DNA of 64,000 nucleotides from Methyloceanibacter sp. wino2 (lineage in GTDB: Bacteria > Pseudomonadota > Alphaproteobacteria > Rhizobiales > Methyloligellaceae), in the NCBI RefSeq assembly GCF_003071365.1, contig NZ_CP028960.1, positions 1 to 64,000 on the forward strand, read 5' to 3'. The notes beneath the pieces are model-generated. The model was given only the letters and a program-made list of their open reading frames with translations, was not told the origin of the DNA and ran no database searches. The position numbers and the translations under genes were made by a program. Positions 1 to 64,000 of this stretch are shown here, in pieces; position 1 is the first letter of the stretch; every line of letters begins with the position of its first letter.

Positions 1-218
1 GTTGTGGCGTTCCTCTTCGAGGAAGCGAATGTCCGGCAAGATGACGTCGATGCCGGGCTCGTACTCGCCGCCGAAGGTCACCCCCATATCGACGATGAGC
101 CAGGTATAGGTGTTCTTCTGACCGTACCCGTAAAGGTACAGGTTCATGCCGATCTCGCCCACACCGCCGAGGGGACGAAGACGAACCGGTTTTTGTTTTT
201 GGAGTCTTTTGCAGCCAT
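1..218 (-). pseudogene. rnj: Ribonuclease J, 5' end only, with an apparent one-base frameshift
   Basis: RNase J is a metallo-beta-lactamase-fold endo/5'-exoribonuclease in RNA decay. Only the N-terminal part lies in the window; the gene runs off the left edge. The conserved start of the fold is readable on the minus strand (LRPLGGVGEIGMNLYLYG, then a VDMGVTFGGEYEPGIDV region). This frame has no start codon and is closed upstream by the birA stop. The natural ATG at 218 (MAAKDSKNKNRFVFV) is in another frame and runs out after about 20 residues. Adding one C to the CCCC run (plus-strand GGGG, 171-174) joins both into the expected MAAK...VFVPLGGVGEIG sequence. The gene lies just downstream of birA. 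I see no coaX between them. Probable sequence error rather than a dead gene. Confidence 0.82.
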
Positions 219-222
219 GGCG

Positions 223-996
223 TCAGGAGGCGAAGAAGACGTCGCCGGCCGCGATGGTGCGCTTGCCGCTCTCGGTCTTCAGCTTGAGCGCCCCTTCCAA
301 ATCGAGGCCCTCATAGGTGCCTTCGATCCGTTCGGTGCCGATCTGCACGACGAGCTTTCGACCCATGGGACCCGCACGGTCGAGCCAGGCGCGGCGAATG
401 GACGGGAACGTGGCTCCCTCGTCCCAGCGCCTCAGCCATTCATGGGTCGTGGCTGCGAGCACTTCCAGCGCCTTTGTCGGTGCGACGCTCATGCCGTAGG
501 CATCCAAGCTCACGGCAGGCTGCGGCAGTCCCTCGGGATGGCTCGCCAGATTGATGCCGGTGCCGATCACGACTGCCGAGCGCCGGTCGCCCGGCGCGCC
601 GAGATTCTCGAGCAGCATGCCGGCGATCTTTTCTCCATCCAGCAGCACGTCGTTCGGCCATTTGAGGAGCAGCTTCGAGCGGCCTTCATAGGCGATCAAT
701 TTCGAGATGGTCTCGTAGGTGATGATGCCGGCCACGAGGGCGAGCTGGCTTGCGGTTTGGAGCGGGCAGTTGAGGCGCACCAGGAGACTGGCGAAGAGGT
801 TGCCGACTTGAGACGTCCATTGCCGCCCTGCCCGTCCCCGCCCCATGGACTGCCGTGCCGACCAGATCCACAAGGGCCCGGGCTCACCCATATCCGCGCG
901 GCGCTTGGCTTCGTCGTTGGTCGAATCGACCGTGTCCAGCTGGACCAGGCGATAGCCTGCGGGAAGCTTGGGTGTGGTGCGCGTGAATTGGTTCAT
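223..996 (-). CDS. birA: Biotin--[acetyl-CoA-carboxylase] ligase, BirA without DNA-binding domain
   Basis: Attaches biotin to the carboxyl-carrier protein of biotin-dependent carboxylases via biotinyl-AMP. The 257-residue protein shows the ligase core: DSTN at 24-27, the GRGRAGRQW biotinyl-AMP loop at 52-60 and KWPNDV at 112-117, followed by an IAGML(L)E strand. It starts directly at the catalytic domain and lacks the N-terminal helix-turn-helix of E. coli BirA, so it is a monofunctional ligase and not a repressor. It sits 79 bases downstream of nuoN and ends 4 bases before the rnj start, so it is probably read from the end of the nuo transcript. Confidence 0.95.
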   Translation of the reverse strand: MNQFTRTTPKLPAGYRLVQLDTVDSTNDEAKRRADMGEPGPLWIWSARQSMGRGRAGRQWTSQVGNLFASLLVRLNCPLQTASQLALVAGIITYETISKLIAYEGRSKLLLKWPNDVLLDGEKIAGMLLENLGAPGDRRSAVVIGTGINLASHPEGLPQPAVSLDAYGMSVAPTKALEVLAATTHEWLRRWDEGATFPSIRRAWLDRAGPMGRKLVVQIGTERIEGTYEGLDLEGALKLKTESGKRTIAAGDVFFAS

Positions 997-1075
997 TCGG
1001 ATAGGCAGATGCGGCTAGCGGTTCAATAGAGGCGGCGGGACGGATGCGCCCCGCTTCGTCAGACGACTGCTGAGT

Positions 1076-2509
1076 TCAAAAGAGCGATTTTGCAGCAGTT
1101 CCGGCCGCCGCGACAAGCGGAGACGGATAAACGAAGAAGAGCATGATCAAAACCCCCGCCACGCCAAGAACGATAGCCAGGGGTCGCGGCATCGGCTCGA
1201 AGCCTTTCACGGGCTCGTCGAAATACATGAGCTTCACGATGCGCAGGTAGTAGAAGGCGCCCACGACGCTGAGCAGGACGCCGATAATGGCCAGCGCGTA
1301 GAGCCCTGCCTCGACGGCTGCGAGGAACACGTAGAATTTCGCGAAGAAGCCGGCGAGCGGCGGGATGCCGGCCAGCGAGAAAAGCAACACCGCCAGCGCA
1401 ACCGCCATGAGCGGGCTTGTCCGGGAGAGCCCCGCGAGCTGATCGATCTCCTCGACCATTTTCCCGTCGCGGCGCAGCGACAGGATGACGGCGAAGGCGC
1501 CGAGCGTCATCACGAGATAGATCGCGAGATAGATGATCACGCCCTGGACGCCCTGCTCCGTGCCGGCCGCAAGCCCCACCAGTGCGAAGCCCATATGGCC
1601 GATGGAGCTGTAGGCCATCAGGCGCTTGATGTTGCGCTGGCCGATCGCGGCGAAGGCGCCGAGCCCCATGGAGGCGAGCGACAGGAAGACGACGATCTGC
1701 TGCCATTGGTCGGTGATGGCCGGGAAGGCCGAGACCACGACCCGGATGAACAGGGCCATGGCGGCGATCTTCGGGGCGGCGGCGAAGAAGGCGGTGACCG
1801 GGGTCGGTGCGCCCTCATACACGTCCGGCGTCCACATATGGAACGGCACCGCCGAGATCTTGAAGGCGAAGCCGGTCAAGAGGAACACCAGACCGAAGAT
1901 GAGGCCGAGATTGTCGCCCGACGGCTGAGCCGCGTTCGCGATCTCGGAGAAGACCGTGGTGCCGGTGAAGCCGTAGATCAGCGAGGCGCCATAGAGCAGC
2001 ATGCCCGACGACAGCGCGCCGAGGACGAAGTACTTCATGCCGGCTTCGGAGGAGCGCGTCGAATCCCGCTTGAAGGCGGCGACCACGTAGAGCGCGAGGC
2101 TCTGCAGCTCGAGGCCCACATAGAGTGCGATGAGATCGTTGGCCGAGATCATCATCAGCATGCCGGTGGTCGCGAGTAGCAACAGCACCGGATACTCGAA
2201 CTTCAGGCCGCCTTCGTCACGCCAGAAGTCCCGCGACATGATGAGTGCGACGCCCGCGCCGGTCAGGGCGAGCAGCTTCAGCATGCGCGCGAAGGGATCG
2301 ACGATGAAGCTGTTGCCGAACACGGTCACCGTGCCCTCGCCCATGGCGACGAACACCCCGGCGAGGATCAGTACCGCCACCGACAGCCACAGCACGAGTT
2401 CACTGCGCTCGCCATCACGGCCGCCGACGCCGACCATGAGCAGCGCCATGGCGCCGATGGCCAAGGTGAGTTCGGGAAGAAGGGGCAGAAGATTGAGCTG
2501 TTCGGTCAT
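1076..2509 (-). CDS. nuoN: NADH-quinone oxidoreductase subunit N
   Basis: Membrane subunit of complex I, one of three antiporter-like proton-pumping subunits. The 477-residue protein is almost entirely hydrophobic, with about 14 membrane segments. It carries the Proton_antipo_M core ([16 protein letters not shown]; the [14 protein letters not shown] stretch with conserved His, Trp and Pro) and a lysine-bearing [12 protein letters not shown] helix. I chose the ATG at 2509 (MTEQLNLLP), 11 bases after the nuoM stop, because the longer open frame upstream is a shadow of nuoM. Last nuo gene of the operon. Confidence 0.96.
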
Positions 2510-2520
2510 AGCGCCCTCAC

Positions 2521-4035
2521 TCACGGCACCAGCGCCAGCCGCGCCTGTTCGGCGGCAGCCAGATTCGCTTTGAAGTCGGCCATCAGGGCCTCGACGGACG
2601 TCGCCGTGACGTCGAGAATCGGGTTGGGATGGAACCCGAAATAGATCGTGAGCAGGATCAGCGGCGCCATGACGGCAATTTCGCGCCACGAAAGATCCTG
2701 GATCAACTTCAACGCCGGATTGGTGATCTCACCGAAAATGACACGGCGATAGAGCCAAAGAGAATAGACGGCCGATAGAATGACGCCCGTCGCCGCGAGC
2801 GCGGCGACCCAGGTGTTCACCTGGTAGACGCCCAGAAGGCTCAGGAACTCGCCGACAAAGCCCGACGTGCCCGGCAAGCCCACATTGGCCATGGTGAAGA
2901 TCATGAACACGGCGGCATAGAGCGGCATGCGGTTCACGAGACCGCCAAACACGGAAATCTCATGGGTATGCATGCGGTCGTAGAGAACGCCGACGCAGAG
3001 GAACATGCCGGCCGAAACAATGCCGTGGGAGAGCATCAGGAAGATGCCGCCCTGAAGGCCCTGCATGGTCAGCGTGAAGATGCCGATCGTCACGAAGCCC
3101 ATATGAGCAATGGACGAATAGGCGATCAGCTTCTTCATATCTTCCTGCGCGTACGCAACGAGCGAGGTGTAGATCACCGCGATCACGGACAGCGCGTAGA
3201 TGAGCGGCGCAAAGTCGACCGACGCGAGCGGGAACATTGGAATGGAGAACCGCAAGAAGCCGTATCCGCCGAGCTTCAAGAGGATGCCTGCCAGCACGAC
3301 GGAGCCCGCGGTCGGTGCCTGCACGTGCGCGTCGGGCAGCCAGGTATGCACCGGCCACATGGGCAGCTTCACCGCGAAGGACGCGAAGAACGCGAGCCAC
3401 AGCCAGGTCTGCATTTCCGGCGGGAAATCGTGGGCGAGGAGTTCCGGAATGTTCGTGGTCCCCGCCTCCCAATACATGGCGAGGATCGCGATGAGCATCA
3501 GGAGCGAGCCCGCCAGCGTGTAGAGGAAGAACTTGAAGCTGGCGTAGACGCGGTTCGACCCACCCCAGATACCGATGATGAGGAACATCGGAATGAGGCC
3601 GCCCTCGAAGAACAAGTAGAACATCACCAGATCGAGGGAACAGAACACGCCGAGCATCAGCGTTTCGAGGATCAGGAACGCGATCATGAATTCGCGCACC
3701 CGCGTCTTGATGGCGCCGTAGGTCGACAGAACCGTGAGCGGCATCAGGAACGTCGTGAGAATCACGAACAGCATCGAGATGCCGTCGACGCCCATATGGA
3801 ACCGGATCGGTCCCAGCCAGGAACGCTCCTCGACGAATTGGAACTTGGCCGTCGTCGGATCGAAGTCGATCCACAGCAGCAGCGAGATGGCGAACGTGAT
3901 CAGCGTCGTCCACAACGCGATATAGCGCGCGTTGCGGGTAGTGCTCTCGTCGTTACCGCGTAGCGCGAAGATCAGCAGCGCGCCGATCAGCGGCAGGAAC
4001 GTCACCGTGGAGAGAATGGGCCACCCATAACTCAT
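2521..4035 (-). CDS. nuoM: NADH-quinone oxidoreductase subunit M
   Basis: Second antiporter-like, proton-translocating membrane subunit of complex I. The 504-residue protein starts at MSYGWPILS and contains the expected [24 protein letters not shown] region and the broken-helix [15 protein letters not shown] segment. Conserved charged residues for proton transfer are a membrane Glu (near 150, in the [13 protein letters not shown] helix) and Lys residues. Its start overlaps the nuoL stop by four bases (ATGA at 4032-4035), indicating translational coupling. Length is normal for the family. Confidence 0.96.
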
Positions 4036-5957
4036 GGCTTCAGCGCGCCTCCCGTCACGATGAAATAAGTGATCAGAAGCGCGACGCCGATCAGCATGAT
4101 GAATGCGTAGTGGTAGATGTAGCCGGTCTGGAGCTTCACGACGCCTCTGGTGATGTCCAGCACCCGTGCGGCAACCCCGTTCGGCCCGAGCCCGTCGATG
4201 ATCTTGCCGTCGCCGACCTTCCAAAGGAAGTTGCCGAGCCATTTGGCCGGGCGCACGAAGATGCGGTCATAGAGCGCGTCGAAGTACCAGGCATGGAAGA
4301 AGAACTGGTTCGTCGCCGGGAAGCGCTTGAGCAGACCGAACGGAACCAGCGGCCGCCACATGTAGCAGTACCAAGCGATCAGGAAGCCGAGCGTCATGGC
4401 GATGGTCGGCGACAGGACCAGCCAGAACGGCACGTCGTGATGCCCGCCATGAGGCAGGACGATGCTGTCGCGCCAGAAGCTTGCCTGGTCCGCGCCGATG
4501 AAGAGGTGGCGGAAGCCAAGCCCGGCGAACAGGGCACCGGCCGCCAGCACCATCAGCGGTACTCCCATGGTCCAAGGCGGTTCGTGCGCGTGCGCCTTGA
4601 CGTCCTTCGGCCCGCGGAAATTACCCTCGAAGGTCATGAACATCAGCCGCCAGGTGTAGAGCGAGGTCAGGAAGGCGGCGATGAGGACCATCCAATAGGT
4701 GTATTGGCCGACGGCCGTGTGATCGAACCAGGTCGTCTCGATGATGAAGTCCTTCGAGACGAAGCCGGACGTTAGCGGGAACGCGGTCAGCGCAAGCGAC
4801 CCAATCAGCATCATCACCCAGGTGAAGGGGATGATCTTCCGTAAACCGCCCATGCGGCGCATGTCCTGATTGTCGGCCAGCGTATGAATGACGGCGCCGG
4901 CGCACAGGAACAGCAGCGCCTTGAAGCAGGCGTGGGTGAAGAGATGGAAGATGCCGGCGCCATACGCCCCCACCCCTTCGGCAGCGAACATGTAGCCGAG
5001 CTGCGAGCAGGTGGAGTACGCGATCACGCGTTTGATGTCGGTCTGCACCACGGCGGCGGTGGCGGCGAAGAAGGCACTGGTTGCGCCGATGAAGGCCACG
5101 AAAGCGAGCGCATACGGTGCGAGATCGAACAGCGGCGACATGCGCGCCACCATGAACACGCCCGCCGTCACCATGGTCGCGGCATGGATGAGCGCGGAGA
5201 CCGGTGTCGGGCCCTCCATGGCGTCCGGCAACCAGGTGTGGAGCAGGAACTGGGCCGACTTGCCCATGGCGCCCATGAAGAGCAGGAAGCACATCAGCTC
5301 GAGCGCCGGCACTTCCCACGACAAGAACGTGATGGTCTTGCCGACCTGGTCGGGCGCCGCCGCGAAGATCGTGTCGTATTGGACTGCGCCGAAGACATAG
5401 AAGATCGTGAAGATGCCGAGCAGGAAGCCGAAATCGCCGACGCGGTTGACGACGAACGCCTTGATGGCGGCCGCATTGGCGGAGGGCTTCTTGTACCAGA
5501 AGCCGATCAGCAGATAGGACGCGAGGCCGACGCCTTCCCAGCCGAAAAAGAGCTGAACGAGATCGTCCGAGGTCACGAGCGCCAGCATGGCGAAGGTGAA
5601 CAAGGACAGATAGGCGAAGAAGCGCTCCTTGTGCGGGTCCTCGTCCATGTAGCCGACGGAATAGAGGTGCACGACCGACGACACGGTATTCACGACGACG
5701 AGCATCACGGCCGTGAGCGTGTCGATCCGGATCGACCAATAGGTCTCGAAGGCGCCGGAGTGCATGAACCCGATGAGCGAGATGCGCACGTCTTCGCCCT
5801 GGATGGCCACCTGGTAGAAGGCGATCCACGACAGGAACGCGGCCACGAACATCAGCGAGATCGTGACGATCTCGCAGGCGCGGTACCCGACAAAGCGGCC
5901 GAAGAGCCCGGCGAACAGTGCGCCGATCAGGGGAAGGAAGAGGATTGCGTGATACAT
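4032..5957 (-). CDS. nuoL: NADH-quinone oxidoreductase subunit L
   Basis: Largest antiporter-like subunit of complex I, at the far end of the membrane arm, whose C-terminal lateral helix braces NuoM and NuoN. The 641-residue length is full. Visible hallmarks are the N-terminal Oxidored_q1_N segment (about 60-110, [23 protein letters not shown]), the [19 protein letters not shown] block, [27 protein letters not shown] and the C-terminal lateral-helix region ending in a final transmembrane segment. It follows nuoK by 12 bases and overlaps nuoM by four. Confidence 0.97.
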
Positions 5958-5969
5958 CGTGTGCCGCCC

Positions 5970-6278
5970 TCAGCCTTTCAGATGATCGATGTCGGCAACG
6001 TCGATCGTGCCGCGATTGCGGAAATACACGACGACGATGGCGAGGCCGATGGCCGCTTCCGCCGCCGCGACGGTCAGGACGATCAGGGTGAAGACCTGGC
6101 CGACGAGATCGCCATGGAACGAGGAGAACGATACGAGGTTGATGTTGACCGCGAGCAGAATGAGTTCGATCGACATCAGAATGACGATGACGTTCTTGCG
6201 GTTCAAAAAGATGCCGAACACGCCGATCGTGAAGAGCAATGCGGCTAGGGTCAGGTAGTGCGAGAGACCGACGGTCAT
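5970..6278 (-). CDS. nuoK: NADH-quinone oxidoreductase subunit K
   Basis: Small three-helix membrane subunit of complex I forming part of the central hydrophilic axis. The 102 residues give three membrane helices. They carry the two conserved membrane glutamates, in [11 protein letters not shown] (helix 2) and [12 protein letters not shown] (helix 3), as expected for proton transfer. The start overlaps the nuoJ stop by four bases (ATGA, 6275-6278). Length and order match the family. Confidence 0.97.
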
Positions 6279-6883
6279 TGCAGCCCCCTCCCCGATTCGA
6301 CTTTGACGACCTCGATTGCCGTCTCCGGGTTGCGCGCGACCTGGTCGCTGATGTTCTGGCGCTTGACGTCGCGCCGATGGTGCAGCGTCAGGACGATCGC
6401 GCCGATCATGGCGACGAGCAGGATGAGCCCGGCGGCTTGGAACAGATAGACGTAGTCGGTGTAGAGCAATTCGCCCAACGCGCGCGTGTTGCTCACCTCG
6501 GAAGGCGGCGGCATGGGCGCATCGCTGACGAGCTTCGGCGCCGCGACCCAGGCGCCGACGACGAAGAGCAGCTCGAACAGGAAGATGAAGCCGACCAGGA
6601 GGCCGATGGGCAGAACCTTCAGGGCGCCCGAGCGTAGCTCCGCGAAGCTGACGTCGAGCATCATCACCACGAACAGGAACAGCACCATGACCGCGCCGAC
6701 ATAGACGACCACGAGGATCATCGCGAGGAACTCGGCCCCGAGCAGGATGAACAGTCCGGCCGCGTTGAAGAAGGCAAGGATCAGGAACAGCACGGCGTGC
6801 ACGGGATTCTTCGCCGACACGACCATGAGGGCCGAGGCGATAAGGACGAACGCGAAGAGATAGAAGAACAGCGCGCTCAGCAT
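6275..6883 (-). CDS. nuoJ: NADH-quinone oxidoreductase subunit J
   Basis: Membrane subunit of complex I (ND6 family) with five predicted helices. Its helix 3, involved in coupling, is visible as the glycine/valine-rich [22 protein letters not shown] stretch near residues 54-75. The 202-residue length is normal. It is separated from nuoI by 133 non-coding bases, the largest gap in the membrane-arm half of the operon, but remains co-directional and coupled to nuoK. Confidence 0.96.
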
Positions 6884-7016
6884 CGGACGGTCACTCCCAA
6901 ACCGGAGCGACAGCCCGAAAACGGTCCCGCGCGTTCGACGTGCCTATTCAAAAATTCAGCCCCCAAAACGTAACCCCAATGTCCGGCCTTGCCGCCGGCC
7001 TGTTCCCGTAACCCGG

Positions 7017-7508
7017 CTAGCGATAGGCCGAGTCGAGTTCGATGTTCTTGGCTATCTCCCGCTCCCAACGGTCGCCGTTGGAGAGCAGGCGCGCCTTGTC
7101 GTAGTACAATTCTTCGCGCGTTTCCGTCGCGAATTCGAAATTTGGACCTTCGACGATCGCCTCCACCGGGCAGGCTTCCTGGCAGAAGCCGCAGTAGATG
7201 CATTTCACCATGTCGATGTCGTAGCGCGTGGTGCGCCGCGTGCCGTCGTTGCGGCGCGGACCCGCTTCGATGGTGATCGCCTGTGCCGGGCAAATCGCCT
7301 CGCAGAGCTTGCAGGCGATGCAGCGCTCTTCCCCGTTGGGATAGCGGCGCAAGGCATGCTGACCGCGGAAGCGCGGGCTCAGCGGGCCCTTCTCGTAGGG
7401 GTAGTTCAGGGTCGCTTTCGGCGCGACGAAGTACTTCATCGCGAGCCAAAAGGCCGATACGAACTCCAGGAGCAGGAGCGATTTGGCAGCTTGTGCGAAC
7501 CGTGTCAC
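7017..7508 (-). CDS. nuoI: NADH-quinone oxidoreductase subunit I (2x[4Fe-4S])
   Basis: Ferredoxin-like peripheral subunit carrying clusters N6a and N6b, which pass electrons towards NuoB and quinone. The 163-residue protein has both CxxCxxCxxxCP motifs complete: Cys63/66/69/73 and Cys103/106/109/113. The N-terminal amphipathic helix (residues 10-27) docks it on NuoH. Located 12 bases after nuoH, as usual. Confidence 0.97.
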
Positions 7509-7520
7509 GCGTCTTCTCCC

Positions 7521-8543
7521 TTAGATACCGTGCTGCCAGACCCGCAAAACCACCGCAACGATGACGACGGCCGCGAGCGAGATCGGAAGGAAGACCTTCC
7601 AGCCGAGCCGCATCAATTGATCGTAGCGGTAGCGCGGAACGAAGGCCTTCACCATGGAGACCAGGAAGAACAGCGCGCAGACCTTCAGGACGAACCAGAT
7701 AACGCCTGGGATCCAGGTAAACGGTGCGATGGACACCGGCGGCAGCCATCCGCCGAGGAAAAGGATCGTGCCGAGGCTGCACAGCAGGATGATGGCGACG
7801 TACTCGCCGAGCATGAACAGCATATAGGGCGTCGAGGAGTACTCGACCATGTAGCCCGCTACGAGTTCGGATTCCGCCTCGAGCAGGTCGAAGGGCGGAC
7901 GGTTCGTCTCGGCCAGAAGCGAGATGAAGAAGATCACGAACATCGGGAACAGCGGCAGCCAGTACCAGCCAAACAGGCCGAGGCCCCTGTCCTGTGCAAG
8001 GACGATGTCCGTCAGGTTCAGCGAGCCCGCGCACAGGAGCACAGTGATGATCACGAAGCCGATAGAGACCTCGTAGGAGACCATTTGCGCGGCGGACCGG
8101 AGCGCAGACAGAAACGCGTATTTCGAGTTGGAGGCCCAGCCGGCGATGATGACGCCGTACACTTCGAGGCTCGAAATGGCGAAAACGTAGAGGATGCCGA
8201 CATTGATGTCGGCCACGGCCCAGCCCTCGGCGACCGGGATCACGGCCCAGGCGGAAATCGCCAGCCCCGCCGTGATGATGGGCGCGACGATGAACAACCC
8301 CTTGTTCGAGCCGGCCGGAACGATGAATTCCTTGAAGGCGAACTTCAGCAGATCGGCGAAGGATTGCCACAATCCGAACGGCCCCACCACGTTGGGCCCG
8401 CGCCGCATCTGCACCGCGGCCCAGATCTTCCGGTCGGCCAGCAGCACGAAGGCGATGAACACCAGCAGCACGACCATCATGGCGACGCTGTGCAGGACGA
8501 TCAGGGTGGTGGGCCACCCATAGCTGGTCCAGAACTCAGCCAT
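7521..8543 (-). CDS. nuoH: NADH-quinone oxidoreductase subunit H
   Basis: Membrane anchor subunit (ND1 family) forming the quinone channel with NuoB and NuoD. The 340 residues give about eight helices. Conserved family blocks are visible: [11 protein letters not shown] (near 42-52), the [11 protein letters not shown] helix, and the cytoplasmic [20 protein letters not shown] loop, which is the signature of the quinone-site E-channel. The start overlaps the 3' end of nuoG by eight bases (8536-8543). Confidence 0.97.
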
Positions 8544-10641
8544 CGGTGCCCGTCGCTTTCTCGGCGTCCGCGCGCATCGCGCTCAGGCTCGCCATGAGGG
8601 CGGAGGCCCGCGCAATGGGGTTAGACAAGTAGTAGTCGTCCATCGAGAGCCCAAACGGCTCGCTGCCCGGTTTGGCTGTGTGGCTGGCAAATTTGACGAT
8701 GGGGCCGGAGTCGGCCTTTTCGAGCACGTCGAGCTGGGCCAATTGGGGCGCGACCGCGTACATCTTGCTGCGCAGCTCTTGCAGCGTTTCGAACGGGAGC
8801 GGCTTACCCAGTGCGGCGGACACGGCTTTGACAATGGTCCAGTCCTCACGCGCATCCCCTGGCGGGAAGATCGCGCGGGCCGTCATCTGCACACGCCCTT
8901 CGGTGTTGGCGTAGGTGCCCTCTTTTTCCGTGTACGCGGCGCCCGGCAGGATCACGTCGGCGCGGTGGGCACCCTTGTCGCCGTGGCTGCCCTGATAGAC
9001 GACGAAGGTCTCTCCGAGGGCCGACATGTCGATCTCGTCGGCGCCCAGCAGATAAAGAACGTCGAGATCACCCTTGCCGGCTGCGGTGATCATGCCGCCG
9101 GTGCCGAGACCCTTCTCGCCGGGCACGAAGCCGAGATCGAGGCCGGCAACGCGCGCTGCCGCCGTATGCAGGACGTTGAAGCCGTTCCAGCCCTCGGCGA
9201 TGGCACCCGACTCGGTCACGATCTTCGCGCCAACGGCGAGGATCTCGTAGCCGTCGGGCCGTGCGAAGGCCGCCTGCCCCAAGATCACCATGGGCTTTTC
9301 GGCATCCTTGAGAATTTGCGCGAATTCGTGCTTGCCGCTCGCGATATCCATCAACGTGTCTGGGCCGGCCCCGATGCGCTGATAGGGATAGGTCAGGTCG
9401 ACATCCGTGCCGATCAGACCGACGGGCAACTTGCCTTCCAACTGCTTCCAACGCTTGCGGATGCGCGCGTTCAGCACCGGCGCCTCGACGCGCGGATCGC
9501 AGCCGACAAGAAGAACGGCGTCCGCGTCCTCGATGCCCTCGATCCCGGTGTTGAAGAGGTACGTCGCGCGGCCGAGTGTCGGATCGAATTTCGCGCCCGC
9601 CTGGCGGCAATCGATGTTCGGCGAGCCTATCTGCTCGGCCAACGTCTTGAGAGCGAACATCTCCTCGGCGGCGGCAAGGTCGCCGGCAATCGCGCCGAAC
9701 TTCTTGCCGCTCGAGGATTGGATGCGTTCGGCAATTGCCGCCAACGCTTCGTCCCAGGTGCAGGGCGCGAGCTTGCCGTCCTTGCGCAGGTAAGGCCGGT
9801 CCAGGCGCTGCGTGCGCAGCCCGTCCCAAACGTGGCGTGCCTTGTCGGAAATCCACTCCTCGTTCACCGCGTCGTTGATGCGCGGCAGGATGCGCAGGAC
9901 TTCCTTGCCTCGCGAGTCGACGCGGATCGAGGATCCCACCGCGTCCATCACGTCGATGGACGGTGTCTTGGAGAGTTCCCATGGACGCGCCTGGAACGCA
10001 TAAGGCTTCGAAGTTAGCGCCCCGACCGGGCACAGGTCCACGACATTCGCGGACAGGTTCGAGTGCAGGCCATGCTCGAGATAGGTCGTGATCTCCGCGT
10101 CTTCGCCGCGGCCGATGAGGCCGAGTTCAGGCACGCCGGCAACTTCGGTCATGAAGCGGACGCAGCGCGTGCAATGAATGCAGCGGGTCATCGAAGTCTT
10201 GATGAGCGGCCCGAGATATTTGTTGTCGACGGCGCGCTTGTTGTCCTTGAAGCGTCCTTCGTCGAAGCCGTAGGCCATGGCCTGATCCTGCAGGTCGCAC
10301 TCTCCGCCCTGATCGCAGATGGGGCAATCGAGTGGATGGTTGACCAGCAGAAACTCCATCGTGCCTTCCTGGGCACGGCGTGTGACTTCCGACTTCGTGT
10401 TGATCGTCGGCGGCGTGCCGTCGCGGCCGGGGCGCAGATCGTTGACCGACATGGCGCAGGAGGCCACGGGCTTCGGCATGCCGACGACTTCGACGAGACA
10501 CATGCGGCAATTGCCGGCGATCGACAGGCGCTCATGAAAACAGAAGCGCGGGATCTCGACGCCGACGAGCCCGCAGGCCTGGATCAGCGTGATGCCGTCC
10601 GGGACGTCGTGCTCGATACCGTCGATGATGAGTTTCGGCAT
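8536..10641 (-). CDS. nuoG: NADH-quinone oxidoreductase subunit G
   Basis: Largest peripheral subunit of complex I, carrying iron-sulfur clusters in the N-terminal third. All ligands are present: Cys34/45/48/62 for the [2Fe-2S] N1b, His102 with Cys106/109/115 for N5, and Cys154/157/160/204 for N4. The remainder is a molybdopterin-oxidoreductase-like domain that no longer binds a pterin in this family. The start MPKLIIDG at 10641 gives 701 residues; the longer open frame upstream is a nuoF shadow. It starts 7 bases after the nuoF stop. Confidence 0.97.
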
Positions 10642-10648
10642 GACGTTC

Positions 10649-11947
10649 CTACTCCGCCGCTTCCGGTACGGACGGTGACAGTGGCTCCGTCGCGCGCGCA
10701 TCGATGCGTTCTTCGATGACGTGGCGGAAATTCTTGATGAGACCCTGGATCGGCCAGGCGGCGGCATCGCCGAGCGCGCAGATCGTGTGACCCTCGACCT
10801 GCTTGGTGACCTCGAACAGCATGTCGATCTCGTGCTTCTGCGCGTTGCCTTCGGCCATGCGCTCCAGCACGCGCCACATCCAGCCCGTGCCCTCGCGGCA
10901 CGGCGTGCACTGCCCGCACGATTCGTGCTTGTAGAAATAGGACAGCCGGGCGATCGCGCGGATGATGTCCGTGGACTTGTCCATGACGATGATGCCCGCG
11001 GTGCCGAGGCCAGTCCCCAGCGCCTTCAGCGCGTCGAAATCCATGGTGACGTCGCCGGACTCCTCCGCCGTTAGGCAGGGCACGGACGATCCACCCGGAA
11101 TGATGGCAAGGAGGTTGTCCCAGCCGCCGCGCACGCCGCCCGCATACTTCTCGATGAGCTCGCGCAGCGAAATGCCCATCTCCTCTTCGACCGTGCACGG
11201 CTCGTTCACGTGTCCGGAGATGCAATAGAGCTTCGTGCCGGTGTTGTTGGGCTTGCCGAGCGCTGCGAACCAGGTCGCGCCGCGCCGCATGATGTCGGGC
11301 ACCGAAGCGATGGTCTCGACATTGTTGACGGTCGTGGGCGCGCCATAGAGGCCGCAATTGGCCGGGAACGGCGGCTTGAGGCGCGGCTGGCCCTTCTTGC
11401 CTTCGAGGCTTTCCAGCAGCGCGGTTTCCTCACCGCAGATATAGGCCCCTGCCCCGTGATGGACGTAGATGTCGAAATCCCAGCCATTGACGTTGTTCTT
11501 GCCCACGAGCTTGGCGTCGTAGGCTTCGGCAATGGCCGCTTCTAGGATCTCGCGCTCGGCGATGAACTCGCCGCGAATGTAGATGTAGGCCACATGCGCC
11601 CGCATGGCGAAGGACGCGATCATGGCCCCTTCGATGAGAAGATGCGGATCGTGCCGCATGATCTCGCGGTCCTTGCACGTGCCAGGCTCGGACTCATCGG
11701 CGTTGACGGCGAGATAGCTCGGGCGCGGATCGTCCTTCGGCATGAAGGACCATTTCAGCCCGGTGGGGAAACCCGCCCCGCCCCGGCCGCGCAGGCCCGA
11801 CGCCTTGACCTCTTCGATCACGGCTTCATGGCCGCGGGCGATCATGTCCTTGGTGCCGTCCCAGGCGCCGCGGGCACGGGCGGCCGGCAACTGCCAGCTA
11901 TGCAGCCCGTAAAGGTTCTTGAAGATGCGGTCCTTGTCCTGGAGCAT
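10649..11947 (-). CDS. nuoF: NADH-quinone oxidoreductase subunit F (FMN, NADH site)
   Basis: NADH-binding flavoprotein subunit that takes the hydride from NADH onto FMN and reduces cluster N3. The 432 residues include the glycine-rich [10 protein letters not shown] at 54-63, the [16 protein letters not shown] region near 165-177, and the N3 ligands in [11 protein letters not shown] (Cys344/347/350) plus Cys390. The gene begins at the nuoE stop with a TAATG overlap (11947), so translation is coupled. Confidence 0.97.
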
Positions 11948-12627
11948 TAGTACGGCCCCGGCATCTTTGATTTGGGATCGGATGTTCCCGCATAGCCCGG
12001 TTCCGGACCCGAATCGTCGGAGCTGTAGATCGCTGCGTCGATGAGCGTATTGGGGCCGCTCTTGGGCGCGCAGCCCTGGCGGCCGTCCTGAGGCCCGGGC
12101 GGCACGTCCTCGCCCTTGCGGAGCCGCTCGATGATGTCACCCAGCGATTCCGGCGTGAGGTCCTCGTAGTAGTACTTGTTGATCTGCACCATCGGGGCGT
12201 TCACGCAGGCACCGAGGCACTCCACCTCTGTCCAGGAGAACATTCCGTCATCGCTGACCGTGTCCTTGGGGCCAATATGCTTGCGGCAGGCTTCCGTAAG
12301 GTCCTGCGCACCGTTCAGCATGCACGGCGTCGTGCCGCAGACCTGCAGGTAGTAGCGGCCCACCGGCGCCAGGTTGAACATCGTGTAGAAGGTGACGACT
12401 TCGTAGACCCGGATATAGGCCATATCCAGCATCTCGGCGATGTAGCGCAGCGCCGGCTCGGACACCCAGCCGCCGTTCTGCTCCTGGGCGCGCCAGAGAA
12501 GCGAAATCACCGCTGAAGCCTGACGCCCCTCCGGATATTTCTTGATAACAGCCTGTGCCCATTCAAGATTTTCGGGCGTGAAGACAAAGCCTTCGGGCTG
12601 TTCAACAGCAAGGCGTCGGACGCTCAT
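11947..12627 (-). CDS. nuoE: NADH-quinone oxidoreductase subunit E ([2Fe-2S])
   Basis: 24-kDa subunit with a thioredoxin-like fold holding cluster N1a next to NuoF. The ligands Cys97, Cys102, Cys137 and Cys141 are present in CGTTPC and CLGAC. The protein is 226 residues. About 30 residues beyond the usual core form a low-complexity C-terminal tail rich in Ser, Asp, Gly and Pro, as often seen in alphaproteobacterial NuoE. A 120-base gap separates it from nuoD upstream. Confidence 0.97.
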
Positions 12628-12747
12628 CTCAGCTTACTTGTTTGGATGCGGTCGTCGTGCCGAACCAGCAGACATACCGCGTCGAGTTGACTCCCCCAGC
12701 CCCCAGAGTCTTGCCGATCTAGGCGCATTTCGCAACTGCACAATGTG

Positions 12748-14016
12748 TCATCGGTCGCACTCTCCAAAGACAACATCGATCGAACCCAGAACGGCCGAGA
12801 CATCGGCCAGCATATGTCCGCGTGTCAGGAATTCGAGCGCCGATAAATGCACGAAACTGGGCGCTCTGATCTTGCAGCGATACGGTTTGTTGGTGCCGTC
12901 GGAGACGAGATAGACCCCGAATTCGCCCTTCGGCGCCTCGACGGCCGCGTAGGCCTCGCCGGGCGGCACGTGATAGCCCTCGGTGTAGAGCTTGAAGTGA
13001 TGGATCAGGGCTTCCATGGAGCCCTTCATCTGCGCGCGCTTGGGCGGGACCATCTTGTGATTGTCGACCGTCACCGGGCCCGGCGTCTCTGTCAGAAGCT
13101 CGCAGCACTGTTTCATCAGATGGATGGACTGACGCATCTCTTCCATGCGGATGAGATAGCGGTCGTAGCAGTCGCCGTTCTTTCCGATCGGCACGTCGAA
13201 TTCCAGCTCGTCGTAGCACTCGTAGGGCTGGCTCTTGCGCAGGTCCCAGGCTGCGCCGGTGCTCCGGATCATCACGCCGCTCATGCCCCAGGCCCAGGCG
13301 TCCTCCTGGCTGATCGCGCCGATGTCGACATTGCGCTGCTTGAAGATGCGGTTGTCGGTGAGCAGGCCCTCGATGTCGTCACAGACCTTGAGAAACGGAT
13401 CGCAGAACGCGTAAATGTCGTCCACGAGTTCCGGCGGAAGGTCCTGGTGCACGCCGCCGGGGCGCACATAGGCCGCATGCATGCGGCTGCCGCTGGCGCG
13501 CTCATAGAACACCATCAGTTTCTCGCGTTCCTCGAATCCCCATAGCGGCGGGGTCAGAGCGCCGACGTCGAGCGCCTGCGTGGTGATGTTGAGGAGATGC
13601 GACAGGAGCCGTCCGATCTCCGAATACAGAACGCGGATGAGCTGGCCCCGCTTCGGGACAGTGAGGCCGAGCAGCTTTTCGACGGCAAGCGAGAAGGCAT
13701 GCTCCTGATTCATCGGCGCGACATAGTCGAGCCGGTCGAAATACGGCAGCGCCTGGAGATAGGTCTTGTGCTCGATCAGCTTCTCAGTGCCGCGATGAAG
13801 CAGGCCGATATGCGGATCCACGCGTTCGACCACCTCGCCGTCCAGCTCGAGAACCAGACGCAAGACGCCATGGGCGGCCGGATGCTGCGGGCCGAAATTG
13901 ATCGTGAAGGTTCGGTCGCCGTCCTGCGGAATCCCGGCGTCGGGATTGCCGCCCACAGGCTTGTGGTCGAAATCGGGAACGATCTCTTCGTGTGAGTCGA
14001 CGTCGGTGTCGGCCAT
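12748..14016 (-). CDS. nuoD: NADH-quinone oxidoreductase subunit D
   Basis: 49-kDa subunit that forms the quinone-binding pocket with NuoB; homologous to the large subunit of [NiFe] hydrogenases without the metal. The 422 residues include the [14 protein letters not shown] block (near 41-54), which contains the histidine lining the quinone site, and [13 protein letters not shown]. The C-terminus ends in the family-typical VVFGECDR. NuoC and NuoD are separate genes here, unlike the fused E. coli form. Its ATG overlaps the stop of the preceding thioesterase gene (TAATG at 14014-14018). Confidence 0.97.
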
Positions 14017-14465
14017 TACGCAGGCGCCTCCTCGAGGGGCTGATCGGGAACCTTGTCGCGCTTCGGCGCGACGCCGCGTTCGAACCGGTTCCAGGCGACG
14101 ATGAAGCGGTCGTGGATGCCCGCGCCGATCTCGTCGACGCCATCATGCGCGGCCACGCGGAACTTCGCGCGCGGACCTTTGACTTCGATGCACTCGGCCT
14201 CGACGGTCACGGTCAGGCCGGGCGGCGTCGCGGCTGTATGGGACACGTCCACATGGACACCGACGCTGCCCTCGCCTTCGTCCAGGTGCGGGGCGAGAAG
14301 CTGAACGCAGGTCCATTCCATCAAGCCGATCATGAAGGCCGTGGCGAACACTTCGGGCATGGCCTGGAGCTCGGGCGACTCCTTGTAGAGATGCGGGACC
14401 GTCTTGGTGGCGGGCACCGTGTAGGAGAAGCTATGCTTGAGGCCGGGGGTCAGCGTGTCTTTCAC
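14016..14465 (-). CDS. FlK-like hotdog-fold acyl-CoA thioesterase embedded in the nuo operon
   Basis: A 149-residue single hotdog-domain protein resembling the fluoroacetyl-CoA thioesterase (FlK) family. Family-like blocks are [15 protein letters not shown] and [12 protein letters not shown]. The residues I recall as the FlK catalytic set fall at Thr42, Glu50 and His76 here, with the same spacing. It presumably hydrolyses a short acyl-CoA in the cytoplasm; the substrate cannot be told from sequence. The gene is wedged between nuoC and nuoD with overlaps at both ends: ATGA with nuoC (14462-14465) and TAATG with nuoD. It must therefore be co-translated with complex I. I know of no established role for it in complex I. 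Confidence 0.85.
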
Positions 14466-15088
14466 GACTTGTCCTCCCCTTCCTCGACGACGCTGGCTTT
14501 TTCGTCGCCGGGGATCGCCGTCTCCATGGCCTCCCAGGGGCTGAGATAGTCGAAGTCGCGATAGTCCTGCATGAGCTGCACGGGCTCGTAGACAACGCGC
14601 TTCTGCTCATCGTCGTAACGCAGTTCCACGAACCCGGTGAGCGGGAAGTCCTTCCGCAGCGGATGGCCCTCGAACCCGTAGTCCGTGAGAATACGGCGCA
14701 GGTCCGGATGCCCGTCAAAGACGACGCCATAGAGATCGAAGGCCTCGCGCTCGAACCAATTCGCGGCCGGGAAGATGCCGACGATGCTCGGGACCGGCGT
14801 CTCGGCATCGGTCCTGACCTTCACGCGGATGCGCAAATTCTTCCAAGGGCTCAGCAGGTGGTAGACGATGTCGAAGCGCTCTTCGCGCTCGGGATAGTCG
14901 ACCCCGCATACGTCGATCAGAGAGCCGAAGCGGTAGTCCTGGTCGTCGCGCACCAGCGTGATGACGTCGCAAATGCGGTCGCGCGCAACTTCCAGCGTCA
15001 GTTCGCCGTGAGCCACTGTGAACCCGACGAGCGCCGGCCCTAGCTTCCCCGAGAGGTCGCTGCCCAGTTTGTTCAGTTCGTCGTCCAT
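14462..15088 (-). CDS. nuoC: NADH-quinone oxidoreductase subunit C
   Basis: 30-kDa peripheral subunit that scaffolds NuoD and NuoB. The 208-residue frame starting MDDELNKLG holds the family signature ERE(A)[18 protein letters not shown] and the [12 protein letters not shown] motif. The start at 15088 is chosen because the longer open frame upstream is a shadow of nuoB. It follows the nuoB stop by 23 bases. The C-terminal tail (EEGEDKS) overlaps the start of the thioesterase gene by four bases. Confidence 0.96.
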
Positions 15089-15111
15089 CAAGCCCCGAGG
15101 ACCTGGGCGGT

Positions 15112-15658
<547 letters not shown>

Positions 15659-15668
<10 letters not shown>

Positions 15669-16024
15669 TCGAGCGCGCCTTTCCGCCACTCGTAGATGAA
15701 CCCGACGGTAAGCACGCCGAGGAAAACGATCATGGCCCAAAAGCCCAAGGCCGGCAGTCCATCAAACGCGACGGCCCACGGGAACAGGAAGGCCACTTCG
15801 AGGTCGAAGATGATGAAGAGCAGCGACACGAGATAGAACCGCACGTCGAACTTCATGCGCGAATCATCGAACGCGTCGAACCCGCACTCATAGGCCGAGA
15901 CTTTCTCGGGGTCCGGATTGCGCACCGCGATGACGTTCGGAATCAACAGCAGAACGGTGCAGATGACGAAGGCGATCGCGATGAAGATGACGAGAGGAAG
16001 ATAGTCGAGAAGCAACTGGCCCAT
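15659..16024 (-). CDS. nuoA: NADH-quinone oxidoreductase subunit A
   Basis: First gene of the nuo operon, a three-helix membrane subunit (ND3 family) at the quinone-channel entrance. The 121-residue form begins [11 protein letters not shown]; a TTG start at 16048 would add eight residues but is less likely. The conserved loop [12 protein letters not shown], with the ND3 loop cysteine, and the [21 protein letters not shown] helix are present. It overlaps the downstream nuoB start (TGATG). Upstream lies only the tRNA-Asp gene, so the operon promoter should be in or just before 16025-16075 unless the tRNA and nuo share a transcript. Confidence 0.96.
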
Positions 16025-16075
16025 GGCTCGTTCTAAGCCTTCTTCCAACGTCTACTGCGCGTCGACGGGCCAAAG

Positions 16076-16152
<77 letters not shown>

Positions 16153-16352
16153 TACCGGGCCGTAACCACGGCCGGAGGCGATCCCCAGCATGTACGGCCT
16201 TGGATTTTGGGTGTCAAGGCAAGCTGGGTAAAGAGCGGAGGACGAATTGCGGCGAGATGCCGCTCGTTTATCCCCACCGGATAGAAGTTCGGAGACAGGG
16301 CTACTTTCAGCCGTTGCCTCCGGTCACAACGCACCCGGATCGCGTGCATGAA

Positions 16353-16428
16353 TGGTGGGCGGTGACAGGCTCGAACTGCCGACATCCACGGTGTAAACGT
16401 GGCGCTCTACCAACTGAGCTAACCGCCC
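16353..16428 (-). tRNA. tRNA-Val (TAC)
   Basis: A 76-base cloverleaf with encoded CCA. The acceptor GGGCGGT pairs with ACCGCCC. The anticodon stem CCACG/CGTGG encloses the loop TTTACAC, giving anticodon TAC. The T arm GCAGTTCGAGCCTG is present. It lies about 200 bases upstream of the tRNA-Asp gene on the same strand; the two may be processed from one transcript. Confidence 0.96.
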
Positions 16429-16576
16429 GCCAGGCCGGGAACGTCCGGTCCGAAGCGTTAGACCAAGTCGTCCGTCCTGCCAAGAACTCCCTGACAAGAA
16501 CTCTCCTGCCAAGAGTTTCCCTGCCAAGAGCGCGTTCGGTCCGCGTGTCCCATCCGGAAGGGCAGCAAAACCGAAA

Positions 16577-16612
16577 ACAGAAAAGACGAAGCCCCGCTTG
16601 CGCGAGGCTTCG
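16577..16612 (-). terminator. Rho-independent terminator of hupB
   Basis: On the minus strand an 11-base-pair hairpin (arms at 16587-16597 and 16602-16612, loop of four, one mismatch) is followed by TCTTTTCTGTTTT. It lies about 30 bases beyond the hupB stop. Confidence 0.85.
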
Positions 16613-16643
16613 CCTAGAAGTCGCTGAAGAGTCAGTCGGCCGC

Positions 16644-16919
16644 TTAGCCGTTGACCGCTTCCTTCAGAGCCTTACCGGCACGGAACTTCGGAACACGGGA
16701 GGCCGGGATCTGAACTTCGGCGCCTGTGCGTGGGTTGCGGCCAACCGAGGCCTTGCGCTGTGCGACCTGGAAATTACCAAAGCCGACAATGCGCACCGTG
16801 TCGCCACCGCTCAAAGCCTTCTCGATATTCTTGAACGTCGCGTCGACGGCCTTCTCGGCAGCATCCTTCGACAAATCGGATTCCTTCGCCACTTGGGCGA
16901 CAAGCTCTGCTTTGTTCAC
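16644..16919 (-). CDS. hupB: DNA-binding protein HU
   Basis: Nucleoid protein that bends and coats DNA as a dimer. The 91 residues match the HU family throughout: MNKAELVAQVA helix, VRIVGFGNFQVAQR beta saddle and the DNA-binding arm GRNPRTGAEVQIPAS (near 62-76), ending in PKFRAGKALKEAVNG. It is a single-gene unit with its own terminator. About 200 bases of upstream sequence separate it from lon, matching the lon-hup order common in proteobacteria. Confidence 0.97.
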   Translation of the reverse strand: MNKAELVAQVAKESDLSKDAAEKAVDATFKNIEKALSGGDTVRIVGFGNFQVAQRKASVGRNPRTGAEVQIPASRVPKFRAGKALKEAVNG

Positions 16920-17126
16920 GATGTTATCCTTTCGCTCGGCCCCGTTGTGGGGCGCTTGTTATGAACCCTTGGGCCCTCTAGGGGTACGCATCGATTCACA
17001 AACAAGTCGTGTATGAGTCGCGCAAAAAGCGCAGAAAATCAACATTCTTAGCCGAATCGGTGCATAACGCGCGACCAGACGAATGGGGCGTTTTAACGGC
17101 GCTGCGGCTGAAGCGCTGTTTGGCGG

Positions 17127-19556
17127 TCAGTGAGCGGTGACGCCGGTGCCGGTGTCGTCCTTGTTGGGAACGACCTGCGAGGCACCCTCGCCTTCCTCTT
17201 CCCAGACGATGGGTTGAGGTGTTCGGGTGAAGGCGATCTTCAAAACCTCGTCGACACGCGAGACCGGCATAATCTCAAGTTGATTCTTAAGCTTATCCGG
17301 TATCTCCGCGAGATCCTTGACGTTTTCCTCAGGGATAATCACCGTCTTGATGCCGGCGCGTAACGCCGCGAGCATCTTCTCCTTGAGGCCGCCAATGGGT
17401 AGGACCCGGCCGCGCAGGGTGATTTCGCCGGTCATCGCCACGTCGCGCCGAACCGGAATCCCGGTCATCAGCGAGATGATCGCGGTGGCCATGGCCACGC
17501 CCGCGGACGGCCCGTCCTTGGGGGTTGCGCCCTCCGGAACGTGCACGTGGATATCCCGGCGTTCGAACAGCGGCGGCTCAATTCCGAAGTCGACGGCCCG
17601 GGAGCGCACATAAGCGTTCGCGGCCTGAATCGATTCTTTCATGACATCGCGCAAATTGCCGGTGACCGTCATCTTGCCCTTGCCGGGCATCATGACGCCT
17701 TCGACCGTGAGAATCTCGCCGCCGACCTCGGTCCAGGCGAGCCCCGTCACAACACCGACCTGGTCTTCCAGCTCGGCCTCGCCGTAGCGGTATTTCGGCA
17801 CGCCGAGGTAGTCGGCGAGGTTGTCCATCGTGACCGTCACCTTGGTGTGGTCCGTGGTCAGGAGCTCCTTCACCGCCTTACGGGACAGCTTGGCAAGCTC
17901 GCGTTCCAGGCTCCGGACGCCCGCTTCGCGCGTGTAGCGGCGAATGAGTTCCTGCAAGGCGTCGTCGTCGAGCGCGAACTCCTCGGTCTCGAGACCGTGG
18001 TTCTTGATCTGCTCGGGGATGAGGTGGCGCCGTGCGATCTCGACCTTCTCGTCCTCGGTGTAACCGGCGATGCGGATGATCTCCATCCGGTCCATCAGGG
18101 CCGGCGGGATGTTCAGCGTGTTCGCGGTGGTGACGAACATGACGTTCGACAGATCGTAGTCCACTTCCAGATAGTGGTCGTTGAACGTGTTGTTCTGCTC
18201 GGGGTCCAGCACTTCGAGCAAGGCCGACGCCGGGTCGCCGCGGAAATCGGCACCCATCTTGTCGATCTCGTCCAAGAGGAACAGCGGATTGACCTTCTTG
18301 GCCTTCCGCATGGACTGGATGACCTTACCGGGCATCGAGCCGATATAGGTCCGGCGGTGGCCGCGGATCTCGGCCTCGTCCCGCACGCCGCCTAGGCTCA
18401 TGCGCACGAACTCACGGCCCGTCGACTTGGCGATGGACTTGCCGAGCGAGGTCTTGCCGACGCCGGGCGGGCCGACGAGGCACAGGATCGGGCCCTTGAG
18501 CATGTTGGTCCGGTTCTGAACGGCCAGATATTCGACAATGCGGTCCTTGACCTTCTCGAGACCGTAGTGGTCGTGGTCCAGAACCTTCTGCGCATCGTCC
18601 AGGTCGCGCTTGACCTTGCCCTTCGAGCCCCACGGGATCGACAGCAGCCAGTCCAGATAGTTGCGGACAACCGTGGCCTCGGCGGACATCGGGCTCATCT
18701 GGCGCAGCTTCTTGAGCTCGCCCATGGCCTTCTCGCGGGCTTCGCGGGTCAGCTTGGTCTTCTCGATCTTCTGCTCGAGCTCGGCCAGATCGTCCCGGCC
18801 CTCTTCGCTGTCGCCGAGCTCCTTCTGGATCGCCTTCATCTGTTCGTTCAGGTAGTACTCGCGCTGCGTCTTCTCCATCTGACGCTTCACGCGGCTCCTG
18901 ATCTTGCGCTCGACCTGGAGGACGGAAATCTCGCTTTCCATCAGCGTGAACACACGCTCCAGCCGCTCGGAGACGGAGGTGATCTCGAGGATCTGCTGCT
19001 TCTCGCCGATCTTGATGGCGAGATGCGAAGCGATCGTGTCGGAGAGCTTCGAGTAGTCCTCGATGTGGCTTGTCGTGCCGAGCACTTCGGGCGAGATCTT
19101 TTTGTTGAGCTTCACATAGCTTTCGAACTGAGACACGACCGAGCGTGCGAGCGCTTCGATCTCGTTATCTTCGCCGGTCTGCTCCTCGACGGGTTCGATC
19201 TCAGCTTCGAAATAGTTCTCGTTGTCGGTGTAGTTCTTGATGATGGCGCGGCGCGACCCTTCGACCAGCACCTTCACGGTACCGTCGGGCAGCTTCAGGA
19301 GCTGCAGCACGGAGGCCAGCGTGCCCATCTCGTAGATGCCTTCCGCCGTCGGCTCGTCGTCGGAAGCATTCTTTTGGGCGACCAGCAGGATCTGCTTGTC
19401 GGTCCGCATCACTTCTTCGAGCGCGGCGATGGATTTCTCGCGGCCGACGAAGAGCGGCACGATCATGTAGGGAAAGACCACAATGTCGCGAAGTGGGAGC
19501 ACCGGGTAAAGTTCCGGGCCGCCTTCCATGCTTACGGACGGGGTTGTTTCAGTCAT
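17127..19556 (-). CDS. lon: ATP-dependent endopeptidase La (Lon)
   Basis: Cytosolic ATP-driven protease degrading misfolded and regulatory proteins. The 809-residue protein has the N-terminal LON substrate domain (about 15-210), a central coiled helical region, the AAA+ module with Walker [12 protein letters not shown] and Walker [11 protein letters not shown], and the C-terminal Ser-Lys protease. The catalytic Ser is in [13 protein letters not shown] and the Lys in [15 protein letters not shown]. The ATG is preceded by GGAAGG on the minus strand. A 287-base spacer separates it from clpX, so it probably has its own promoter. Confidence 0.97.
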
Positions 19557-19769
19557 ATTTTTTCCGTCGCCTTCCTTTTATGGCCGGCCAGCTTCGTCTC
19601 TGGCCAAAAGTCGCTTCGCGAAACCGGTCTCAGCCCCCCAATTCCGTTCAATTCGCCGTCCAGATTATATGCTCCTGGCCTACGCCAGGGGGCAGTGCGT
19701 CACTTTGGCTCGCCCACCCCGGAAAGTGGCTTTCGACGGGCGCGCCGTCAAGGGCCCGCACGGGCACCA

Positions 19770-19785
19770 AGACCGCATGCGGTCT
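19770..19785. repeat. Perfect 16-base palindrome between clpX and lon
   Basis: AGACCGCATGCGGTCT reads the same on both strands. It lies 59 bases beyond the clpX stop and about 215 bases upstream of the lon start. It could be a regulatory site for lon, or part of a clpX 3' structure, but it lacks a loop and a T tract and so is not a standard terminator. Confidence 0.6.
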
Positions 19786-19843
19786 GCCACAATCAGAGTG
19801 GGATTCGCAGAGCCCTTCAAGCCGACAATCATGTGGAAAAAGA

Positions 19844-21109
<1,266 letters not shown>

Positions 21110-21429
21110 TCCTTAAATATCCAATTGTTCTTCGTTGCTGTTGCGTGCGTGCGGCGCTCCGAACGCACCGACATAGCCCTTACCTGCCCCTGCAAAGCCT
21201 CGACGACCTTCGAAACAAGACGTCGAAGTTACACAATCTGACCATGTTGAGGTGGCACTGATCAAGGATTGATTAATCCCGCAAATCGTCGCTCTGGCAT
21301 CCGGTCTAGACACGCTGTTCGCGTGCCTAGAATCGCCATGGTGCCACGAAGTATACCGCACAGCCAAGGCCTAGGGCCGGAAACCGGCTCCTTGGCCACA
21401 GAAGGCTTCAGGCCCGAACCGGGCCGAAA
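21110..21429. other. clpP-clpX intergenic region with inverted repeats
   Basis: No convincing gene is present in these 320 bases. Directly after the clpP stop the minus strand reads GGCCCGGTTCGGGCC, a six-pair hairpin without a T tract. An imperfect inverted repeat lies at 21306-21330 (CTAGACACGC, 5-base loop, GCGTGCCTAG). The AT-richer part nearer clpX probably holds the clpX promoter, but I cannot name a -35/-10 pair with confidence. Confidence 0.5.
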
Positions 21430-22080
21430 CTAGGATGCCGGTGCCGGTTCTTCGTCAGATGGTGCGTCGCCTTGACGCTTGCTGACCACCTCGTCGATCA
21501 GCCCGAACTTCTTGGCCTCTTCGGCCGTGAAGAAGAAATCGCGATCGAGCGTCTGTTCGACAGTGGCGTAGTCCTGCCCGGTGTGCTGGACGTAGATCTC
21601 GTTCAAGCGGCGCTTGAGCTTGATGATGTCCTCGGCATGGCGCTCGATGTCGGACGCCTGACCCTGGAAGCCACCGGAGGGCTGATGCAGCATGACGCGT
21701 GCGTTCGGCACGGCATAACGCATGCCCTTTTCGCCGGCGCAGAGCAGCAGCGACCCCATGGACGCGGCCTGGCCGATGCATAGCGTCGAAACCGGCGGGC
21801 GGATGAACTGCATCGTGTCGTAGATCGCCATTCCCGACGTCACCACCCCGCCCGGCGAGTTGATGTACATCGAGATCTCCTTCTTGGGGTTCTCGGCCTC
21901 CAAGAAGAGAAGCTGCGCGGTGATGAGCGAGGCCATGTGGTCCTCGATCACGCCCGTGACGAAGATGATCCGCTCTTTGAGCAGGCGCGAGTAGATGTCG
22001 TACGCGCGCTCGCCGCGATTGGTCTGCTCGACCACCATGGGAACGAGCGTGCTCATATATGTATCGACCGGATTTTGCAT
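21430..22080 (-). CDS. clpP: ATP-dependent Clp protease proteolytic subunit
   Basis: Serine peptidase forming the double-heptamer chamber of ClpXP/ClpAP. The catalytic triad is visible as Ser107 in GQAASMGS, His132 in MLHQPSGG and Asp181 in DRDFFF. The 216 residues are normal with a short acidic C-terminal tail. It lies between tig and clpX, the common proteobacterial order. The start MQNPVDTYM gives the short N-terminal propeptide seen in the family. Confidence 0.97.
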
Positions 22081-22173
22081 GAATGTCCTGTTTGTCGGGG
22101 GCTATCGGACGAACCTGGTGCCGGTCCCTGATTCGTCCTTCTAGAGAGTTCCATAAATATGTGCTCGGAGGCC

Positions 22174-22200
22174 GAAACGGAAGAGGCCGGGCACCTCTTC
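22174..22200 (-). terminator. Possible terminator of tig
   Basis: Minus-strand hairpin with arms GAAGAGG and CCTCTTC (22194-22200 and 22080-series arm at 22180-22186) around a seven-base loop, followed by CGTTTCGG. The T run is short, so termination is plausible but weak. It lies about 30 bases past the tig stop. Confidence 0.4.
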
Positions 22201-22229
22201 GTTAAGGCCGGTGTTCGCTACCCCGAGCG

Positions 22230-23630
22230 TTAGTGGTCGTGATCATGGTCATGGTCGTGATCATGCTCGTGGTCATGATCATGGCCTTGGCCGTCGTCCA
22301 GGTCTTTGTAGAGCTCCTCGAGGCTCACGTTCTTGTCGGTCACCTTCGCCAGCTCGAGGATGTAGTCCACAACCTTGTCTTCGAAGATCGGGGCCCGGAG
22401 CTCCGCCAGAGCCTCCGGCGTGTTGCGATAGAAGTCGTAGACCTGCCGCTCCTGTCCGGGGAACTGACGGATGCGCTCGATGAGAGCCTTGTTCACCTCG
22501 TCGTCCGAGACCGTGATCTCGTTGCGCGATCCGATCTCCGACAGCAGCAGACCGAGCCGGACGCGCCGCGCGGCGATGTCCTGATACTCTTCCTTGGCCT
22601 TCTCCTCGGTCGTGCCCTCGTCCTCGAAAGTCTTCTTCGAATGCTCCTGATCGTGGAGCACCTGATCCCAGATGGCCTTGAACTCGTTCTCGACGAGGGT
22701 GGGCGGCAGCTCGAAGCTGTGCCCCTCGTTGAGCGCGTCCAGCAGTGCCCGCTTCACCTTGAGGCGGGAGGCCATGTTGCGGTCAAACTCCAAGCGCCCC
22801 TTCACGGTCTCGCGCATTTGAGCGACGGACTCCGCGCCTAGGCTCTTGGCGAACTCATCGTCGAGGGTCGGCGCCTGCGGCGCGGCCACTTCCTTGACCG
22901 TCACTTCGAACTGCACGGTCTTTCCCGCTAGCTTGGGCTCGCCATAGGCTTCCGGGAATGTCGCCTCGATGACCTTCTCCTCGCCGGTCGAAACGCCTTC
23001 CAAGCCTTCCTCGAAGCCAGGGATGAAACCGCCGGCGCCAAGCGTGATCGGGGCGTCATTGGCGGTGCCGCCTTCGAACGCCTCGCCGTCGAGCTTGCCG
23101 ACGAAGTCGATCGTGACGCGATCGCCCTTCTCGGACGGGCCGTCTTTCGGCGTGAAGGTCGGGTTGGTCGCGATGATGCGGTCGATCGCCTCGTCGATCT
23201 CCTTGTCGGAGACCGGCGCGGTGGGCCGCTCGAGCGCGATGGTGCCGAGATCCATGATCTCGACCGTCGGCAGGACCTCGAACGTCATCGTGTAGGCCAG
23301 GTCGCCCTTGCCGTCGAAGATCTGATTGATCTCCGCCTCGTCCTCGGGGAGCTTGACCTGCGGCTGGAACGCAGGGCGCTCTTCCCGCTCTGTAATCGCC
23401 TTCTGGCTCGTCTCCTGGACGGCCTGCTGCACGACCTCCGCCATGACCGAGCGGCCATAGACCTTGCGCAAGTGCTCCTTCGGCACGTGACCGGGGCGGA
23501 AGCCCTTGATACGCGCCTTCGACTTCAGTTCCTCGAGGCGCGAGGAGAGTTTCTCTTCGAGTTCGTCGGCTCCGACCACGACTTTCAGTTCGCGGCGCAG
23601 GCCCTCTGCATTCGTCTCCGTGACGTTCAT
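22230..23630 (-). CDS. tig: Trigger factor with a His/Asp-rich C-terminal tail
   Basis: Ribosome-associated chaperone and peptidyl-prolyl isomerase acting on nascent chains. The 466-residue protein has the ribosome-docking signature GFRPGHVP at 43-50, an FKBP-type isomerase domain near 150-250 (GDRVTIDFVGKLDGEAFEGG) and the helical C-terminal arms. After the normal end, about 17 residues consist of alternating His and Asp/Glu (450-466). This could bind metal ions such as Ni or Zn; histidine-rich tails occur in some trigger factors, but the tail's role here is inference. It precedes clpP. Confidence 0.97.
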   Translation of the reverse strand: MNVTETNAEGLRRELKVVVGADELEEKLSSRLEELKSKARIKGFRPGHVPKEHLRKVYGRSVMAEVVQQAVQETSQKAITEREERPAFQPQVKLPEDEAEINQIFDGKGDLAYTMTFEVLPTVEIMDLGTIALERPTAPVSDKEIDEAIDRIIATNPTFTPKDGPSEKGDRVTIDFVGKLDGEAFEGGTANDAPITLGAGGFIPGFEEGLEGVSTGEEKVIEATFPEAYGEPKLAGKTVQFEVTVKEVAAPQAPTLDDEFAKSLGAESVAQMRETVKGRLEFDRNMASRLKVKRALLDALNEGHSFELPPTLVENEFKAIWDQVLHDQEHSKKTFEDEGTTEEKAKEEYQDIAARRVRLGLLLSEIGSRNEITVSDDEVNKALIERIRQFPGQERQVYDFYRNTPEALAELRAPIFEDKVVDYILELAKVTDKNVSLEELYKDLDDGQGHDHDHEHDHDHDHDHDH

Positions 23631-23718
23631 ACCGTCAATCCACCATTCCTACGGCGCCAAGGCAGCGCCTTCTTCCGTGTCTTGCTGTCCAACGAAGTTG
23701 TTGAGTCAACGCGTTGGT

Positions 23719-23803
<85 letters not shown>

Positions 23804-24077
23804 TTAAGGAAAACTTGCGGCGGATGAACGCGCGCGAGTCCCATTCGCGGCTTTATATACACAGGGCCCTCCCCGGCTGCTAGGCCCCAAAGTGGCCGTA
23901 TTCGAACGGGCCCGCCACAGGCCGCGGGGCCGCGCGCGGTCCGTCCATGCTCGCTTGCGGCGATCGCATGGAACGGGATGCCAAGCGGGTCCGGATTCAT
24001 GGGATTTCCGCGACTTGCGGCACGCTCCGGCGCTCATTAGGTTGCGGAATAGACCGAATTCCCCCAAAGGCTCTTCC

Positions 24078-25112
24078 GTGACCTACCGCAACGGCATTCT
24101 CGAGGCGATCGGCAATACGCCGCTCATCAAGCTCAATCGCGCGTCCGAAGAGACGGGCTGCACCATTCTCGGCAAGGCCGAGTTCATGAACCCGGGCCAG
24201 TCGGTCAAGGACCGCGCGGCGCTCTTCATCGTTCGCGACGCCTTGGACTCGGGCAAACTAAAGCCCGGTGGAACGGTGGTCGAAGGGACGGCCGGCAATA
24301 CGGGTATCGGTCTGACCCTCGTCGGCAATGCCCTCGGGCTCAGGACGGTCATCGTTATCCCTGAGACCCAGTCGGACGAGAAAAAGGACATGCTGCGGCT
24401 GGCAGGCGCTCAGCTCATCGAAGTGCCCGCGGTCCCCTACCGGAACGACAACAACTACGTGAAATACTCGGGCCGGCTCGCCGAGGCGCTCGCCAAGACG
24501 GAGCCCAACGGGGCGATCTGGGCGAACCAGTTCGACAATGTGGCCAATCGCCAAGGTCATATCGAAACGACGGCTCAAGAGATCTGGCGCGACACGGACA
24601 GCAAGGTCGACGGGTTCATCTGCGCGGTCGGCACCGGCGGCACCCTCGCCGGGGTTTCCATGGGCCTGAAGGCGCATAACCCCGACATCACGATAGGGAT
24701 CGCCGATCCGATGGGTGCGGCCCTCTACAATTACTACAAGCACGGCGAGCTGAAAGCCGAAGGCAGCTCCATCACCGAGGGGATCGGTCAGGGGCGCATC
24801 ACGGCCAATCTCGAAGGCGCGACGGTCGACAAGGCCTTCCAGATTCCCGACGCGGAAGCGCTCGATGTGGTCTTCGGGCTTCTGAGCGAAGAAGGCCTCT
24901 GCCTCGGCGGATCCAGCGGCATCAACGTCGCCGGCGCTATTCGTCTTGCCAAGGAGCTTGGTCCGGGCCACACCATCGTCACGGTGCTCTGCGATTACGG
25001 CACAAGGTATCAAAGCAGGCTGTTCAATCCGGACTTCCTGCGGGAAAAGGGACTTCCGGTGCCCTCCTGGCTCGCCGAGCCGGGACCGTCGGCACCGAGC
25101 GTATTTGTTTAG
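24078..25112 (+). CDS. cysK: Cysteine synthase A (O-acetylserine sulfhydrylase)
   Basis: PLP enzyme making cysteine from O-acetylserine and sulfide. The start is GTG at 24078, preceded by AAAGG, giving 344 residues that begin directly at the family motif ILEAIGNTPLIKL. The PLP lysine is Lys44 in QSVKDRAA and the phosphate/substrate loop is TAGNTG at 71-76. A GTGGTLAG glycine loop lies mid-protein. It begins a same-strand run with sseA and metC (gaps of 24 and 38 bases), which suggests a sulfur amino-acid operon. A longer open frame upstream lacks family similarity and is not coding. Confidence 0.93.
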   Translation: MTYRNGILEAIGNTPLIKLNRASEETGCTILGKAEFMNPGQSVKDRAALFIVRDALDSGKLKPGGTVVEGTAGNTGIGLTLVGNALGLRTVIVIPETQSDEKKDMLRLAGAQLIEVPAVPYRNDNNYVKYSGRLAEALAKTEPNGAIWANQFDNVANRQGHIETTAQEIWRDTDSKVDGFICAVGTGGTLAGVSMGLKAHNPDITIGIADPMGAALYNYYKHGELKAEGSSITEGIGQGRITANLEGATVDKAFQIPDAEALDVVFGLLSEEGLCLGGSSGINVAGAIRLAKELGPGHTIVTVLCDYGTRYQSRLFNPDFLREKGLPVPSWLAEPGPSAPSVFV

Positions 25113-25136
25113 ACGAGAATTGGAGACCGGAACTTT

Positions 25137-25985
25137 ATGACGCCGAAGACATGGCTGATTGAGACCGACGAGCTTGAGCGGGAATTGGAGGCGCCGGATA
25201 TCGTCGTCATCGACGCGACCTGGTACCTGCCCGGGGAGGCCAAGAACGCGCGCGAGGACTACCTCGCCGAGCATATTCCCGGCGCGGTGTTTTTCGACAT
25301 CGACGAGATTGCGGACGACAAGGCGAAGACGGGGCACATGCTGCCGCCGCCCGAGAAGTTTTCATCGCGGATGCGCAAGATGGGCATTGGCGACGGTCAG
25401 CGCATCGTCGTTTACGACCGCCAAGGCACATTCAGCGCGCCGCGCGCTTGGTGGATGTTCCGGGTCATGGGCGCTCAGGACGTCAGTGTGCTGAATGGCG
25501 GCCTCATGAAGTGGAAGGCCGAGGGCCGGCCGCTCATGATGGGCGAGCCGACGCCGCGGACGCCCCGCCATTTCACCGCCCGCCGCAATCTAGATTTGGT
25601 GCGCGACGTCGACGACGTGAAGAAGGCGGTCGAAGACAAGTCGTCCGACATCGTGGACGCCCGTTCAGCGGAACGCTTCGCCGGCACCGCTCCGGAGCCG
25701 CGCCTTGGTCTGCGGGCCGGCCACATGCCGGGCGCGGTCAATCTGCCCTACAAGCAGGTGCTGAACGACGATGGAACCTTCAAGTCCGCGGCCGAATTGC
25801 AGGAGGTCTTTGCCTCCGCGGGTCTCGACCACCACAAGCCTGTAGTGACGACGTGCGGATCTGGAATCACGGCGTGCGTCCTGGCCTTGGCGCTCGGTGA
25901 AGCCGGGTATTTGCGGACGTCGGTCTATGACGGCTCCTGGGCCGAATGGGGCGCCGACGACCGCCTGCCGATCGAGACGGGCTAA
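25137..25985 (+). CDS. sseA: 3-mercaptopyruvate sulfurtransferase (two rhodanese domains)
   Basis: Transfers sulfane sulfur from 3-mercaptopyruvate (or thiosulfate) to thiol acceptors. The 282-residue protein has two rhodanese domains. The first (about 10-125) is inactive, with IPGAVFFDIDEIAD and YDRQGTFSAPRAWW. The second (about 155-278) carries the active-site Cys240 in CGSGITA; the family's mercaptopyruvate-specific form has CGSGV/ITA whereas rhodaneses have CRKGVTA. Between cysK and metC it fits cysteine turnover. Confidence 0.95.
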   Translation: MTPKTWLIETDELERELEAPDIVVIDATWYLPGEAKNAREDYLAEHIPGAVFFDIDEIADDKAKTGHMLPPPEKFSSRMRKMGIGDGQRIVVYDRQGTFSAPRAWWMFRVMGAQDVSVLNGGLMKWKAEGRPLMMGEPTPRTPRHFTARRNLDLVRDVDDVKKAVEDKSSDIVDARSAERFAGTAPEPRLGLRAGHMPGAVNLPYKQVLNDDGTFKSAAELQEVFASAGLDHHKPVVTTCGSGITACVLALALGEAGYLRTSVYDGSWAEWGADDRLPIETG

Positions 25986-26023
25986 GTGGCGTTCGGCTCG
26001 CCTCGTCGCGCTAAGAGGTCTTC

Positions 26024-27196
26024 ATGAGCAAGACGAAAAAGCCCGGCAAGCATGCAACGCGGTTGTCGCATGCGGGTCGCGATCCGGCTCGGTTCCACGG
26101 ATTCGTCAACACGCCGATCTATCGCGGCTCGACGGTTCTGTATCCCACGCTCGATACGCTCCTCGCCGATGATCAGGAATACAGCTACGGCCGGCTGGGC
26201 ACACCCACCGTGCGTGCGCTGCAAGAGGCCCTTGCTGAACTGGAGGGCGGGCACGCGACGCTCCTGACACCGTCAGGGCTGTCGGCGATCGCGACGGCGA
26301 TTCAGAGTTTCGTGTCGAGCGGCGACCATATCCTGGTGTCCGATAGCGTCTACCGGCCGACGCGCCGCTTCTGCGATACGGTTCTGAAGCGGCTCGGCGT
26401 CACCACGACGTACTACGATCCAGTGATTGGCGGCGGCATCACGGAGCTCCTGACCGAGCGAACGAAACTCGTGTTCGCCGAGTCGCCCGGATCGCAGACC
26501 TTCGAAGTGCAGGACATCCCGGCCATTGCCGCGGCGGCTCATGATGCCGGCGCCGAGGTGATCCTGGACAACACCTGGGCGACGCCGCTCTTCTTCCGGC
26601 CCTTCGATCACGGTGTCGACGTGGTGGTTCACGCCGCCACGAAGTACATCGTTGGCCACGCCGATGCGATGCTCGGCGTGATCACGACGAGCGAGTCCGC
26701 GACCGCACCTGTAGCCAAGACACACGACATACTGGGTCTGTGTCCGGGGCCCGAGGATGTGTATCTGGGCTTGCGCGGTTTGCGGACCATGCAGGTGCGT
26801 CTCCAGCGGCATCAGGAGTCGGCTCTTGCGCTGGCCGATTGGCTCGCGCAACGCCCCGAGGTCGCGCAGGTGATCCACCCTGCCCGGCCCGACCACCCCG
26901 GTCACGCGCTGTGGAAACGGGATTTCCTCGGGTCGTCCGGTCTCTTCGCCATCGTGCTGCATCCGGCGTCGCACGAAGCCCTGGCTGCGATGCTCGACGA
27001 GCTTGAGCTCTTTGGCATGGGCTATTCCTGGGGCGGCTATGAAAGCCTCATCCTCCCCTTCGACCCCACCACCTATCGGACTGCGACCAAGTGGCAGGTG
27101 GAAGGCCCGGCTTTGCGTCTCCATGTGGGTCTTGAGGACATCGAGGATCTCAAGGCGGATCTCGAAGCAGGCTTCGCCCGGCTCGCTTCCGCCTGA
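26024..27196 (+). CDS. metC: Cystathionine beta-lyase
   Basis: PLP-dependent Cys/Met metabolism enzyme that cleaves cystathionine to homocysteine, pyruvate and ammonia. The 390-residue fold-type I protein has YGRLGTPT near 55-62, Asp182 in LDNTW contacting the PLP ring, and the PLP lysine Lys207 in HAATKYIVGHAD. The C-terminal GYSWGGYESL block is typical of the beta-lyase branch. It is part of the cysK-sseA-metC run. The start is ATG at 26024, preceded by AGAGG. Confidence 0.95.
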   Translation: MSKTKKPGKHATRLSHAGRDPARFHGFVNTPIYRGSTVLYPTLDTLLADDQEYSYGRLGTPTVRALQEALAELEGGHATLLTPSGLSAIATAIQSFVSSGDHILVSDSVYRPTRRFCDTVLKRLGVTTTYYDPVIGGGITELLTERTKLVFAESPGSQTFEVQDIPAIAAAAHDAGAEVILDNTWATPLFFRPFDHGVDVVVHAATKYIVGHADAMLGVITTSESATAPVAKTHDILGLCPGPEDVYLGLRGLRTMQVRLQRHQESALALADWLAQRPEVAQVIHPARPDHPGHALWKRDFLGSSGLFAIVLHPASHEALAAMLDELELFGMGYSWGGYESLILPFDPTTYRTATKWQVEGPALRLHVGLEDIEDLKADLEAGFARLASA

Positions 27197-27228
27197 CGGC
27201 GCAACAGACACAGACGTTCGAGGCAATC

Positions 27229-28020
27229 ATGGATTTGAATCTCGAGGGCAAGCGCGCGCTCGTGACGGGGTCGACCGCGGGCATCGGCTATGCCATCGCC
27301 AAGGGCCTTGCGCAGGAAGGCGCCACGGTGATCGTCAACGGACGCAACGAGGACCGCGTGCGTGAGGCTGCCGAGGCCATTACGAAAGAGACTGGCGGGT
27401 CTGCTATCGGCATCGCCGCTGATCTCGGGACCGCGTCCGGCGCGGCCAAGCTCCTCAGCGAGGCCGGCGATGTCGACATCCTCGTCAACAATGTCGGCAT
27501 CTTCGAGCCGGTTCCCTTCGCGGAGATTTCCGACGAGGCCTGGCAGGAAATCTTCGACGTCAATGTCATGAGCGGCGTCCGACTCAGCCGCGCGCTCGTG
27601 CCCGGCATGGTCGAGCGGCAATGGGGCCGGATCATCTTCATCTCCAGCGAGTCCGGCATTCAGATCCCCGCGGAGATGGTGCATTACGGCCTCTCCAAAA
27701 CGGCGCAGCTTGCGCTCTCGCGCGGCATTGCCGAAAGCGTCGCCGGCACCGGCGTCACATCGAATGCCGTGCTTCCCGGCCCGACGCGCTCCGAGGGCGT
27801 GGTGGAGTTCGTCGAGAAGCTGGCCGAGGATCAGCAGGTCGACAAGGAGACGTTCGAACGCGACTTCGTGAAGACTATGCGTCCCTCGTCGCTGATCGGG
27901 CGCTTCGCTGAATCCGAAGAGGTCGCCAATCTCGTGGTGTTTCTCTGCGGCGAAGGGGCGTCCGCGGTGACCGGCGCCTCCCTCAGGGTCGACGGCGGCG
28001 TCGTGCGGAGCATCGTCTAG
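27229..28020 (+). CDS. SDR-family NAD(P)-dependent oxidoreductase
   Basis: A 263-residue classical short-chain dehydrogenase/reductase. The cofactor loop TGSTAGIG is at 13-20, NNVG at 87-90, and the catalytic residues are Ser140 region, Tyr153 and Lys157 in the YxxxK arrangement. The C-terminal VTGASLRVDGG is typical. The substrate cannot be told; similarity is to the 3-oxoacyl-ACP reductase-like group. It follows metC by 32 bases on the same strand but need not share its pathway. Its stop overlaps the stop of the convergent exchanger gene in a shared CTAG (28017-28020). Confidence 0.9.
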   Translation: MDLNLEGKRALVTGSTAGIGYAIAKGLAQEGATVIVNGRNEDRVREAAEAITKETGGSAIGIAADLGTASGAAKLLSEAGDVDILVNNVGIFEPVPFAEISDEAWQEIFDVNVMSGVRLSRALVPGMVERQWGRIIFISSESGIQIPAEMVHYGLSKTAQLALSRGIAESVAGTGVTSNAVLPGPTRSEGVVEFVEKLAEDQQVDKETFERDFVKTMRPSSLIGRFAESEEVANLVVFLCGEGASAVTGASLRVDGGVVRSIV

Positions 28021-29126
28021 CTGAAGTGATAGAATACAGCCAAGGTGATCGCGTAGACCAACAGCACCAGGGCCGAGTCGATCCCCATCCTCAGGAAAGT
28101 GCGGCGTGATCGGATGATCAGGCCCGCAAGGTAGATCGACGTGACGAGAATGCCCGAGATAATCGCGAAGGCCGTTCCCTTGTCGATGGCGCCGAGAATC
28201 GGCGCGCCGCGATAGACGAGATCGGCCGGCAGCACCATCACCACCATCAGCAGATTGCTGCCGAAGATGTTCGAGATCGCCATGCTGTAGGCGCCGATCC
28301 GCACGGCCGAAATCGTGGTGCTCACCTCGGGGAGCGACGTCGCCGTCGCGAGCAGCGTCATGCCGATGAAGCTGGAACCAAGCCCGGTCTGCTCGGCAAT
28401 GGCGGCGGAGGTGGCGATGAGTGCGAGACCGCACATGAGGATCGCCGCGCCCATCAGCGCGAACCCGACGATCAGTCCGCCGGTGCCCTTCCCTTCGAAG
28501 CCGTCTGCACCGTTCTGTTCCTGGGCGATGTGCGGCAGCGCGGCGTCGATGCTCTCGACGGGGATCCAGGATTGAACGCCGTCGTAGTGGCGCAGCATCA
28601 TCACGATCCCCACATAGGCGAGCCCGAGCAGAACCGTCCCAAGGCCGACGCCGAACGGCAGCGCCAGTTCTCCGACCGAGTGCAGCCCGAGGAGCATCGC
28701 CAGAAGCGCGATCAGGAGCGTCGCCTCGAGAGCCGATGTCGGGCCGCTCGGATAAGACGTCAGGGCATAGGAGACGAACAGCAGATCAACCACGGCAAGG
28801 ATCGCCGTCTGCATGGTGATGCCGCCGAACATATTGCCGAGAACGAGTTGAGCCTCGCCGGCGTAGGCGCCGTACAGCGTCGTCACCAATTCGGGGAGCG
28901 ACGTGGCGGCCGCGACGAAGATGAGGCCCATGAACGCCTGGCCGATCCGTTTGCGGGCGGCGATGGCGTCGGCATAGATGGCCAGGCGCGTGCCCGCGAG
29001 CCAGACGCCGATCGCCGCGGCAATGAAGACCGCGAACGTGAAGGGTATCGGCAGCTGCGCGAGGGCGAGGATCAAGCGGTTGTTCTCGTTGTTGCTTGGA
29101 TATCCGGGCGGGACCAGCTCACGCAC
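28017..29126 (-). CDS. Sodium/calcium-exchanger-family membrane antiporter
   Basis: Inner-membrane cation antiporter of the CaCA superfamily. The 369-residue protein has ten or so membrane helices and the two alpha-repeats facing opposite ways, each with the ion-site motif ATSLPE (in FVAAATSLPELVTTLYG and LLATATSLPEVSTTISA). Both acidic residues are retained, so it is probably active; the ion (Ca2+, Na+ or K+) is not predictable. The start is GTG at 29126, and an internal start is possible. It is convergent with the SDR gene, sharing CTAG. Confidence 0.88.
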   Translation of the reverse strand: MRELVPPGYPSNNENNRLILALAQLPIPFTFAVFIAAAIGVWLAGTRLAIYADAIAARKRIGQAFMGLIFVAAATSLPELVTTLYGAYAGEAQLVLGNMFGGITMQTAILAVVDLLFVSYALTSYPSGPTSALEATLLIALLAMLLGLHSVGELALPFGVGLGTVLLGLAYVGIVMMLRHYDGVQSWIPVESIDAALPHIAQEQNGADGFEGKGTGGLIVGFALMGAAILMCGLALIATSAAIAEQTGLGSSFIGMTLLATATSLPEVSTTISAVRIGAYSMAISNIFGSNLLMVVMVLPADLVYRGAPILGAIDKGTAFAIISGILVTSIYLAGLIIRSRRTFLRMGIDSALVLLVYAITLAVFYHFS

Positions 29127-29195
29127 CCCTGTCCCGGCTCATCTGGTCGGTGTTGCGTTCCGATTGCTGTCGTCTGGCTCTTGGGTCCGTGGGGC

Positions 29196-30122
29196 CTAGT
29201 TGGGCTTTGCGCCGCCGAGCTTATAGGCAGCCAAAGTGTTGTCCAACATCATCGGAATGAGAACGAGCTGTTTATCCGCCAAAAAGATCAGATCGGCGCT
29301 GCCCTGATTGAGATCGAGCAGCTGATCGGCCTTGGCCGTCTTGCCTTTCACATCGACCTTGTACAGGGCACCATCGGCCCAATCGCTGACGAGGTAGGTC
29401 CCGGCCTTGAGCTCGTCGATGCCGTCGAGATTTCCGATGGGCTTTCCGAGCGGCGTGATGGACTTGTCCTCGACGTCGATCGCGAAGAGGCCGGCGATTT
29501 CCTGCTTCTGGCCCACGCTCTTGAGCCGTCCCAGCGAGGCGTTGATCAGCTTGCCGTCTTCCAGCAGGAGGCCGTTGGGACCGTTAAGCGTGTCGTCGGT
29601 CAGCCAGGGCTCGAATACGCCGTCCTTGAGCCGCCAGATCGTGTTCATCGGCGTGTCCGAGACATAGACGGTACCGTCGTCAGCGACGACCACGTCGTTG
29701 AGGAAGATCGCGCCGTCGGCCTTGTACTTCTTCTTGATGCTTCCCGAAGCGGCACCGACCGCCACCAGCGTGTCCACGTCGGCCACGTACAGGGTCCGGT
29801 CATGCAGACCCATGCCGGTGGGCGAGTTGAAGCCCTTGGCCCAGTTCCGTTCGAGGATCGTGCCGTCCGGCTTGATACGGGAGATGAAGCCGTTGCCGTC
29901 CTTGGCCATGACCGGACCGTTGATGTTGGTCACGAACAATACATCCGTGACAGGATCGTGCAGGACGGACTCGGGCTGCGCGAGGCCTTTGGCTTCCCAG
30001 GCAAGGACGGGTGTCTCGGCGGACGCCGTTTCGGCGCACGCCAGCAGCATCACGAGACCAGCAAAAACATTCAGGACCGGCCGGGGCGCCCTCGCCCTTC
30101 CGGCGCTCTCGTTGCCGCTCAT
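29196..30122 (-). CDS. Secreted SMP-30/gluconolactonase-like beta-propeller protein
   Basis: Predicted periplasmic protein. A signal peptide (basic region RARAPR, hydrophobic LNVFAGLVMLLACA, cleavage near TASA-E) precedes repeated six-bladed beta-propeller units with recurring motifs such as HDPVTDVLFVTN, HDRTLYVAD, DDGTVYVSD and GTYLVSDW. This pattern fits the SMP-30/LRE or NHL propellers. The substrate is unknown. Starts at 30143 or further upstream are also open; 30122 gives the most normal signal peptide. It is oriented with ridA and uspA upstream. Confidence 0.78.
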   Translation of the reverse strand: MSGNESAGRARAPRPVLNVFAGLVMLLACAETASAETPVLAWEAKGLAQPESVLHDPVTDVLFVTNINGPVMAKDGNGFISRIKPDGTILERNWAKGFNSPTGMGLHDRTLYVADVDTLVAVGAASGSIKKKYKADGAIFLNDVVVADDGTVYVSDTPMNTIWRLKDGVFEPWLTDDTLNGPNGLLLEDGKLINASLGRLKSVGQKQEIAGLFAIDVEDKSITPLGKPIGNLDGIDELKAGTYLVSDWADGALYKVDVKGKTAKADQLLDLNQGSADLIFLADKQLVLIPMMLDNTLAAYKLGGAKPN

Positions 30123-30299
30123 GACATTCTGTCGCCAGAACATAAGCCGACCGCGCGTTTTCCTGGTTCCCTCGTGAACATCAAGCAAGACTCCCATACC
30201 GCCACTGCTAGCAGATCGCCGCAAACACTACGGCAGTGAGAATCTGCAGGCAAATGAACAGGCGGTGAGAAGCCAAGCACCCCGTTTGTCTAGGAATTC

Positions 30300-30683
30300 T
30301 CAGGAGACCTTGGCATAGGCTTCGATCTCGACCCGTTGCCAGGGGCGCAGCATCGACGTCACCTGGATAAGGGTGCTCGCCGGGCGCACCGCATCGAATC
30401 GCTCGAGATGGGCTTTGGCGACCCCCTCGGCATCATCGATGTCGCGAAGATACACGACGGTACGGACAACATCCTCCATAGACGCACCCGCCTCCATGAG
30501 AGCCTTTTCGATGACATCGAGGACAGCCTTCGCCTGGGTGTAAGCATCGCTGTGTTCGTGCTCGGCGGGGGCGCAGGTCCCCGAGACATGGACATCGTCC
30601 GCCAGCCGCACGGCGCGGCTATAGCCGAAAACGGATTCATACGCGCCGCCGGAGGAAACGTTGTGGCGATTGCTCTTACTCAT
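30300..30683 (-). CDS. RidA/YjgF-family protein (reactive enamine/imine deaminase)
   Basis: 127-residue RidA-family protein. The family hydrolyses reactive enamines and imines released by PLP enzymes and amine oxidases. Motifs visible are FGYSRAVRLADDVHVSGT, the DAYTQAKAVLDVIEKALMEAG helix, DVVRTVVYLRDI and the C-terminal RPASTLIQVTSMLRPWQRVEIEAYA. The catalytic-type Arg is in the RPAST block and the terminal Glu in VEIEA. It lies near an amine-oxidase-like gene (34112-35455), which gives a plausible source of imines. The start MSKSNRHN is chosen over a longer frame with no family similarity. Confidence 0.92.
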   Translation of the reverse strand: MSKSNRHNVSSGGAYESVFGYSRAVRLADDVHVSGTCAPAEHEHSDAYTQAKAVLDVIEKALMEAGASMEDVVRTVVYLRDIDDAEGVAKAHLERFDAVRPASTLIQVTSMLRPWQRVEIEAYAKVS

Positions 30684-30735
30684 CTGGTTATTGCTTTCTT
30701 CTTGGCAGTGACGTCGGGCCCGCGTTGTGCGGGCG

Positions 30736-31155
30736 CTAGCGTGCGACAGTGACGGTGCAGTGTGCCCGAGCGATGAGATCGTGGGATACGGACCCCAGGA
30801 CCAGGCGCGTCCCTGCACTCTTCTCGCCGGTACCGACGACGATGTGATCGATGTGATGCTCTTCGGCGTAGTTCAGAATCGCACGTCCAACGTCGCGGCT
30901 TGCGACCACGACCGTGGACACGTTGACGGCCCCTGCCTTGCGCGCTGCCTCTTCGGCAGCCTTGAGGATGCTCTCGGCCTTTGCTTCGCCAAGCGCGTGG
31001 ACCGGCGCCATCCGCGGCTCGAAGAACACCTGATCGACCAGGATCAGAATGATCTGCGTGTCGCCGGCGCGTGACAGTTCGGCAGCTTTCGTGACGGCAC
31101 GCATGGAATGTTCCGACCCATCGACCGCGCAAAGAATCTTGTTCGTCATTGTCAT
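30736..31155 (-). CDS. Universal stress protein (UspA family)
   Basis: 139-residue single Usp domain. The N-terminal KILCAVDGSEHSMRAV strand-loop and the ATP-binding signature G-x2-G-x9-GS (VVGTGEKSAGTRLVLGSVS, near 107-125) are present, so it is probably the nucleotide-binding type. It lies between the permease terminator and ridA on the same strand. In several bacteria such small Usp proteins accompany transporters, but the function here is unknown. Confidence 0.92.
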   Translation of the reverse strand: MTMTNKILCAVDGSEHSMRAVTKAAELSRAGDTQIILILVDQVFFEPRMAPVHALGEAKAESILKAAEEAARKAGAVNVSTVVVASRDVGRAILNYAEEHHIDHIVVGTGEKSAGTRLVLGSVSHDLIARAHCTVTVAR

Positions 31156-31193
31156 GACCCTTCTGGATGATCTCGTTTCAGCAATTTCCCTCG

Positions 31194-31236
31194 AAAGAAA
31201 AAGGCCCGCTCACGCCGACTGCCGGCGAGAGCGGGC
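31194..31236 (-). terminator. Rho-independent terminator of the APC permease
   Basis: On the minus strand a long GC-rich hairpin (arms about 31204-31217 and 31224-31236, GCCCGCTC pairing with GAGCGGGC plus an inner CGCCG/CGGCG) is followed by CTTTTTCTTTC. It begins 9 bases after the permease stop. It separates the permease from uspA. Confidence 0.9.
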
Positions 31237-31244
31237 AGCAGCTC

Positions 31245-32993
31245 CTAGGAGGGAGGGAGCTGGAAGTAGTAGTTGCCGAAGAGAACGATGAGTGCTCCGG
31301 CAATGAGAGCGAGATAGGGCAAGAAGCCGGCCTTCCGCTCACCGAGATCCTGACTCTTGAGATCGAGATCGATCAGCATGTGGTCAGGGAATCGTCCCTT
31401 GTCCTGGACGTAGTGCCGGTACAGGAACACGGGGATGATGAGCGCCCCGAACAGCAGGCCGTACCAAAGAGCGTTCGGATTACCCCACACCTTTGCCCCT
31501 ACACCCATCAGGAAGAGATTGAAGAAGCCCAGACCGGCATTGACGGCGATGAGCCAATTCGGTGCCCGGTAGGGCCGCGGGGCATTGGGGCTGTCGATGC
31601 GGTGAATCCAGGTCGACTGCAGGTTCAGGAAGATGAAGAGCATGTAGCCGACATTCGAGATCGACAGGATCAGGTAGTAGGCCGTCGCATCGGAGGCCGC
31701 GAATGTCAGAAGACCCAGATTGAAGATGAGATCCGTCCACATCGCACGGGTCGGTGCGCCGTGTTCATTGGTGTGGGACAGATATTTCGGCAACCAGCCG
31801 TCAACGCCGCCCTGATAGAGCGTCCGCGACGATCCGGCCATGGCCATCATGATGGCGAGCATGAGTGCCAGGATCATCATCATCTCGAGGAGATGCGTGA
31901 CGAACTTCGATCCCGAGCCGACCATGTTGCCCATGGCCGCCGCAACGCCGGTGCCCTCCACAATGCCCGGTTCCGTCATGCCTTCGACGCCGAGATAGCC
32001 TTGGAAGGTTGCCGCGACGAGCGTGTAGATCACCACGCAAAGGAGACCTGCGTAGACGATGGCCTTCTTCGTATCGGTCGCGGGGTTCTTGAACTCGCGC
32101 GTGTAGCAGACCGCCGTCTCGAAGGCGTAGGTCGACCAGCCGGCGATGAACAGCGCCCCCAGGAACAAGGTCCAGCCGCCGATATTCCACTCTCCGTTCG
32201 GCGGCGTCAGCGGTGTGTAGTTGGCGTAATCGACGCCTCCGTTCAGGAACGGCACGATGCCCACGATGAGCATGGGGATCACGACCAGAAGCCCGATCCA
32301 CATTTGCACGCGGGCTGTTCCGAGAATGCCGCGGTGTTGAATCGCAAACGCTGCGAGCATCAGAATCGCGCCGATGAAGAAGGTTGGCCCAATTTCAATT
32401 TGGGCCAGGCCCAAGAAGGAGAAGCTCGCGAGCGTCATCGTGCGCAACGCTGGCGTACCCGCCTCCGTGAGGGCTGCAATGGCCGTGGCGGTGGCTTGAT
32501 CCGCCGACTGACCGGCAATGGCTGCAGCGTTCGCAGCATCGGCCAACCAAGCGGCGACCTGTGGCGATTCCGCTGTAAAGACGGGGATCGGCGCGACCGC
32601 GTTTAGAATGTAACCGGCGGCGACGGCACAGCCGAGCGACAGCACCGGCGTCCAGGCGTACCAATTACACCAAACCGATAGCGGCGCGATCAGCTTGCTG
32701 TAACGCAGCCAAGCGGCGGCTCCATAGACCGCAGCGCCTCCCGATTTATTCTTAAACAAGCCGGCAATTTCGGCGTAGCTGTAGGACTGAGAAAAGCCGA
32801 TCAGGACGGAAATAGCCCAAACGAGAAAGGCGAGCTTTCCCGCCGTCGCGCCAATCCCCCCGATCGAAATGAGAACAAGTGCGGGGACCCCGCTTGCAAT
32901 CCAAAAAGCGCCTTTCCAGTCGATGGCGCGTTGGAGTCCGCCGGTTTCATCGGATTTGGCATCTGCCGCCTCCGCACAGTCAATTGATGACAT
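31245..32993 (-). CDS. APC-superfamily amino acid/polyamine permease
   Basis: Inner-membrane transporter of 582 residues with about 12 helices. The first helix carries the APC substrate-loop motif (ISIGGIGATAGK), and a SYSYAEIAGLFKNKSGGAAVYG block follows. A hydrophilic loop near residues 140-190 is longer than usual. The start at 32993 (MSSIDCAEA) is preceded by GGGGAGG with good spacing; an ATG eight codons upstream is less likely. It is divergent from the XRE-cupin regulator, and the intergenic region has two TTGCA-N5-TGCAA sites. With the regulator and FAD oxidoreductase it resembles the puuP-puuR-puuB arrangement for putrescine, but the substrate is not proven. Confidence 0.88.
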   Translation of the reverse strand: MSSIDCAEAADAKSDETGGLQRAIDWKGAFWIASGVPALVLISIGGIGATAGKLAFLVWAISVLIGFSQSYSYAEIAGLFKNKSGGAAVYGAAAWLRYSKLIAPLSVWCNWYAWTPVLSLGCAVAAGYILNAVAPIPVFTAESPQVAAWLADAANAAAIAGQSADQATATAIAALTEAGTPALRTMTLASFSFLGLAQIEIGPTFFIGAILMLAAFAIQHRGILGTARVQMWIGLLVVIPMLIVGIVPFLNGGVDYANYTPLTPPNGEWNIGGWTLFLGALFIAGWSTYAFETAVCYTREFKNPATDTKKAIVYAGLLCVVIYTLVAATFQGYLGVEGMTEPGIVEGTGVAAAMGNMVGSGSKFVTHLLEMMMILALMLAIMMAMAGSSRTLYQGGVDGWLPKYLSHTNEHGAPTRAMWTDLIFNLGLLTFAASDATAYYLILSISNVGYMLFIFLNLQSTWIHRIDSPNAPRPYRAPNWLIAVNAGLGFFNLFLMGVGAKVWGNPNALWYGLLFGALIIPVFLYRHYVQDKGRFPDHMLIDLDLKSQDLGERKAGFLPYLALIAGALIVLFGNYYFQLPPS

Positions 32994-33056
32994 CTTTGCA
33001 TTCCTCCCCAGGAACATGACCCTCTACCGGGGCCGATGCGCAAAGACTGCCATAAA

Positions 33057-33071
33057 TTGCACGCCATGCAA
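33057..33071. promoter_or_regulatory. Candidate operator 1, TTGCA-N5-TGCAA
   Basis: TTGCACGCCATGCAA is a perfect five-base inverted repeat with a 5-base spacer, 63 bases upstream of the permease ATG. A half-degenerate copy follows at 33077-33091 (TTGCATTGCAGCAAA). Confidence 0.65.
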
Positions 33072-33101
33072 AAGAATTGCATTGCAGCAAATGTAGTACT
33101 T

Positions 33102-33116
33102 TTGCACCATATGCAA
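33102..33116. promoter_or_regulatory. Candidate operator 2, TTGCA-N5-TGCAA
   Basis: TTGCACCATATGCAA has the same architecture as operator 1, and its arms extend by one base on each side (TTTGCA...TGCAAA, 33101-33117). It lies between the divergent permease and XRE-cupin regulator genes, 45 bases from operator 1, measured start to start. Confidence 0.65.
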
Positions 33117-33261
33117 ATGGACGGAAATCGGTCAGACTGCGTGCGCCGTAATCGATGCCTTAGGGCGAAAGCGTGTTAGTCTGCCACCTGTAAGCGTATT
33201 GCATGGGTGAGCTCTTCGGATCGGAAGATATGGCCGCAACGAAACGGCGCAAGGCAGCCGT

Positions 33262-33270
33262 AAAAAAAAA
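33262..33270 (+). other. A9 homopolymer that shifts the reading frame before the regulator
   Basis: Nine A residues separate an ATG-initiated frame (ATG at 33203 or 33230, MAATKRRKAAVKK) from the frame that enters the XRE-cupin domain. One A fewer would fuse them. The resulting 244-residue protein (from 33230) would have a Lys/Ala/Arg-rich N-terminal tail of about 58 residues. As given, the downstream frame has no ATG or GTG and first allows a TTG at 33405. Confidence 0.75.
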
Positions 33271-33404
33271 CGTCCAAAGCCAAATCGGCAAGAGCGGCAA
33301 CTGCCACGCCTGCAAAAAAATCTGCGGCCAAAAAACGAGCCACGAGAACGCGCGCGATAACGCGTGACGCTTCTGCCGCGCGAACTGATACAGCGACCGC
33401 GCCG

Positions 33405-33965
33405 TTGGAGACACGCATCGGCGAGGTCATCCGGCAGCAGCGCATGGCGGCGAACATCACACTCGCATCGTTGGGCCAGGGTTGCGGCATCTCCAGCGCA
33501 ATGTTGAGCCGTATCGAAAACGGCATGGCCTCCGCCAGCCTCGATTCTCTGGAACGGATCTGCTCCGCGCTCGGCATAGGCATGGCCAATCTGTTCCAAG
33601 AGGTGGATCAGAAGACCGGCGAGGCACAGCTGCTCAAAACCGACGAGCAGATGGAAGTCGTCAGAGTTGGGACCCAGTACGGCTACCGCTACGCGCTTCT
33701 GTCCTACAACCGGGGGCCGCGGAAGACATTCGAGCCGTTTCTCGTGGAGATGAACAAGCAGAGCGAGGCATGGCCGCGTTTCTCGCATCCGGGCACGGAG
33801 TTCATCTTCATGCTGGAGGGCAAACTGGAATACCGTTTCGGCGACAAGATCTATCTTCTGGAACCAGGCGACACGCTCACGTTCGCGGGAAACGTTGTGC
33901 ACGGGCCCGAACGCATGCTGGCCGACTATGTGAAGTTCATCGCCGTCATCGTTTACGACGAATAG
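33405..33965 (+). CDS. XRE-type transcriptional regulator with C-terminal cupin domain
   Basis: Predicted DNA-binding regulator of the PuuR-like HTH_3 plus cupin_2 architecture. From the TTG at 33405 it has 186 residues: HTH about 4-60 (GEVIRQQRMAAN, LASLGQGCGISSAMLSRIENG) and cupin about 105-180 (FSHPGTEFIFMLEGKLEYRF, EPGDTLTFAGNVVHGPE). The reading frame continues upstream without stops to an A9 tract, with a Lys/Ala-rich coding-like composition. The true start may therefore be ATG 33230 or 33203 with a one-base shift at 33262-33270. It is divergent from the permease and upstream of the FAD enzyme, and probably regulates both through TTGCA-N5-TGCAA; the cupin would sense the substrate or product. 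Confidence 0.85.
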   Translation: METRIGEVIRQQRMAANITLASLGQGCGISSAMLSRIENGMASASLDSLERICSALGIGMANLFQEVDQKTGEAQLLKTDEQMEVVRVGTQYGYRYALLSYNRGPRKTFEPFLVEMNKQSEAWPRFSHPGTEFIFMLEGKLEYRFGDKIYLLEPGDTLTFAGNVVHGPERMLADYVKFIAVIVYDE

Positions 33966-34022
33966 CCGGCAGCCGATCCGAACTGACCGCTTCCGTCGAA
34001 CGACGGCCTCGTTGCCGCAGAC

Positions 34023-34037
34023 TTGCATTGCATGCAA
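34023..34037. promoter_or_regulatory. Candidate operator 3, TTGCA-N5-TGCAA
   Basis: TTGCATTGCATGCAA repeats the architecture of the two sites at 33057 and 33102. It lies 74 bases upstream of the likely start of the FAD oxidoreductase and just past the regulator stop, so the oxidoreductase may have its own controlled promoter. Confidence 0.65.
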
Positions 34038-34111
34038 AATATATTCATATGGGTAAATACTGGGGGCGTAGGGATCGGCCCCGCATGTCCAACAGGGTTG
34101 CCCGCGGAACA

Positions 34112-35455
34112 ATGACGGAAACAACAGCGAACACTCTCACTCTTGCCGACCTCGCGGCCGGACGTCTCGATGCCGGGACGCCGCCGACACACGAGCCTTA
34201 TTGGTGGGCCGCTGCGCCGCGCCAGAAGACTGAGCGCCCCACCCTGCCCATGAAGGCCGACGTGGTGATCATCGGTTCAGGCTTCACGGGCCTGTCGGCG
34301 GCACTGACCTTGCTCGGCAAGGGACGCAGCGTCGTGGTCCTCGACAAGGGCGTGCCGGGCTTCGGTGCCAGCACGCGCAATGGCGGCCAGATCGGGAGCG
34401 GCAATCAGAAATTCCGTGTGAAAACGCTCGTGGCACTCCGAGGCGAGGCCAAAGCGGTCGTGCTGCTCCGCGAGGGGACGCGCATGCTCGACTATATCGA
34501 GGACCTTATCGCGCGGGAGAACATCGACTGCCACTTCCGGCGCTGCGGCCGCTTCCGTGGCGCCATGCGGCCGGCACACTATGAAGCCATGGCGCGCGAC
34601 ATGGAGGACCTGAAGCGGGTCGCGGGCGTCGAGAGTTTCATGGTGCCGCGGTCTGAGCAGCATGCTGAAATACGCACCGACCTCTTCCACGGCGGATCGC
34701 TGCTGCCTCAGGACGCGTCGTTGCATCCGGGGCTGTATCACGCCGGGCTCATGGCGCGCGTAGCGGAGCGCGGCGGGGCCGTTGTGGGCCTGGCGGGGGC
34801 CAAGGCCATCAACCGCGAGAGCGCGGGCTACCGCGTGTCGACCGAGGTCGGGCTGATCGATTGCCGACAGGTCCTCGTGGCCACCAACGGCTACACGGAC
34901 AGTCTGTTCGGCCATCTGCGTCGGCGTATCGTCAGTATCCGGTCCGGTCTGATCGCGACGGAGCAGCTTCAACCGGGCACGATCGAGCAGCTCCTGCCGG
35001 GCGGCCGCGTCTACGGCAACACGAACCGGGTGTTCTATTATTTCCGGGCAGCACCCGATCAGGACCGGCTTGTGTGGGGCGGGCGTGCCGCGCGCTTCGG
35101 CGGCCTCAAGGCTTATCGTCATCTGGCGGAGGATTTGCTCAGCGTGTTCCCGGACCTCGGCCACGTGGGCGTGTCCCACGTGTGGGACGGCACGATCGGC
35201 TATACCTACGACGAGCTTCCGCATCTCGGGCGCAGCCGGGAGGGCATTCATTTCGCGGCTGGGTATTGCGGCACGGGCGTCTCGCGGGCCACCTATTTCG
35301 GGCACAAGATTGCCCTTCAGATGACGGACGATCCGGACGGCGCGACGGCGTTCGACGATCTGACCTTCCCCGCCTTCCCAGCGCGCGACGTGGCGCAACT
35401 CGCGGTGCCTTTCGTCGAGCGCTGGTACCGCTTCCGCGACTCCCTTGAGAAGTAG
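34112..35455 (+). CDS. FAD-dependent amine oxidoreductase (DAO family, PuuB-like)
   Basis: 447-residue flavoprotein with an N-terminal Rossmann FAD motif GSGFTG at 55-60, followed by STRNGGQIGSG, a block typical of the gamma-glutamylputrescine oxidase/glycine-oxidase-like DAO group. The C-terminal part has VWDGTIGYTYDELPHLG and the second FAD contact AAGYCGTGVSRATYFGHKIA. It would oxidise an amine or N-substituted amino acid to an imine with peroxide formation; the exact substrate is unknown. No glutamate-putrescine ligase is present in the window, so the complete Puu pathway is not supported. An ATG at 34085 is also in frame. Confidence 0.85.
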   Translation: MTETTANTLTLADLAAGRLDAGTPPTHEPYWWAAAPRQKTERPTLPMKADVVIIGSGFTGLSAALTLLGKGRSVVVLDKGVPGFGASTRNGGQIGSGNQKFRVKTLVALRGEAKAVVLLREGTRMLDYIEDLIARENIDCHFRRCGRFRGAMRPAHYEAMARDMEDLKRVAGVESFMVPRSEQHAEIRTDLFHGGSLLPQDASLHPGLYHAGLMARVAERGGAVVGLAGAKAINRESAGYRVSTEVGLIDCRQVLVATNGYTDSLFGHLRRRIVSIRSGLIATEQLQPGTIEQLLPGGRVYGNTNRVFYYFRAAPDQDRLVWGGRAARFGGLKAYRHLAEDLLSVFPDLGHVGVSHVWDGTIGYTYDELPHLGRSREGIHFAAGYCGTGVSRATYFGHKIALQMTDDPDGATAFDDLTFPAFPARDVAQLAVPFVERWYRFRDSLEK

Positions 35456-35489
35456 CCGCAAGCAATTTTGAAGGGTGGCTTTAAAGGGC

Positions 35490-35566
<77 letters not shown>

Positions 35567-35602
35567 ACACAGGCGCGGAGTATAGCGCGACTCGCCTGCG
35601 AT

Positions 35603-35908
35603 TCAGTGGGTCCAGCTGTCCGGGCGGCCGTACTTGAAGTTCTCGGCATAGGATTTCGGCCGGATCTTCGTGGCCGGCGGCTCTTCCAGCCGGTAGGCGA
35701 TGCCGTTTTCCTTGGCGTAGGCGATCGCTTCGTCCTTGGTGGCGAAGCTCAGTCTGATCTGGCGCTTGGTGTCCGACGAACTCGTCCAGCCCATCAGTGG
35801 CTCGATGAGCCGCGGCTGATCCGGCAGATATTCCAGGACCCAGTCCTTAGTCGCAGCCGTACCCTGCTGCATGACGTTCTGCGCGGGCTTGTAAATTCGG
35901 GCCGTCAT
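35603..35908 (-). CDS. NDUFS4-family complex I accessory subunit (ETC complex I subunit conserved region)
   Basis: 101-residue homologue of the mitochondrial 18-kDa NDUFS4 subunit, known in alphaproteobacterial complex I as a supernumerary peripheral subunit. Visible blocks are ARIYKPAQNVMQQGTA, WVLEYLP, EPLMGWTSSSDTKRQIRLSF and the C-terminal AENFKYGRPDSWTH. The ATG at 35908 is chosen; a TTG one codon upstream is also in frame. It lies about 20 kb from the nuo operon, between two tRNA genes on the same strand, so it is expressed separately from the 14 core subunits. Confidence 0.92.
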   Translation of the reverse strand: MTARIYKPAQNVMQQGTAATKDWVLEYLPDQPRLIEPLMGWTSSSDTKRQIRLSFATKDEAIAYAKENGIAYRLEEPPATKIRPKSYAENFKYGRPDSWTH

Positions 35909-35957
35909 CAAGTGTTCCCCTCGAGCGGACTCAGATCCAATTCATCAGACCAGCAAG

Positions 35958-36034
<77 letters not shown>

Positions 36035-36184
36035 ATATGACCACGCGGCACGGACATGACAGCCAAATCCGGCGCAGGCAAGAGCCTTTAGAACAACAAG
36101 ACCTCTCAACACAACGAACGTTCAGAAGGCTCATTCATACTGAGAACCGCTACGGGAGGCTAGCCCCGCGACGTTAAGACCCTC

Positions 36185-36664
36185 TCACCAGGTGCCGGAC
36201 TTTTCCAGTTCCCGGGCCGGTTCGGAACCGAGCCCCGGGAAGACCACCTGGTCGCCCGGCTTGAGGCCGATCCGGGCCGCCTCCCCGGCGTTGAGTTCCA
36301 GGACGGCTTCCGCGATGCCACCCGAGTCGATGACGGTCTTCGAGAAGGGTTCGGTATTGGCCTCGATCCGCAGGACCGTTCCCTGCTCCGTGATGAAGAT
36401 CATGTCGAGCGGGATGTACGTGTTCTGCATCCACATGCTCGCGGCCTGCGGCGGATCGTAGAGGAAGATCATGCCGTGGTCCTGCGGGAGCGAGCGGCGG
36501 AACATGAGCCCGCGCGCCTTCTCGCCGGGACTGTCTGCGACCTCGACGCTGTAGGTGTGATCGCCGCTGTCCGTCTTCAGCACCAGCGGGACGGTGTCTT
36601 CTTCGGCGGTTGCCGGAGCCAACGCCGCAAGAACGAGCACGGCGGCGAGCCACGCCGACAGCAC
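36185..36664 (-). CDS. DUF192 family secreted protein
   Basis: Predicted exported protein of the DUF192 family, whose biochemical role is not established. From a GTG at 36664 it has 159 residues. A signal peptide (LSAWLAAVLVLAALAPATA-EE) precedes the DUF192 domain with EKARGLMFRRSLPQDHGMIFLYD, SMWMQNTYIPLDMIFI and the C-terminal ELNAGEAARIGLKPGDQV. The start is uncertain because no ATG lies between the cold-shock gene stop and the signal peptide. It follows the double cold-shock gene by about 23 bases and may be co-transcribed. This pairing of CSD and DUF192 genes is commonly seen in Rhizobiales. Confidence 0.85.
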   Translation of the reverse strand: MLSAWLAAVLVLAALAPATAEEDTVPLVLKTDSGDHTYSVEVADSPGEKARGLMFRRSLPQDHGMIFLYDPPQAASMWMQNTYIPLDMIFITEQGTVLRIEANTEPFSKTVIDSGGIAEAVLELNAGEAARIGLKPGDQVVFPGLGSEPARELEKSGTW

Positions 36665-36687
36665 GCGAAGCTGAAGTGGATTGGGGA

Positions 36688-37275
36688 TCAGTGGGAGGCC
36701 AAGCCGTTGGCGCCGTCCGGTTTGATCTCGGCCGCCATCAGACCCTTGGGACCCCTCCCGAAGCGAACGAGGAGTGACTGTCCCGGACGAAGTTCTGTAA
36801 AGCCGCACCGCCGCAGGGTCTCCATGTGCACGAAAATGTCCAGCGTCGAGGGCCCCCGGGTCAGGAAGCCGAAGCCGCGGATACGATTGAACCACTTGAC
36901 CATAACCCGTTCCCAGTCGCTTTCGGGAACAACCACGACGTGTGTGCGCTGCGGCAATTGGGACGGGTGGACCGCGGTCGTATCATCCATCTCGAGGATG
37001 CGGAAGGCTTGCAAACCTTTTGGACGGCGGAGGACTTCGCAGACGACCCGCGCGCCCTCATAAGCGGTCTGATGACCGTCGCGGCGCAGGCAGGTGACAT
37101 GCAGCAGAACATCGGGAAGGTCGTCGTCGGGGACGATGAAGCCGTAGCCCTTCGACGCATCGAACCATTTGATGGAACCGGAGACCTCGAAGACATCGAC
37201 GGTGGCGTCGTCGATGGCGGCCTCTTCGGTACGATGGATAAGTTCCTCCTGAAGTGGCGATGCTTTCGCCGCCAT
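36688..37275 (-). CDS. Double cold-shock-domain protein
   Basis: 195-residue protein with two cold-shock (OB-fold) nucleic-acid-binding domains. Domain 1 is about 30-95, with [18 protein letters not shown] as RNP1-like and VLLHVT as RNP2-like. Domain 2 is about 120-185, with [17 protein letters not shown] and DIFVHMETL. It binds single-stranded RNA or DNA, presumably as an RNA chaperone. The linker is unconserved. It probably forms a transcription unit with the downstream DUF192 gene. Confidence 0.93.
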
Positions 37276-37742
37276 GCCGCATTCCCCCGCTGTACTAAGT
37301 ATCGACTCGATGCCGCGATATACGAATCAAATAGTGCGTGTCTCAGAGGATAGCATCGGCTGTTTCAACGACCAGATTATTTTTGCTTCCGATGCGTGCT
37401 TCTCCACAGTGCGGGTGCGAACGTATCATCACGAGGCGGGTGCGTTCGCAAGCATCTGATCGGCAAGAGAAACCATCGGCCTTCGCACATCGTGCGGTTC
37501 GCAAGTGCTCAAGACGCCAAATCTCGATGAAGCGCACTCAAACTTCTCTAGCGTCGAGTAAAATTGGCGTTCCGTCACATTGGCGCGAGAGCTGTGGGCG
37601 TGCGGCAACATTTGAAATAAAAATTTCATTCAGCCCGTGTTTGAAGGGAGATTCGTCATCTTGCCATCATGCCGCTCGGCGCTTTAGGGTCGGCCCCAAA
37701 GTCAGTCCAACCTCCGTTGGAACCCTCGGGAGGACGTTACCG
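37276..37742. other. 467-base non-coding region with inverted repeats
   Basis: I see no convincing gene here. It is the longest gene-free stretch in the window and is more AT-rich towards 37560-37650. It contains several small inverted repeats, for example TGCGAAC (37416-37422) with GTTCGCA (37444-37450), and a nearby CGCAC-ATC-GTGCG hairpin. It must hold the divergent promoters of the cold-shock protein and the glyoxalase-family gene and could hide a small RNA, which I cannot demonstrate. Confidence 0.5.
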
Positions 37743-38162
37743 ATGAAGTATCTTCACACCATGGTTCGCGTCGCGGATGTCGACAAGTCACTCGACTTCT
37801 ACTGCAACAAGCTTGGGCTCAAAGAGACCCGTCGCATGGAAAGCGAGCAAGGCCGGTTCACGCTCATCTATCTTGCCGCGCCGGGCGACGAAGAAGCGGA
37901 ACTCGAGCTCACCTATAACTGGGATCCGGAAGCCTACGGCGAAGGACGCAATTTCGGTCACCTCGCCTACGAGGTCGACGACATCTATGAGACCTGCGAC
38001 CGGCTCATGAAGGCGGGCGTGACGATCAACCGTCCGCCGCGCGACGGCTGGATGGCCTTCATCCGCTCGCCCGACAACATCTCGATCGAGCTCTTGCAGA
38101 AGGGCAAGCGCCTGCCCGAGCAGGAGCCCTGGGCGTCCATGCCGAATACGGGCAAATGGTAG
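37743..38162 (+). CDS. gloA: VOC-family lactoylglutathione lyase (glyoxalase I-like)
   Basis: 139-residue vicinal-oxygen-chelate protein with two beta-alpha-beta-beta-beta units. The family motifs are [53 protein letters not shown] and the C-terminal [13 protein letters not shown]. Metal ligands His6, Glu73 region, His97 region and Glu near the C-terminus fit glyoxalase I, which converts the methylglyoxal-glutathione hemithioacetal to lactoylglutathione. The ATG follows GGGAGG at good spacing. It stands alone, next to tRNA-Glu on the opposite strand. Confidence 0.9.
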
Positions 38163-38204
38163 CGGAGAGAGGCTGAAGACCGGCCCGCACGGGGTGTGCG
38201 GGTG

Positions 38205-38279
38205 TGGCACTCCCTAGGGGAGTCGAACCCCTCTTTCCAGGTTGAAAACCTGGCGTCCTAACCGATAGACGAAGGGAGC
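38205..38279 (-). tRNA. tRNA-Glu (TTC)
   Basis: A 75-base cloverleaf with encoded CCA. The acceptor GCTCCCT pairs with AGGGAGT (terminal G-U). The anticodon stem CCAGG/CCTGG encloses TTTTCAA, giving anticodon TTC, and the T arm GAGGGGTTCGACTCCCCT is present. Confidence 0.95.
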
Positions 38280-38368
38280 AGGCCGGTCACGAGCCCGCTG
38301 ATATAGATAGCTTCGCGGCGTCTCGCAAGTCCGCTGTTTAAGACGCCGCACCCACTCTGGGCAAGCCC

Positions 38369-40210
38369 CTAGCGGGCAGAATCTTGCTTTTCTGCGGCAT
38401 CTTCGATCATCAACTCGATGCGTTCCCTCCCCTGCCAGACCGACCGGCGTAGGTGGCCCGCTACGTGGAGTTGTTGGCCTTCCGCGCCCATGAGGATGTC
38501 GCCCAGCGGCGAGCCTTCGACCCGGAACGCAACGGCGTCGATGCGCCCCCCATCGGCGGCTTGCAGCGTGCAGCGGACATGACCGCCGTTCAGGCTGCGC
38601 AGCCACGTCATCCGGTGCGCGGGAAACACGAAGCGCGGCCGGGGATGACCCGGTCCGTAGGGACCGGCACGTTCGAGTAAGTCGATGAGCTCCGGGGTGA
38701 CGGCGCCGGCCGAGAGGGCGCCGTCGAGCCCGAGGGTGCGGGTCGCGGAAGACTGCGCGACAGACTCCGAGAGACGCGCCGTGAGGAACGCTGCCGCCTT
38801 CTCTCGCTTCTCCCAATCGAGCGAAAAGCCAGCCGCCATCGCGTGCCCGCCGCCCTTGAGGAAGAGCCCCTCCTCCACTACGTCGCGCACCACCACGCCG
38901 AGATCGACCGACGGGATCGAGCGGGCGGAGCCGGTGGCGATGCCGTTGCCGTCGAGGGTCATCACGAAGGACGGACGCATGAAGCGTTCCGTGAGGCGTC
39001 CTGCCACCAGACCGACGAGGCCCTTGTGCCAATCGGCGTCGCCCAGAAACAGAAGCGGTGCGTCCGGGCCATCGTCCAGAGCCTGCTCCGCCATGGCGAC
39101 GGCCCCTTCCAGCATGCCCTGCTCGATCGCCTTGCGCTGGGCGTTCAGGCTCTCGAGCCGTGCCGCGATCGTGCCGGCTTGGCTCTCGTCTTCCGTTGCG
39201 AGAAGGCGCGCGCCGAGGCCAGACGCGCCCACTCGGCCGCCGGCATTGATCCGTGGACCGAGGACAAAGCCAAGGCTGTAGGTGGAAGGGGCTTCGGTCA
39301 GCCGGGCCTCGTCGGCCAGCGCCCGCAGGCCTGTATTGTGCCGGAGCCGCAGAACCTGGAGCCCCTTAGCGATGAAAGCGCGGTTGGCGTCCTTGAAGGG
39401 CACCACATCGCAAACCGTGGCCAGCGCAACGAGATCCAGCAGTCCGAGCAGGTCGGGCGCCGGGCGTGTGTCATAGGCCCCCAGGCGGCGCAGAGCGGCC
39501 ATCGTAGCGACCAGGAACAGAAACACGACGCCCGCAGCCGCGAGGTGACCCTGGCCGGATAGGTCGTCCTGCCGGTTCGGATTGACGACGGCGAAGGCGT
39601 CCGGCAGAGCCTCGCCGGCCTGGTGATGGTCCAACACGATCACCTCGGCGCCGACCTCGTTGGCGGCGGCGATGGCCGCGTCCCCGGCGGTGCCGCAGTC
39701 CACGGTGAGGATCAGCCGAGCACCCTCCTCGACGAGCCCGCGCAGAGCCTCAGGCGATGGTCCATAGCCTTCGGTGAGCCGATCCGGGATATAGGTCAGG
39801 CAGCTCTGTCCGTGGGCCCTTAAGAAACGCTCGATCAGCGCCACACAGGAGGCCCCGTCCACGTCGTAGTCGCCGAAGATGCCGACGGCTTCGCCCCTCA
39901 TGATCGCGTCGGCCATACGCTCGGCAGCCTTCGTCATGTCCTGGAGGCTGGCTGGGTCCGGCATCAGCGCCTTGAGGGACGGATCGAGAAAACGTTCGGT
40001 GGTTTGGACGTCGGCGCCGCGCGCCGCGAGCACCCGGCCGAGCAGGTCGGGCAGACCGTGCGCCTGGGCAATGGAGGTCGCGATATGCGCGCGGGACGGC
40101 TCGAGACGTTCCACCCAGCGCTGGCTCCGCGCCGACCGCTCCACGCCCAGCATGGCCGGTGTGGGCGGGTTTGCGGTATTCTCGTCCTGGCGTTTCAAGG
40201 CTGCGGTCAC
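38369..40210 (-). CDS. recJ: Single-stranded-DNA-specific exonuclease RecJ
   Basis: 5'-3' ssDNA exonuclease of recombination and mismatch repair. The 613-residue protein (GTG start) has the DHH phosphoesterase motifs GDYDVDG at 113-119 and the DHH triad at 194-196. It also has the DHHA1 region with GGGHAMAAGFSL and the C-terminal OB-fold domain. An internal ATG at 40153 (MLGVERSARSQRW) matches where many rhizobial RecJ proteins begin, so the true start may be there. Last gene of the aminotransferase-hom-glpX-recJ run, 74 bases after glpX. Confidence 0.95.
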   Translation of the reverse strand: MTAALKRQDENTANPPTPAMLGVERSARSQRWVERLEPSRAHIATSIAQAHGLPDLLGRVLAARGADVQTTERFLDPSLKALMPDPASLQDMTKAAERMADAIMRGEAVGIFGDYDVDGASCVALIERFLRAHGQSCLTYIPDRLTEGYGPSPEALRGLVEEGARLILTVDCGTAGDAAIAAANEVGAEVIVLDHHQAGEALPDAFAVVNPNRQDDLSGQGHLAAAGVVFLFLVATMAALRRLGAYDTRPAPDLLGLLDLVALATVCDVVPFKDANRAFIAKGLQVLRLRHNTGLRALADEARLTEAPSTYSLGFVLGPRINAGGRVGASGLGARLLATEDESQAGTIAARLESLNAQRKAIEQGMLEGAVAMAEQALDDGPDAPLLFLGDADWHKGLVGLVAGRLTERFMRPSFVMTLDGNGIATGSARSIPSVDLGVVVRDVVEEGLFLKGGGHAMAAGFSLDWEKREKAAAFLTARLSESVAQSSATRTLGLDGALSAGAVTPELIDLLERAGPYGPGHPRPRFVFPAHRMTWLRSLNGGHVRCTLQAADGGRIDAVAFRVEGSPLGDILMGAEGQQLHVAGHLRRSVWQGRERIELMIEDAAEKQDSAR

Positions 40211-40284
40211 GGTCGGCTCTGCAAGTTGCTAGCGTGGATTGGGGTTCGGCCCGCAGAGTAGCCGATTCGCACCCGCCCCCCGGA

Positions 40285-41274
40285 TCAGGCGAATTTGTTC
40301 GGGTCGGCGTGTTCGGTCTTGATCCAGCGCCTGGTGCGCGTGGAGGCGCGCATGACCACGCTCTCCGTGATGATCGCGTTCCGCGTGTGGTGGACGCCCG
40401 CCATCATCGATCCATCGGTAATGCCCGTCGCGGCAAAGCTGAGATCGCCCATGACCATATCCTTCAGCGCGTAGGTCTTGGACAGGTTTGTGATGCCGGC
40501 CAGCTTGGCCCAGGCGCGATGCTCCTTGTTGAGCGCCACGAGGCGCCCTTCCATCTGACCCCCGAGGCAGGTCAGGGCTGCGGCCGCCAGCACGCCTTCC
40601 GCCGCGCCGCCAACGCCGAGATACATGTCGATACCGGTCTGCACGGGATCGGTGACGTGGATCACGCCCGCGATGTCGCCGTCGCCAATGAGGCGCAGTG
40701 CGGCCCCGGCCGAGCGGATCTCTTCGATGAGGTCACCGTGGCGCGGCCTGTCGAGCACGCACACGGTCAAATCCTGGACGCCGACGCCTTTTGCTTCGGC
40801 TAGCGCGCCGAGGTTTTCCGACGGTGTCGCGGCAACGCTGATGGTCCCCTCGGGGTAACCAGGCCCGATGGCGACCTTCTCCATGTAGATGGGCGGGACC
40901 TTGAGGAGACTGCCGCGCTCGGCCACGGCCAGCACCGACATGGCATTGGGGAGCGCCTTGGCGCATAGTGTCGAGCCCTCGATAGGATCGACAGCCACAT
41001 CCACGGTCGTGCCCGAGGGCGAGCCCTGGCCGATCCTCTCGCCCATGTAGAAGAAGGGGCAATCGCCCTCTTCGCCCTCGCCGACGACGACGATGCCTTC
41101 GAACGGCAAGCGGGCGATCTCGCGATGCATCGCCGCCGCTGCCGCCTCGTCCGCGGAGGCTTCGTCCCCGCGCCCGAGCCATTGAGCCGCCGCCACCGCG
41201 GTCGCTTCGGTCACCCGAACGATATCGAGCGCCAGGGCGCGGTCGAGCTCTGCCTTCTCAACTGCCTGTGACAC
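40285..41274 (-). CDS. glpX: Class II fructose-1,6-bisphosphatase
   Basis: Gluconeogenic and Calvin-cycle phosphatase converting fructose-1,6-bisphosphate (and often sedoheptulose bisphosphate) to the monophosphate. The 329 residues show the metal and phosphate sites GIVVVGEGEEGDCPF (near 60-75), VDVAVDPIEGSTLCAKALPNA, and GVGGAAEGVLAAAAL. The GTG start is supported by GGGAGG at proper spacing. It lies 53 bases after hom. Confidence 0.95.
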   Translation of the reverse strand: MSQAVEKAELDRALALDIVRVTEATAVAAAQWLGRGDEASADEAAAAAMHREIARLPFEGIVVVGEGEEGDCPFFYMGERIGQGSPSGTTVDVAVDPIEGSTLCAKALPNAMSVLAVAERGSLLKVPPIYMEKVAIGPGYPEGTISVAATPSENLGALAEAKGVGVQDLTVCVLDRPRHGDLIEEIRSAGAALRLIGDGDIAGVIHVTDPVQTGIDMYLGVGGAAEGVLAAAALTCLGGQMEGRLVALNKEHRAWAKLAGITNLSKTYALKDMVMGDLSFAATGITDGSMMAGVHHTRNAIITESVVMRASTRTRRWIKTEHADPNKFA

Positions 41275-41327
41275 GTCAAAACCTCCCTCGTTTCAACGCG
41301 CGCGATCTTCCGCCGGCGCGGTGGCCG

Positions 41328-42659
41328 TCAAAGCTTTTCGATACGGATCATTTGTGGCTTGGAGTCGACATGGCCGTCCTTTTGGATGGCTGCGAGCGCC
41401 TTTCGGACGGCGGCCTCCGTGGTCTCGTGGGTCACCATGACGATACTGGCCTGCGGCGCCCCCTTCTTGCGGGGCGTTTTGCCCTGGCCGGGACGCTCGT
41501 TGCTCGGACGGCGCTGGACGATGCTCTCGAGCGAAATGTTCTGCATCGCCATGCGTTGGGCGATGGCGGCGAAGGCCCCCGTCCGGTCGTAGACCGAGAG
41601 GCGAATGTAATAGCCGCCCTCATGCGTGCGCATGGCCGCCTTCTTGTAGGCCTTGAGGTTCGTGGCCTTGACGCCGAAGGGCCGCAAAACGATGCCGCGG
41701 GCGATATCGATGATGTCGCTCATCACGGCAGAGGCGGTCGGGCCTCCGCCAGCGCCGGGGCCGATCAGCATCACGTCACCGATGAAGTCGCCATCGATCG
41801 CGACGCAATTCGAGACGCCGTCCACATTGGCGATGGCCGTATCCTTGGGCACCATGGTCGGATGCACGCGTTGCTCGATCCCGCTGTCGGTCCTGAGCGC
41901 AACGCCCAGCAACTTGATGCGATAGCCGAGATCGGTTGCTGCCTCGATGTCGCTCGGCGTGATCGTTTCGATGCCCTCGACATAGACGGCATCGAACCGG
42001 GTCTTCGTGCCGAAGGCGAGGCTCGTGAGCAGTGAGAGCTTGTGGGCGGTGTCGAAACCCCCGACGTCGAAGGTGGGATCGGCTTCCGCATAGCCCTGTT
42101 CCTGCGCCTCTTTGAGGACATCGGCGAAGTCACGGCCTTCCCGCTCCATCTTGGTGAGGATGTAGTTGCAGGTGCCGTTGAGAATACCGAACACGCGGGT
42201 GATGTCGTTGCCCTGCAGGCCCTCGCGCATGGCCTTGACGACAGGGATGCCGCCGGCCACGGCGCCCTCGAAATTCAGGGCGACACCGTTCTTCTCCGCG
42301 AGCGCGGCGAGCGCCGGGCCATGATGGGCCAGAAGCGCCTTGTTCGCGGTGACCACATGCTTGCCTGCCTGCAGCGCGGCCTCGACAGCCTCTTTCGCTG
42401 CGCCCTCTTCACCGCCGATGAGCTCGACGAAGACGTCGATCTCGGGGTCGTTTGCCAGAGCCACAGGATCGGAGAAGAAGCGCATCTTCGAGGTGTCGAA
42501 CTTGCGCTTCTTGCGCTTGTTGCGCGCCGAAATGGCGACGATCTCGATCGGTCGGCCGGTCTTGGCCACAAGCGTGTCCGCGCGCGCGGCGATCAACTGC
42601 GCGAGGCCAGTGCCGACGGTGCCGATTCCGGCCAGTCCAAGCTTCAAGGGGTCTGCCAT
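41328..42659 (-). CDS. hom: Homoserine dehydrogenase
   Basis: NAD(P)-dependent reduction of aspartate semialdehyde to homoserine, the branch point to threonine and methionine. The 443 residues comprise the Rossmann domain with GLAGIGTVGTG (8-18), the catalytic region with GILNGTCNYILTKME and AEADPTFDVGGFDTAHKL, and a C-terminal ACT regulatory domain (about 352-435) for feedback control. It starts 8 bases after the aminotransferase stop, so the two are co-translated. Its product feeds the metY gene at 51640. Confidence 0.97.
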   Translation of the reverse strand: MADPLKLGLAGIGTVGTGLAQLIAARADTLVAKTGRPIEIVAISARNKRKKRKFDTSKMRFFSDPVALANDPEIDVFVELIGGEEGAAKEAVEAALQAGKHVVTANKALLAHHGPALAALAEKNGVALNFEGAVAGGIPVVKAMREGLQGNDITRVFGILNGTCNYILTKMEREGRDFADVLKEAQEQGYAEADPTFDVGGFDTAHKLSLLTSLAFGTKTRFDAVYVEGIETITPSDIEAATDLGYRIKLLGVALRTDSGIEQRVHPTMVPKDTAIANVDGVSNCVAIDGDFIGDVMLIGPGAGGGPTASAVMSDIIDIARGIVLRPFGVKATNLKAYKKAAMRTHEGGYYIRLSVYDRTGAFAAIAQRMAMQNISLESIVQRRPSNERPGQGKTPRKKGAPQASIVMVTHETTEAAVRKALAAIQKDGHVDSKPQMIRIEKL

Positions 42660-42667
42660 GGAAGGAG

Positions 42668-43900
42668 CTATAGCGTCCGCTGGGCCTTGGAGGCCAGAGG
42701 AATGACGTTGTGCAGCTCGTTGGCCGACTCGGTGAGGAACTTACGGATGTTGCGGGCAGCCTGGCGGATGCGCTGCTCGTTCTCCACGAGCGCGATGCGC
42801 ACATAGCCTTCGCCGTACTCGCCGAAGCCGACACCCGGCGCCACGGCGACGGAGGCTCTCTCAAGGAGAAGCTTCGAGAATTCGAGCGAGCCGATATGGG
42901 CGAACATGTCCGGAATCGGCGCCCACGCGAACATCGTCGCCGGCGGTGACGGAATGGGCCAGCCCGCGCGGGTGATGGCATCGACGAGCGTATCGCGCCG
43001 GCGCTTGTACACACCCCGGATCTCGTCCACGCAGTCTTGCGGGCCGTTCAGCGCGGCCGCGGCCGCAACCTGGATCGGGGTGAAGGCGCCGTAGTCGAGA
43101 TAAGACTTCACCCGGGTCAGCGCCTGGATGAGCCGCTCGTTGCCGACGGCAAAGCCGATGCGCCAGCCAGGCATGGAATAGGTCTTGGACACGGATGTGA
43201 ACTCGACCGCGATATCCATGGCACCGGGGATCTCGAGGAAGGACCCCGGCGGCTCGCCCTCGAAGTAGATTTCCGCATAGGCGAGATCGGAGAGCACGAT
43301 CAGATCGTGCTTCTTGGCGTAGGCGACGACCTCCGCATAGAAGTCGCGGTTCGCGACAACGGCAGTCGGGTTCGCCGGATAGTTGAGGACCAGAACCGAC
43401 GGCTTCGGCACGCTGTGGCGCATGGCCTTGTCGAGCGAGACCATGAACTGGGAATCGGTGCTGGCCGGCAGATGCCGGATCACGCCGCCGGACATGATGA
43501 AGCCGAACTCGTGGATCGGATAGGTCGGGTTCGGCACCAGGATCACATCGCCCGGGGCGGTGATCGCCTGGGCCATGTTGGCGAAGCCTTCCTTCGAACC
43601 GAGCGTCGCGACAACCTGGGTATCGGGATTGAGCTTCACGCCGAAACGGCGGTCGTAGTACGCGGCTTGCGCCTTGCGCAGGCCCTGGATGCCCTTCGAC
43701 GCCGAATAGCGGTTGGCCTTGGGGTCGCGGACTGTCTCCACCAGCTTGTCGATGATGTGCGGCGGTGTCGGCATGTCGGGATTGCCCATCCCGAAGTCGA
43801 TGATGTCGTCGCCACGGGCGCGCGCTTCCGCCTTGAGCTTGTTCACCTGCTCAAAGACATACGGCGGCAGCCGCTTGATCCTATGAAATTCGTTCTGCAC
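42668..43900 (-). CDS. PLP-dependent aminotransferase, AlaC/LL-DAP-aminotransferase-like
   Basis: Fold-type I class I/II aminotransferase of 410 residues. Visible features are DFGMGNPDMPTP (32-43), NPTYPIHEFG, VLNYPANPTAVVA, LSDLAYAEIYFEG and the PLP-lysine motif SVSKTYSMPGWRIGF, with Arg near the C-terminus in YVRIALVEN binding the carboxylate. The family name in Rhizobiales is often alanine or LL-diaminopimelate aminotransferase; the specificity is not settled by sequence. It is the first gene of the run with hom, glpX and recJ. Confidence 0.92.
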   Translation of the reverse strand: MQNEFHRIKRLPPYVFEQVNKLKAEARARGDDIIDFGMGNPDMPTPPHIIDKLVETVRDPKANRYSASKGIQGLRKAQAAYYDRRFGVKLNPDTQVVATLGSKEGFANMAQAITAPGDVILVPNPTYPIHEFGFIMSGGVIRHLPASTDSQFMVSLDKAMRHSVPKPSVLVLNYPANPTAVVANRDFYAEVVAYAKKHDLIVLSDLAYAEIYFEGEPPGSFLEIPGAMDIAVEFTSVSKTYSMPGWRIGFAVGNERLIQALTRVKSYLDYGAFTPIQVAAAAALNGPQDCVDEIRGVYKRRRDTLVDAITRAGWPIPSPPATMFAWAPIPDMFAHIGSLEFSKLLLERASVAVAPGVGFGEYGEGYVRIALVENEQRIRQAARNIRKFLTESANELHNVIPLASKAQRTL

Positions 43901-44014
43901 GGACGGTTATCCCCACCCGATCTTTCTGAAATTGGGAGTCTGAAGTTGAACCACGAAAAGGCCCCGCCCGGCAAGCATCTCGGACTTAAGACCTTCGGTC
44001 GGTTTGCTTTGAAT

Positions 44015-44254
44015 TTAGTTCGTTTTCGGGGTGCTCTTCACCTGTTTGAGCTGAGCGTCTTGCCGGTCCTTCTCCTGCTTGAGATCAGAGATCGCCGCTT
44101 CACGCTCCGACTTCGTCAGCGTGTTGTCATAGCCACGGATCGCGTCGCTGAAACGCTGCAAAGGGCCCTGATCCGGCAGGCTGCTCGCACATCCAGACAA
44201 AAGGATGACGGACAGGACTGCCGCCAGCCGGTAAGCTGACTGTAAAAAAAACAC
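44015..44254 (-). CDS. Small lipoprotein of unknown function
   Basis: 79-residue predicted lipoprotein. The lipobox LLSGC-AS (near 18-23) follows a hydrophobic signal segment; the mature part is short, charged and helical (KSEREAAISDLKQEKDRQDAQLKQV), likely coiled coil. No function is recognised. It is divergent from phaC, with 153 bases between their starts. Confidence 0.75.
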   Translation of the reverse strand: MFFLQSAYRLAAVLSVILLSGCASSLPDQGPLQRFSDAIRGYDNTLTKSEREAAISDLKQEKDRQDAQLKQVKSTPKTN

Positions 44255-44407
44255 TACGTTTTTGCTCTAGTGGAGTTTCCCCTGGCGAACCCAGCCGCCA
44301 AATCGCTATATTGCATAGCACAATGACGAGTTCGGCGGAAGCTGGCGCAACCACGCTCCGACAAGGCGGCGGAAATGTGGTCCTGGGAGAGAGATCGAGG
44401 CATTCCA

Positions 44408-46255
44408 ATGCGTGACGACGGCCGGGATGGAAAAGCAGGTGCAGGGGGTCCCACGGGCGGCGACAAGATCGAAGGCGAAGCGCAGGACACGATGAACTTC
44501 GACGAGTTCGCGCGGAACATGGTGCGCCTATTCGATCAGGGTGCGAAGGTCGCCTCCTCCCTAGCCGAGCGCAACGCGTCGAGCGGCAAAAGCCCCTACA
44601 GCGTGGCCTCCGAGGTTGGCGAAGCCGCCAAGACCTTCGGCTCGGTGGCGCAAGCCATGGTTTCGAATCCCAGCAAGTTGGCCGCCGCCCAGAGCGAGCT
44701 CTTCAACAGCTACGCAAATCTTTGGGGACGCTCCGTCCGCAAGTTTCTGGGTGAGGAGGTGGAGCCGGTGGCCGAGCCCGACCCCGGCGACAACCGTTTC
44801 AACGACCCGGGCTGGTCGGAGAATCAGTACTTCGATTTTTGGAAACAGGCTTACCTGATCACGTCGCGTTGGGCCGAGGACGTCACCAAGAACACGGAAG
44901 GCGTCGATGACAAGACGCGGCGCAAAGCCATGTTCTATCTGGGCCAAGTGCTGTCGGCGGTGTCGCCCTCCAACAACCCCTTCACCAACCCCGAAGTGGT
45001 CCGAACGACGCTGGCGACCAATGCGGAGAATCTCGTTCAGGGCATGGCGCTCCTGGCCGAGGACATCGGTCAGTCCAAAGACCTTCTGCGTGTCAGCCAG
45101 ACGGATCTGTCGGCCTTCGAGGTCGGACGGGATTTGGCAATCACGCCGGGCAAGGTCATCTTCCAGAATGAACTGATCCAGCTGATCCAATATGAGCCGA
45201 CCACGGAAGAAGTCTCGAAGACACCGCTGATCATCGCGCCGCCGTGGATCAACAAGTACTACATCCTCGATCTCAAGCCGGAGAAATCACTGGTCAAGTA
45301 TGCCGTGGATCAGGGCTTCACGGTCTTCATGATCTCCTGGGTGAACCCCGACTCGACGCTCGCGCAGAAGACGTTTGAAGACTATATGCGCGACGGAATT
45401 CTCAAGGCCGTCGAGATCGTGAACCGGCAGCTCGGGCTGCATAACGTGAATCTCATGGGCTATTGCGTGGGCGGCACCCTGCTCGCCTCGACACTGGCCT
45501 ATTGCGCAGCAAAGGGCGACGACAGGATCGCAACGGCAACCTTCCTCACGGCGCAGGTCGACTTCACCGAGGCCGGTGACCTCCTGATGTTCATCGACGA
45601 CGCGCAGTTGAAGTCGCTGGAAGAGATGATGGCCGAGCGCGGCTATCTCGATGGGTCACGCATGGCGGCGGTGTTCAACATGCTGCGACCCAAGGATCTG
45701 ATCTGGCCCTACGTCGTGAACAACTACCTTTTGGGCAAGAAGCCCTTCCCCTTCGATTTATTGTTCTGGAACGCCGATTCCACGCGGATGCCGGCCGCGA
45801 ACCACGTGTTCTATCTGCGCGAGTTCTACCACGAGAACCGGCTCAGCAAGGGCGAGATGGAGCTCGGGGGCGTGAAGCTCGACCTCTCGAAAATCAAGAT
45901 CCCGGTCTACGAGCTGTTCACGCGGGAAGACCACATCGCACCTGCTTCCTCGGTCTACCGAGGCAGCAGGCTCTATGGCGGCGACGTACGCCATGTCATG
46001 GCGGGATCGGGTCATATCGCCGGTGTCGTCAATCCTCCGGCCAAGAAAAAGTACCAATATTGGACGGGTGCGCCGCGCGAGACGTTCGAGGCGTGGGTCG
46101 ACAGCGCAACCGAGCACCCCGGCTCGTGGTGGCCCGACTGGGCGGTTTGGCTTGAGAACCTCTCCGGCGAAAAGGTGCCGGCACGCGACCCCTCGAGCGG
46201 GCCGTTCCCGCCGATCGAAGACGCGCCCGGCAGCTACGTGAAGTCCCAGGGCTAG
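44408..46255 (+). CDS. phaC: Class I poly(3-hydroxyalkanoate) synthase
   Basis: Polymerises (R)-3-hydroxyacyl-CoA into storage polyester granules. The 615-residue length fits class I (single-subunit) enzymes. The lipase-like box GYCVGG holds the catalytic Cys353. The partner Asp is in FTREDHIAPASSVY and the His in AGSGHIAGVVNPP. The PhaC N-terminal domain (WGRSVRKFLGE, DNRFNDPGWSENQYFDFWKQAYL) is present. The ATG at 44408 follows a GAGG; an upstream ATG at 44375 is also in frame but less likely. No phaA/B genes are in the window. Confidence 0.96.
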   Translation: MRDDGRDGKAGAGGPTGGDKIEGEAQDTMNFDEFARNMVRLFDQGAKVASSLAERNASSGKSPYSVASEVGEAAKTFGSVAQAMVSNPSKLAAAQSELFNSYANLWGRSVRKFLGEEVEPVAEPDPGDNRFNDPGWSENQYFDFWKQAYLITSRWAEDVTKNTEGVDDKTRRKAMFYLGQVLSAVSPSNNPFTNPEVVRTTLATNAENLVQGMALLAEDIGQSKDLLRVSQTDLSAFEVGRDLAITPGKVIFQNELIQLIQYEPTTEEVSKTPLIIAPPWINKYYILDLKPEKSLVKYAVDQGFTVFMISWVNPDSTLAQKTFEDYMRDGILKAVEIVNRQLGLHNVNLMGYCVGGTLLASTLAYCAAKGDDRIATATFLTAQVDFTEAGDLLMFIDDAQLKSLEEMMAERGYLDGSRMAAVFNMLRPKDLIWPYVVNNYLLGKKPFPFDLLFWNADSTRMPAANHVFYLREFYHENRLSKGEMELGGVKLDLSKIKIPVYELFTREDHIAPASSVYRGSRLYGGDVRHVMAGSGHIAGVVNPPAKKKYQYWTGAPRETFEAWVDSATEHPGSWWPDWAVWLENLSGEKVPARDPSSGPFPPIEDAPGSYVKSQG

Positions 46256-46276
46256 CCGTGCCCGTCGTTGTCGCGT

Positions 46277-47325
46277 CTACGGGAACAGCGGCAGCTGTTC
46301 CAGCGCTGTCGTCTCCTCGAGGCCGTACATCAGATTAAAGTTCTGAAGCGCCTGGCCGGCCGATCCCTTCACCAGATTGTCGATCGTCGAAATCACGATC
46401 GCCCGTCCCGGAATCCGGTCGGCGAACACGCCGATATGGCAGTAGTTCGAGCCGCGCACATGCTGTGTCGCCGGAATGACGCCCTCCTCGACCACGCGCG
46501 CGAACGGGCTTTCCGCATAGGCCTTCGCCAAGCCCTCCCGGACATCGTCCGCGGAGGTGCCGTCCGCTAGCTGGACGTAGCAGGTGCACAGCTCACCCCT
46601 CGTCATAGGCACAAGATGGGGCGTGAAATTCACGGTCACGGACTTGCCGGCCGCGGCGCCGAGTTCCTGCTCGATCTCCGGCACATGGCGATGCGTGCCG
46701 ACGCCGTAGGGCGACAGCCCCTCGCCCGCCTCGGAGAACAGAATGTTCTGCTTCAATGAGCGGCCGGCACCTGAGACACCAGATTTTGCATCGATGATGA
46801 TGCCGTCGGCGGCGATGAGACCGGTCTTGGCGAGCGGCAGAAGAGCCAGGAGCACCGCCGTGGGATAGCAGCCGGGACAGGCGACGAGACGGGCGTCGGC
46901 GATGGCGTCGCGATAATGTTCGGTCAGCCCGTAAACAGCGCCCTCCGCCAACTCGGGGCGCCATGCTCGCCGCCGTACCACTCGGCGTAGGTGCCGAGAT
47001 CCCGCAGACGGAAATCGGCAGACATGTCGACGACTTTGACGCTGTCGGGGAGCTTGGCGATCTCGCTATGGGCCGTGCCGTGCGGCAGCCCGCAAAAGGC
47101 CACGTCCACCTCGTTCCAGTCGACTTCGTCCGACGTCACGAGTGCCGGCAGGTCGAGGCTCGCGAAGTGCGGATAGACCTTGGCGAGCGGCTGGCCCGCA
47201 TGGGCCTTCGCGATCAAGGCGGTGATTTCGATATTGGGATGTCTGGCCGCGAGCCGGATCAGATCGGCGCCGGTATACCCGGAAGCGCCGAGCACGGCGG
47301 CCCGGATCGTCTGTGTGCTGGTCAT
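46277..47325 (-). pseudogene. argC: N-acetyl-gamma-glutamyl-phosphate reductase, split by an apparent one-base frameshift
   Basis: Arginine-pathway enzyme reducing N-acetylglutamyl phosphate to the semialdehyde. Two frames cover the full 349-residue family length. The 5' part (47325 to about 46959) has AVLGASGYTGADLIRLAARHP and DMSADFRLRDLGTYAEWYGGEHGAP. The 3' part has ELAEGAVYGLTE and the active-site Cys in VACPGCYPTAVLL. The junction is at the CCCC run (plus-strand GGGG 46955-46958); a fifth C gives GAPELAEG. All catalytic features are present when joined. This is probably a sequence error, since the arginine gene is conserved and otherwise undegraded. It lies downstream of rpsI. Confidence 0.9.
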
Positions 47326-47375
47326 GTCCGACCCCGGAAATGTTGACCCGCTTCGGGCGGGATTCGACGGCTCAA

Positions 47376-47412
47376 AACGAAAAGCGGGAGAGAGGCAGCG
47401 CCCCTCTCCCGC
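47376..47412 (-). terminator. Rho-independent terminator after rpsI
   Basis: On the minus strand the arms GCGGGAGAGG (47403-47412) and CCTCTCTCCCGC (47384-47395) form a stable hairpin followed by TTTTCGTTTTG. It is 27 bases past the rpsI stop, so the ribosomal operon ends before argC. Confidence 0.88.
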
Positions 47413-47439
47413 AACAATTCAGAACAAGCGTGAGAGTTA

Positions 47440-47922
47440 CTAGCGCTTGGAGAACTGGAAGCTGCGGCGGGCCTTGGCCTTACCGTACTTCTTACGCTCG
47501 ACCGTACGGGCATCCCGGGTCAGGAAGCCGGCCCTCTTGAGAACGGAGCGGAGCTCCGGCTCGAAATGGGTCAGCGCCTTGGAAATGCCGTGACGCACCG
47601 CGCCGGCCTGGCCGGAAAGACCGCCGCCGGAAACCGTGCAGACCACGTCGATCTGTCCGTCGCGGGCAGCCGTCACCAGAGGCTGCTTCAGGATCATCTG
47701 AAGAACGGGGCGGGCAAAATAGGCCGTGTGGTCCTTGCCGTTCACCGTGATGTTGCCGGGGCCCTGCTTGACCCACACACGGGCGACAGCGTCCTTACGC
47801 TTGCCGGTGGCGTAGGCGCGGCCGAGGGAATCGACCTTGCGCTCATAGACGCGCTCGGCAGTCGGGGCGTCGCCCTCGGTCTGCAGCTGAGCCAGATCTT
47901 CTAGCGTGTTGGTTTCGCTCAT
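47440..47922 (-). CDS. rpsI: 30S ribosomal protein S9
   Basis: Small-subunit ribosomal protein whose C-terminal tail reaches the P-site tRNA. The 160 residues hold [14 protein letters not shown], the [19 protein letters not shown] block and the invariant basic tail [17 protein letters not shown] ending in Lys-Arg. An N-terminal extension of about 30 acidic residues precedes the core, as in other alphaproteobacteria. It follows rplM by 5 bases. Confidence 0.98.
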
Positions 47923-47927
47923 GGCTC

Positions 47928-48392
47928 CTAGACGCTCCTTGCGTTCTTCGTGTTCAGGGCGGCGACATCCAGCGGCACGGGGTTCTGCGCCTCGTGGGGA
48001 TGCTCGGGACCCGCATAGACTTTGAGGTTCTTGAGCTGCTGGCGGGCCAGCGGGCCGCGCGGGAGCATGCGCTCGACGGCCTTGTGCAGCACGCGCTCCG
48101 GATGCTTTCCGTCAAGGACCTTCTCGGCGGTGCGGCTCTTGATGCCGCCCGGGTGGCCGGTGTGCCAGTAATAGGTCTTGTCGGCGCGCTTGTTGCCCGA
48201 GAAGATCACGTCGCCGGCGTTGATGACGATGATGTTGTCGCCATCGTCCATATGAGGCGTATAGCCGGGCTTGTGCTTGCCGCGCAGCCGCGTCGCAATA
48301 AGCGCCGCGAGTCGGCCCACCACAAGGCCGCTGGCGTCGATCAGAACCCAGGACTTTTCAATGTCCGAGGGCGTGGCGGAAAAGGTTTTCAT
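47928..48392 (-). CDS. rplM: 50S ribosomal protein L13
   Basis: Early-assembly large-subunit protein. The 154 residues (start MKTFSATP) contain [46 protein letters not shown] and the signature [25 protein letters not shown] four codons upstream is also in frame. It heads the rplM-rpsI operon; the divergent crotonase gene starts about 210 bases away. Confidence 0.98.
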
Positions 48393-48604
48393 GGTTCGCG
48401 TCACTCTTGCGTCTCAACCGAAAGATCGGCGCTTCTACCGGTTGGATTCGGAGCGGTCAAGCGGATTAAATTATCCACGCAACTTCAATGCACTAGGTAT
48501 GTGGTACTAAAATACCGCGACGGAGACGTCTGAATTTACGTGAGTTTCCGGCCAGTTGGTGTAAGCGAGTTGGCGACAAATCCAAAGAGCGATCCGAGGC
48601 ATCG

Positions 48605-49402
48605 ATGAGCGACGACGAGAACATCCTTCTGAGCGAAGACCAGGACGCAGTTCGGGTGCTGACGCTCAATCGCCCTAAGGCCCGCAATTGCCTGTCGATG
48701 GATCTCATGACGGCTGTGCGCGGGGCCCTCGCCGAGGCAGCAGAGACCGATAGCGTCCGTGCCGTCGTGCTGACGGGTGCAGGACCCGCCTTCTCGTCCG
48801 GCCATGACCTCAAAGAGCTCACCGCACACCGCAACGACCCTGACAAGGGCCGTGCCTTCTACGAAGAGACCATGCGAACGTGCGCTGAGATGATGCTGGC
48901 CATCGTGCGCCTGCCGAAGCCCGTCATCGCCGCGGTGACCGGGATTGCGACCGCGGCCGGCTGTCAGCTCGTAGCGACCTGCGACCTTGCCGTCGCGGCC
49001 ACGGATGCGCGCTTCGCCACGCCCGGCGTGAATATCGGCCTGTTCTGCTCGACACCCATGGTGGCGCTGAGCCGCAATCTGTCGCGCAAGGCAGCCATGG
49101 AGATGCTGCTCCTCGGAGAGATGGTAGGCGCTGAGGAGGCCATGCGGCTTGGCCTCTTGAACCGTGTGGTCGCCGCCGACCGGGTTGTGAACGAGGCCGT
49201 CGCCTTCGGCCGCACGATCGCAAGCAAGCCCGGCCGTACGCTGAAGACGGGCAAGGAAGCGTTCTACCGCCAGGCCGAGATGCCGCTCGACGAAGCCTAC
49301 CGCTACACGGCCTCGGTGATGGTGGAGAACATGCTCGATGCCGAAGCCGAAGAAGGCATCGGCGCCTTCCTCGAGAAACGCACGCCGAACTGGCCGCGCT
49401 AG
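48605..49402 (+). CDS. Enoyl-CoA hydratase/isomerase-family protein (crotonase, ECHDC3-like)
   Basis: 265-residue crotonase-fold protein. Oxyanion-hole glycines are in FSSGHDLKEL and in the TAAGCQLVATCDLAVA block. The usual hydratase glutamates are not obvious at the classical positions (the region around GVNIGLFCSTPMVALSRN lacks the standard Glu), so hydration is uncertain and the substrate unknown. It sits divergent from rplM-rpsI, as in many Rhizobiales. Its stop shares CTAG with the convergent gene (49399-49402). Confidence 0.88.
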   Translation: MSDDENILLSEDQDAVRVLTLNRPKARNCLSMDLMTAVRGALAEAAETDSVRAVVLTGAGPAFSSGHDLKELTAHRNDPDKGRAFYEETMRTCAEMMLAIVRLPKPVIAAVTGIATAAGCQLVATCDLAVAATDARFATPGVNIGLFCSTPMVALSRNLSRKAAMEMLLLGEMVGAEEAMRLGLLNRVVAADRVVNEAVAFGRTIASKPGRTLKTGKEAFYRQAEMPLDEAYRYTASVMVENMLDAEAEEGIGAFLEKRTPNWPR

Positions 49403-50427
49403 TAGCTGAGCGATAGTCCGAGCTTCGCCAAGTCCACGTCCTGTCCTGTCTCGATAAGCTGGCCCTTACGGTAGCTCAGCGTGAGACCGAGATGCCCTTT
49501 TTCGTCGAGGGCCATCGTGACCGACGAGTCCAACAGCTCATAGTCCAGTTCGGAGAGTGTGTCGTAGAGCCAGCCATAGGTGACTTCGAGGCTGAACCTT
49601 TGGGCCCACCAGGGAACGTCGTCGAATTCCTTGATCCCATAGAGATTGAGGGTGACCGTCGGCCCTACCCGCAAAGCCTCATCCCGGTCCGCGAAGATCG
49701 GCTGCTCGGCGGCATCCGATATTTCGGAGACGTACTCGCCGTAAACCTTCGGGGTGATCGTCCAGAGGAAGTTTCGTCCGAGCCCCAACGGTTGGCCGAA
49801 ATAGCGGAGGAACGTCTTTCCATGGCGCAGATAGCCGATGGGCTGCCACTCGGCGCCAATGGACCAGTTCTTCGCGTCGCCGGCAAAACTGGAAACGACT
49901 TCGGCATCGATATCGAAGTAATGAGTCGCTCCCAGAACGTTCGCAACGGAGAGTTCGAACACGGCCCCGTAAGCCAGATTGTCTATGCCGTCGACGACGC
50001 TGCCCCCGCTCGCGACCCTGTCAAAATAGGCGTAAGGCGCAAACGCGAGGTTCTGGACATAAGGGCTGTATCGCTGCGTCTGTCCGCGATGCATCAGCCG
50101 CGCCGCGACGATGCCTTGCGCGGACCAAACCTCGGAGTTCGATATCGCGTCGTCTGCCCATGCGAATTGCGCGCCCTGCGCATCCTCGAAACACGTTGGC
50201 GAGATGATGCTACCAATCGCGTCCTTGGACCGCCGGAGCAGGATCGTTCCCGCGCAGTCTCCCCCAAACCAGGACGCGAGCGCTCCGGTACTCAGTGACT
50301 GTCCCACGTCATCCGGCGCACCCGACAGTCGCAGAGGTTCTGTCCCCGTGCTTTGAGCGGCGGCGCCTCCAATGCCCATGAAACCGATTGCGGCGCTCAG
50401 AATGGCGCCAAACAGTCCTCTTGCCAT
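49399..50427 (-). CDS. Predicted outer-membrane beta-barrel protein of unknown function
   Basis: 342-residue protein with an N-terminal signal peptide (GLFGAILSAAIGFMGIGGAAAQ). Its middle and C-terminal halves are rich in alternating Tyr/Phe/Trp strands (ARLMHRGQTQRYSPYVQNLAFAPYAYFDRV; FSLEVTYGWLYDTLSELDYELLDSSVTMAL) and it ends in the aromatic LSLSY typical of outer-membrane barrels. Two cysteines near 57 and 78 may form a disulfide. No named family is recognised. It is convergent with the crotonase gene. Confidence 0.72.
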   Translation of the reverse strand: MARGLFGAILSAAIGFMGIGGAAAQSTGTEPLRLSGAPDDVGQSLSTGALASWFGGDCAGTILLRRSKDAIGSIISPTCFEDAQGAQFAWADDAISNSEVWSAQGIVAARLMHRGQTQRYSPYVQNLAFAPYAYFDRVASGGSVVDGIDNLAYGAVFELSVANVLGATHYFDIDAEVVSSFAGDAKNWSIGAEWQPIGYLRHGKTFLRYFGQPLGLGRNFLWTITPKVYGEYVSEISDAAEQPIFADRDEALRVGPTVTLNLYGIKEFDDVPWWAQRFSLEVTYGWLYDTLSELDYELLDSSVTMALDEKGHLGLTLSYRKGQLIETGQDVDLAKLGLSLSY

Positions 50428-50496
50428 TGTCCCACCCCCCTGTTGGTAGACCGGCGAACTCGATCGTCGTGCCCCTCGTTGCCGCCTTCTCCCTCG

Positions 50497-50931
50497 TCAA
50501 CTCTGCTTACGGCGCGTCCGCACGGTTTTCTTGCGGGCCGCTGCATTGCGGGTGATCGTTTTGCGCGGGGTGGGCCGCTTACGCCGCGACTTGGCGGCGC
50601 GTGACGTTCGCTTCGCCGTTTGGGTCGCACGGACCGCTTTGCGGGTTCGCGTGCGGCTGCTCGTCTTCTTGGCGGAACGTTTCGACCAAATGAGATCCAC
50701 GATCTCTTCGACGGTCTTTAGCGGCGCCATCTCATGGGCATCCAGCAAGACGCCGAGCTGGTCCATCCAGCCGTATTTGTTTATGTCGTTTGCGACTTCG
50801 GCCCACGCTCTATCCGAATAGCCGTAGGCCCGTCTCACGTTCATGCCCGGCGTGGGCATCCGGCGCCCACGCGCAAAATAGGCGATGACGTAGGCACGTA
50901 CTGTGCTCTTGGTAATGGAATAGAGTTTCAT
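50497..50931 (-). CDS. Hypothetical protein with a Lys/Arg-rich histone-like C-terminal tail
   Basis: 144 residues. The first 85 or so form a mixed globular region (KSTVRAYVIAYFARGRR, RAYGYSDRAWAEVANDINKYGW, TVEEIVDLIW). The last 60 are almost all Lys, Arg, Ala and Thr/Ser (for example KKTSSRTRTRKAVRATQ), the composition of histone-H1-like DNA-condensing tails. It probably binds nucleic acid; the head is unrecognised. It is divergent from the CoA-binding protein gene across a 69-base gap with an inverted repeat. Confidence 0.68.
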   Translation of the reverse strand: MKLYSITKSTVRAYVIAYFARGRRMPTPGMNVRRAYGYSDRAWAEVANDINKYGWMDQLGVLLDAHEMAPLKTVEEIVDLIWSKRSAKKTSSRTRTRKAVRATQTAKRTSRAAKSRRKRPTPRKTITRNAAARKKTVRTRRKQS

Positions 50932-50954
50932 GCTCTGATCCCCCAAGAGACTTG

Positions 50955-50977
50955 TATACACGCGATACGGGTGTATA
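50955..50977. promoter_or_regulatory. Inverted repeat between divergent genes (candidate operator)
   Basis: TATACAC (50955-50961) and GTGTATA (50971-50977) are perfect inverted arms around a 9-base spacer. They lie midway in the 69-base gap between the basic-tailed protein and the CoA-binding protein. It could be an operator or overlapping -10 elements (TATACA/TATACA) of divergent promoters. Confidence 0.5.
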
Positions 50978-51000
50978 TGCAACTCACACTCGGAATAGTA

Positions 51001-51522
51001 ATGCACCACGACAGCTATCCGGACACCTATATTCGCGACATTCTCCTGAACCACCGGACATTCGCCGTGGTCGGCGCGAGTGCGAAGACGACGCGGCCGA
51101 GCTACTTCGTGATGAAGTATCTTTTGTCCAAGGGTTACGAGGTGATCCCGGTCAATCCAGGTCTCGGCGGACAGTCTGTCGTGGACCGAACCGTCAGCGC
51201 ATCGCTTGGCGAGATCGACAGGCCCGTGGATGTGGTCGACATCTTCCGCAACTCCGAAGCGGCGCTCGGCATCACCGAAGACGCCATTCGCATCGGCGCG
51301 AAAGTGGTCTGGATGCAAATCGGTGTGCGCAACGACGAGGCCGCGCGGCTTGCCGAAGAGGCCGGTCTCAAGGTGGTCATGAATCGCTGCCCGAAGATCG
51401 AATACGGCCGGCTGTCCGGCGAGATCGGTTGGGCGGGCGTGAACTCCCGCACGCTATCGAGCAAGCGGCCTGTCCTGTCCGCGAAAGGTGGACAGCAGAG
51501 AACTTTGCGCGACGACAACTAG
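51001..51522 (+). CDS. CoA-binding domain protein (YccU family)
   Basis: 173-residue single Rossmann domain of the CoA_binding_2 family. Visible motifs are FAVVGASAKTTRPSYFVMKYLLSKGYEVIPVNP, the VDVVDIFRNSEAA loop, KVVWMQIGVRNDEAARLAEEAG and VVMNRCPKIEY. The family binds CoA or a related nucleotide in vitro; its cellular role is unknown. The ATG at 51001 (MHHDSY) matches the family length; longer in-frame starts exist upstream. It is followed by metY, as in many Rhizobiales. Confidence 0.9.
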   Translation: MHHDSYPDTYIRDILLNHRTFAVVGASAKTTRPSYFVMKYLLSKGYEVIPVNPGLGGQSVVDRTVSASLGEIDRPVDVVDIFRNSEAALGITEDAIRIGAKVVWMQIGVRNDEAARLAEEAGLKVVMNRCPKIEYGRLSGEIGWAGVNSRTLSSKRPVLSAKGGQQRTLRDDN

Positions 51523-51523
51523 C

Positions 51524-51547
51524 GTGACACGCGAAAGCGTTCGTCAC
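51524..51547 (+). other. GNRA-capped hairpin after the CoA-binding gene
   Basis: GTGAC/GTCAC outer arms with an inner ACGC-GAAA-GCGT stem and a two-base bulge, starting one base after the stop. No T tract follows (TGTAAAACAC), so it is not a standard terminator; it may protect the 3' end or be processed. Confidence 0.45.
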
Positions 51548-51639
51548 TGTAAAACACAAGACGCGCGTGGCTTGATCCCCTAAGGTCGCCTGGCTCGCAA
51601 AAGTTCGACGGTTAGATCGGCAGATCGTGGGAGGAAAAA

Positions 51640-52926
51640 ATGTCTGAAGAGCGTACCCCTGGATTCAACACACTTGCCATTCACGCCGGTGCACAGCCGG
51701 ACGCGTCAACGGGCGCGCGCGTGACGCCCATCTATCAGACGACCTCCTATGTCTTCGACGATGCGGATCATGCCGCCGCGCTGTTCAATCTCGAGACCTT
51801 CGGCAATATCTACTCCCGGATCATGAACCCCACCCAGGCGGTTCTCGAGGAGCGCGTGGCGGCCCTCGAAGGCGGCACGGCCGCCCTCGCAGTTGCGTCC
51901 GGTCACGCCGCGCAAGCCATCGTCTTCCACACGCTCATGGAGCCAGGCGCCGAGTTCGTGGCCGCGCGTCAACTCTATGGCGGCTCGATGAATCAATTCG
52001 GCGAGGCCTTCAAGAAGTTCGGTTGGCACGTGAAATGGGCCGACACCACGGACGCGGAGTCGTTCCGCGCCGCCATCACCCCTAAGACCCGGGCGATCTT
52101 CGTGGAGTCGATCGCAAATCCGGGTGGGATCGTCACCGATCTCGAAGCGGTTTCGGCCGTGGCCAAAGAGGCCGGCATTCCGTTCATCGTCGACAATACG
52201 CTGGCAACGCCCTACCTCACGCAGCCGAAACAGTACGGCGCCGACATCATCGTGCACTCGCTCACCAAGTTTCTCGGCGGCCACGGCAATTCAGTCGGCG
52301 GTGTCATCGTCGACTGCGGCACGTTCGACTGGATGGCGAGCGACCGCTATCCGTCTCTCTCGGCGCCCTGCGCCAGCTATCACGGCATGACGCTCGGCGA
52401 GACGTTCGGGAACTTTGCATTCGCGATCGCTTGCCGGGTGCTCGGGCTACGCGATCTTGGCCCTGCGATCTCGCCCATGAACGCCTTCCTCATCCTCAAC
52501 GGGATCGAGACGTTGCCCTTGCGGATGCAGCGGCACTGCGACAACGCCAAGCAGGTGGCGGAATGGCTCGCCGGTCACGACAAGGTGGCCTGGGTGAACT
52601 ACGCCGGCCTTCCCGGCAACAACTTCCATACTCTTGCCCAGCGCTACGCTCCGAAAGGCGCCGGCGCCGTCTTCACGTTCGGGCTCAAGGGCGGGTATGA
52701 GGCCGGCATCGCCCTCGTCGGCAAGGTGGAACTCTTCAGCCATCTCGCCAATATCGGCGATACGCGCAGCCTTATCATCCATCCGGCCTCGACGACCCAT
52801 CGTCAGCTCGGGGACGAAGCACGCGAGCGTGCCGGTGCGGGAGCGGATGTGGTGCGGTTGTCGATCGGGCTCGAGGATGTCGACGACATCATTGCAGATC
52901 TGGATCAGGCACTCGCGGCTGTCTGA
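51640..52926 (+). CDS. metY: O-acetylhomoserine aminocarboxypropyltransferase (sulfhydrylase)
   Basis: PLP enzyme making homocysteine from O-acetylhomoserine and sulfide. The 428-residue protein is of the longer MetY type rather than the 390-residue cystathionine gamma-synthase. It shows HAGAQPDASTGARVTPIYQTTSYVF, YSRIMNPTQAVLEERVAALEGG, the DNT motif contacting PLP (VDNTLATP near 184) and PLP Lys210 in HSLTKFLGGHG. The ATG follows GGGAGG. Together with hom (homoserine supply) and cysK/metC it completes direct-sulfhydrylation and trans-sulfuration options for methionine. Its 3' end overlaps the convergent ctaA by 22 bases. Confidence 0.95.
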   Translation: MSEERTPGFNTLAIHAGAQPDASTGARVTPIYQTTSYVFDDADHAAALFNLETFGNIYSRIMNPTQAVLEERVAALEGGTAALAVASGHAAQAIVFHTLMEPGAEFVAARQLYGGSMNQFGEAFKKFGWHVKWADTTDAESFRAAITPKTRAIFVESIANPGGIVTDLEAVSAVAKEAGIPFIVDNTLATPYLTQPKQYGADIIVHSLTKFLGGHGNSVGGVIVDCGTFDWMASDRYPSLSAPCASYHGMTLGETFGNFAFAIACRVLGLRDLGPAISPMNAFLILNGIETLPLRMQRHCDNAKQVAEWLAGHDKVAWVNYAGLPGNNFHTLAQRYAPKGAGAVFTFGLKGGYEAGIALVGKVELFSHLANIGDTRSLIIHPASTTHRQLGDEARERAGAGADVVRLSIGLEDVDDIIADLDQALAAV

Positions 52927-54011
52927 CGCCGTGCCGGCGCCTCGCCCGCCACACACCGCCAGAAATGGTAGAGGGCGGCCGCAAAGACCGCGATCGCGCC
53001 TGCCTGGTGGGCGAGACCGAGTTCGATCGGCACGAAGCTGAGCAAGGTCCAGATCCCGAGTGCGACCTGTAGCAGCGACAGAAGTGCGAGCGCCGCTGCG
53101 CTGGCCCGCAGGCCGGCGGCATCGGGTTTACGCGCCAGCCACAGCGCTTGGAGCACGGCTGCAAGAACAACTGCGTAGCCGAGGACGCGATGGTCGAATT
53201 GCACCGTCAGCGGGTTCTCGAAGAGGTTGAGGTACCACGGCTCCGCAGCGCCGAGCCCCGCCGGAATGACGGCCCCGTTCATCAGCGGCCAGGTATTGAA
53301 CCCCATGCCTCCGTCGATGCCGGCGACGAGAGCGCCGGCCAGAAGCTGAAGAAACACTAGGAGCAGGATCAGGCCGGCCACGATCGCCGGCGTTCTGGCA
53401 ACAGCTCCTCGTCGCTCAGTCCGTCCGAGCCCAAGAATGAGCCACAGCGTGTAGCCGAAAATCAGGACAGCGACGCCGAAATGGGCCGCCAGACGGTATT
53501 GGCTCACGTCGATCCGGTCCACGAGCCCGCTTTTGACCATGTACCAGCCCAGAGCGCCCTGCAGTCCCCCGAGGACGAAGAGACCGAGCAGACGCGGCAG
53601 CAAGGGCCGCGGGATATAGCCCGCGAGCCAGAAGGCAACGAACGGCACGAAGAACACGAGTCCGATAAAGCGGCCCAGGAAGCGATGAGCCCACTCCCAC
53701 CAATAGATCGCCTTGAACCCTTGCAGGTCCATGCCCTGATTGACCTGAGAATATTCGGGGATCTGCTTGTAGGCGTCGAATGCCTCTTGCCAATCGGTGT
53801 CGGATAAAGGCGGTATGGCGCCGACGATGGGCTGCCATTCGGTGATGGACAGGCCGGAATCGGTGAGGCGCGTGGCGCCCCCAACGAGGATCATGGCGAC
53901 GATGAGCAGAGCGACGAACGACAGCCACAGGCGCAATGCCCGGACATGCCGTGTCGGCATTTCCTCGGTGTCGAACGCTGCCGCCATGGGCTGTGTACCG
54001 GTAACACTCAT
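52905..54011 (-). CDS. ctaA: Heme A synthase, COX15/CtaA family
   Basis: Membrane monooxygenase converting heme O to heme A for cytochrome c oxidase. The 368-residue protein (start MSVTGTQPM) has eight helices. Its features are GGATRLTDSGLSITEWQPI, YWWEWAHRFLGRFIGL (first heme-ligand His), RLAAHFGVAVLIFGY, GIDGGMGFNTWPLMNG, FDHRVLGYAVVLAA and GLAHQAGAIAV (C-terminal His). This is the long alphaproteobacterial/mitochondrial Cox15 form. It is divergent from the DUF2842 gene. Confidence 0.96.
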   Translation of the reverse strand: MSVTGTQPMAAAFDTEEMPTRHVRALRLWLSFVALLIVAMILVGGATRLTDSGLSITEWQPIVGAIPPLSDTDWQEAFDAYKQIPEYSQVNQGMDLQGFKAIYWWEWAHRFLGRFIGLVFFVPFVAFWLAGYIPRPLLPRLLGLFVLGGLQGALGWYMVKSGLVDRIDVSQYRLAAHFGVAVLIFGYTLWLILGLGRTERRGAVARTPAIVAGLILLLVFLQLLAGALVAGIDGGMGFNTWPLMNGAVIPAGLGAAEPWYLNLFENPLTVQFDHRVLGYAVVLAAVLQALWLARKPDAAGLRASAAALALLSLLQVALGIWTLLSFVPIELGLAHQAGAIAVFAAALYHFWRCVAGEAPARRQTAASA

Positions 54012-54083
54012 GGACGCGGTGATAGCGGGCTCTCGGCAGGAACTCAATGGCCGGACCGCGCCGGGCTCGCGGGGTGCGACGCT

Positions 54084-54287
54084 ATGAGCGGGCACGTGCG
54101 CAAGCTGGTCGGCACGATCGTGCTGTTGGTCTTTCTGCTCGTCTATATCGCGGTTGCGGCGGCAATCGGATCCGGGCGCATTGCCGAGGCGAACAGCGTC
54201 TTCCAGTTCCTTTATTTCCTGGTTGCCGGGCTTCTGTGGGTTGCCCCGGCAGCGCTGCTCATCCGGTGGATGGCCCGTCCAGACTAA
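54084..54287 (+). CDS. DUF2842 family small membrane protein
   Basis: 67-residue protein with two predicted membrane helices (KLVGTIVLLVFLLVYIAVAAAI and FQFLYFLVAGLLWVAPAALLI) joined by a short loop, ending in the family-typical IRWMARPD. DUF2842 proteins are alphaproteobacterial and uncharacterised. It lies divergent from ctaA, a frequent pairing, which may hint at a role around heme/copper oxidase biogenesis, but that is inference. Confidence 0.85.
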   Translation: MSGHVRKLVGTIVLLVFLLVYIAVAAAIGSGRIAEANSVFQFLYFLVAGLLWVAPAALLIRWMARPD

Positions 54288-54308
54288 GGCCTTCGAGAGC
54301 CGTTTCAG

Positions 54309-55370
54309 CTAGGCAGCATCGACCTGCTGGAATCCGTTCCAGATGGCGAAGGGCGCGCCGGTCAGATACAGGGCCGTGTAGGACAGGTCCTGGAATTCCC
54401 CATTCAGCGACACGCGCGGCAGCGCCGTCAGATGATCCTTGTGGGCGGGAAAGAGCATGCCCTTGCGCGTGGTCACCGCCGTGCGGAAGCCCGCGCCCTC
54501 GGTGAGCGCGAAATCCCGTGGGCCAGCGCTCCCCGGATCGCCGTACGGATAGGCAAAATGGGCCGGCCGCTCGCCGAGTTCGGCCTCGATGCGATCGGCG
54601 CTCTCCACAATCTGCGCTAGCGCTTCGTCTTCCGGGAGCTTCGCGAGTGCCAAATGATCCTTGGTATGAGCGCCCATCGTGACCAGAGGGTCCGCCGCCA
54701 TGTCGCGTAGCTCGTCCCACGTCATGATGAGATCGCGGCATTGTTTCGAGAGGTCGACGCCGTGCCGTTCGGCAAGGTCGCGAATCTTGGCGCGCATGGT
54801 TTCTTCCGGCAGTGCGCGCAGCCACCAGTAGATCTTCTCGTAGGTGCGGGTCTTGTCCGCGTCCGTCCCGGTGGGCAGCCGCCAAGCCTCGCCGTCGCGG
54901 TCGATCGCGATCTCGTCGGGTGCCCTGTCGATGGCTTCCTCCAGCGCGACCCACCACAACTCGCCATGGCCGCCCGGATAGGCTGTTGGAATGTAGAGCG
55001 TGAGCGGCACGCTGCGCGCCTGGAACAGCGGCAGGGCATGTTCCTTGTTGTCCCGATACCCGTCGTCGAACGTGAAGCAGGCAAAGCGGCCCCCTTCCCC
55101 ATGCGTGAGACGGTCCGCCGCTTCATCGAGCGTGATGATGTCGAGCCCCGCTTCCAGAACCTGGTCGAGGACGTTGCCCAGAAACTCCGGGCTGACTTCC
55201 AGAATGCGATTGGGCGCGAACTCCCGTGGGACACCTGTTTCAGGTTTCACCCGATGGAGCATGAAGATCAGGCCCTGGCCTTGGGTGAAAGGCGCAAGCA
55301 AACGGCCGGCGCCCGTACGATGGAGGCCGGTGAGCGCGGCCCGCATGACGGCGGCTTTACCCTTGGCCAT
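54309..55370 (-). CDS. Polysaccharide deacetylase (NodB/CE4 family)
   Basis: 353-residue carbohydrate esterase 4 protein that would remove N- or O-acetyl groups from a polysaccharide. The metal motif 1 aspartates are in FTFDDGYRDN (near 97-106). The His-x3-His metal ligands are in GAHTKDHLALA, followed by FAYPYGDPGSAG (motif 3) and a C-terminal VTTRKGMLFPAHKDHLTALPRV. No signal peptide is apparent. The ATG at 55370 is preferred over a GTG four codons upstream. It is the first gene of the exopolysaccharide block, divergent from the acyltransferase-like gene. Confidence 0.9.
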   Translation of the reverse strand: MAKGKAAVMRAALTGLHRTGAGRLLAPFTQGQGLIFMLHRVKPETGVPREFAPNRILEVSPEFLGNVLDQVLEAGLDIITLDEAADRLTHGEGGRFACFTFDDGYRDNKEHALPLFQARSVPLTLYIPTAYPGGHGELWWVALEEAIDRAPDEIAIDRDGEAWRLPTGTDADKTRTYEKIYWWLRALPEETMRAKIRDLAERHGVDLSKQCRDLIMTWDELRDMAADPLVTMGAHTKDHLALAKLPEDEALAQIVESADRIEAELGERPAHFAYPYGDPGSAGPRDFALTEGAGFRTAVTTRKGMLFPAHKDHLTALPRVSLNGEFQDLSYTALYLTGAPFAIWNGFQQVDAA

Positions 55371-55529
55371 GGTTTTTTCCACCTTTTCCGAGCATCAACC
55401 GTTAACCTCGCCCTGCCATTGTCCGCGCATCGTCTCGGCCAGTCTGACGCTGGTTCCTTGAGAAAGAATTGCCGGGGGGCAAGGCTTGCTCTCCGCTATC
55501 TACTAGACTGGCACGATGGGATTCAATCG

Positions 55530-56753
55530 ATGGGTTCAATGACTTTGGCTCGGTCCAGCGCAGACATTTCGGACATGGACGCGGCTGGGGGCGGCGATAT
55601 CTCTTTCAGCACGTCCGCAGGGCCGGTCTCCATGAAGATCACCTCCGATCTTCAAACCATCGCTTCGGAGTGGCGGGAAATCGAGACCGCGGTGACTTGC
55701 ACCAGCGCGCAGACCTTCGACTGGGCCCGTGCCTGGTCGGTGCATATGCTCGCCGCGCAAGGCCGGGCGCCCGTTATCGCCATCGGATACGACGGCGACG
55801 GACAAGTCCAATTTCTACTGCCGTTCGAGTCGAAGAAGGTCGGTGGGCTCACGGTTCTGAGTTGGCTTAGTCAGGAGCACGCCAATTACCTGTTCGGTGT
55901 GTTTCGTCCCGCGTTCGCGGCAGCGCTGACGAAGACGGAAATATCCCGCATCCTCAATGAAGTCGGCCGGTGGTCCGGCGCGTCGGTTGCAGCGCTCGAG
56001 GCGCAGCCTTTCGAGTGGGGCGGCGCACCCAATCCATTTGCCCTGCTCTCGCACCAGCCTGCGCCCAACAGCGGCTTCGCGATTCGGCTCGGCGACTTCG
56101 AGACGCTCTATCGCGAGCGGTTCAAGAAGCGCGCCCGGCAGGGTCTTTTGCGCAAGGAGCGGCGCCTTTGGGAGGCCGGTACGCTCAAGTATGGCTGGGC
56201 CGAGCGCACGCAGGAAAAGCGCGACGTGCTCGAGACGTTCTTTGCCCAAAAGGCGCTCCAGTTTGCCGCCATGGGGGTGACGGACATTTTCACGCCTGAG
56301 GCGCGCGCCTTTTACGCCGCCCTGGTCATGCTCCCCGAAGACAGTCCAAGCCGCTTGCGGCTCGGTTATGTCGCGTTGAACGGCGAGATCCTCGCCACCT
56401 TCTCAGGCACGGTCGTCCACGACCGAGTGAACGTTCTCTTGTCCTCCTTGGCGGACAGCCCCTTCCAGCGCCAGTCGCCGGGTGCACAGCTCCTGCGTCA
56501 CCAAATCGAAGAGGCATGCAATGACGGCCTCGCCTATTTCGACCTGGGTGTCGGGGCGGCGCGGCACAAATCGGAATGGAGCAACGAGGTCTATTCTCTG
56601 TTCGACAGCTATCTCGCGCTGAAGCCCCAGGGGCTTGCGGTGACCTTGCCCTTTACAGTCAAGAGCGCCCTGAAGCGCAAGATCAAGTCCAATCCGCGGC
56701 TTTGGGCCTTGGCTCAAACAGTGCGCAAGACGATCAAGGGCAGCCACGCCTAA
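55530..56753 (+). CDS. GNAT-type acyltransferase, CelD/BcsL-like (polysaccharide biosynthesis)
   Basis: 407-residue protein of the CelD/BcsL group, a FemAB-like duplicated GNAT fold found in exopolysaccharide and cellulose gene clusters. Recognisable parts are the N-terminal SDLQTIASEWREIETAVTCTSAQTFDWARAW block and the C-terminal GNAT half with RLRLGYVALNGEILATFSGTVVHDRVNVLLSSL and YFDLGVGAARHKSEWSNEVY. It probably acylates a sugar precursor; the donor is unknown. It is convergent with the Wzc-like gene, whose stop lies about 75 bases away. Confidence 0.85.
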   Translation: MGSMTLARSSADISDMDAAGGGDISFSTSAGPVSMKITSDLQTIASEWREIETAVTCTSAQTFDWARAWSVHMLAAQGRAPVIAIGYDGDGQVQFLLPFESKKVGGLTVLSWLSQEHANYLFGVFRPAFAAALTKTEISRILNEVGRWSGASVAALEAQPFEWGGAPNPFALLSHQPAPNSGFAIRLGDFETLYRERFKKRARQGLLRKERRLWEAGTLKYGWAERTQEKRDVLETFFAQKALQFAAMGVTDIFTPEARAFYAALVMLPEDSPSRLRLGYVALNGEILATFSGTVVHDRVNVLLSSLADSPFQRQSPGAQLLRHQIEEACNDGLAYFDLGVGAARHKSEWSNEVYSLFDSYLALKPQGLAVTLPFTVKSALKRKIKSNPRLWALAQTVRKTIKGSHA

Positions 56754-56828
56754 GACGCGCCGGCCATTCGGACGACGTTCCATATCTCGAAAAGATGATG
56801 GCGTTCCAGTCTGCCTGGAATGCGTTCG

Positions 56829-59800
56829 CTAGACCGCGACCTTGCGGCCGAACAGCGAGAAGCGGCGCTGTCTGTGCTTCATGGGCGTGCCGTGCACGAC
56901 GATCGGACATCCCAGACGCTGAATGACCGATAGCGGGTCGCGCTCCTCTTCCGGCGTTGTCCGTGGCGGCAGGACCGCGACAGCGACGGGAAGTTCGAAC
57001 TTGAGCGCCGGCATCAGGCTATCGATCGCCGCCATGTCGGCGTGCAAGACCACACAGTCATAGGTCTGCGTCAGCGCCTCGAAAACACGCATGAACTTGT
57101 CCGGGGCGTCGTATCCGTCACTGAGGGTCGGATTGCCCGCGGGAATGACCTGCAGCGTCGATCCGTCGTCGAGATTCACGACATCGGCAAAATCCACTGC
57201 GCCTACCGCAAGATCGGAAAAGCCGGGTACCCGCGGCAAGTTCAGGCGTCCCGAAACGACGGCCGCACCCTTCGCAAGATCCACGAGCGCGACCTGCTCA
57301 TTACGGCTCGCGAGATCCCTCGCGATACCGATGGCCGCCTGTGGTGACGGCGAACGCGCAGATGTTCCGGCGACCAGCAACGCACGGGGAAGACCGCCGG
57401 TCGAACTCTTCAGTACCGTGCCGACGACTTCGTGGAGCGATCCCATGACGGGCCCGAGGGCCTCGACGTCCGGCTCGGCGACAGGCTCTGTTTCCAGTTC
57501 TTCATTCTCATCGGATGCCGCGATCCGTTGCGTCAGGTAATGGCGCAGGTCGTTGGGACTGAGGGCTGCCATCTCACTCTCGTTTTCATATTGTGGTGCA
57601 CCAGCGTCTTGCGCCGCTTTCGCGGTAAGCGCTGACTCTTCAGCGGCCCCTGTCGTTTTTTCTTTGGTCGGTTTCCCGCGCAAGCGGCCGAACAATCCAG
57701 CGGCCCGGCGTTTGGCGGATGTGGCTGTCTCTTCCGCTTCACTTCGCTTGATCGCGTCTCGGCGCATCCGTTGAACGAAATCCGTCGACGGCGAAGCCGG
57801 TTGCGCGGGCTTGGAACCCGCACTGTCTTCAGCTTCTTCGCCGGACGGTTTGTCGGCTGCGGGTTCCTCATCTGGGATCGATCTCTTCTCCGGCTCCGAC
57901 ATCGCAGCTTTGGCGGCAATGGCTGCGGCGGGCGCCGCTAGGGCTGCAAGAACGCCCGCGCTCTTGCTGTCCCCCTCTTCCGTCGGCGCCTCTGCGCGTT
58001 CCGGCGTTTCGTCGGCGGATGCCGTCTGGAGTTCGACCTTTTTAGTAGGCGCTGTCTCCGTGAGCTGAGCCTGGTCATCGGAGGACGGCGCGTCCGCCTC
58101 TGCTGCCACCGGTGTGGCTTCCTCCGGTGTATCGAGCGTAGCGCTTCGCGGCTCGCTGACGGCGAGCCATGACGGCCGCTTCGCGGGTTTTGAAGCGCGC
58201 CAGACGGATCTTTGACGCTTATTCGGACTGTCGGCTGGCTTCGGCGTCTCGGCGGACTTTTCAACTCGATCCGGCTTGGTCTCCGCGGCTGCTTTCTGTG
58301 CCGCCGCCGGTGCTACCTCGCTGGCAGGCTCAGGCTGTTTGGGCGCAACCGCCTCGGCCGGCTTTGCGGTTGCTTGCGGGCCGTTCGGCGTTTGCTGTTT
58401 TGGAGACCCTTGTTGCGGCTGGGAGGGCCGTTGCTTTGCTTTGGGTTTCCCGCGCGTTTCGGACATACGCCGGTTCTCGATGATCGGCTTCGCTGTGGTG
58501 CCCGCAGGCTTGTCTTGTGACGGCTTGGGTGGCGCCGGCTGCGGCTGAGCCGGCTTTTGCCGCTGCGCATTCATTCTGCTGAGGGCCAGCATTTCGGCGC
58601 GCGACATATACTCGGGTTCGCTGGGGACGAGTTCCTCTGCTTCTTCCCCATAGAAGTCCGACGGTCTTTCCTGCCGTTGGGGCGCGCCGCTGACGATGAT
58701 TGTCTTGGCAAGCACCGTCCCGATGGACAGCAGCGCGGTCGCGGCAATGACCAAAAGCGTGATGGGTCCGCGCCGCGGGAAGGACGGCAAGACCGACGCG
58801 TGGGCGCGCGAGACGATCGCCGCTTGCGCGGGCACGGCGCCGACGTCGTGACGTGCCGACGCGTCGCGATAGCGTGCAAGATACGATTCCAGCAGGTCCC
58901 GGTTCGCCTTCGCCTCACGCTCGAGGGCGCGAAGCTTGACCTCCGCCTCGGATTGACCCGAGGTCCGGCTCTTCGCGGCGTCGAGGCTTGCCCGCAAGGA
59001 TGCCTCGCGGGCAGCAGCGATCTGCGCCTGATTCTCCAGGCTTTGGACCACTTTCTTTGCTTCCGAGCGGATCTGCGCGCGCACATCGGCCAGTTCCGAT
59101 CTCAGCTGTTGAATGCGCGGGTGGGACGGCAGCAAGGTTGCCGACAGTTCCGCGAGTTGGCGCTGTACCAGAACCCGCTGCTCGATCAGGTTGATCACCA
59201 ACTGCGAATTCAGCACTTCGGGAGTCGCGTCGATGTCGCCGTTGGTTGCCAGCATCTTCTTGATCAGCTTGGCGCGGGCCTGTGCCTCCGATTCTTGCGC
59301 TTCCGCCAGGATCAACTGGCTATTGAGCTCCGAGAGCTGCTGAGCATTCAGGGTGATGTTGTTGCTACCGGCATACAGCCCCTCCGAAGCCTTGAACGTT
59401 TCCACCGCGGCCTCGGATTCGGCCGTCGCCTTGCGCAAGGCTTTGATCTGCGCGTCGAGCCAGGCGGTCGCATCCTTGGTCTGCTCGATTTTCGCATCGC
59501 GCTGCCAGCCGATATAGACATCCGCCAATTTGTTGGCGACCTGCGCGGCGAGCTGCGGATCGCCCGAGCTGTACTCGATCGCGATCACCGACGAGTTCGA
59601 TAGCTGAAACACATCCAGATGTTCCGCCACGGCATTCGCGGCCCGTTCTTCCAGCGATTCCTGCGTCGAGCCGCCGAGGCCGATGGCTCTGAGCAGCCGG
59701 GCGATCGGCGAGCCCCCTGCGTCGCGGAGAAAGGCGGCGTTCTGCGTGAGATCGAGATCTCTCACGACCTGCAGAATGAGATCGCGCGAATTCAGAACCT

Positions 59801-60074
59801 GGACTTGGCTTTGGACCGCCTGCTCATCGAGGGTTACGCGATAGTTCGACGTCGACTGTTCGTTCGTGGGGCGCGTGAACGCCGTTTCCTCATTCTGAAC
59901 CAGGATGCGCGCCTCGGACGTGTAGAGCGGACGCATCATCGACAGGGCGATGAACGTGATCGCCCCCGCCAGCAGCGACAGCGCGATGATCCGGCCCTTG
60001 GCGCGCCATAGCGCGGCCCCAAGACTTCCCAGGTCGATGTCGTCTGCAGGCGGCACGCTTGAGGAATTCGTCAC
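56829..60074 (-). CDS. Wzz/Wzc-like exopolysaccharide co-polymerase with a long disordered insert and degenerate kinase-like domain
   Basis: 1081 residues, GTG start. An N-terminal Wzz chain-length domain has TM1 about 28-47, a periplasmic coiled coil about 190-410 and TM2 about 436-461. Residues about 480-885 are a Pro/Ala/Glu/Lys/Gln-rich low-complexity segment. Residues 887-1081 resemble the MinD/BY-kinase ATPase fold: Walker A' VALVDLAKG at 938-946 and a Walker B-like CVVLHAD. The P-loop position reads GTSARSPSP (913-921), without the Gly-Lys-Thr/Ser. It therefore probably does not bind ATP or act as a tyrosine kinase. It likely controls polymer length and export with the divergent Wza-like protein. 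Confidence 0.85.
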   Translation of the reverse strand: MTNSSSVPPADDIDLGSLGAALWRAKGRIIALSLLAGAITFIALSMMRPLYTSEARILVQNEETAFTRPTNEQSTSNYRVTLDEQAVQSQVQVLNSRDLILQVVRDLDLTQNAAFLRDAGGSPIARLLRAIGLGGSTQESLEERAANAVAEHLDVFQLSNSSVIAIEYSSGDPQLAAQVANKLADVYIGWQRDAKIEQTKDATAWLDAQIKALRKATAESEAAVETFKASEGLYAGSNNITLNAQQLSELNSQLILAEAQESEAQARAKLIKKMLATNGDIDATPEVLNSQLVINLIEQRVLVQRQLAELSATLLPSHPRIQQLRSELADVRAQIRSEAKKVVQSLENQAQIAAAREASLRASLDAAKSRTSGQSEAEVKLRALEREAKANRDLLESYLARYRDASARHDVGAVPAQAAIVSRAHASVLPSFPRRGPITLLVIAATALLSIGTVLAKTIIVSGAPQRQERPSDFYGEEAEELVPSEPEYMSRAEMLALSRMNAQRQKPAQPQPAPPKPSQDKPAGTTAKPIIENRRMSETRGKPKAKQRPSQPQQGSPKQQTPNGPQATAKPAEAVAPKQPEPASEVAPAAAQKAAAETKPDRVEKSAETPKPADSPNKRQRSVWRASKPAKRPSWLAVSEPRSATLDTPEEATPVAAEADAPSSDDQAQLTETAPTKKVELQTASADETPERAEAPTEEGDSKSAGVLAALAAPAAAIAAKAAMSEPEKRSIPDEEPAADKPSGEEAEDSAGSKPAQPASPSTDFVQRMRRDAIKRSEAEETATSAKRRAAGLFGRLRGKPTKEKTTGAAEESALTAKAAQDAGAPQYENESEMAALSPNDLRHYLTQRIAASDENEELETEPVAEPDVEALGPVMGSLHEVVGTVLKSSTGGLPRALLVAGTSARSPSPQAAIGIARDLASRNEQVALVDLAKGAAVVSGRLNLPRVPGFSDLAVGAVDFADVVNLDDGSTLQVIPAGNPTLSDGYDAPDKFMRVFEALTQTYDCVVLHADMAAIDSLMPALKFELPVAVAVLPPRTTPEEERDPLSVIQRLGCPIVVHGTPMKHRQRRFSLFGRKVAV

Positions 60075-60260
60075 GGTTCAAAACTCGTTCTTGGAATCAA
60101 CAAATCATTAGCAATAAGCCCAGATTGCCGTAACCAAAGCTTTAAGCGCCGCATCGGTTTAGTACGGCCGCGCTCTGAGCATAGGGATTGTGGCGCAAAT
60201 CATAATGGCACGGCAAATCAGCATTTATTAACCATGCGAGGGGTAGGTTCGGGACGTATC

Positions 60261-60292
60261 GACGTTCTCTGTCGGCGTCGTTCGCCGACGTC
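60261..60292 (+). promoter_or_regulatory. Hairpin in the leader of the Wza-like gene
   Basis: GTCGGCG (60271-60277), loop TCGTT, CGCCGAC (60283-60289), with alternative outer pairing GACGT (60261-60265) to ACGTC (60288-60292). It ends a few bases before the GGAG ribosome site of the gene at 60307. The 232-base divergent region 60075-60306 otherwise holds the promoters of both exopolysaccharide genes. Confidence 0.4.
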
Positions 60293-60306
60293 CTGGAGCC
60301 GCTTGT

Positions 60307-60981
60307 ATGACCACGTGCCGTATCACGGTCAGTGCCAAGAAGATCCTCACCCTGTTGCTCGCGCTCCTGGCGTGCGGCCTGTCGGGGTGCAAGGGTGGCG
60401 CCATCCCGGGGCTTACGACGCCGGATCTGGCTCTTTCCACGCCCGCGCCCCTACCCTGGCCCGGCCAGCTGTTTCCGCCCGGCGCAGGCCGCGCACCGCC
60501 GGGCGTCCCCGTGGTGCCCCACGCCAACTACACGCTCGATGCAGGCGACCGCGTCCGCATCATCGTGTTCGGGCAGCAGAATCTCTCGAACGTCTATACG
60601 GTCTCAGCTTCAGGCACGGTAGCCGTCCCCCTGATCGGACAGGTCCGTGCACGGGGCCTCACCGCCGACGGGCTCGCGCGGCAGGTCGCGAGCCGGCTGC
60701 GCAGCCAATACATCAAGGATCCGAAGGTCACCGCCGAGGTGATCACCTACAGGCCCTTCTACATCCTCGGACAGGTGACGCGGCCCGGCCAATATCCCTT
60801 CGCCCAGGGCCTCACCGTGGAGAACGCCGTCGCCATCGCCGAAGGCTACACGCCGCGCGCCAAGCAGCGCTTCGTCCGCCTCACGCGCAAATTCGACGGC
60901 GTCATGTCGACCGTCATGGTCCCGACCGATTATCCCGTCCAGCCGGGCGACACTATTTACGTCCTCCAACGCGTGTTCTAA
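60307..60981 (+). CDS. Polysaccharide export lipoprotein, Wza/GumB-like
   Basis: 224-residue outer-membrane export protein of the short (GumB) type. A signal peptide with lipobox LSGC-K (near 25-28) is followed by the Poly_export domain (YTLDAGDRVRIIVFGQQNLSNVYTVSASGTVAVPLIGQV, about 76-155). A SLBB-like unit (YILGQVTRPGQYPFAQGLTVENAVAIAEG) follows. It would form the outer-membrane channel for an exopolysaccharide with the divergent Wzc-like co-polymerase. The ATG has GGAG 9 bases upstream. Confidence 0.93.
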   Translation: MTTCRITVSAKKILTLLLALLACGLSGCKGGAIPGLTTPDLALSTPAPLPWPGQLFPPGAGRAPPGVPVVPHANYTLDAGDRVRIIVFGQQNLSNVYTVSASGTVAVPLIGQVRARGLTADGLARQVASRLRSQYIKDPKVTAEVITYRPFYILGQVTRPGQYPFAQGLTVENAVAIAEGYTPRAKQRFVRLTRKFDGVMSTVMVPTDYPVQPGDTIYVLQRVF

Positions 60982-61026
60982 TGCTCTGAGCGAGATCGCC
61001 ACTCCTCCTCAAGGCCTCCGGTTCCC

Positions 61027-62184
61027 GTGAGCTCAAATTTCCGGATACTGCATTGTCTGCGCGCGCCCGTCGGCGGGCTCTTTCGCCACGTGCACGATCT
61101 GGCGCTCGGGCAAGCGGAACTCGGGGCGGAAGTGGGCGTTGTCTGCGATTCCACAACGGGGGACGCGGAAAGCGACGTGGCGCTACGCCGGCTTCAAGAC
61201 AACTGCAGCCTGGGGGTCACGCGGATCCCCATGGCGCGCAAGCTTCACCTCAGCGATTGGAGCGTCTATCGGCGGATCGCAAAAATTGGCCGTAAGCTGG
61301 GAGTCGATGTGCTCCACGGTCATGGTGCCAAGGGCGGTGCCTATGCGCGCCTTGCCGGAAAATCACTCCGCAAGAAGAAGAACACGAAGGTCGTCTACAC
61401 GCCCCATGGCGGCGTCATCCACTATTCGCCCTCGTCTCTTTCCGGGAAGCTCTATTTCAGGCTCGAGCGCAAACTCATGCCGCTGACCGACGGCTTCATC
61501 TTCGAGAGCATGTATGCCGGCAATCGCTATGCGGAACTGGTCGGCCGTCCCGAGTGCCCGGCCCGGGTGATCTACAACGGGCTGCAACGGCACGAGTTCT
61601 ACGAGTCGCTCCTTGCCGACGATGCGGTCGACTTCGTGTTTGTCGGCGAACTGCGCAAGCTCAAGGGCGTGGACGTGTTCTTGGAGGCGCTGGCCCAGCA
61701 GCAGAGCGTCTTTCCCGGGCGGGCCATCATCGTCGGCTCCGGGCCGGACGAAAAACATTTCAAGCGACTGGCACGTCGGCTGGGGCTCGCAAAGCAGGTC
61801 ACCTTCTCGGGCCCGCAACCCGCGCGAACCGCGTTCGTGCGTGCCCGGTGCGTGGTCATTCCATCGATTGCGGAATCACTGCCGTACATCCTTCTGGAGG
61901 CAGCGGCCGCGCAAATGCCGATCATCGCGACGAAGGTTGGCGGCATCCCGGAAATCATAGGCGACATCCCCGTGCCGCTGGTGCCGCCCGGAGACGTCGA
62001 TGCGCTCGCCGGCCAGCTGCGCAGCTTCCTCTCCGATCCGCGCCCCTATTTGCGGCGGGCCGCGGAACTGCAGAAGCATGTGGCGGAGGTCTTCTCGGTC
62101 GACATGATGACCCGGGAAGTGGTCGATTTTTACATCACCGATCTCGGTGCCGGCTTGCACAAACTCCCGGAAGAAGTTGCCTAA
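61027..62184 (+). CDS. Glycosyltransferase family 4
   Basis: 385-residue GT-B glycosyltransferase. The N-terminal acceptor domain starts ILHCLRAPVGGLFRHVHDLA and includes VDVLHGHGAKGGAYARL. The C-terminal donor domain has VFVGELRKLKGVDVFLEAL, IIVGSGPDEKHFKRLARRLGL and the E-x7-E motif ESLPYILLEAAAAQMPIIATKVGGIPEI. It adds a sugar to a lipid-linked exopolysaccharide repeat in the cytoplasm. The GTG start at 61027 is 45 bases after the Wza-like gene. Confidence 0.92.
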   Translation: MSSNFRILHCLRAPVGGLFRHVHDLALGQAELGAEVGVVCDSTTGDAESDVALRRLQDNCSLGVTRIPMARKLHLSDWSVYRRIAKIGRKLGVDVLHGHGAKGGAYARLAGKSLRKKKNTKVVYTPHGGVIHYSPSSLSGKLYFRLERKLMPLTDGFIFESMYAGNRYAELVGRPECPARVIYNGLQRHEFYESLLADDAVDFVFVGELRKLKGVDVFLEALAQQQSVFPGRAIIVGSGPDEKHFKRLARRLGLAKQVTFSGPQPARTAFVRARCVVIPSIAESLPYILLEAAAAQMPIIATKVGGIPEIIGDIPVPLVPPGDVDALAGQLRSFLSDPRPYLRRAAELQKHVAEVFSVDMMTREVVDFYITDLGAGLHKLPEEVA

Positions 62185-62357
62185 ACCGCTTCTTAACCCT
62201 GGCCTTACTCAGTCGGCCGATAGGCTATACGCTAAACCGATCCAAAAGCTGCTCCATGCGAGAGTGCCGGTCGGGACAATGCGACAGCGCACCGTCCGTT
62301 GGTGCGCACTATCGGGTTCAAGCGGCCGCAGATGCCGCATTTCGGGATCGAGCAAGG

Positions 62358-63905
62358 ATGAGCGAGTTAGACGCAGCTGCACAAAAACGCACTGCAGACC
62401 GCCGGGCGCAGCAAGGCGGTAACGAGACCCCCTTCCCGGATCGGCGTAAGGCCCCGCGCCCGCCACTTGCCGAAATTCGGCGGGGCGGCACGCTGCGACT
62501 AATGCCGCCGGTCGTGGTTTCCGGCGTGGTCCGTGTCGTCGAGTTCCTGCTCATCGTTCTGCTCGGGCTTGCGATCTATCTCAGCTATGTGGAGTACGAG
62601 GGAGACCGGACCCATCTCTTCTATCTCGCCGCCATCTTCGTTGCCGCCCTGGGCTACATGATGATCGCGGATGTGTTCAGTCTCTATCAGGTTCCCTCCT
62701 TCAACACGTTCGTACCGAGTTTCACGCGCGTCGTGATCGCCTGGACCATCGTGATGGCTGGCCTGATGAGCATCGCCTTCTTCAGCAAGATCAGCGCCGA
62801 CTTCTCTCGTGTCTGGATCGCAACCTGGTACGTGTCGGGGCTCGGCGTGCTCTTCGTCGAGCGGCTGCTTGTCTCGGTCATGGCCCGGCAATGGCTCAAG
62901 GAGGGGCGCCTCTACCGCCGTGCCGTGATTGTCGGCGGCGGGCCGGAGGCCGAGAATCTCATCAAGGCCCTCGAGGCATCCGCCGATGCGGACATTCGGA
63001 TCGTCGGGGTTTTCGACGATCGGGGCGCCGATCGTGTTGCTCCCATCATCGCCGGCTATCCCAAGCTCGGGAACATCAACGAGCTCGTGGAATATGCGCG
63101 CACCTCACGTCTGGATTTGCTGATCGTCACCCTGCCGATCACCGCGGAACAGCGCTTGTTGCATCTGCTGAAGAAGCTGCAGGTTCTGCCGGTCGACATT
63201 CGTTTGTCCGTACACGGAAGTCCTCTCAGGTTCCGGCCGCGCACCTATTCGTATATCGGCAACGTGCCTTTCATCGACCTGACCGACAAGCCCATCGCCA
63301 ATTGGGACGTCGTCAAGAAGTGGCTGTTCGACAAGATCGTCGCCTCCATCGCCGTGGTGGCGCTGGCGCCGGTCATGGCGTTGATCGCGATCGCCGTGAA
63401 GCTGGATTCGAAAGGTCCTGTCTTGTTCAAGCAAAAGCGTTTGGGCTTCAACAACGAGACGATCGGCGTTCTGAAATTCCGCTCGATGTATGTCGAGGGC
63501 GAAAGCCCGGATGGCCTCGAACAGGTGACGCGGGACGATCCGCGGGTGACCCGTGTTGGGCGTATCCTGCGCCGGACGAGCCTCGACGAACTGCCGCAAT
63601 TCTTCAACGTGCTGAAGGGCGATCTCTCCCTGGTGGGCCCGCGCCCGCATGCGCTCCAATCAAAAGCCGCCGACAAGCTCTATCACGACGCAGTGGATGG
63701 GTATTTCGCCCGCCATCGGGTGAAACCCGGCGTCACGGGCTGGGCGCAGATCAACGGCTGGCGCGGGGAAACCGACACGGCGGAAAAGATCGAACGCCGC
63801 GTGGAACACGATCTCTACTACATCGAGAACTGGTCCGTGATGTTCGACCTCTACATCCTCCTGATGACGCCGCTTGCCCTCGTCCGCGGCGAGAACGCCT
63901 ATTAG
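62358..63905 (+). CDS. Undecaprenyl-phosphate sugar phosphotransferase (polyprenyl glycosylphosphotransferase)
   Basis: Initiating enzyme of exopolysaccharide synthesis, transferring glucose-1-P (or another hexose-1-P) to undecaprenyl phosphate. The 515-residue WcaJ/PssY-like protein has four N-terminal helices (about 50-170), a CoA_binding_3 Rossmann region (AVIVGGGPEAENLIKALE, GVFDDRGADR) and a C-terminal bacterial sugar-transferase domain. That domain carries KQKRLGFNNETIGVLKFRSM, RRTSLDELPQFFNVLKGDLSLVGPRPH and RVKPGVTGWAQINGWRG. The start ATG at 62358 is preceded by GCAAGG. It is the third plus-strand gene of the cluster. Confidence 0.95.
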   Translation: MSELDAAAQKRTADRRAQQGGNETPFPDRRKAPRPPLAEIRRGGTLRLMPPVVVSGVVRVVEFLLIVLLGLAIYLSYVEYEGDRTHLFYLAAIFVAALGYMMIADVFSLYQVPSFNTFVPSFTRVVIAWTIVMAGLMSIAFFSKISADFSRVWIATWYVSGLGVLFVERLLVSVMARQWLKEGRLYRRAVIVGGGPEAENLIKALEASADADIRIVGVFDDRGADRVAPIIAGYPKLGNINELVEYARTSRLDLLIVTLPITAEQRLLHLLKKLQVLPVDIRLSVHGSPLRFRPRTYSYIGNVPFIDLTDKPIANWDVVKKWLFDKIVASIAVVALAPVMALIAIAVKLDSKGPVLFKQKRLGFNNETIGVLKFRSMYVEGESPDGLEQVTRDDPRVTRVGRILRRTSLDELPQFFNVLKGDLSLVGPRPHALQSKAADKLYHDAVDGYFARHRVKPGVTGWAQINGWRGETDTAEKIERRVEHDLYYIENWSVMFDLYILLMTPLALVRGENAY

Positions 63906-63915
63906 GAGCGATCCC

Positions 63916-64000
63916 GTGTCCCTGGCCTTCGGCGGAGTCGACGCTCAAGTCCCTGCCCCGATGCGTTCGGTGGGGCAATCAGGCGGTCATATCCGGCCCG
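63916..64000 (+). CDS. Start of a further gene, cut by the window edge
   Basis: A GTG at 63916 is preceded by a strong AGGAG (63904-63908) and opens a frame (VSLAFGGVDAQVPAPMRSV) that runs to the end of the window. It follows the sugar transferase by 10 bases on the same strand, so it is likely another exopolysaccharide gene. The product cannot be recognised from 28 codons. Confidence 0.45.
   Translation, partial: MSLAFGGVDAQVPAPMRSVGQSGGHIRP

Follow-up and report, generated by a model that had tools for sequence, protein, structure and literature searches.

We analysed a 64,000-nucleotide stretch of the Methyloceanibacter sp. wino2 genome (hereafter, the window). An open reading frame of 149 codons lies on the minus strand between two complex I genes, in the order nuoC-ORF-nuoD. 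The features at this locus are as follows.

14016..14465, minus strand: FlK-family thioesterase gene, 149 aa, GTG start (open reading frame, Pfam, structural model and PDB comparison)
14462..14465, minus strand: GTGA, FlK start codon overlapping the nuoC stop codon (4-base overlap, recomputed)
14014..14018, minus strand: TAATG, FlK stop codon overlapping the nuoD start codon (1-base overlap, recomputed)
14462..15088, minus strand: nuoC, complex I 30 kDa subunit (PF00329 and open reading frame; the start near 15088 is a reading of the protein and the open frame extends to 15439)
12748..14016, minus strand: nuoD, complex I 49 kDa subunit (PF00346, 402.5 bits)

The initial annotation described a 149-residue gene between nuoC and nuoD. 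This gene was found, and Pfam identified NuoC and NuoD on either side. The span originally given, 14014-14465 with no strand, is corrected to 14016-14465 on the minus strand. Overlaps had been proposed at both ends. The TAATG shared with nuoD stands, but the ATGA proposed at the nuoC end does not; the GTG start makes this GTGA. ATGA does occur at the nuoC end in other nuo-linked FlK members. Across 58 nuo-linked loci, the FlK-nuoC junction is a 4-base overlap in 34 and no longer than 30 bases in 44, with more than 100 bases intervening in 13. Separately, we observed that nuoB (15112-15740, minus strand) occupies two frames, since its length differs by one base from that in four relatives (L001, L057, L058, L061), each of which has it as a single open frame. 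The split may be a sequencing error or a real break.

By sequence and structural prediction, the window protein is a FlK-family (PF22636) hotdog protein. The Pfam match has E=4e-34 and 117.3 bits, against a curated cut-off of 27; an NCBIfam search assigned no family. The FlK alignment covers residues 1-135 with an E-value of 5e-46. An AlphaFold2 model (pLDDT 94.6) has a predicted hotdog fold closest to FlK. The first 15 PDB matches of the model are all FlK, at 54-56% identity and an rmsd of 1.1-1.8 Å. The F36A mutant structures 3p3f and 3p3i are among the PDB entries listed. Entries 3kv7 and 3p2q are FlK, the fluoroacetyl-CoA thioesterase of Streptomyces cattleya. The next-best solved structures are the hotdog thioesterase-like proteins TTHA0967 of Thermus thermophilus (2cwz) and TM0581 of Thermotoga maritima (2q78). 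These are only 24-28% identical to the window protein.

FlK is mainly known for protecting a fluoroacetate producer from its own product. Its catalytic residues are Thr42, Glu50 and His76, and Phe36 acts as a lid or gate. The three catalytic residues had been claimed for the window protein and each aligns with its FlK counterpart; Gly69 and Arg120 are also shared. In the alignment of the nuo-linked set, T42, E50 and R120 are present in 58/58 proteins, and H76 and G69 in 57/58. The single exception (L052) is a nuo-linked FlK of 109 aa in which an internal gap removes the Gly69-His76 stretch. It comes from a MAG and an error is possible. The window protein differs from FlK in having Met36 for Phe36 and Leu33 for Phe33. 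Methionine replaces Phe36 in 56/58 nuo-linked proteins and 36/38 close free homologues. Among the aligned rows, Phe36 occurs only in FlK itself and in two Streptomyces proteins (L026, L041). From this substitution, fluoroacetyl-CoA is an unlikely substrate of nuo-linked FlK. The label FlK-like is thus sound as to family membership, but fluoroacetyl-CoA specificity is doubtful. PF22636 matched one gene in the window genome and was also found in 5 of 14 control genomes. Hence, membership of the family tells little of substrate.

The gene is under selection. Compared with five relatives, dN/dS for FlK was 0.024-0.12, in the range of NuoC (0.03-0.12); NuoD gave 0.02-0.14. We then consider how often the gene occupies this position. 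In a draw of 397 genomes from the order, 86 had some FlK match and 47 encoded a full-length homologue with at least 53% identity. In 47/47, this homologue was preceded by nuoC and followed by nuoD, all on one strand. These counts refer to gene order and strand, and five loci carry extra genes in between (L086, L089, L097, L100, L101). The gene had been predicted to be always nuo-linked, and the shared slot agrees with this. Neither sporadic linkage nor a clade with most members elsewhere was seen, and close homologues elsewhere are not part of the nuo branch. The shared slot, together with a dN/dS like that of NuoC, indicates more than chance. Hence, we rejected chance insertion and annotation artefact as explanations.

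A search of genome contigs placed 21 of 55 relatives between nuoC and nuoD. The titles of these entries name Methyloceanibacter, Methyloligella, Rhodoplanes, Taklimakanibacter and alphaproteobacterial MAGs. The remaining 34 had no nuo match within the 3 kb or less searched on each side, or within less at contig ends. In the family of the window genome, FlK is in the slot in 26/30 genomes. In three others (G023, G024, G029) nuoC adjoins nuoD without FlK (L129-L131), and the only match is a paralogue of 43-45% identity; the fourth (G027) had no FlK match. The next full-length matches in the order (G118, G082, G089, G271; 42-47% identity) showed no nuo linkage. In a draw of 386 genomes from the class, seven outside the order had a full-length homologue with at least 53% identity, and none of the seven had a nuo match within about 1.5 kb. 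A broken homologue in G335, 57% identical over residues 1-82, lies away from nuo (L116). We considered this 89-aa fragment as a counter-example and rejected it. It is nearest to the free homologues L115, L117 and L114, and is therefore probably outside the nuo clade.

To place these proteins we built a FlK tree of 103 rows, including 58 distinct nuo-linked proteins; 32 distant relatives were removed beforehand. A single branch, with support of 71/78, separates the 58 nuo-linked proteins from the other rows. This branch was present in 75% of 200 bootstrap trees, but the bootstrap had not settled and support for the clade is therefore only moderate. Hence, the monophyletic nuo-linked clade foreseen in the initial annotation was recovered as one branch, but with support that is not decisive. 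A larger quick tree of 135 rows, made without L050, L055, L116 and L126, gave the same clade except for the long-branch L113, which was placed outside. Holding the 57 nuo-linked rows without L113 as one clade was not rejected (p-AU 0.299).

Pairwise distances across 56 loci (L001, L052 and L059 excluded; pairs not independent) correlated between FlK and NuoC (rho 0.48), FlK and NuoD (0.42) and NuoC and NuoD (0.65). FlK distances thus fit mostly joint inheritance with NuoC and NuoD. Rhodoplanes (L016, L017) is an outlier, with FlK 67-71% identical to that of the window and closer than expected from the Nuo proteins. We rejected a second nuo operon in Rhodoplanes, as a NuoD search at 1e-60 gave a single match in each of the two genomes, with 69-71% identity.

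Close homologues outside the order were examined in nine alphaproteobacterial genomes, comprising the seven from the class draw plus G786 and G787. In 5/9, lpd precedes FlK on the same strand (L161, L164, L165, L167, L177), and a PGPGW-like gene intervenes in four of these five. Briefly, FlK directly follows lpd in G590. The PGPGW-like gene separates the two in G677, G786 and G476, and FlK is 1.9 kb beyond it in G465. The full order in G476 is sucA-sucB-lpd-PGPGW-like-FlK. The sucA-sucB-lpd context is a step making NADH and acyl-CoA. No lpd match was found in about 12 kb around FlK in G439, G649 and G722; in G787, only 1.1 kb upstream of FlK was covered. For the free homologues as a whole, we rejected a common neighbourhood, since among the 25 of 90 Pfam families listed none occurred in more than 3 of the 75 neighbouring proteins selected from the listed open reading frames.

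The nuoC-nuoD junction also holds other genes. Longer junctions carry genes for GFA-domain proteins (PF04828), one 23S_rRNA_IVP gene (L102) and other recurrent genes. We built a profile from 10 FlK-linked GFA proteins. This matched 113/357 genomes at 1e-32, and we examined the best 70 of the 113 loci, down to about 1e-43. The GFA gene was between nuoC and nuoD in 43/70, in 10 with FlK and in 33 with no FlK seen; slot loci include L181-L190, L192, L194, L195, L197-L199 and L201-L203. Since only the best 70 matches were examined, 43/357 genomes is a lower bound. The frequency is about equal to that of FlK in the slot. Like FlK, GFA-domain proteins thus occupy the slot in this order, and the two occur together in 10 loci. 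They differ in that GFA is a separate Pfam family whose Cys motifs are invariant, and slot GFA was found in 14 family codes against 8 for slot FlK. A quick tree groups slot GFAs together (5 label changes versus 21.7 in shuffles), but not into a single clade. At 1e-32 the GFA profile did not match the window genome; in its congener G012, GFA and FlK genes are both present.

Other genes recur here. In six loci (L087, L088, L092, L104, L105, L107), nuoC and FlK are separated by one of about 99 codons, and the L104 copy had no Pfam match. Another of about 150 codons recurs in the same place (L089, L097, L098, L100); the L098 copy had no Pfam match. Away from the slot, genus g6 of the window genome's family (G023:C77, G028:C158, G029:C209) has a FlK-like paralogue of 43-46% identity and a GFA gene on one contig. 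The two are 4-8 kb apart with no nuo match nearby.

Fae (PF08714) is a methylotrophy marker. It matched 82/397 genomes of the order draw and 1/14 controls (Methanosarcina acetivorans). Genomes with FlK in the slot were Fae-positive in 33/47 cases, compared to 49/350 others. In families f1 and f2, FlK was present in 32/33 Fae-positive versus 6/11 Fae-negative genomes (Fisher p 0.002, kinship not corrected). Because kinship is outside the statistic, the association is a lead only. Outside f1 and f2 there was no association, with Fae in 1/9 FlK-positive genomes versus 48/344 others. Rhodoplanes carries slot FlK and, to our knowledge, is not a known methylotroph. We rejected methylotrophy as a full explanation of FlK, the association being confined to f1 and f2. 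One f2 genome (G343) departs from its family. It has Fae but lacks a full-length FlK and matches NuoD only weakly (4.7e-119), and may have an incomplete complex I or one of a different type.

What might the gene do? We tentatively favour an active thioesterase that clears small, electron-poor or aberrant acyl-CoAs and is made together with complex I. In such a scheme, the gene would most simply have been gained at the nuoC-nuoD junction in a single event within the order, and then been kept with losses. Its product would be an FlK-type acyl-CoA thioesterase with a working active site, and the codons overlapping nuoC and nuoD make it probable that translation is coupled to that of complex I. 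Candidate substrates would be alpha-substituted acetyl-CoA analogues; glycolyl-CoA is a guess. These acyl-CoAs may arise as side products of fast-running 2-oxo acid dehydrogenases, of the TCA cycle and, in methylotrophs, of the serine cycle. Clearing them would safeguard the CoA pool as well as the enzymes that make NADH ahead of complex I. We read FlK as an enzyme because the catalytic residues are kept. For the same reason, acyl-CoA clearing is the best fit among the roles initially proposed. The homes of these genes, beside NADH-producing and NADH-consuming machinery, likewise suggest clean-up of small aberrant acyl-CoAs. Several observations count against this reading. The gene is patchy (47/397), support for the clade is moderate and the link with Fae is missing outside f1 and f2. 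In addition, the broken homologue of G335 lies away from nuo and the neighbours of free homologues have no theme.

The same evidence bears on other readings. It is doubtful, though far from fanciful, that FlK is a passenger, inserted at a point of the operon that tolerates extra genes, with a role unrelated to respiration. The junction accepts many inserts, GFA, 23S_rRNA_IVP and others among them, and FlK is patchy among genomes of the order. However, FlK is in the slot in every one of the 47 genomes while other inserts vary, its dN/dS is low, and close homologues are found at lpd in other orders. Furthermore, FlK has gone from the slot in G023, G024 and G029, by what we infer to be loss, and removal therefore seems possible. 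A strict counterpart of S. cattleya FlK, conferring resistance to fluoroacetate or haloacetate, is very unlikely. The identity to FlK and the identical catalytic residues favour it, but Met36 predominates in nuo-linked proteins and close free homologues alike. The complex I link would also stay unexplained; unlike the S. cattleya gene, that of the window sits in the nuo operon.

FlK could instead be a recruited enzyme fold that serves complex I as an accessory subunit or assembly factor, attached to the hydrophilic arm close to NuoC and NuoD and with catalysis of secondary importance. Retention in the nuo operon across the clade, in the same slot between two core-subunit genes in 47/47 genomes, is what an accessory subunit should show. 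The counterpart of NuoC is NDUFS3. There is a precedent in the complex I structure of Paracoccus denitrificans, where a recruited enzyme, CI-PIMT, is bound to NDUFS3 and has lost its catalytic residues (PMC11522691). Both are enzyme families tied to alphaproteobacterial complex I, FlK by gene position. CI-PIMT lacks its catalytic residues, whereas FlK keeps its own almost without exception. Close relatives without nuo linkage also closely resemble the nuo-linked proteins. The gene is patchy, and complex I therefore does not depend on it. On balance, we think a subunit role unlikely. Less likely again is a conserved slot for accessory enzymes, in which FlK and GFA, alone or together, would be complex I partners that neutralise reactive thiol conjugates. 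These conjugates would be acyl-CoA, and formaldehyde or glutathione adducts, neutralised where NADH is oxidised. The enzymes might even be accessory subunits that dock on the NuoC/NuoD module and stay catalytically active.

A literature search by titles and the starts of abstracts, across partial listings and with most subscription papers outside, found no link between a thioesterase and nuoC-nuoD. The nuoC-nuoD junction as a shared slot, the lpd-side homologues and the FlK-Fae association in two families are new here. An intact active site inside a complex I operon hints at a tie between CoA clean-up and respiration. If this is true, the nuo-tied FlK clade and its relatives next to 2-oxoglutarate dehydrogenase genes would suggest that the FlK family serves a general housekeeping function. 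Enzyme genes at a fixed position of the complex I operon, in one alphaproteobacterial order, are also relevant to how complex I acquires accessory functions.
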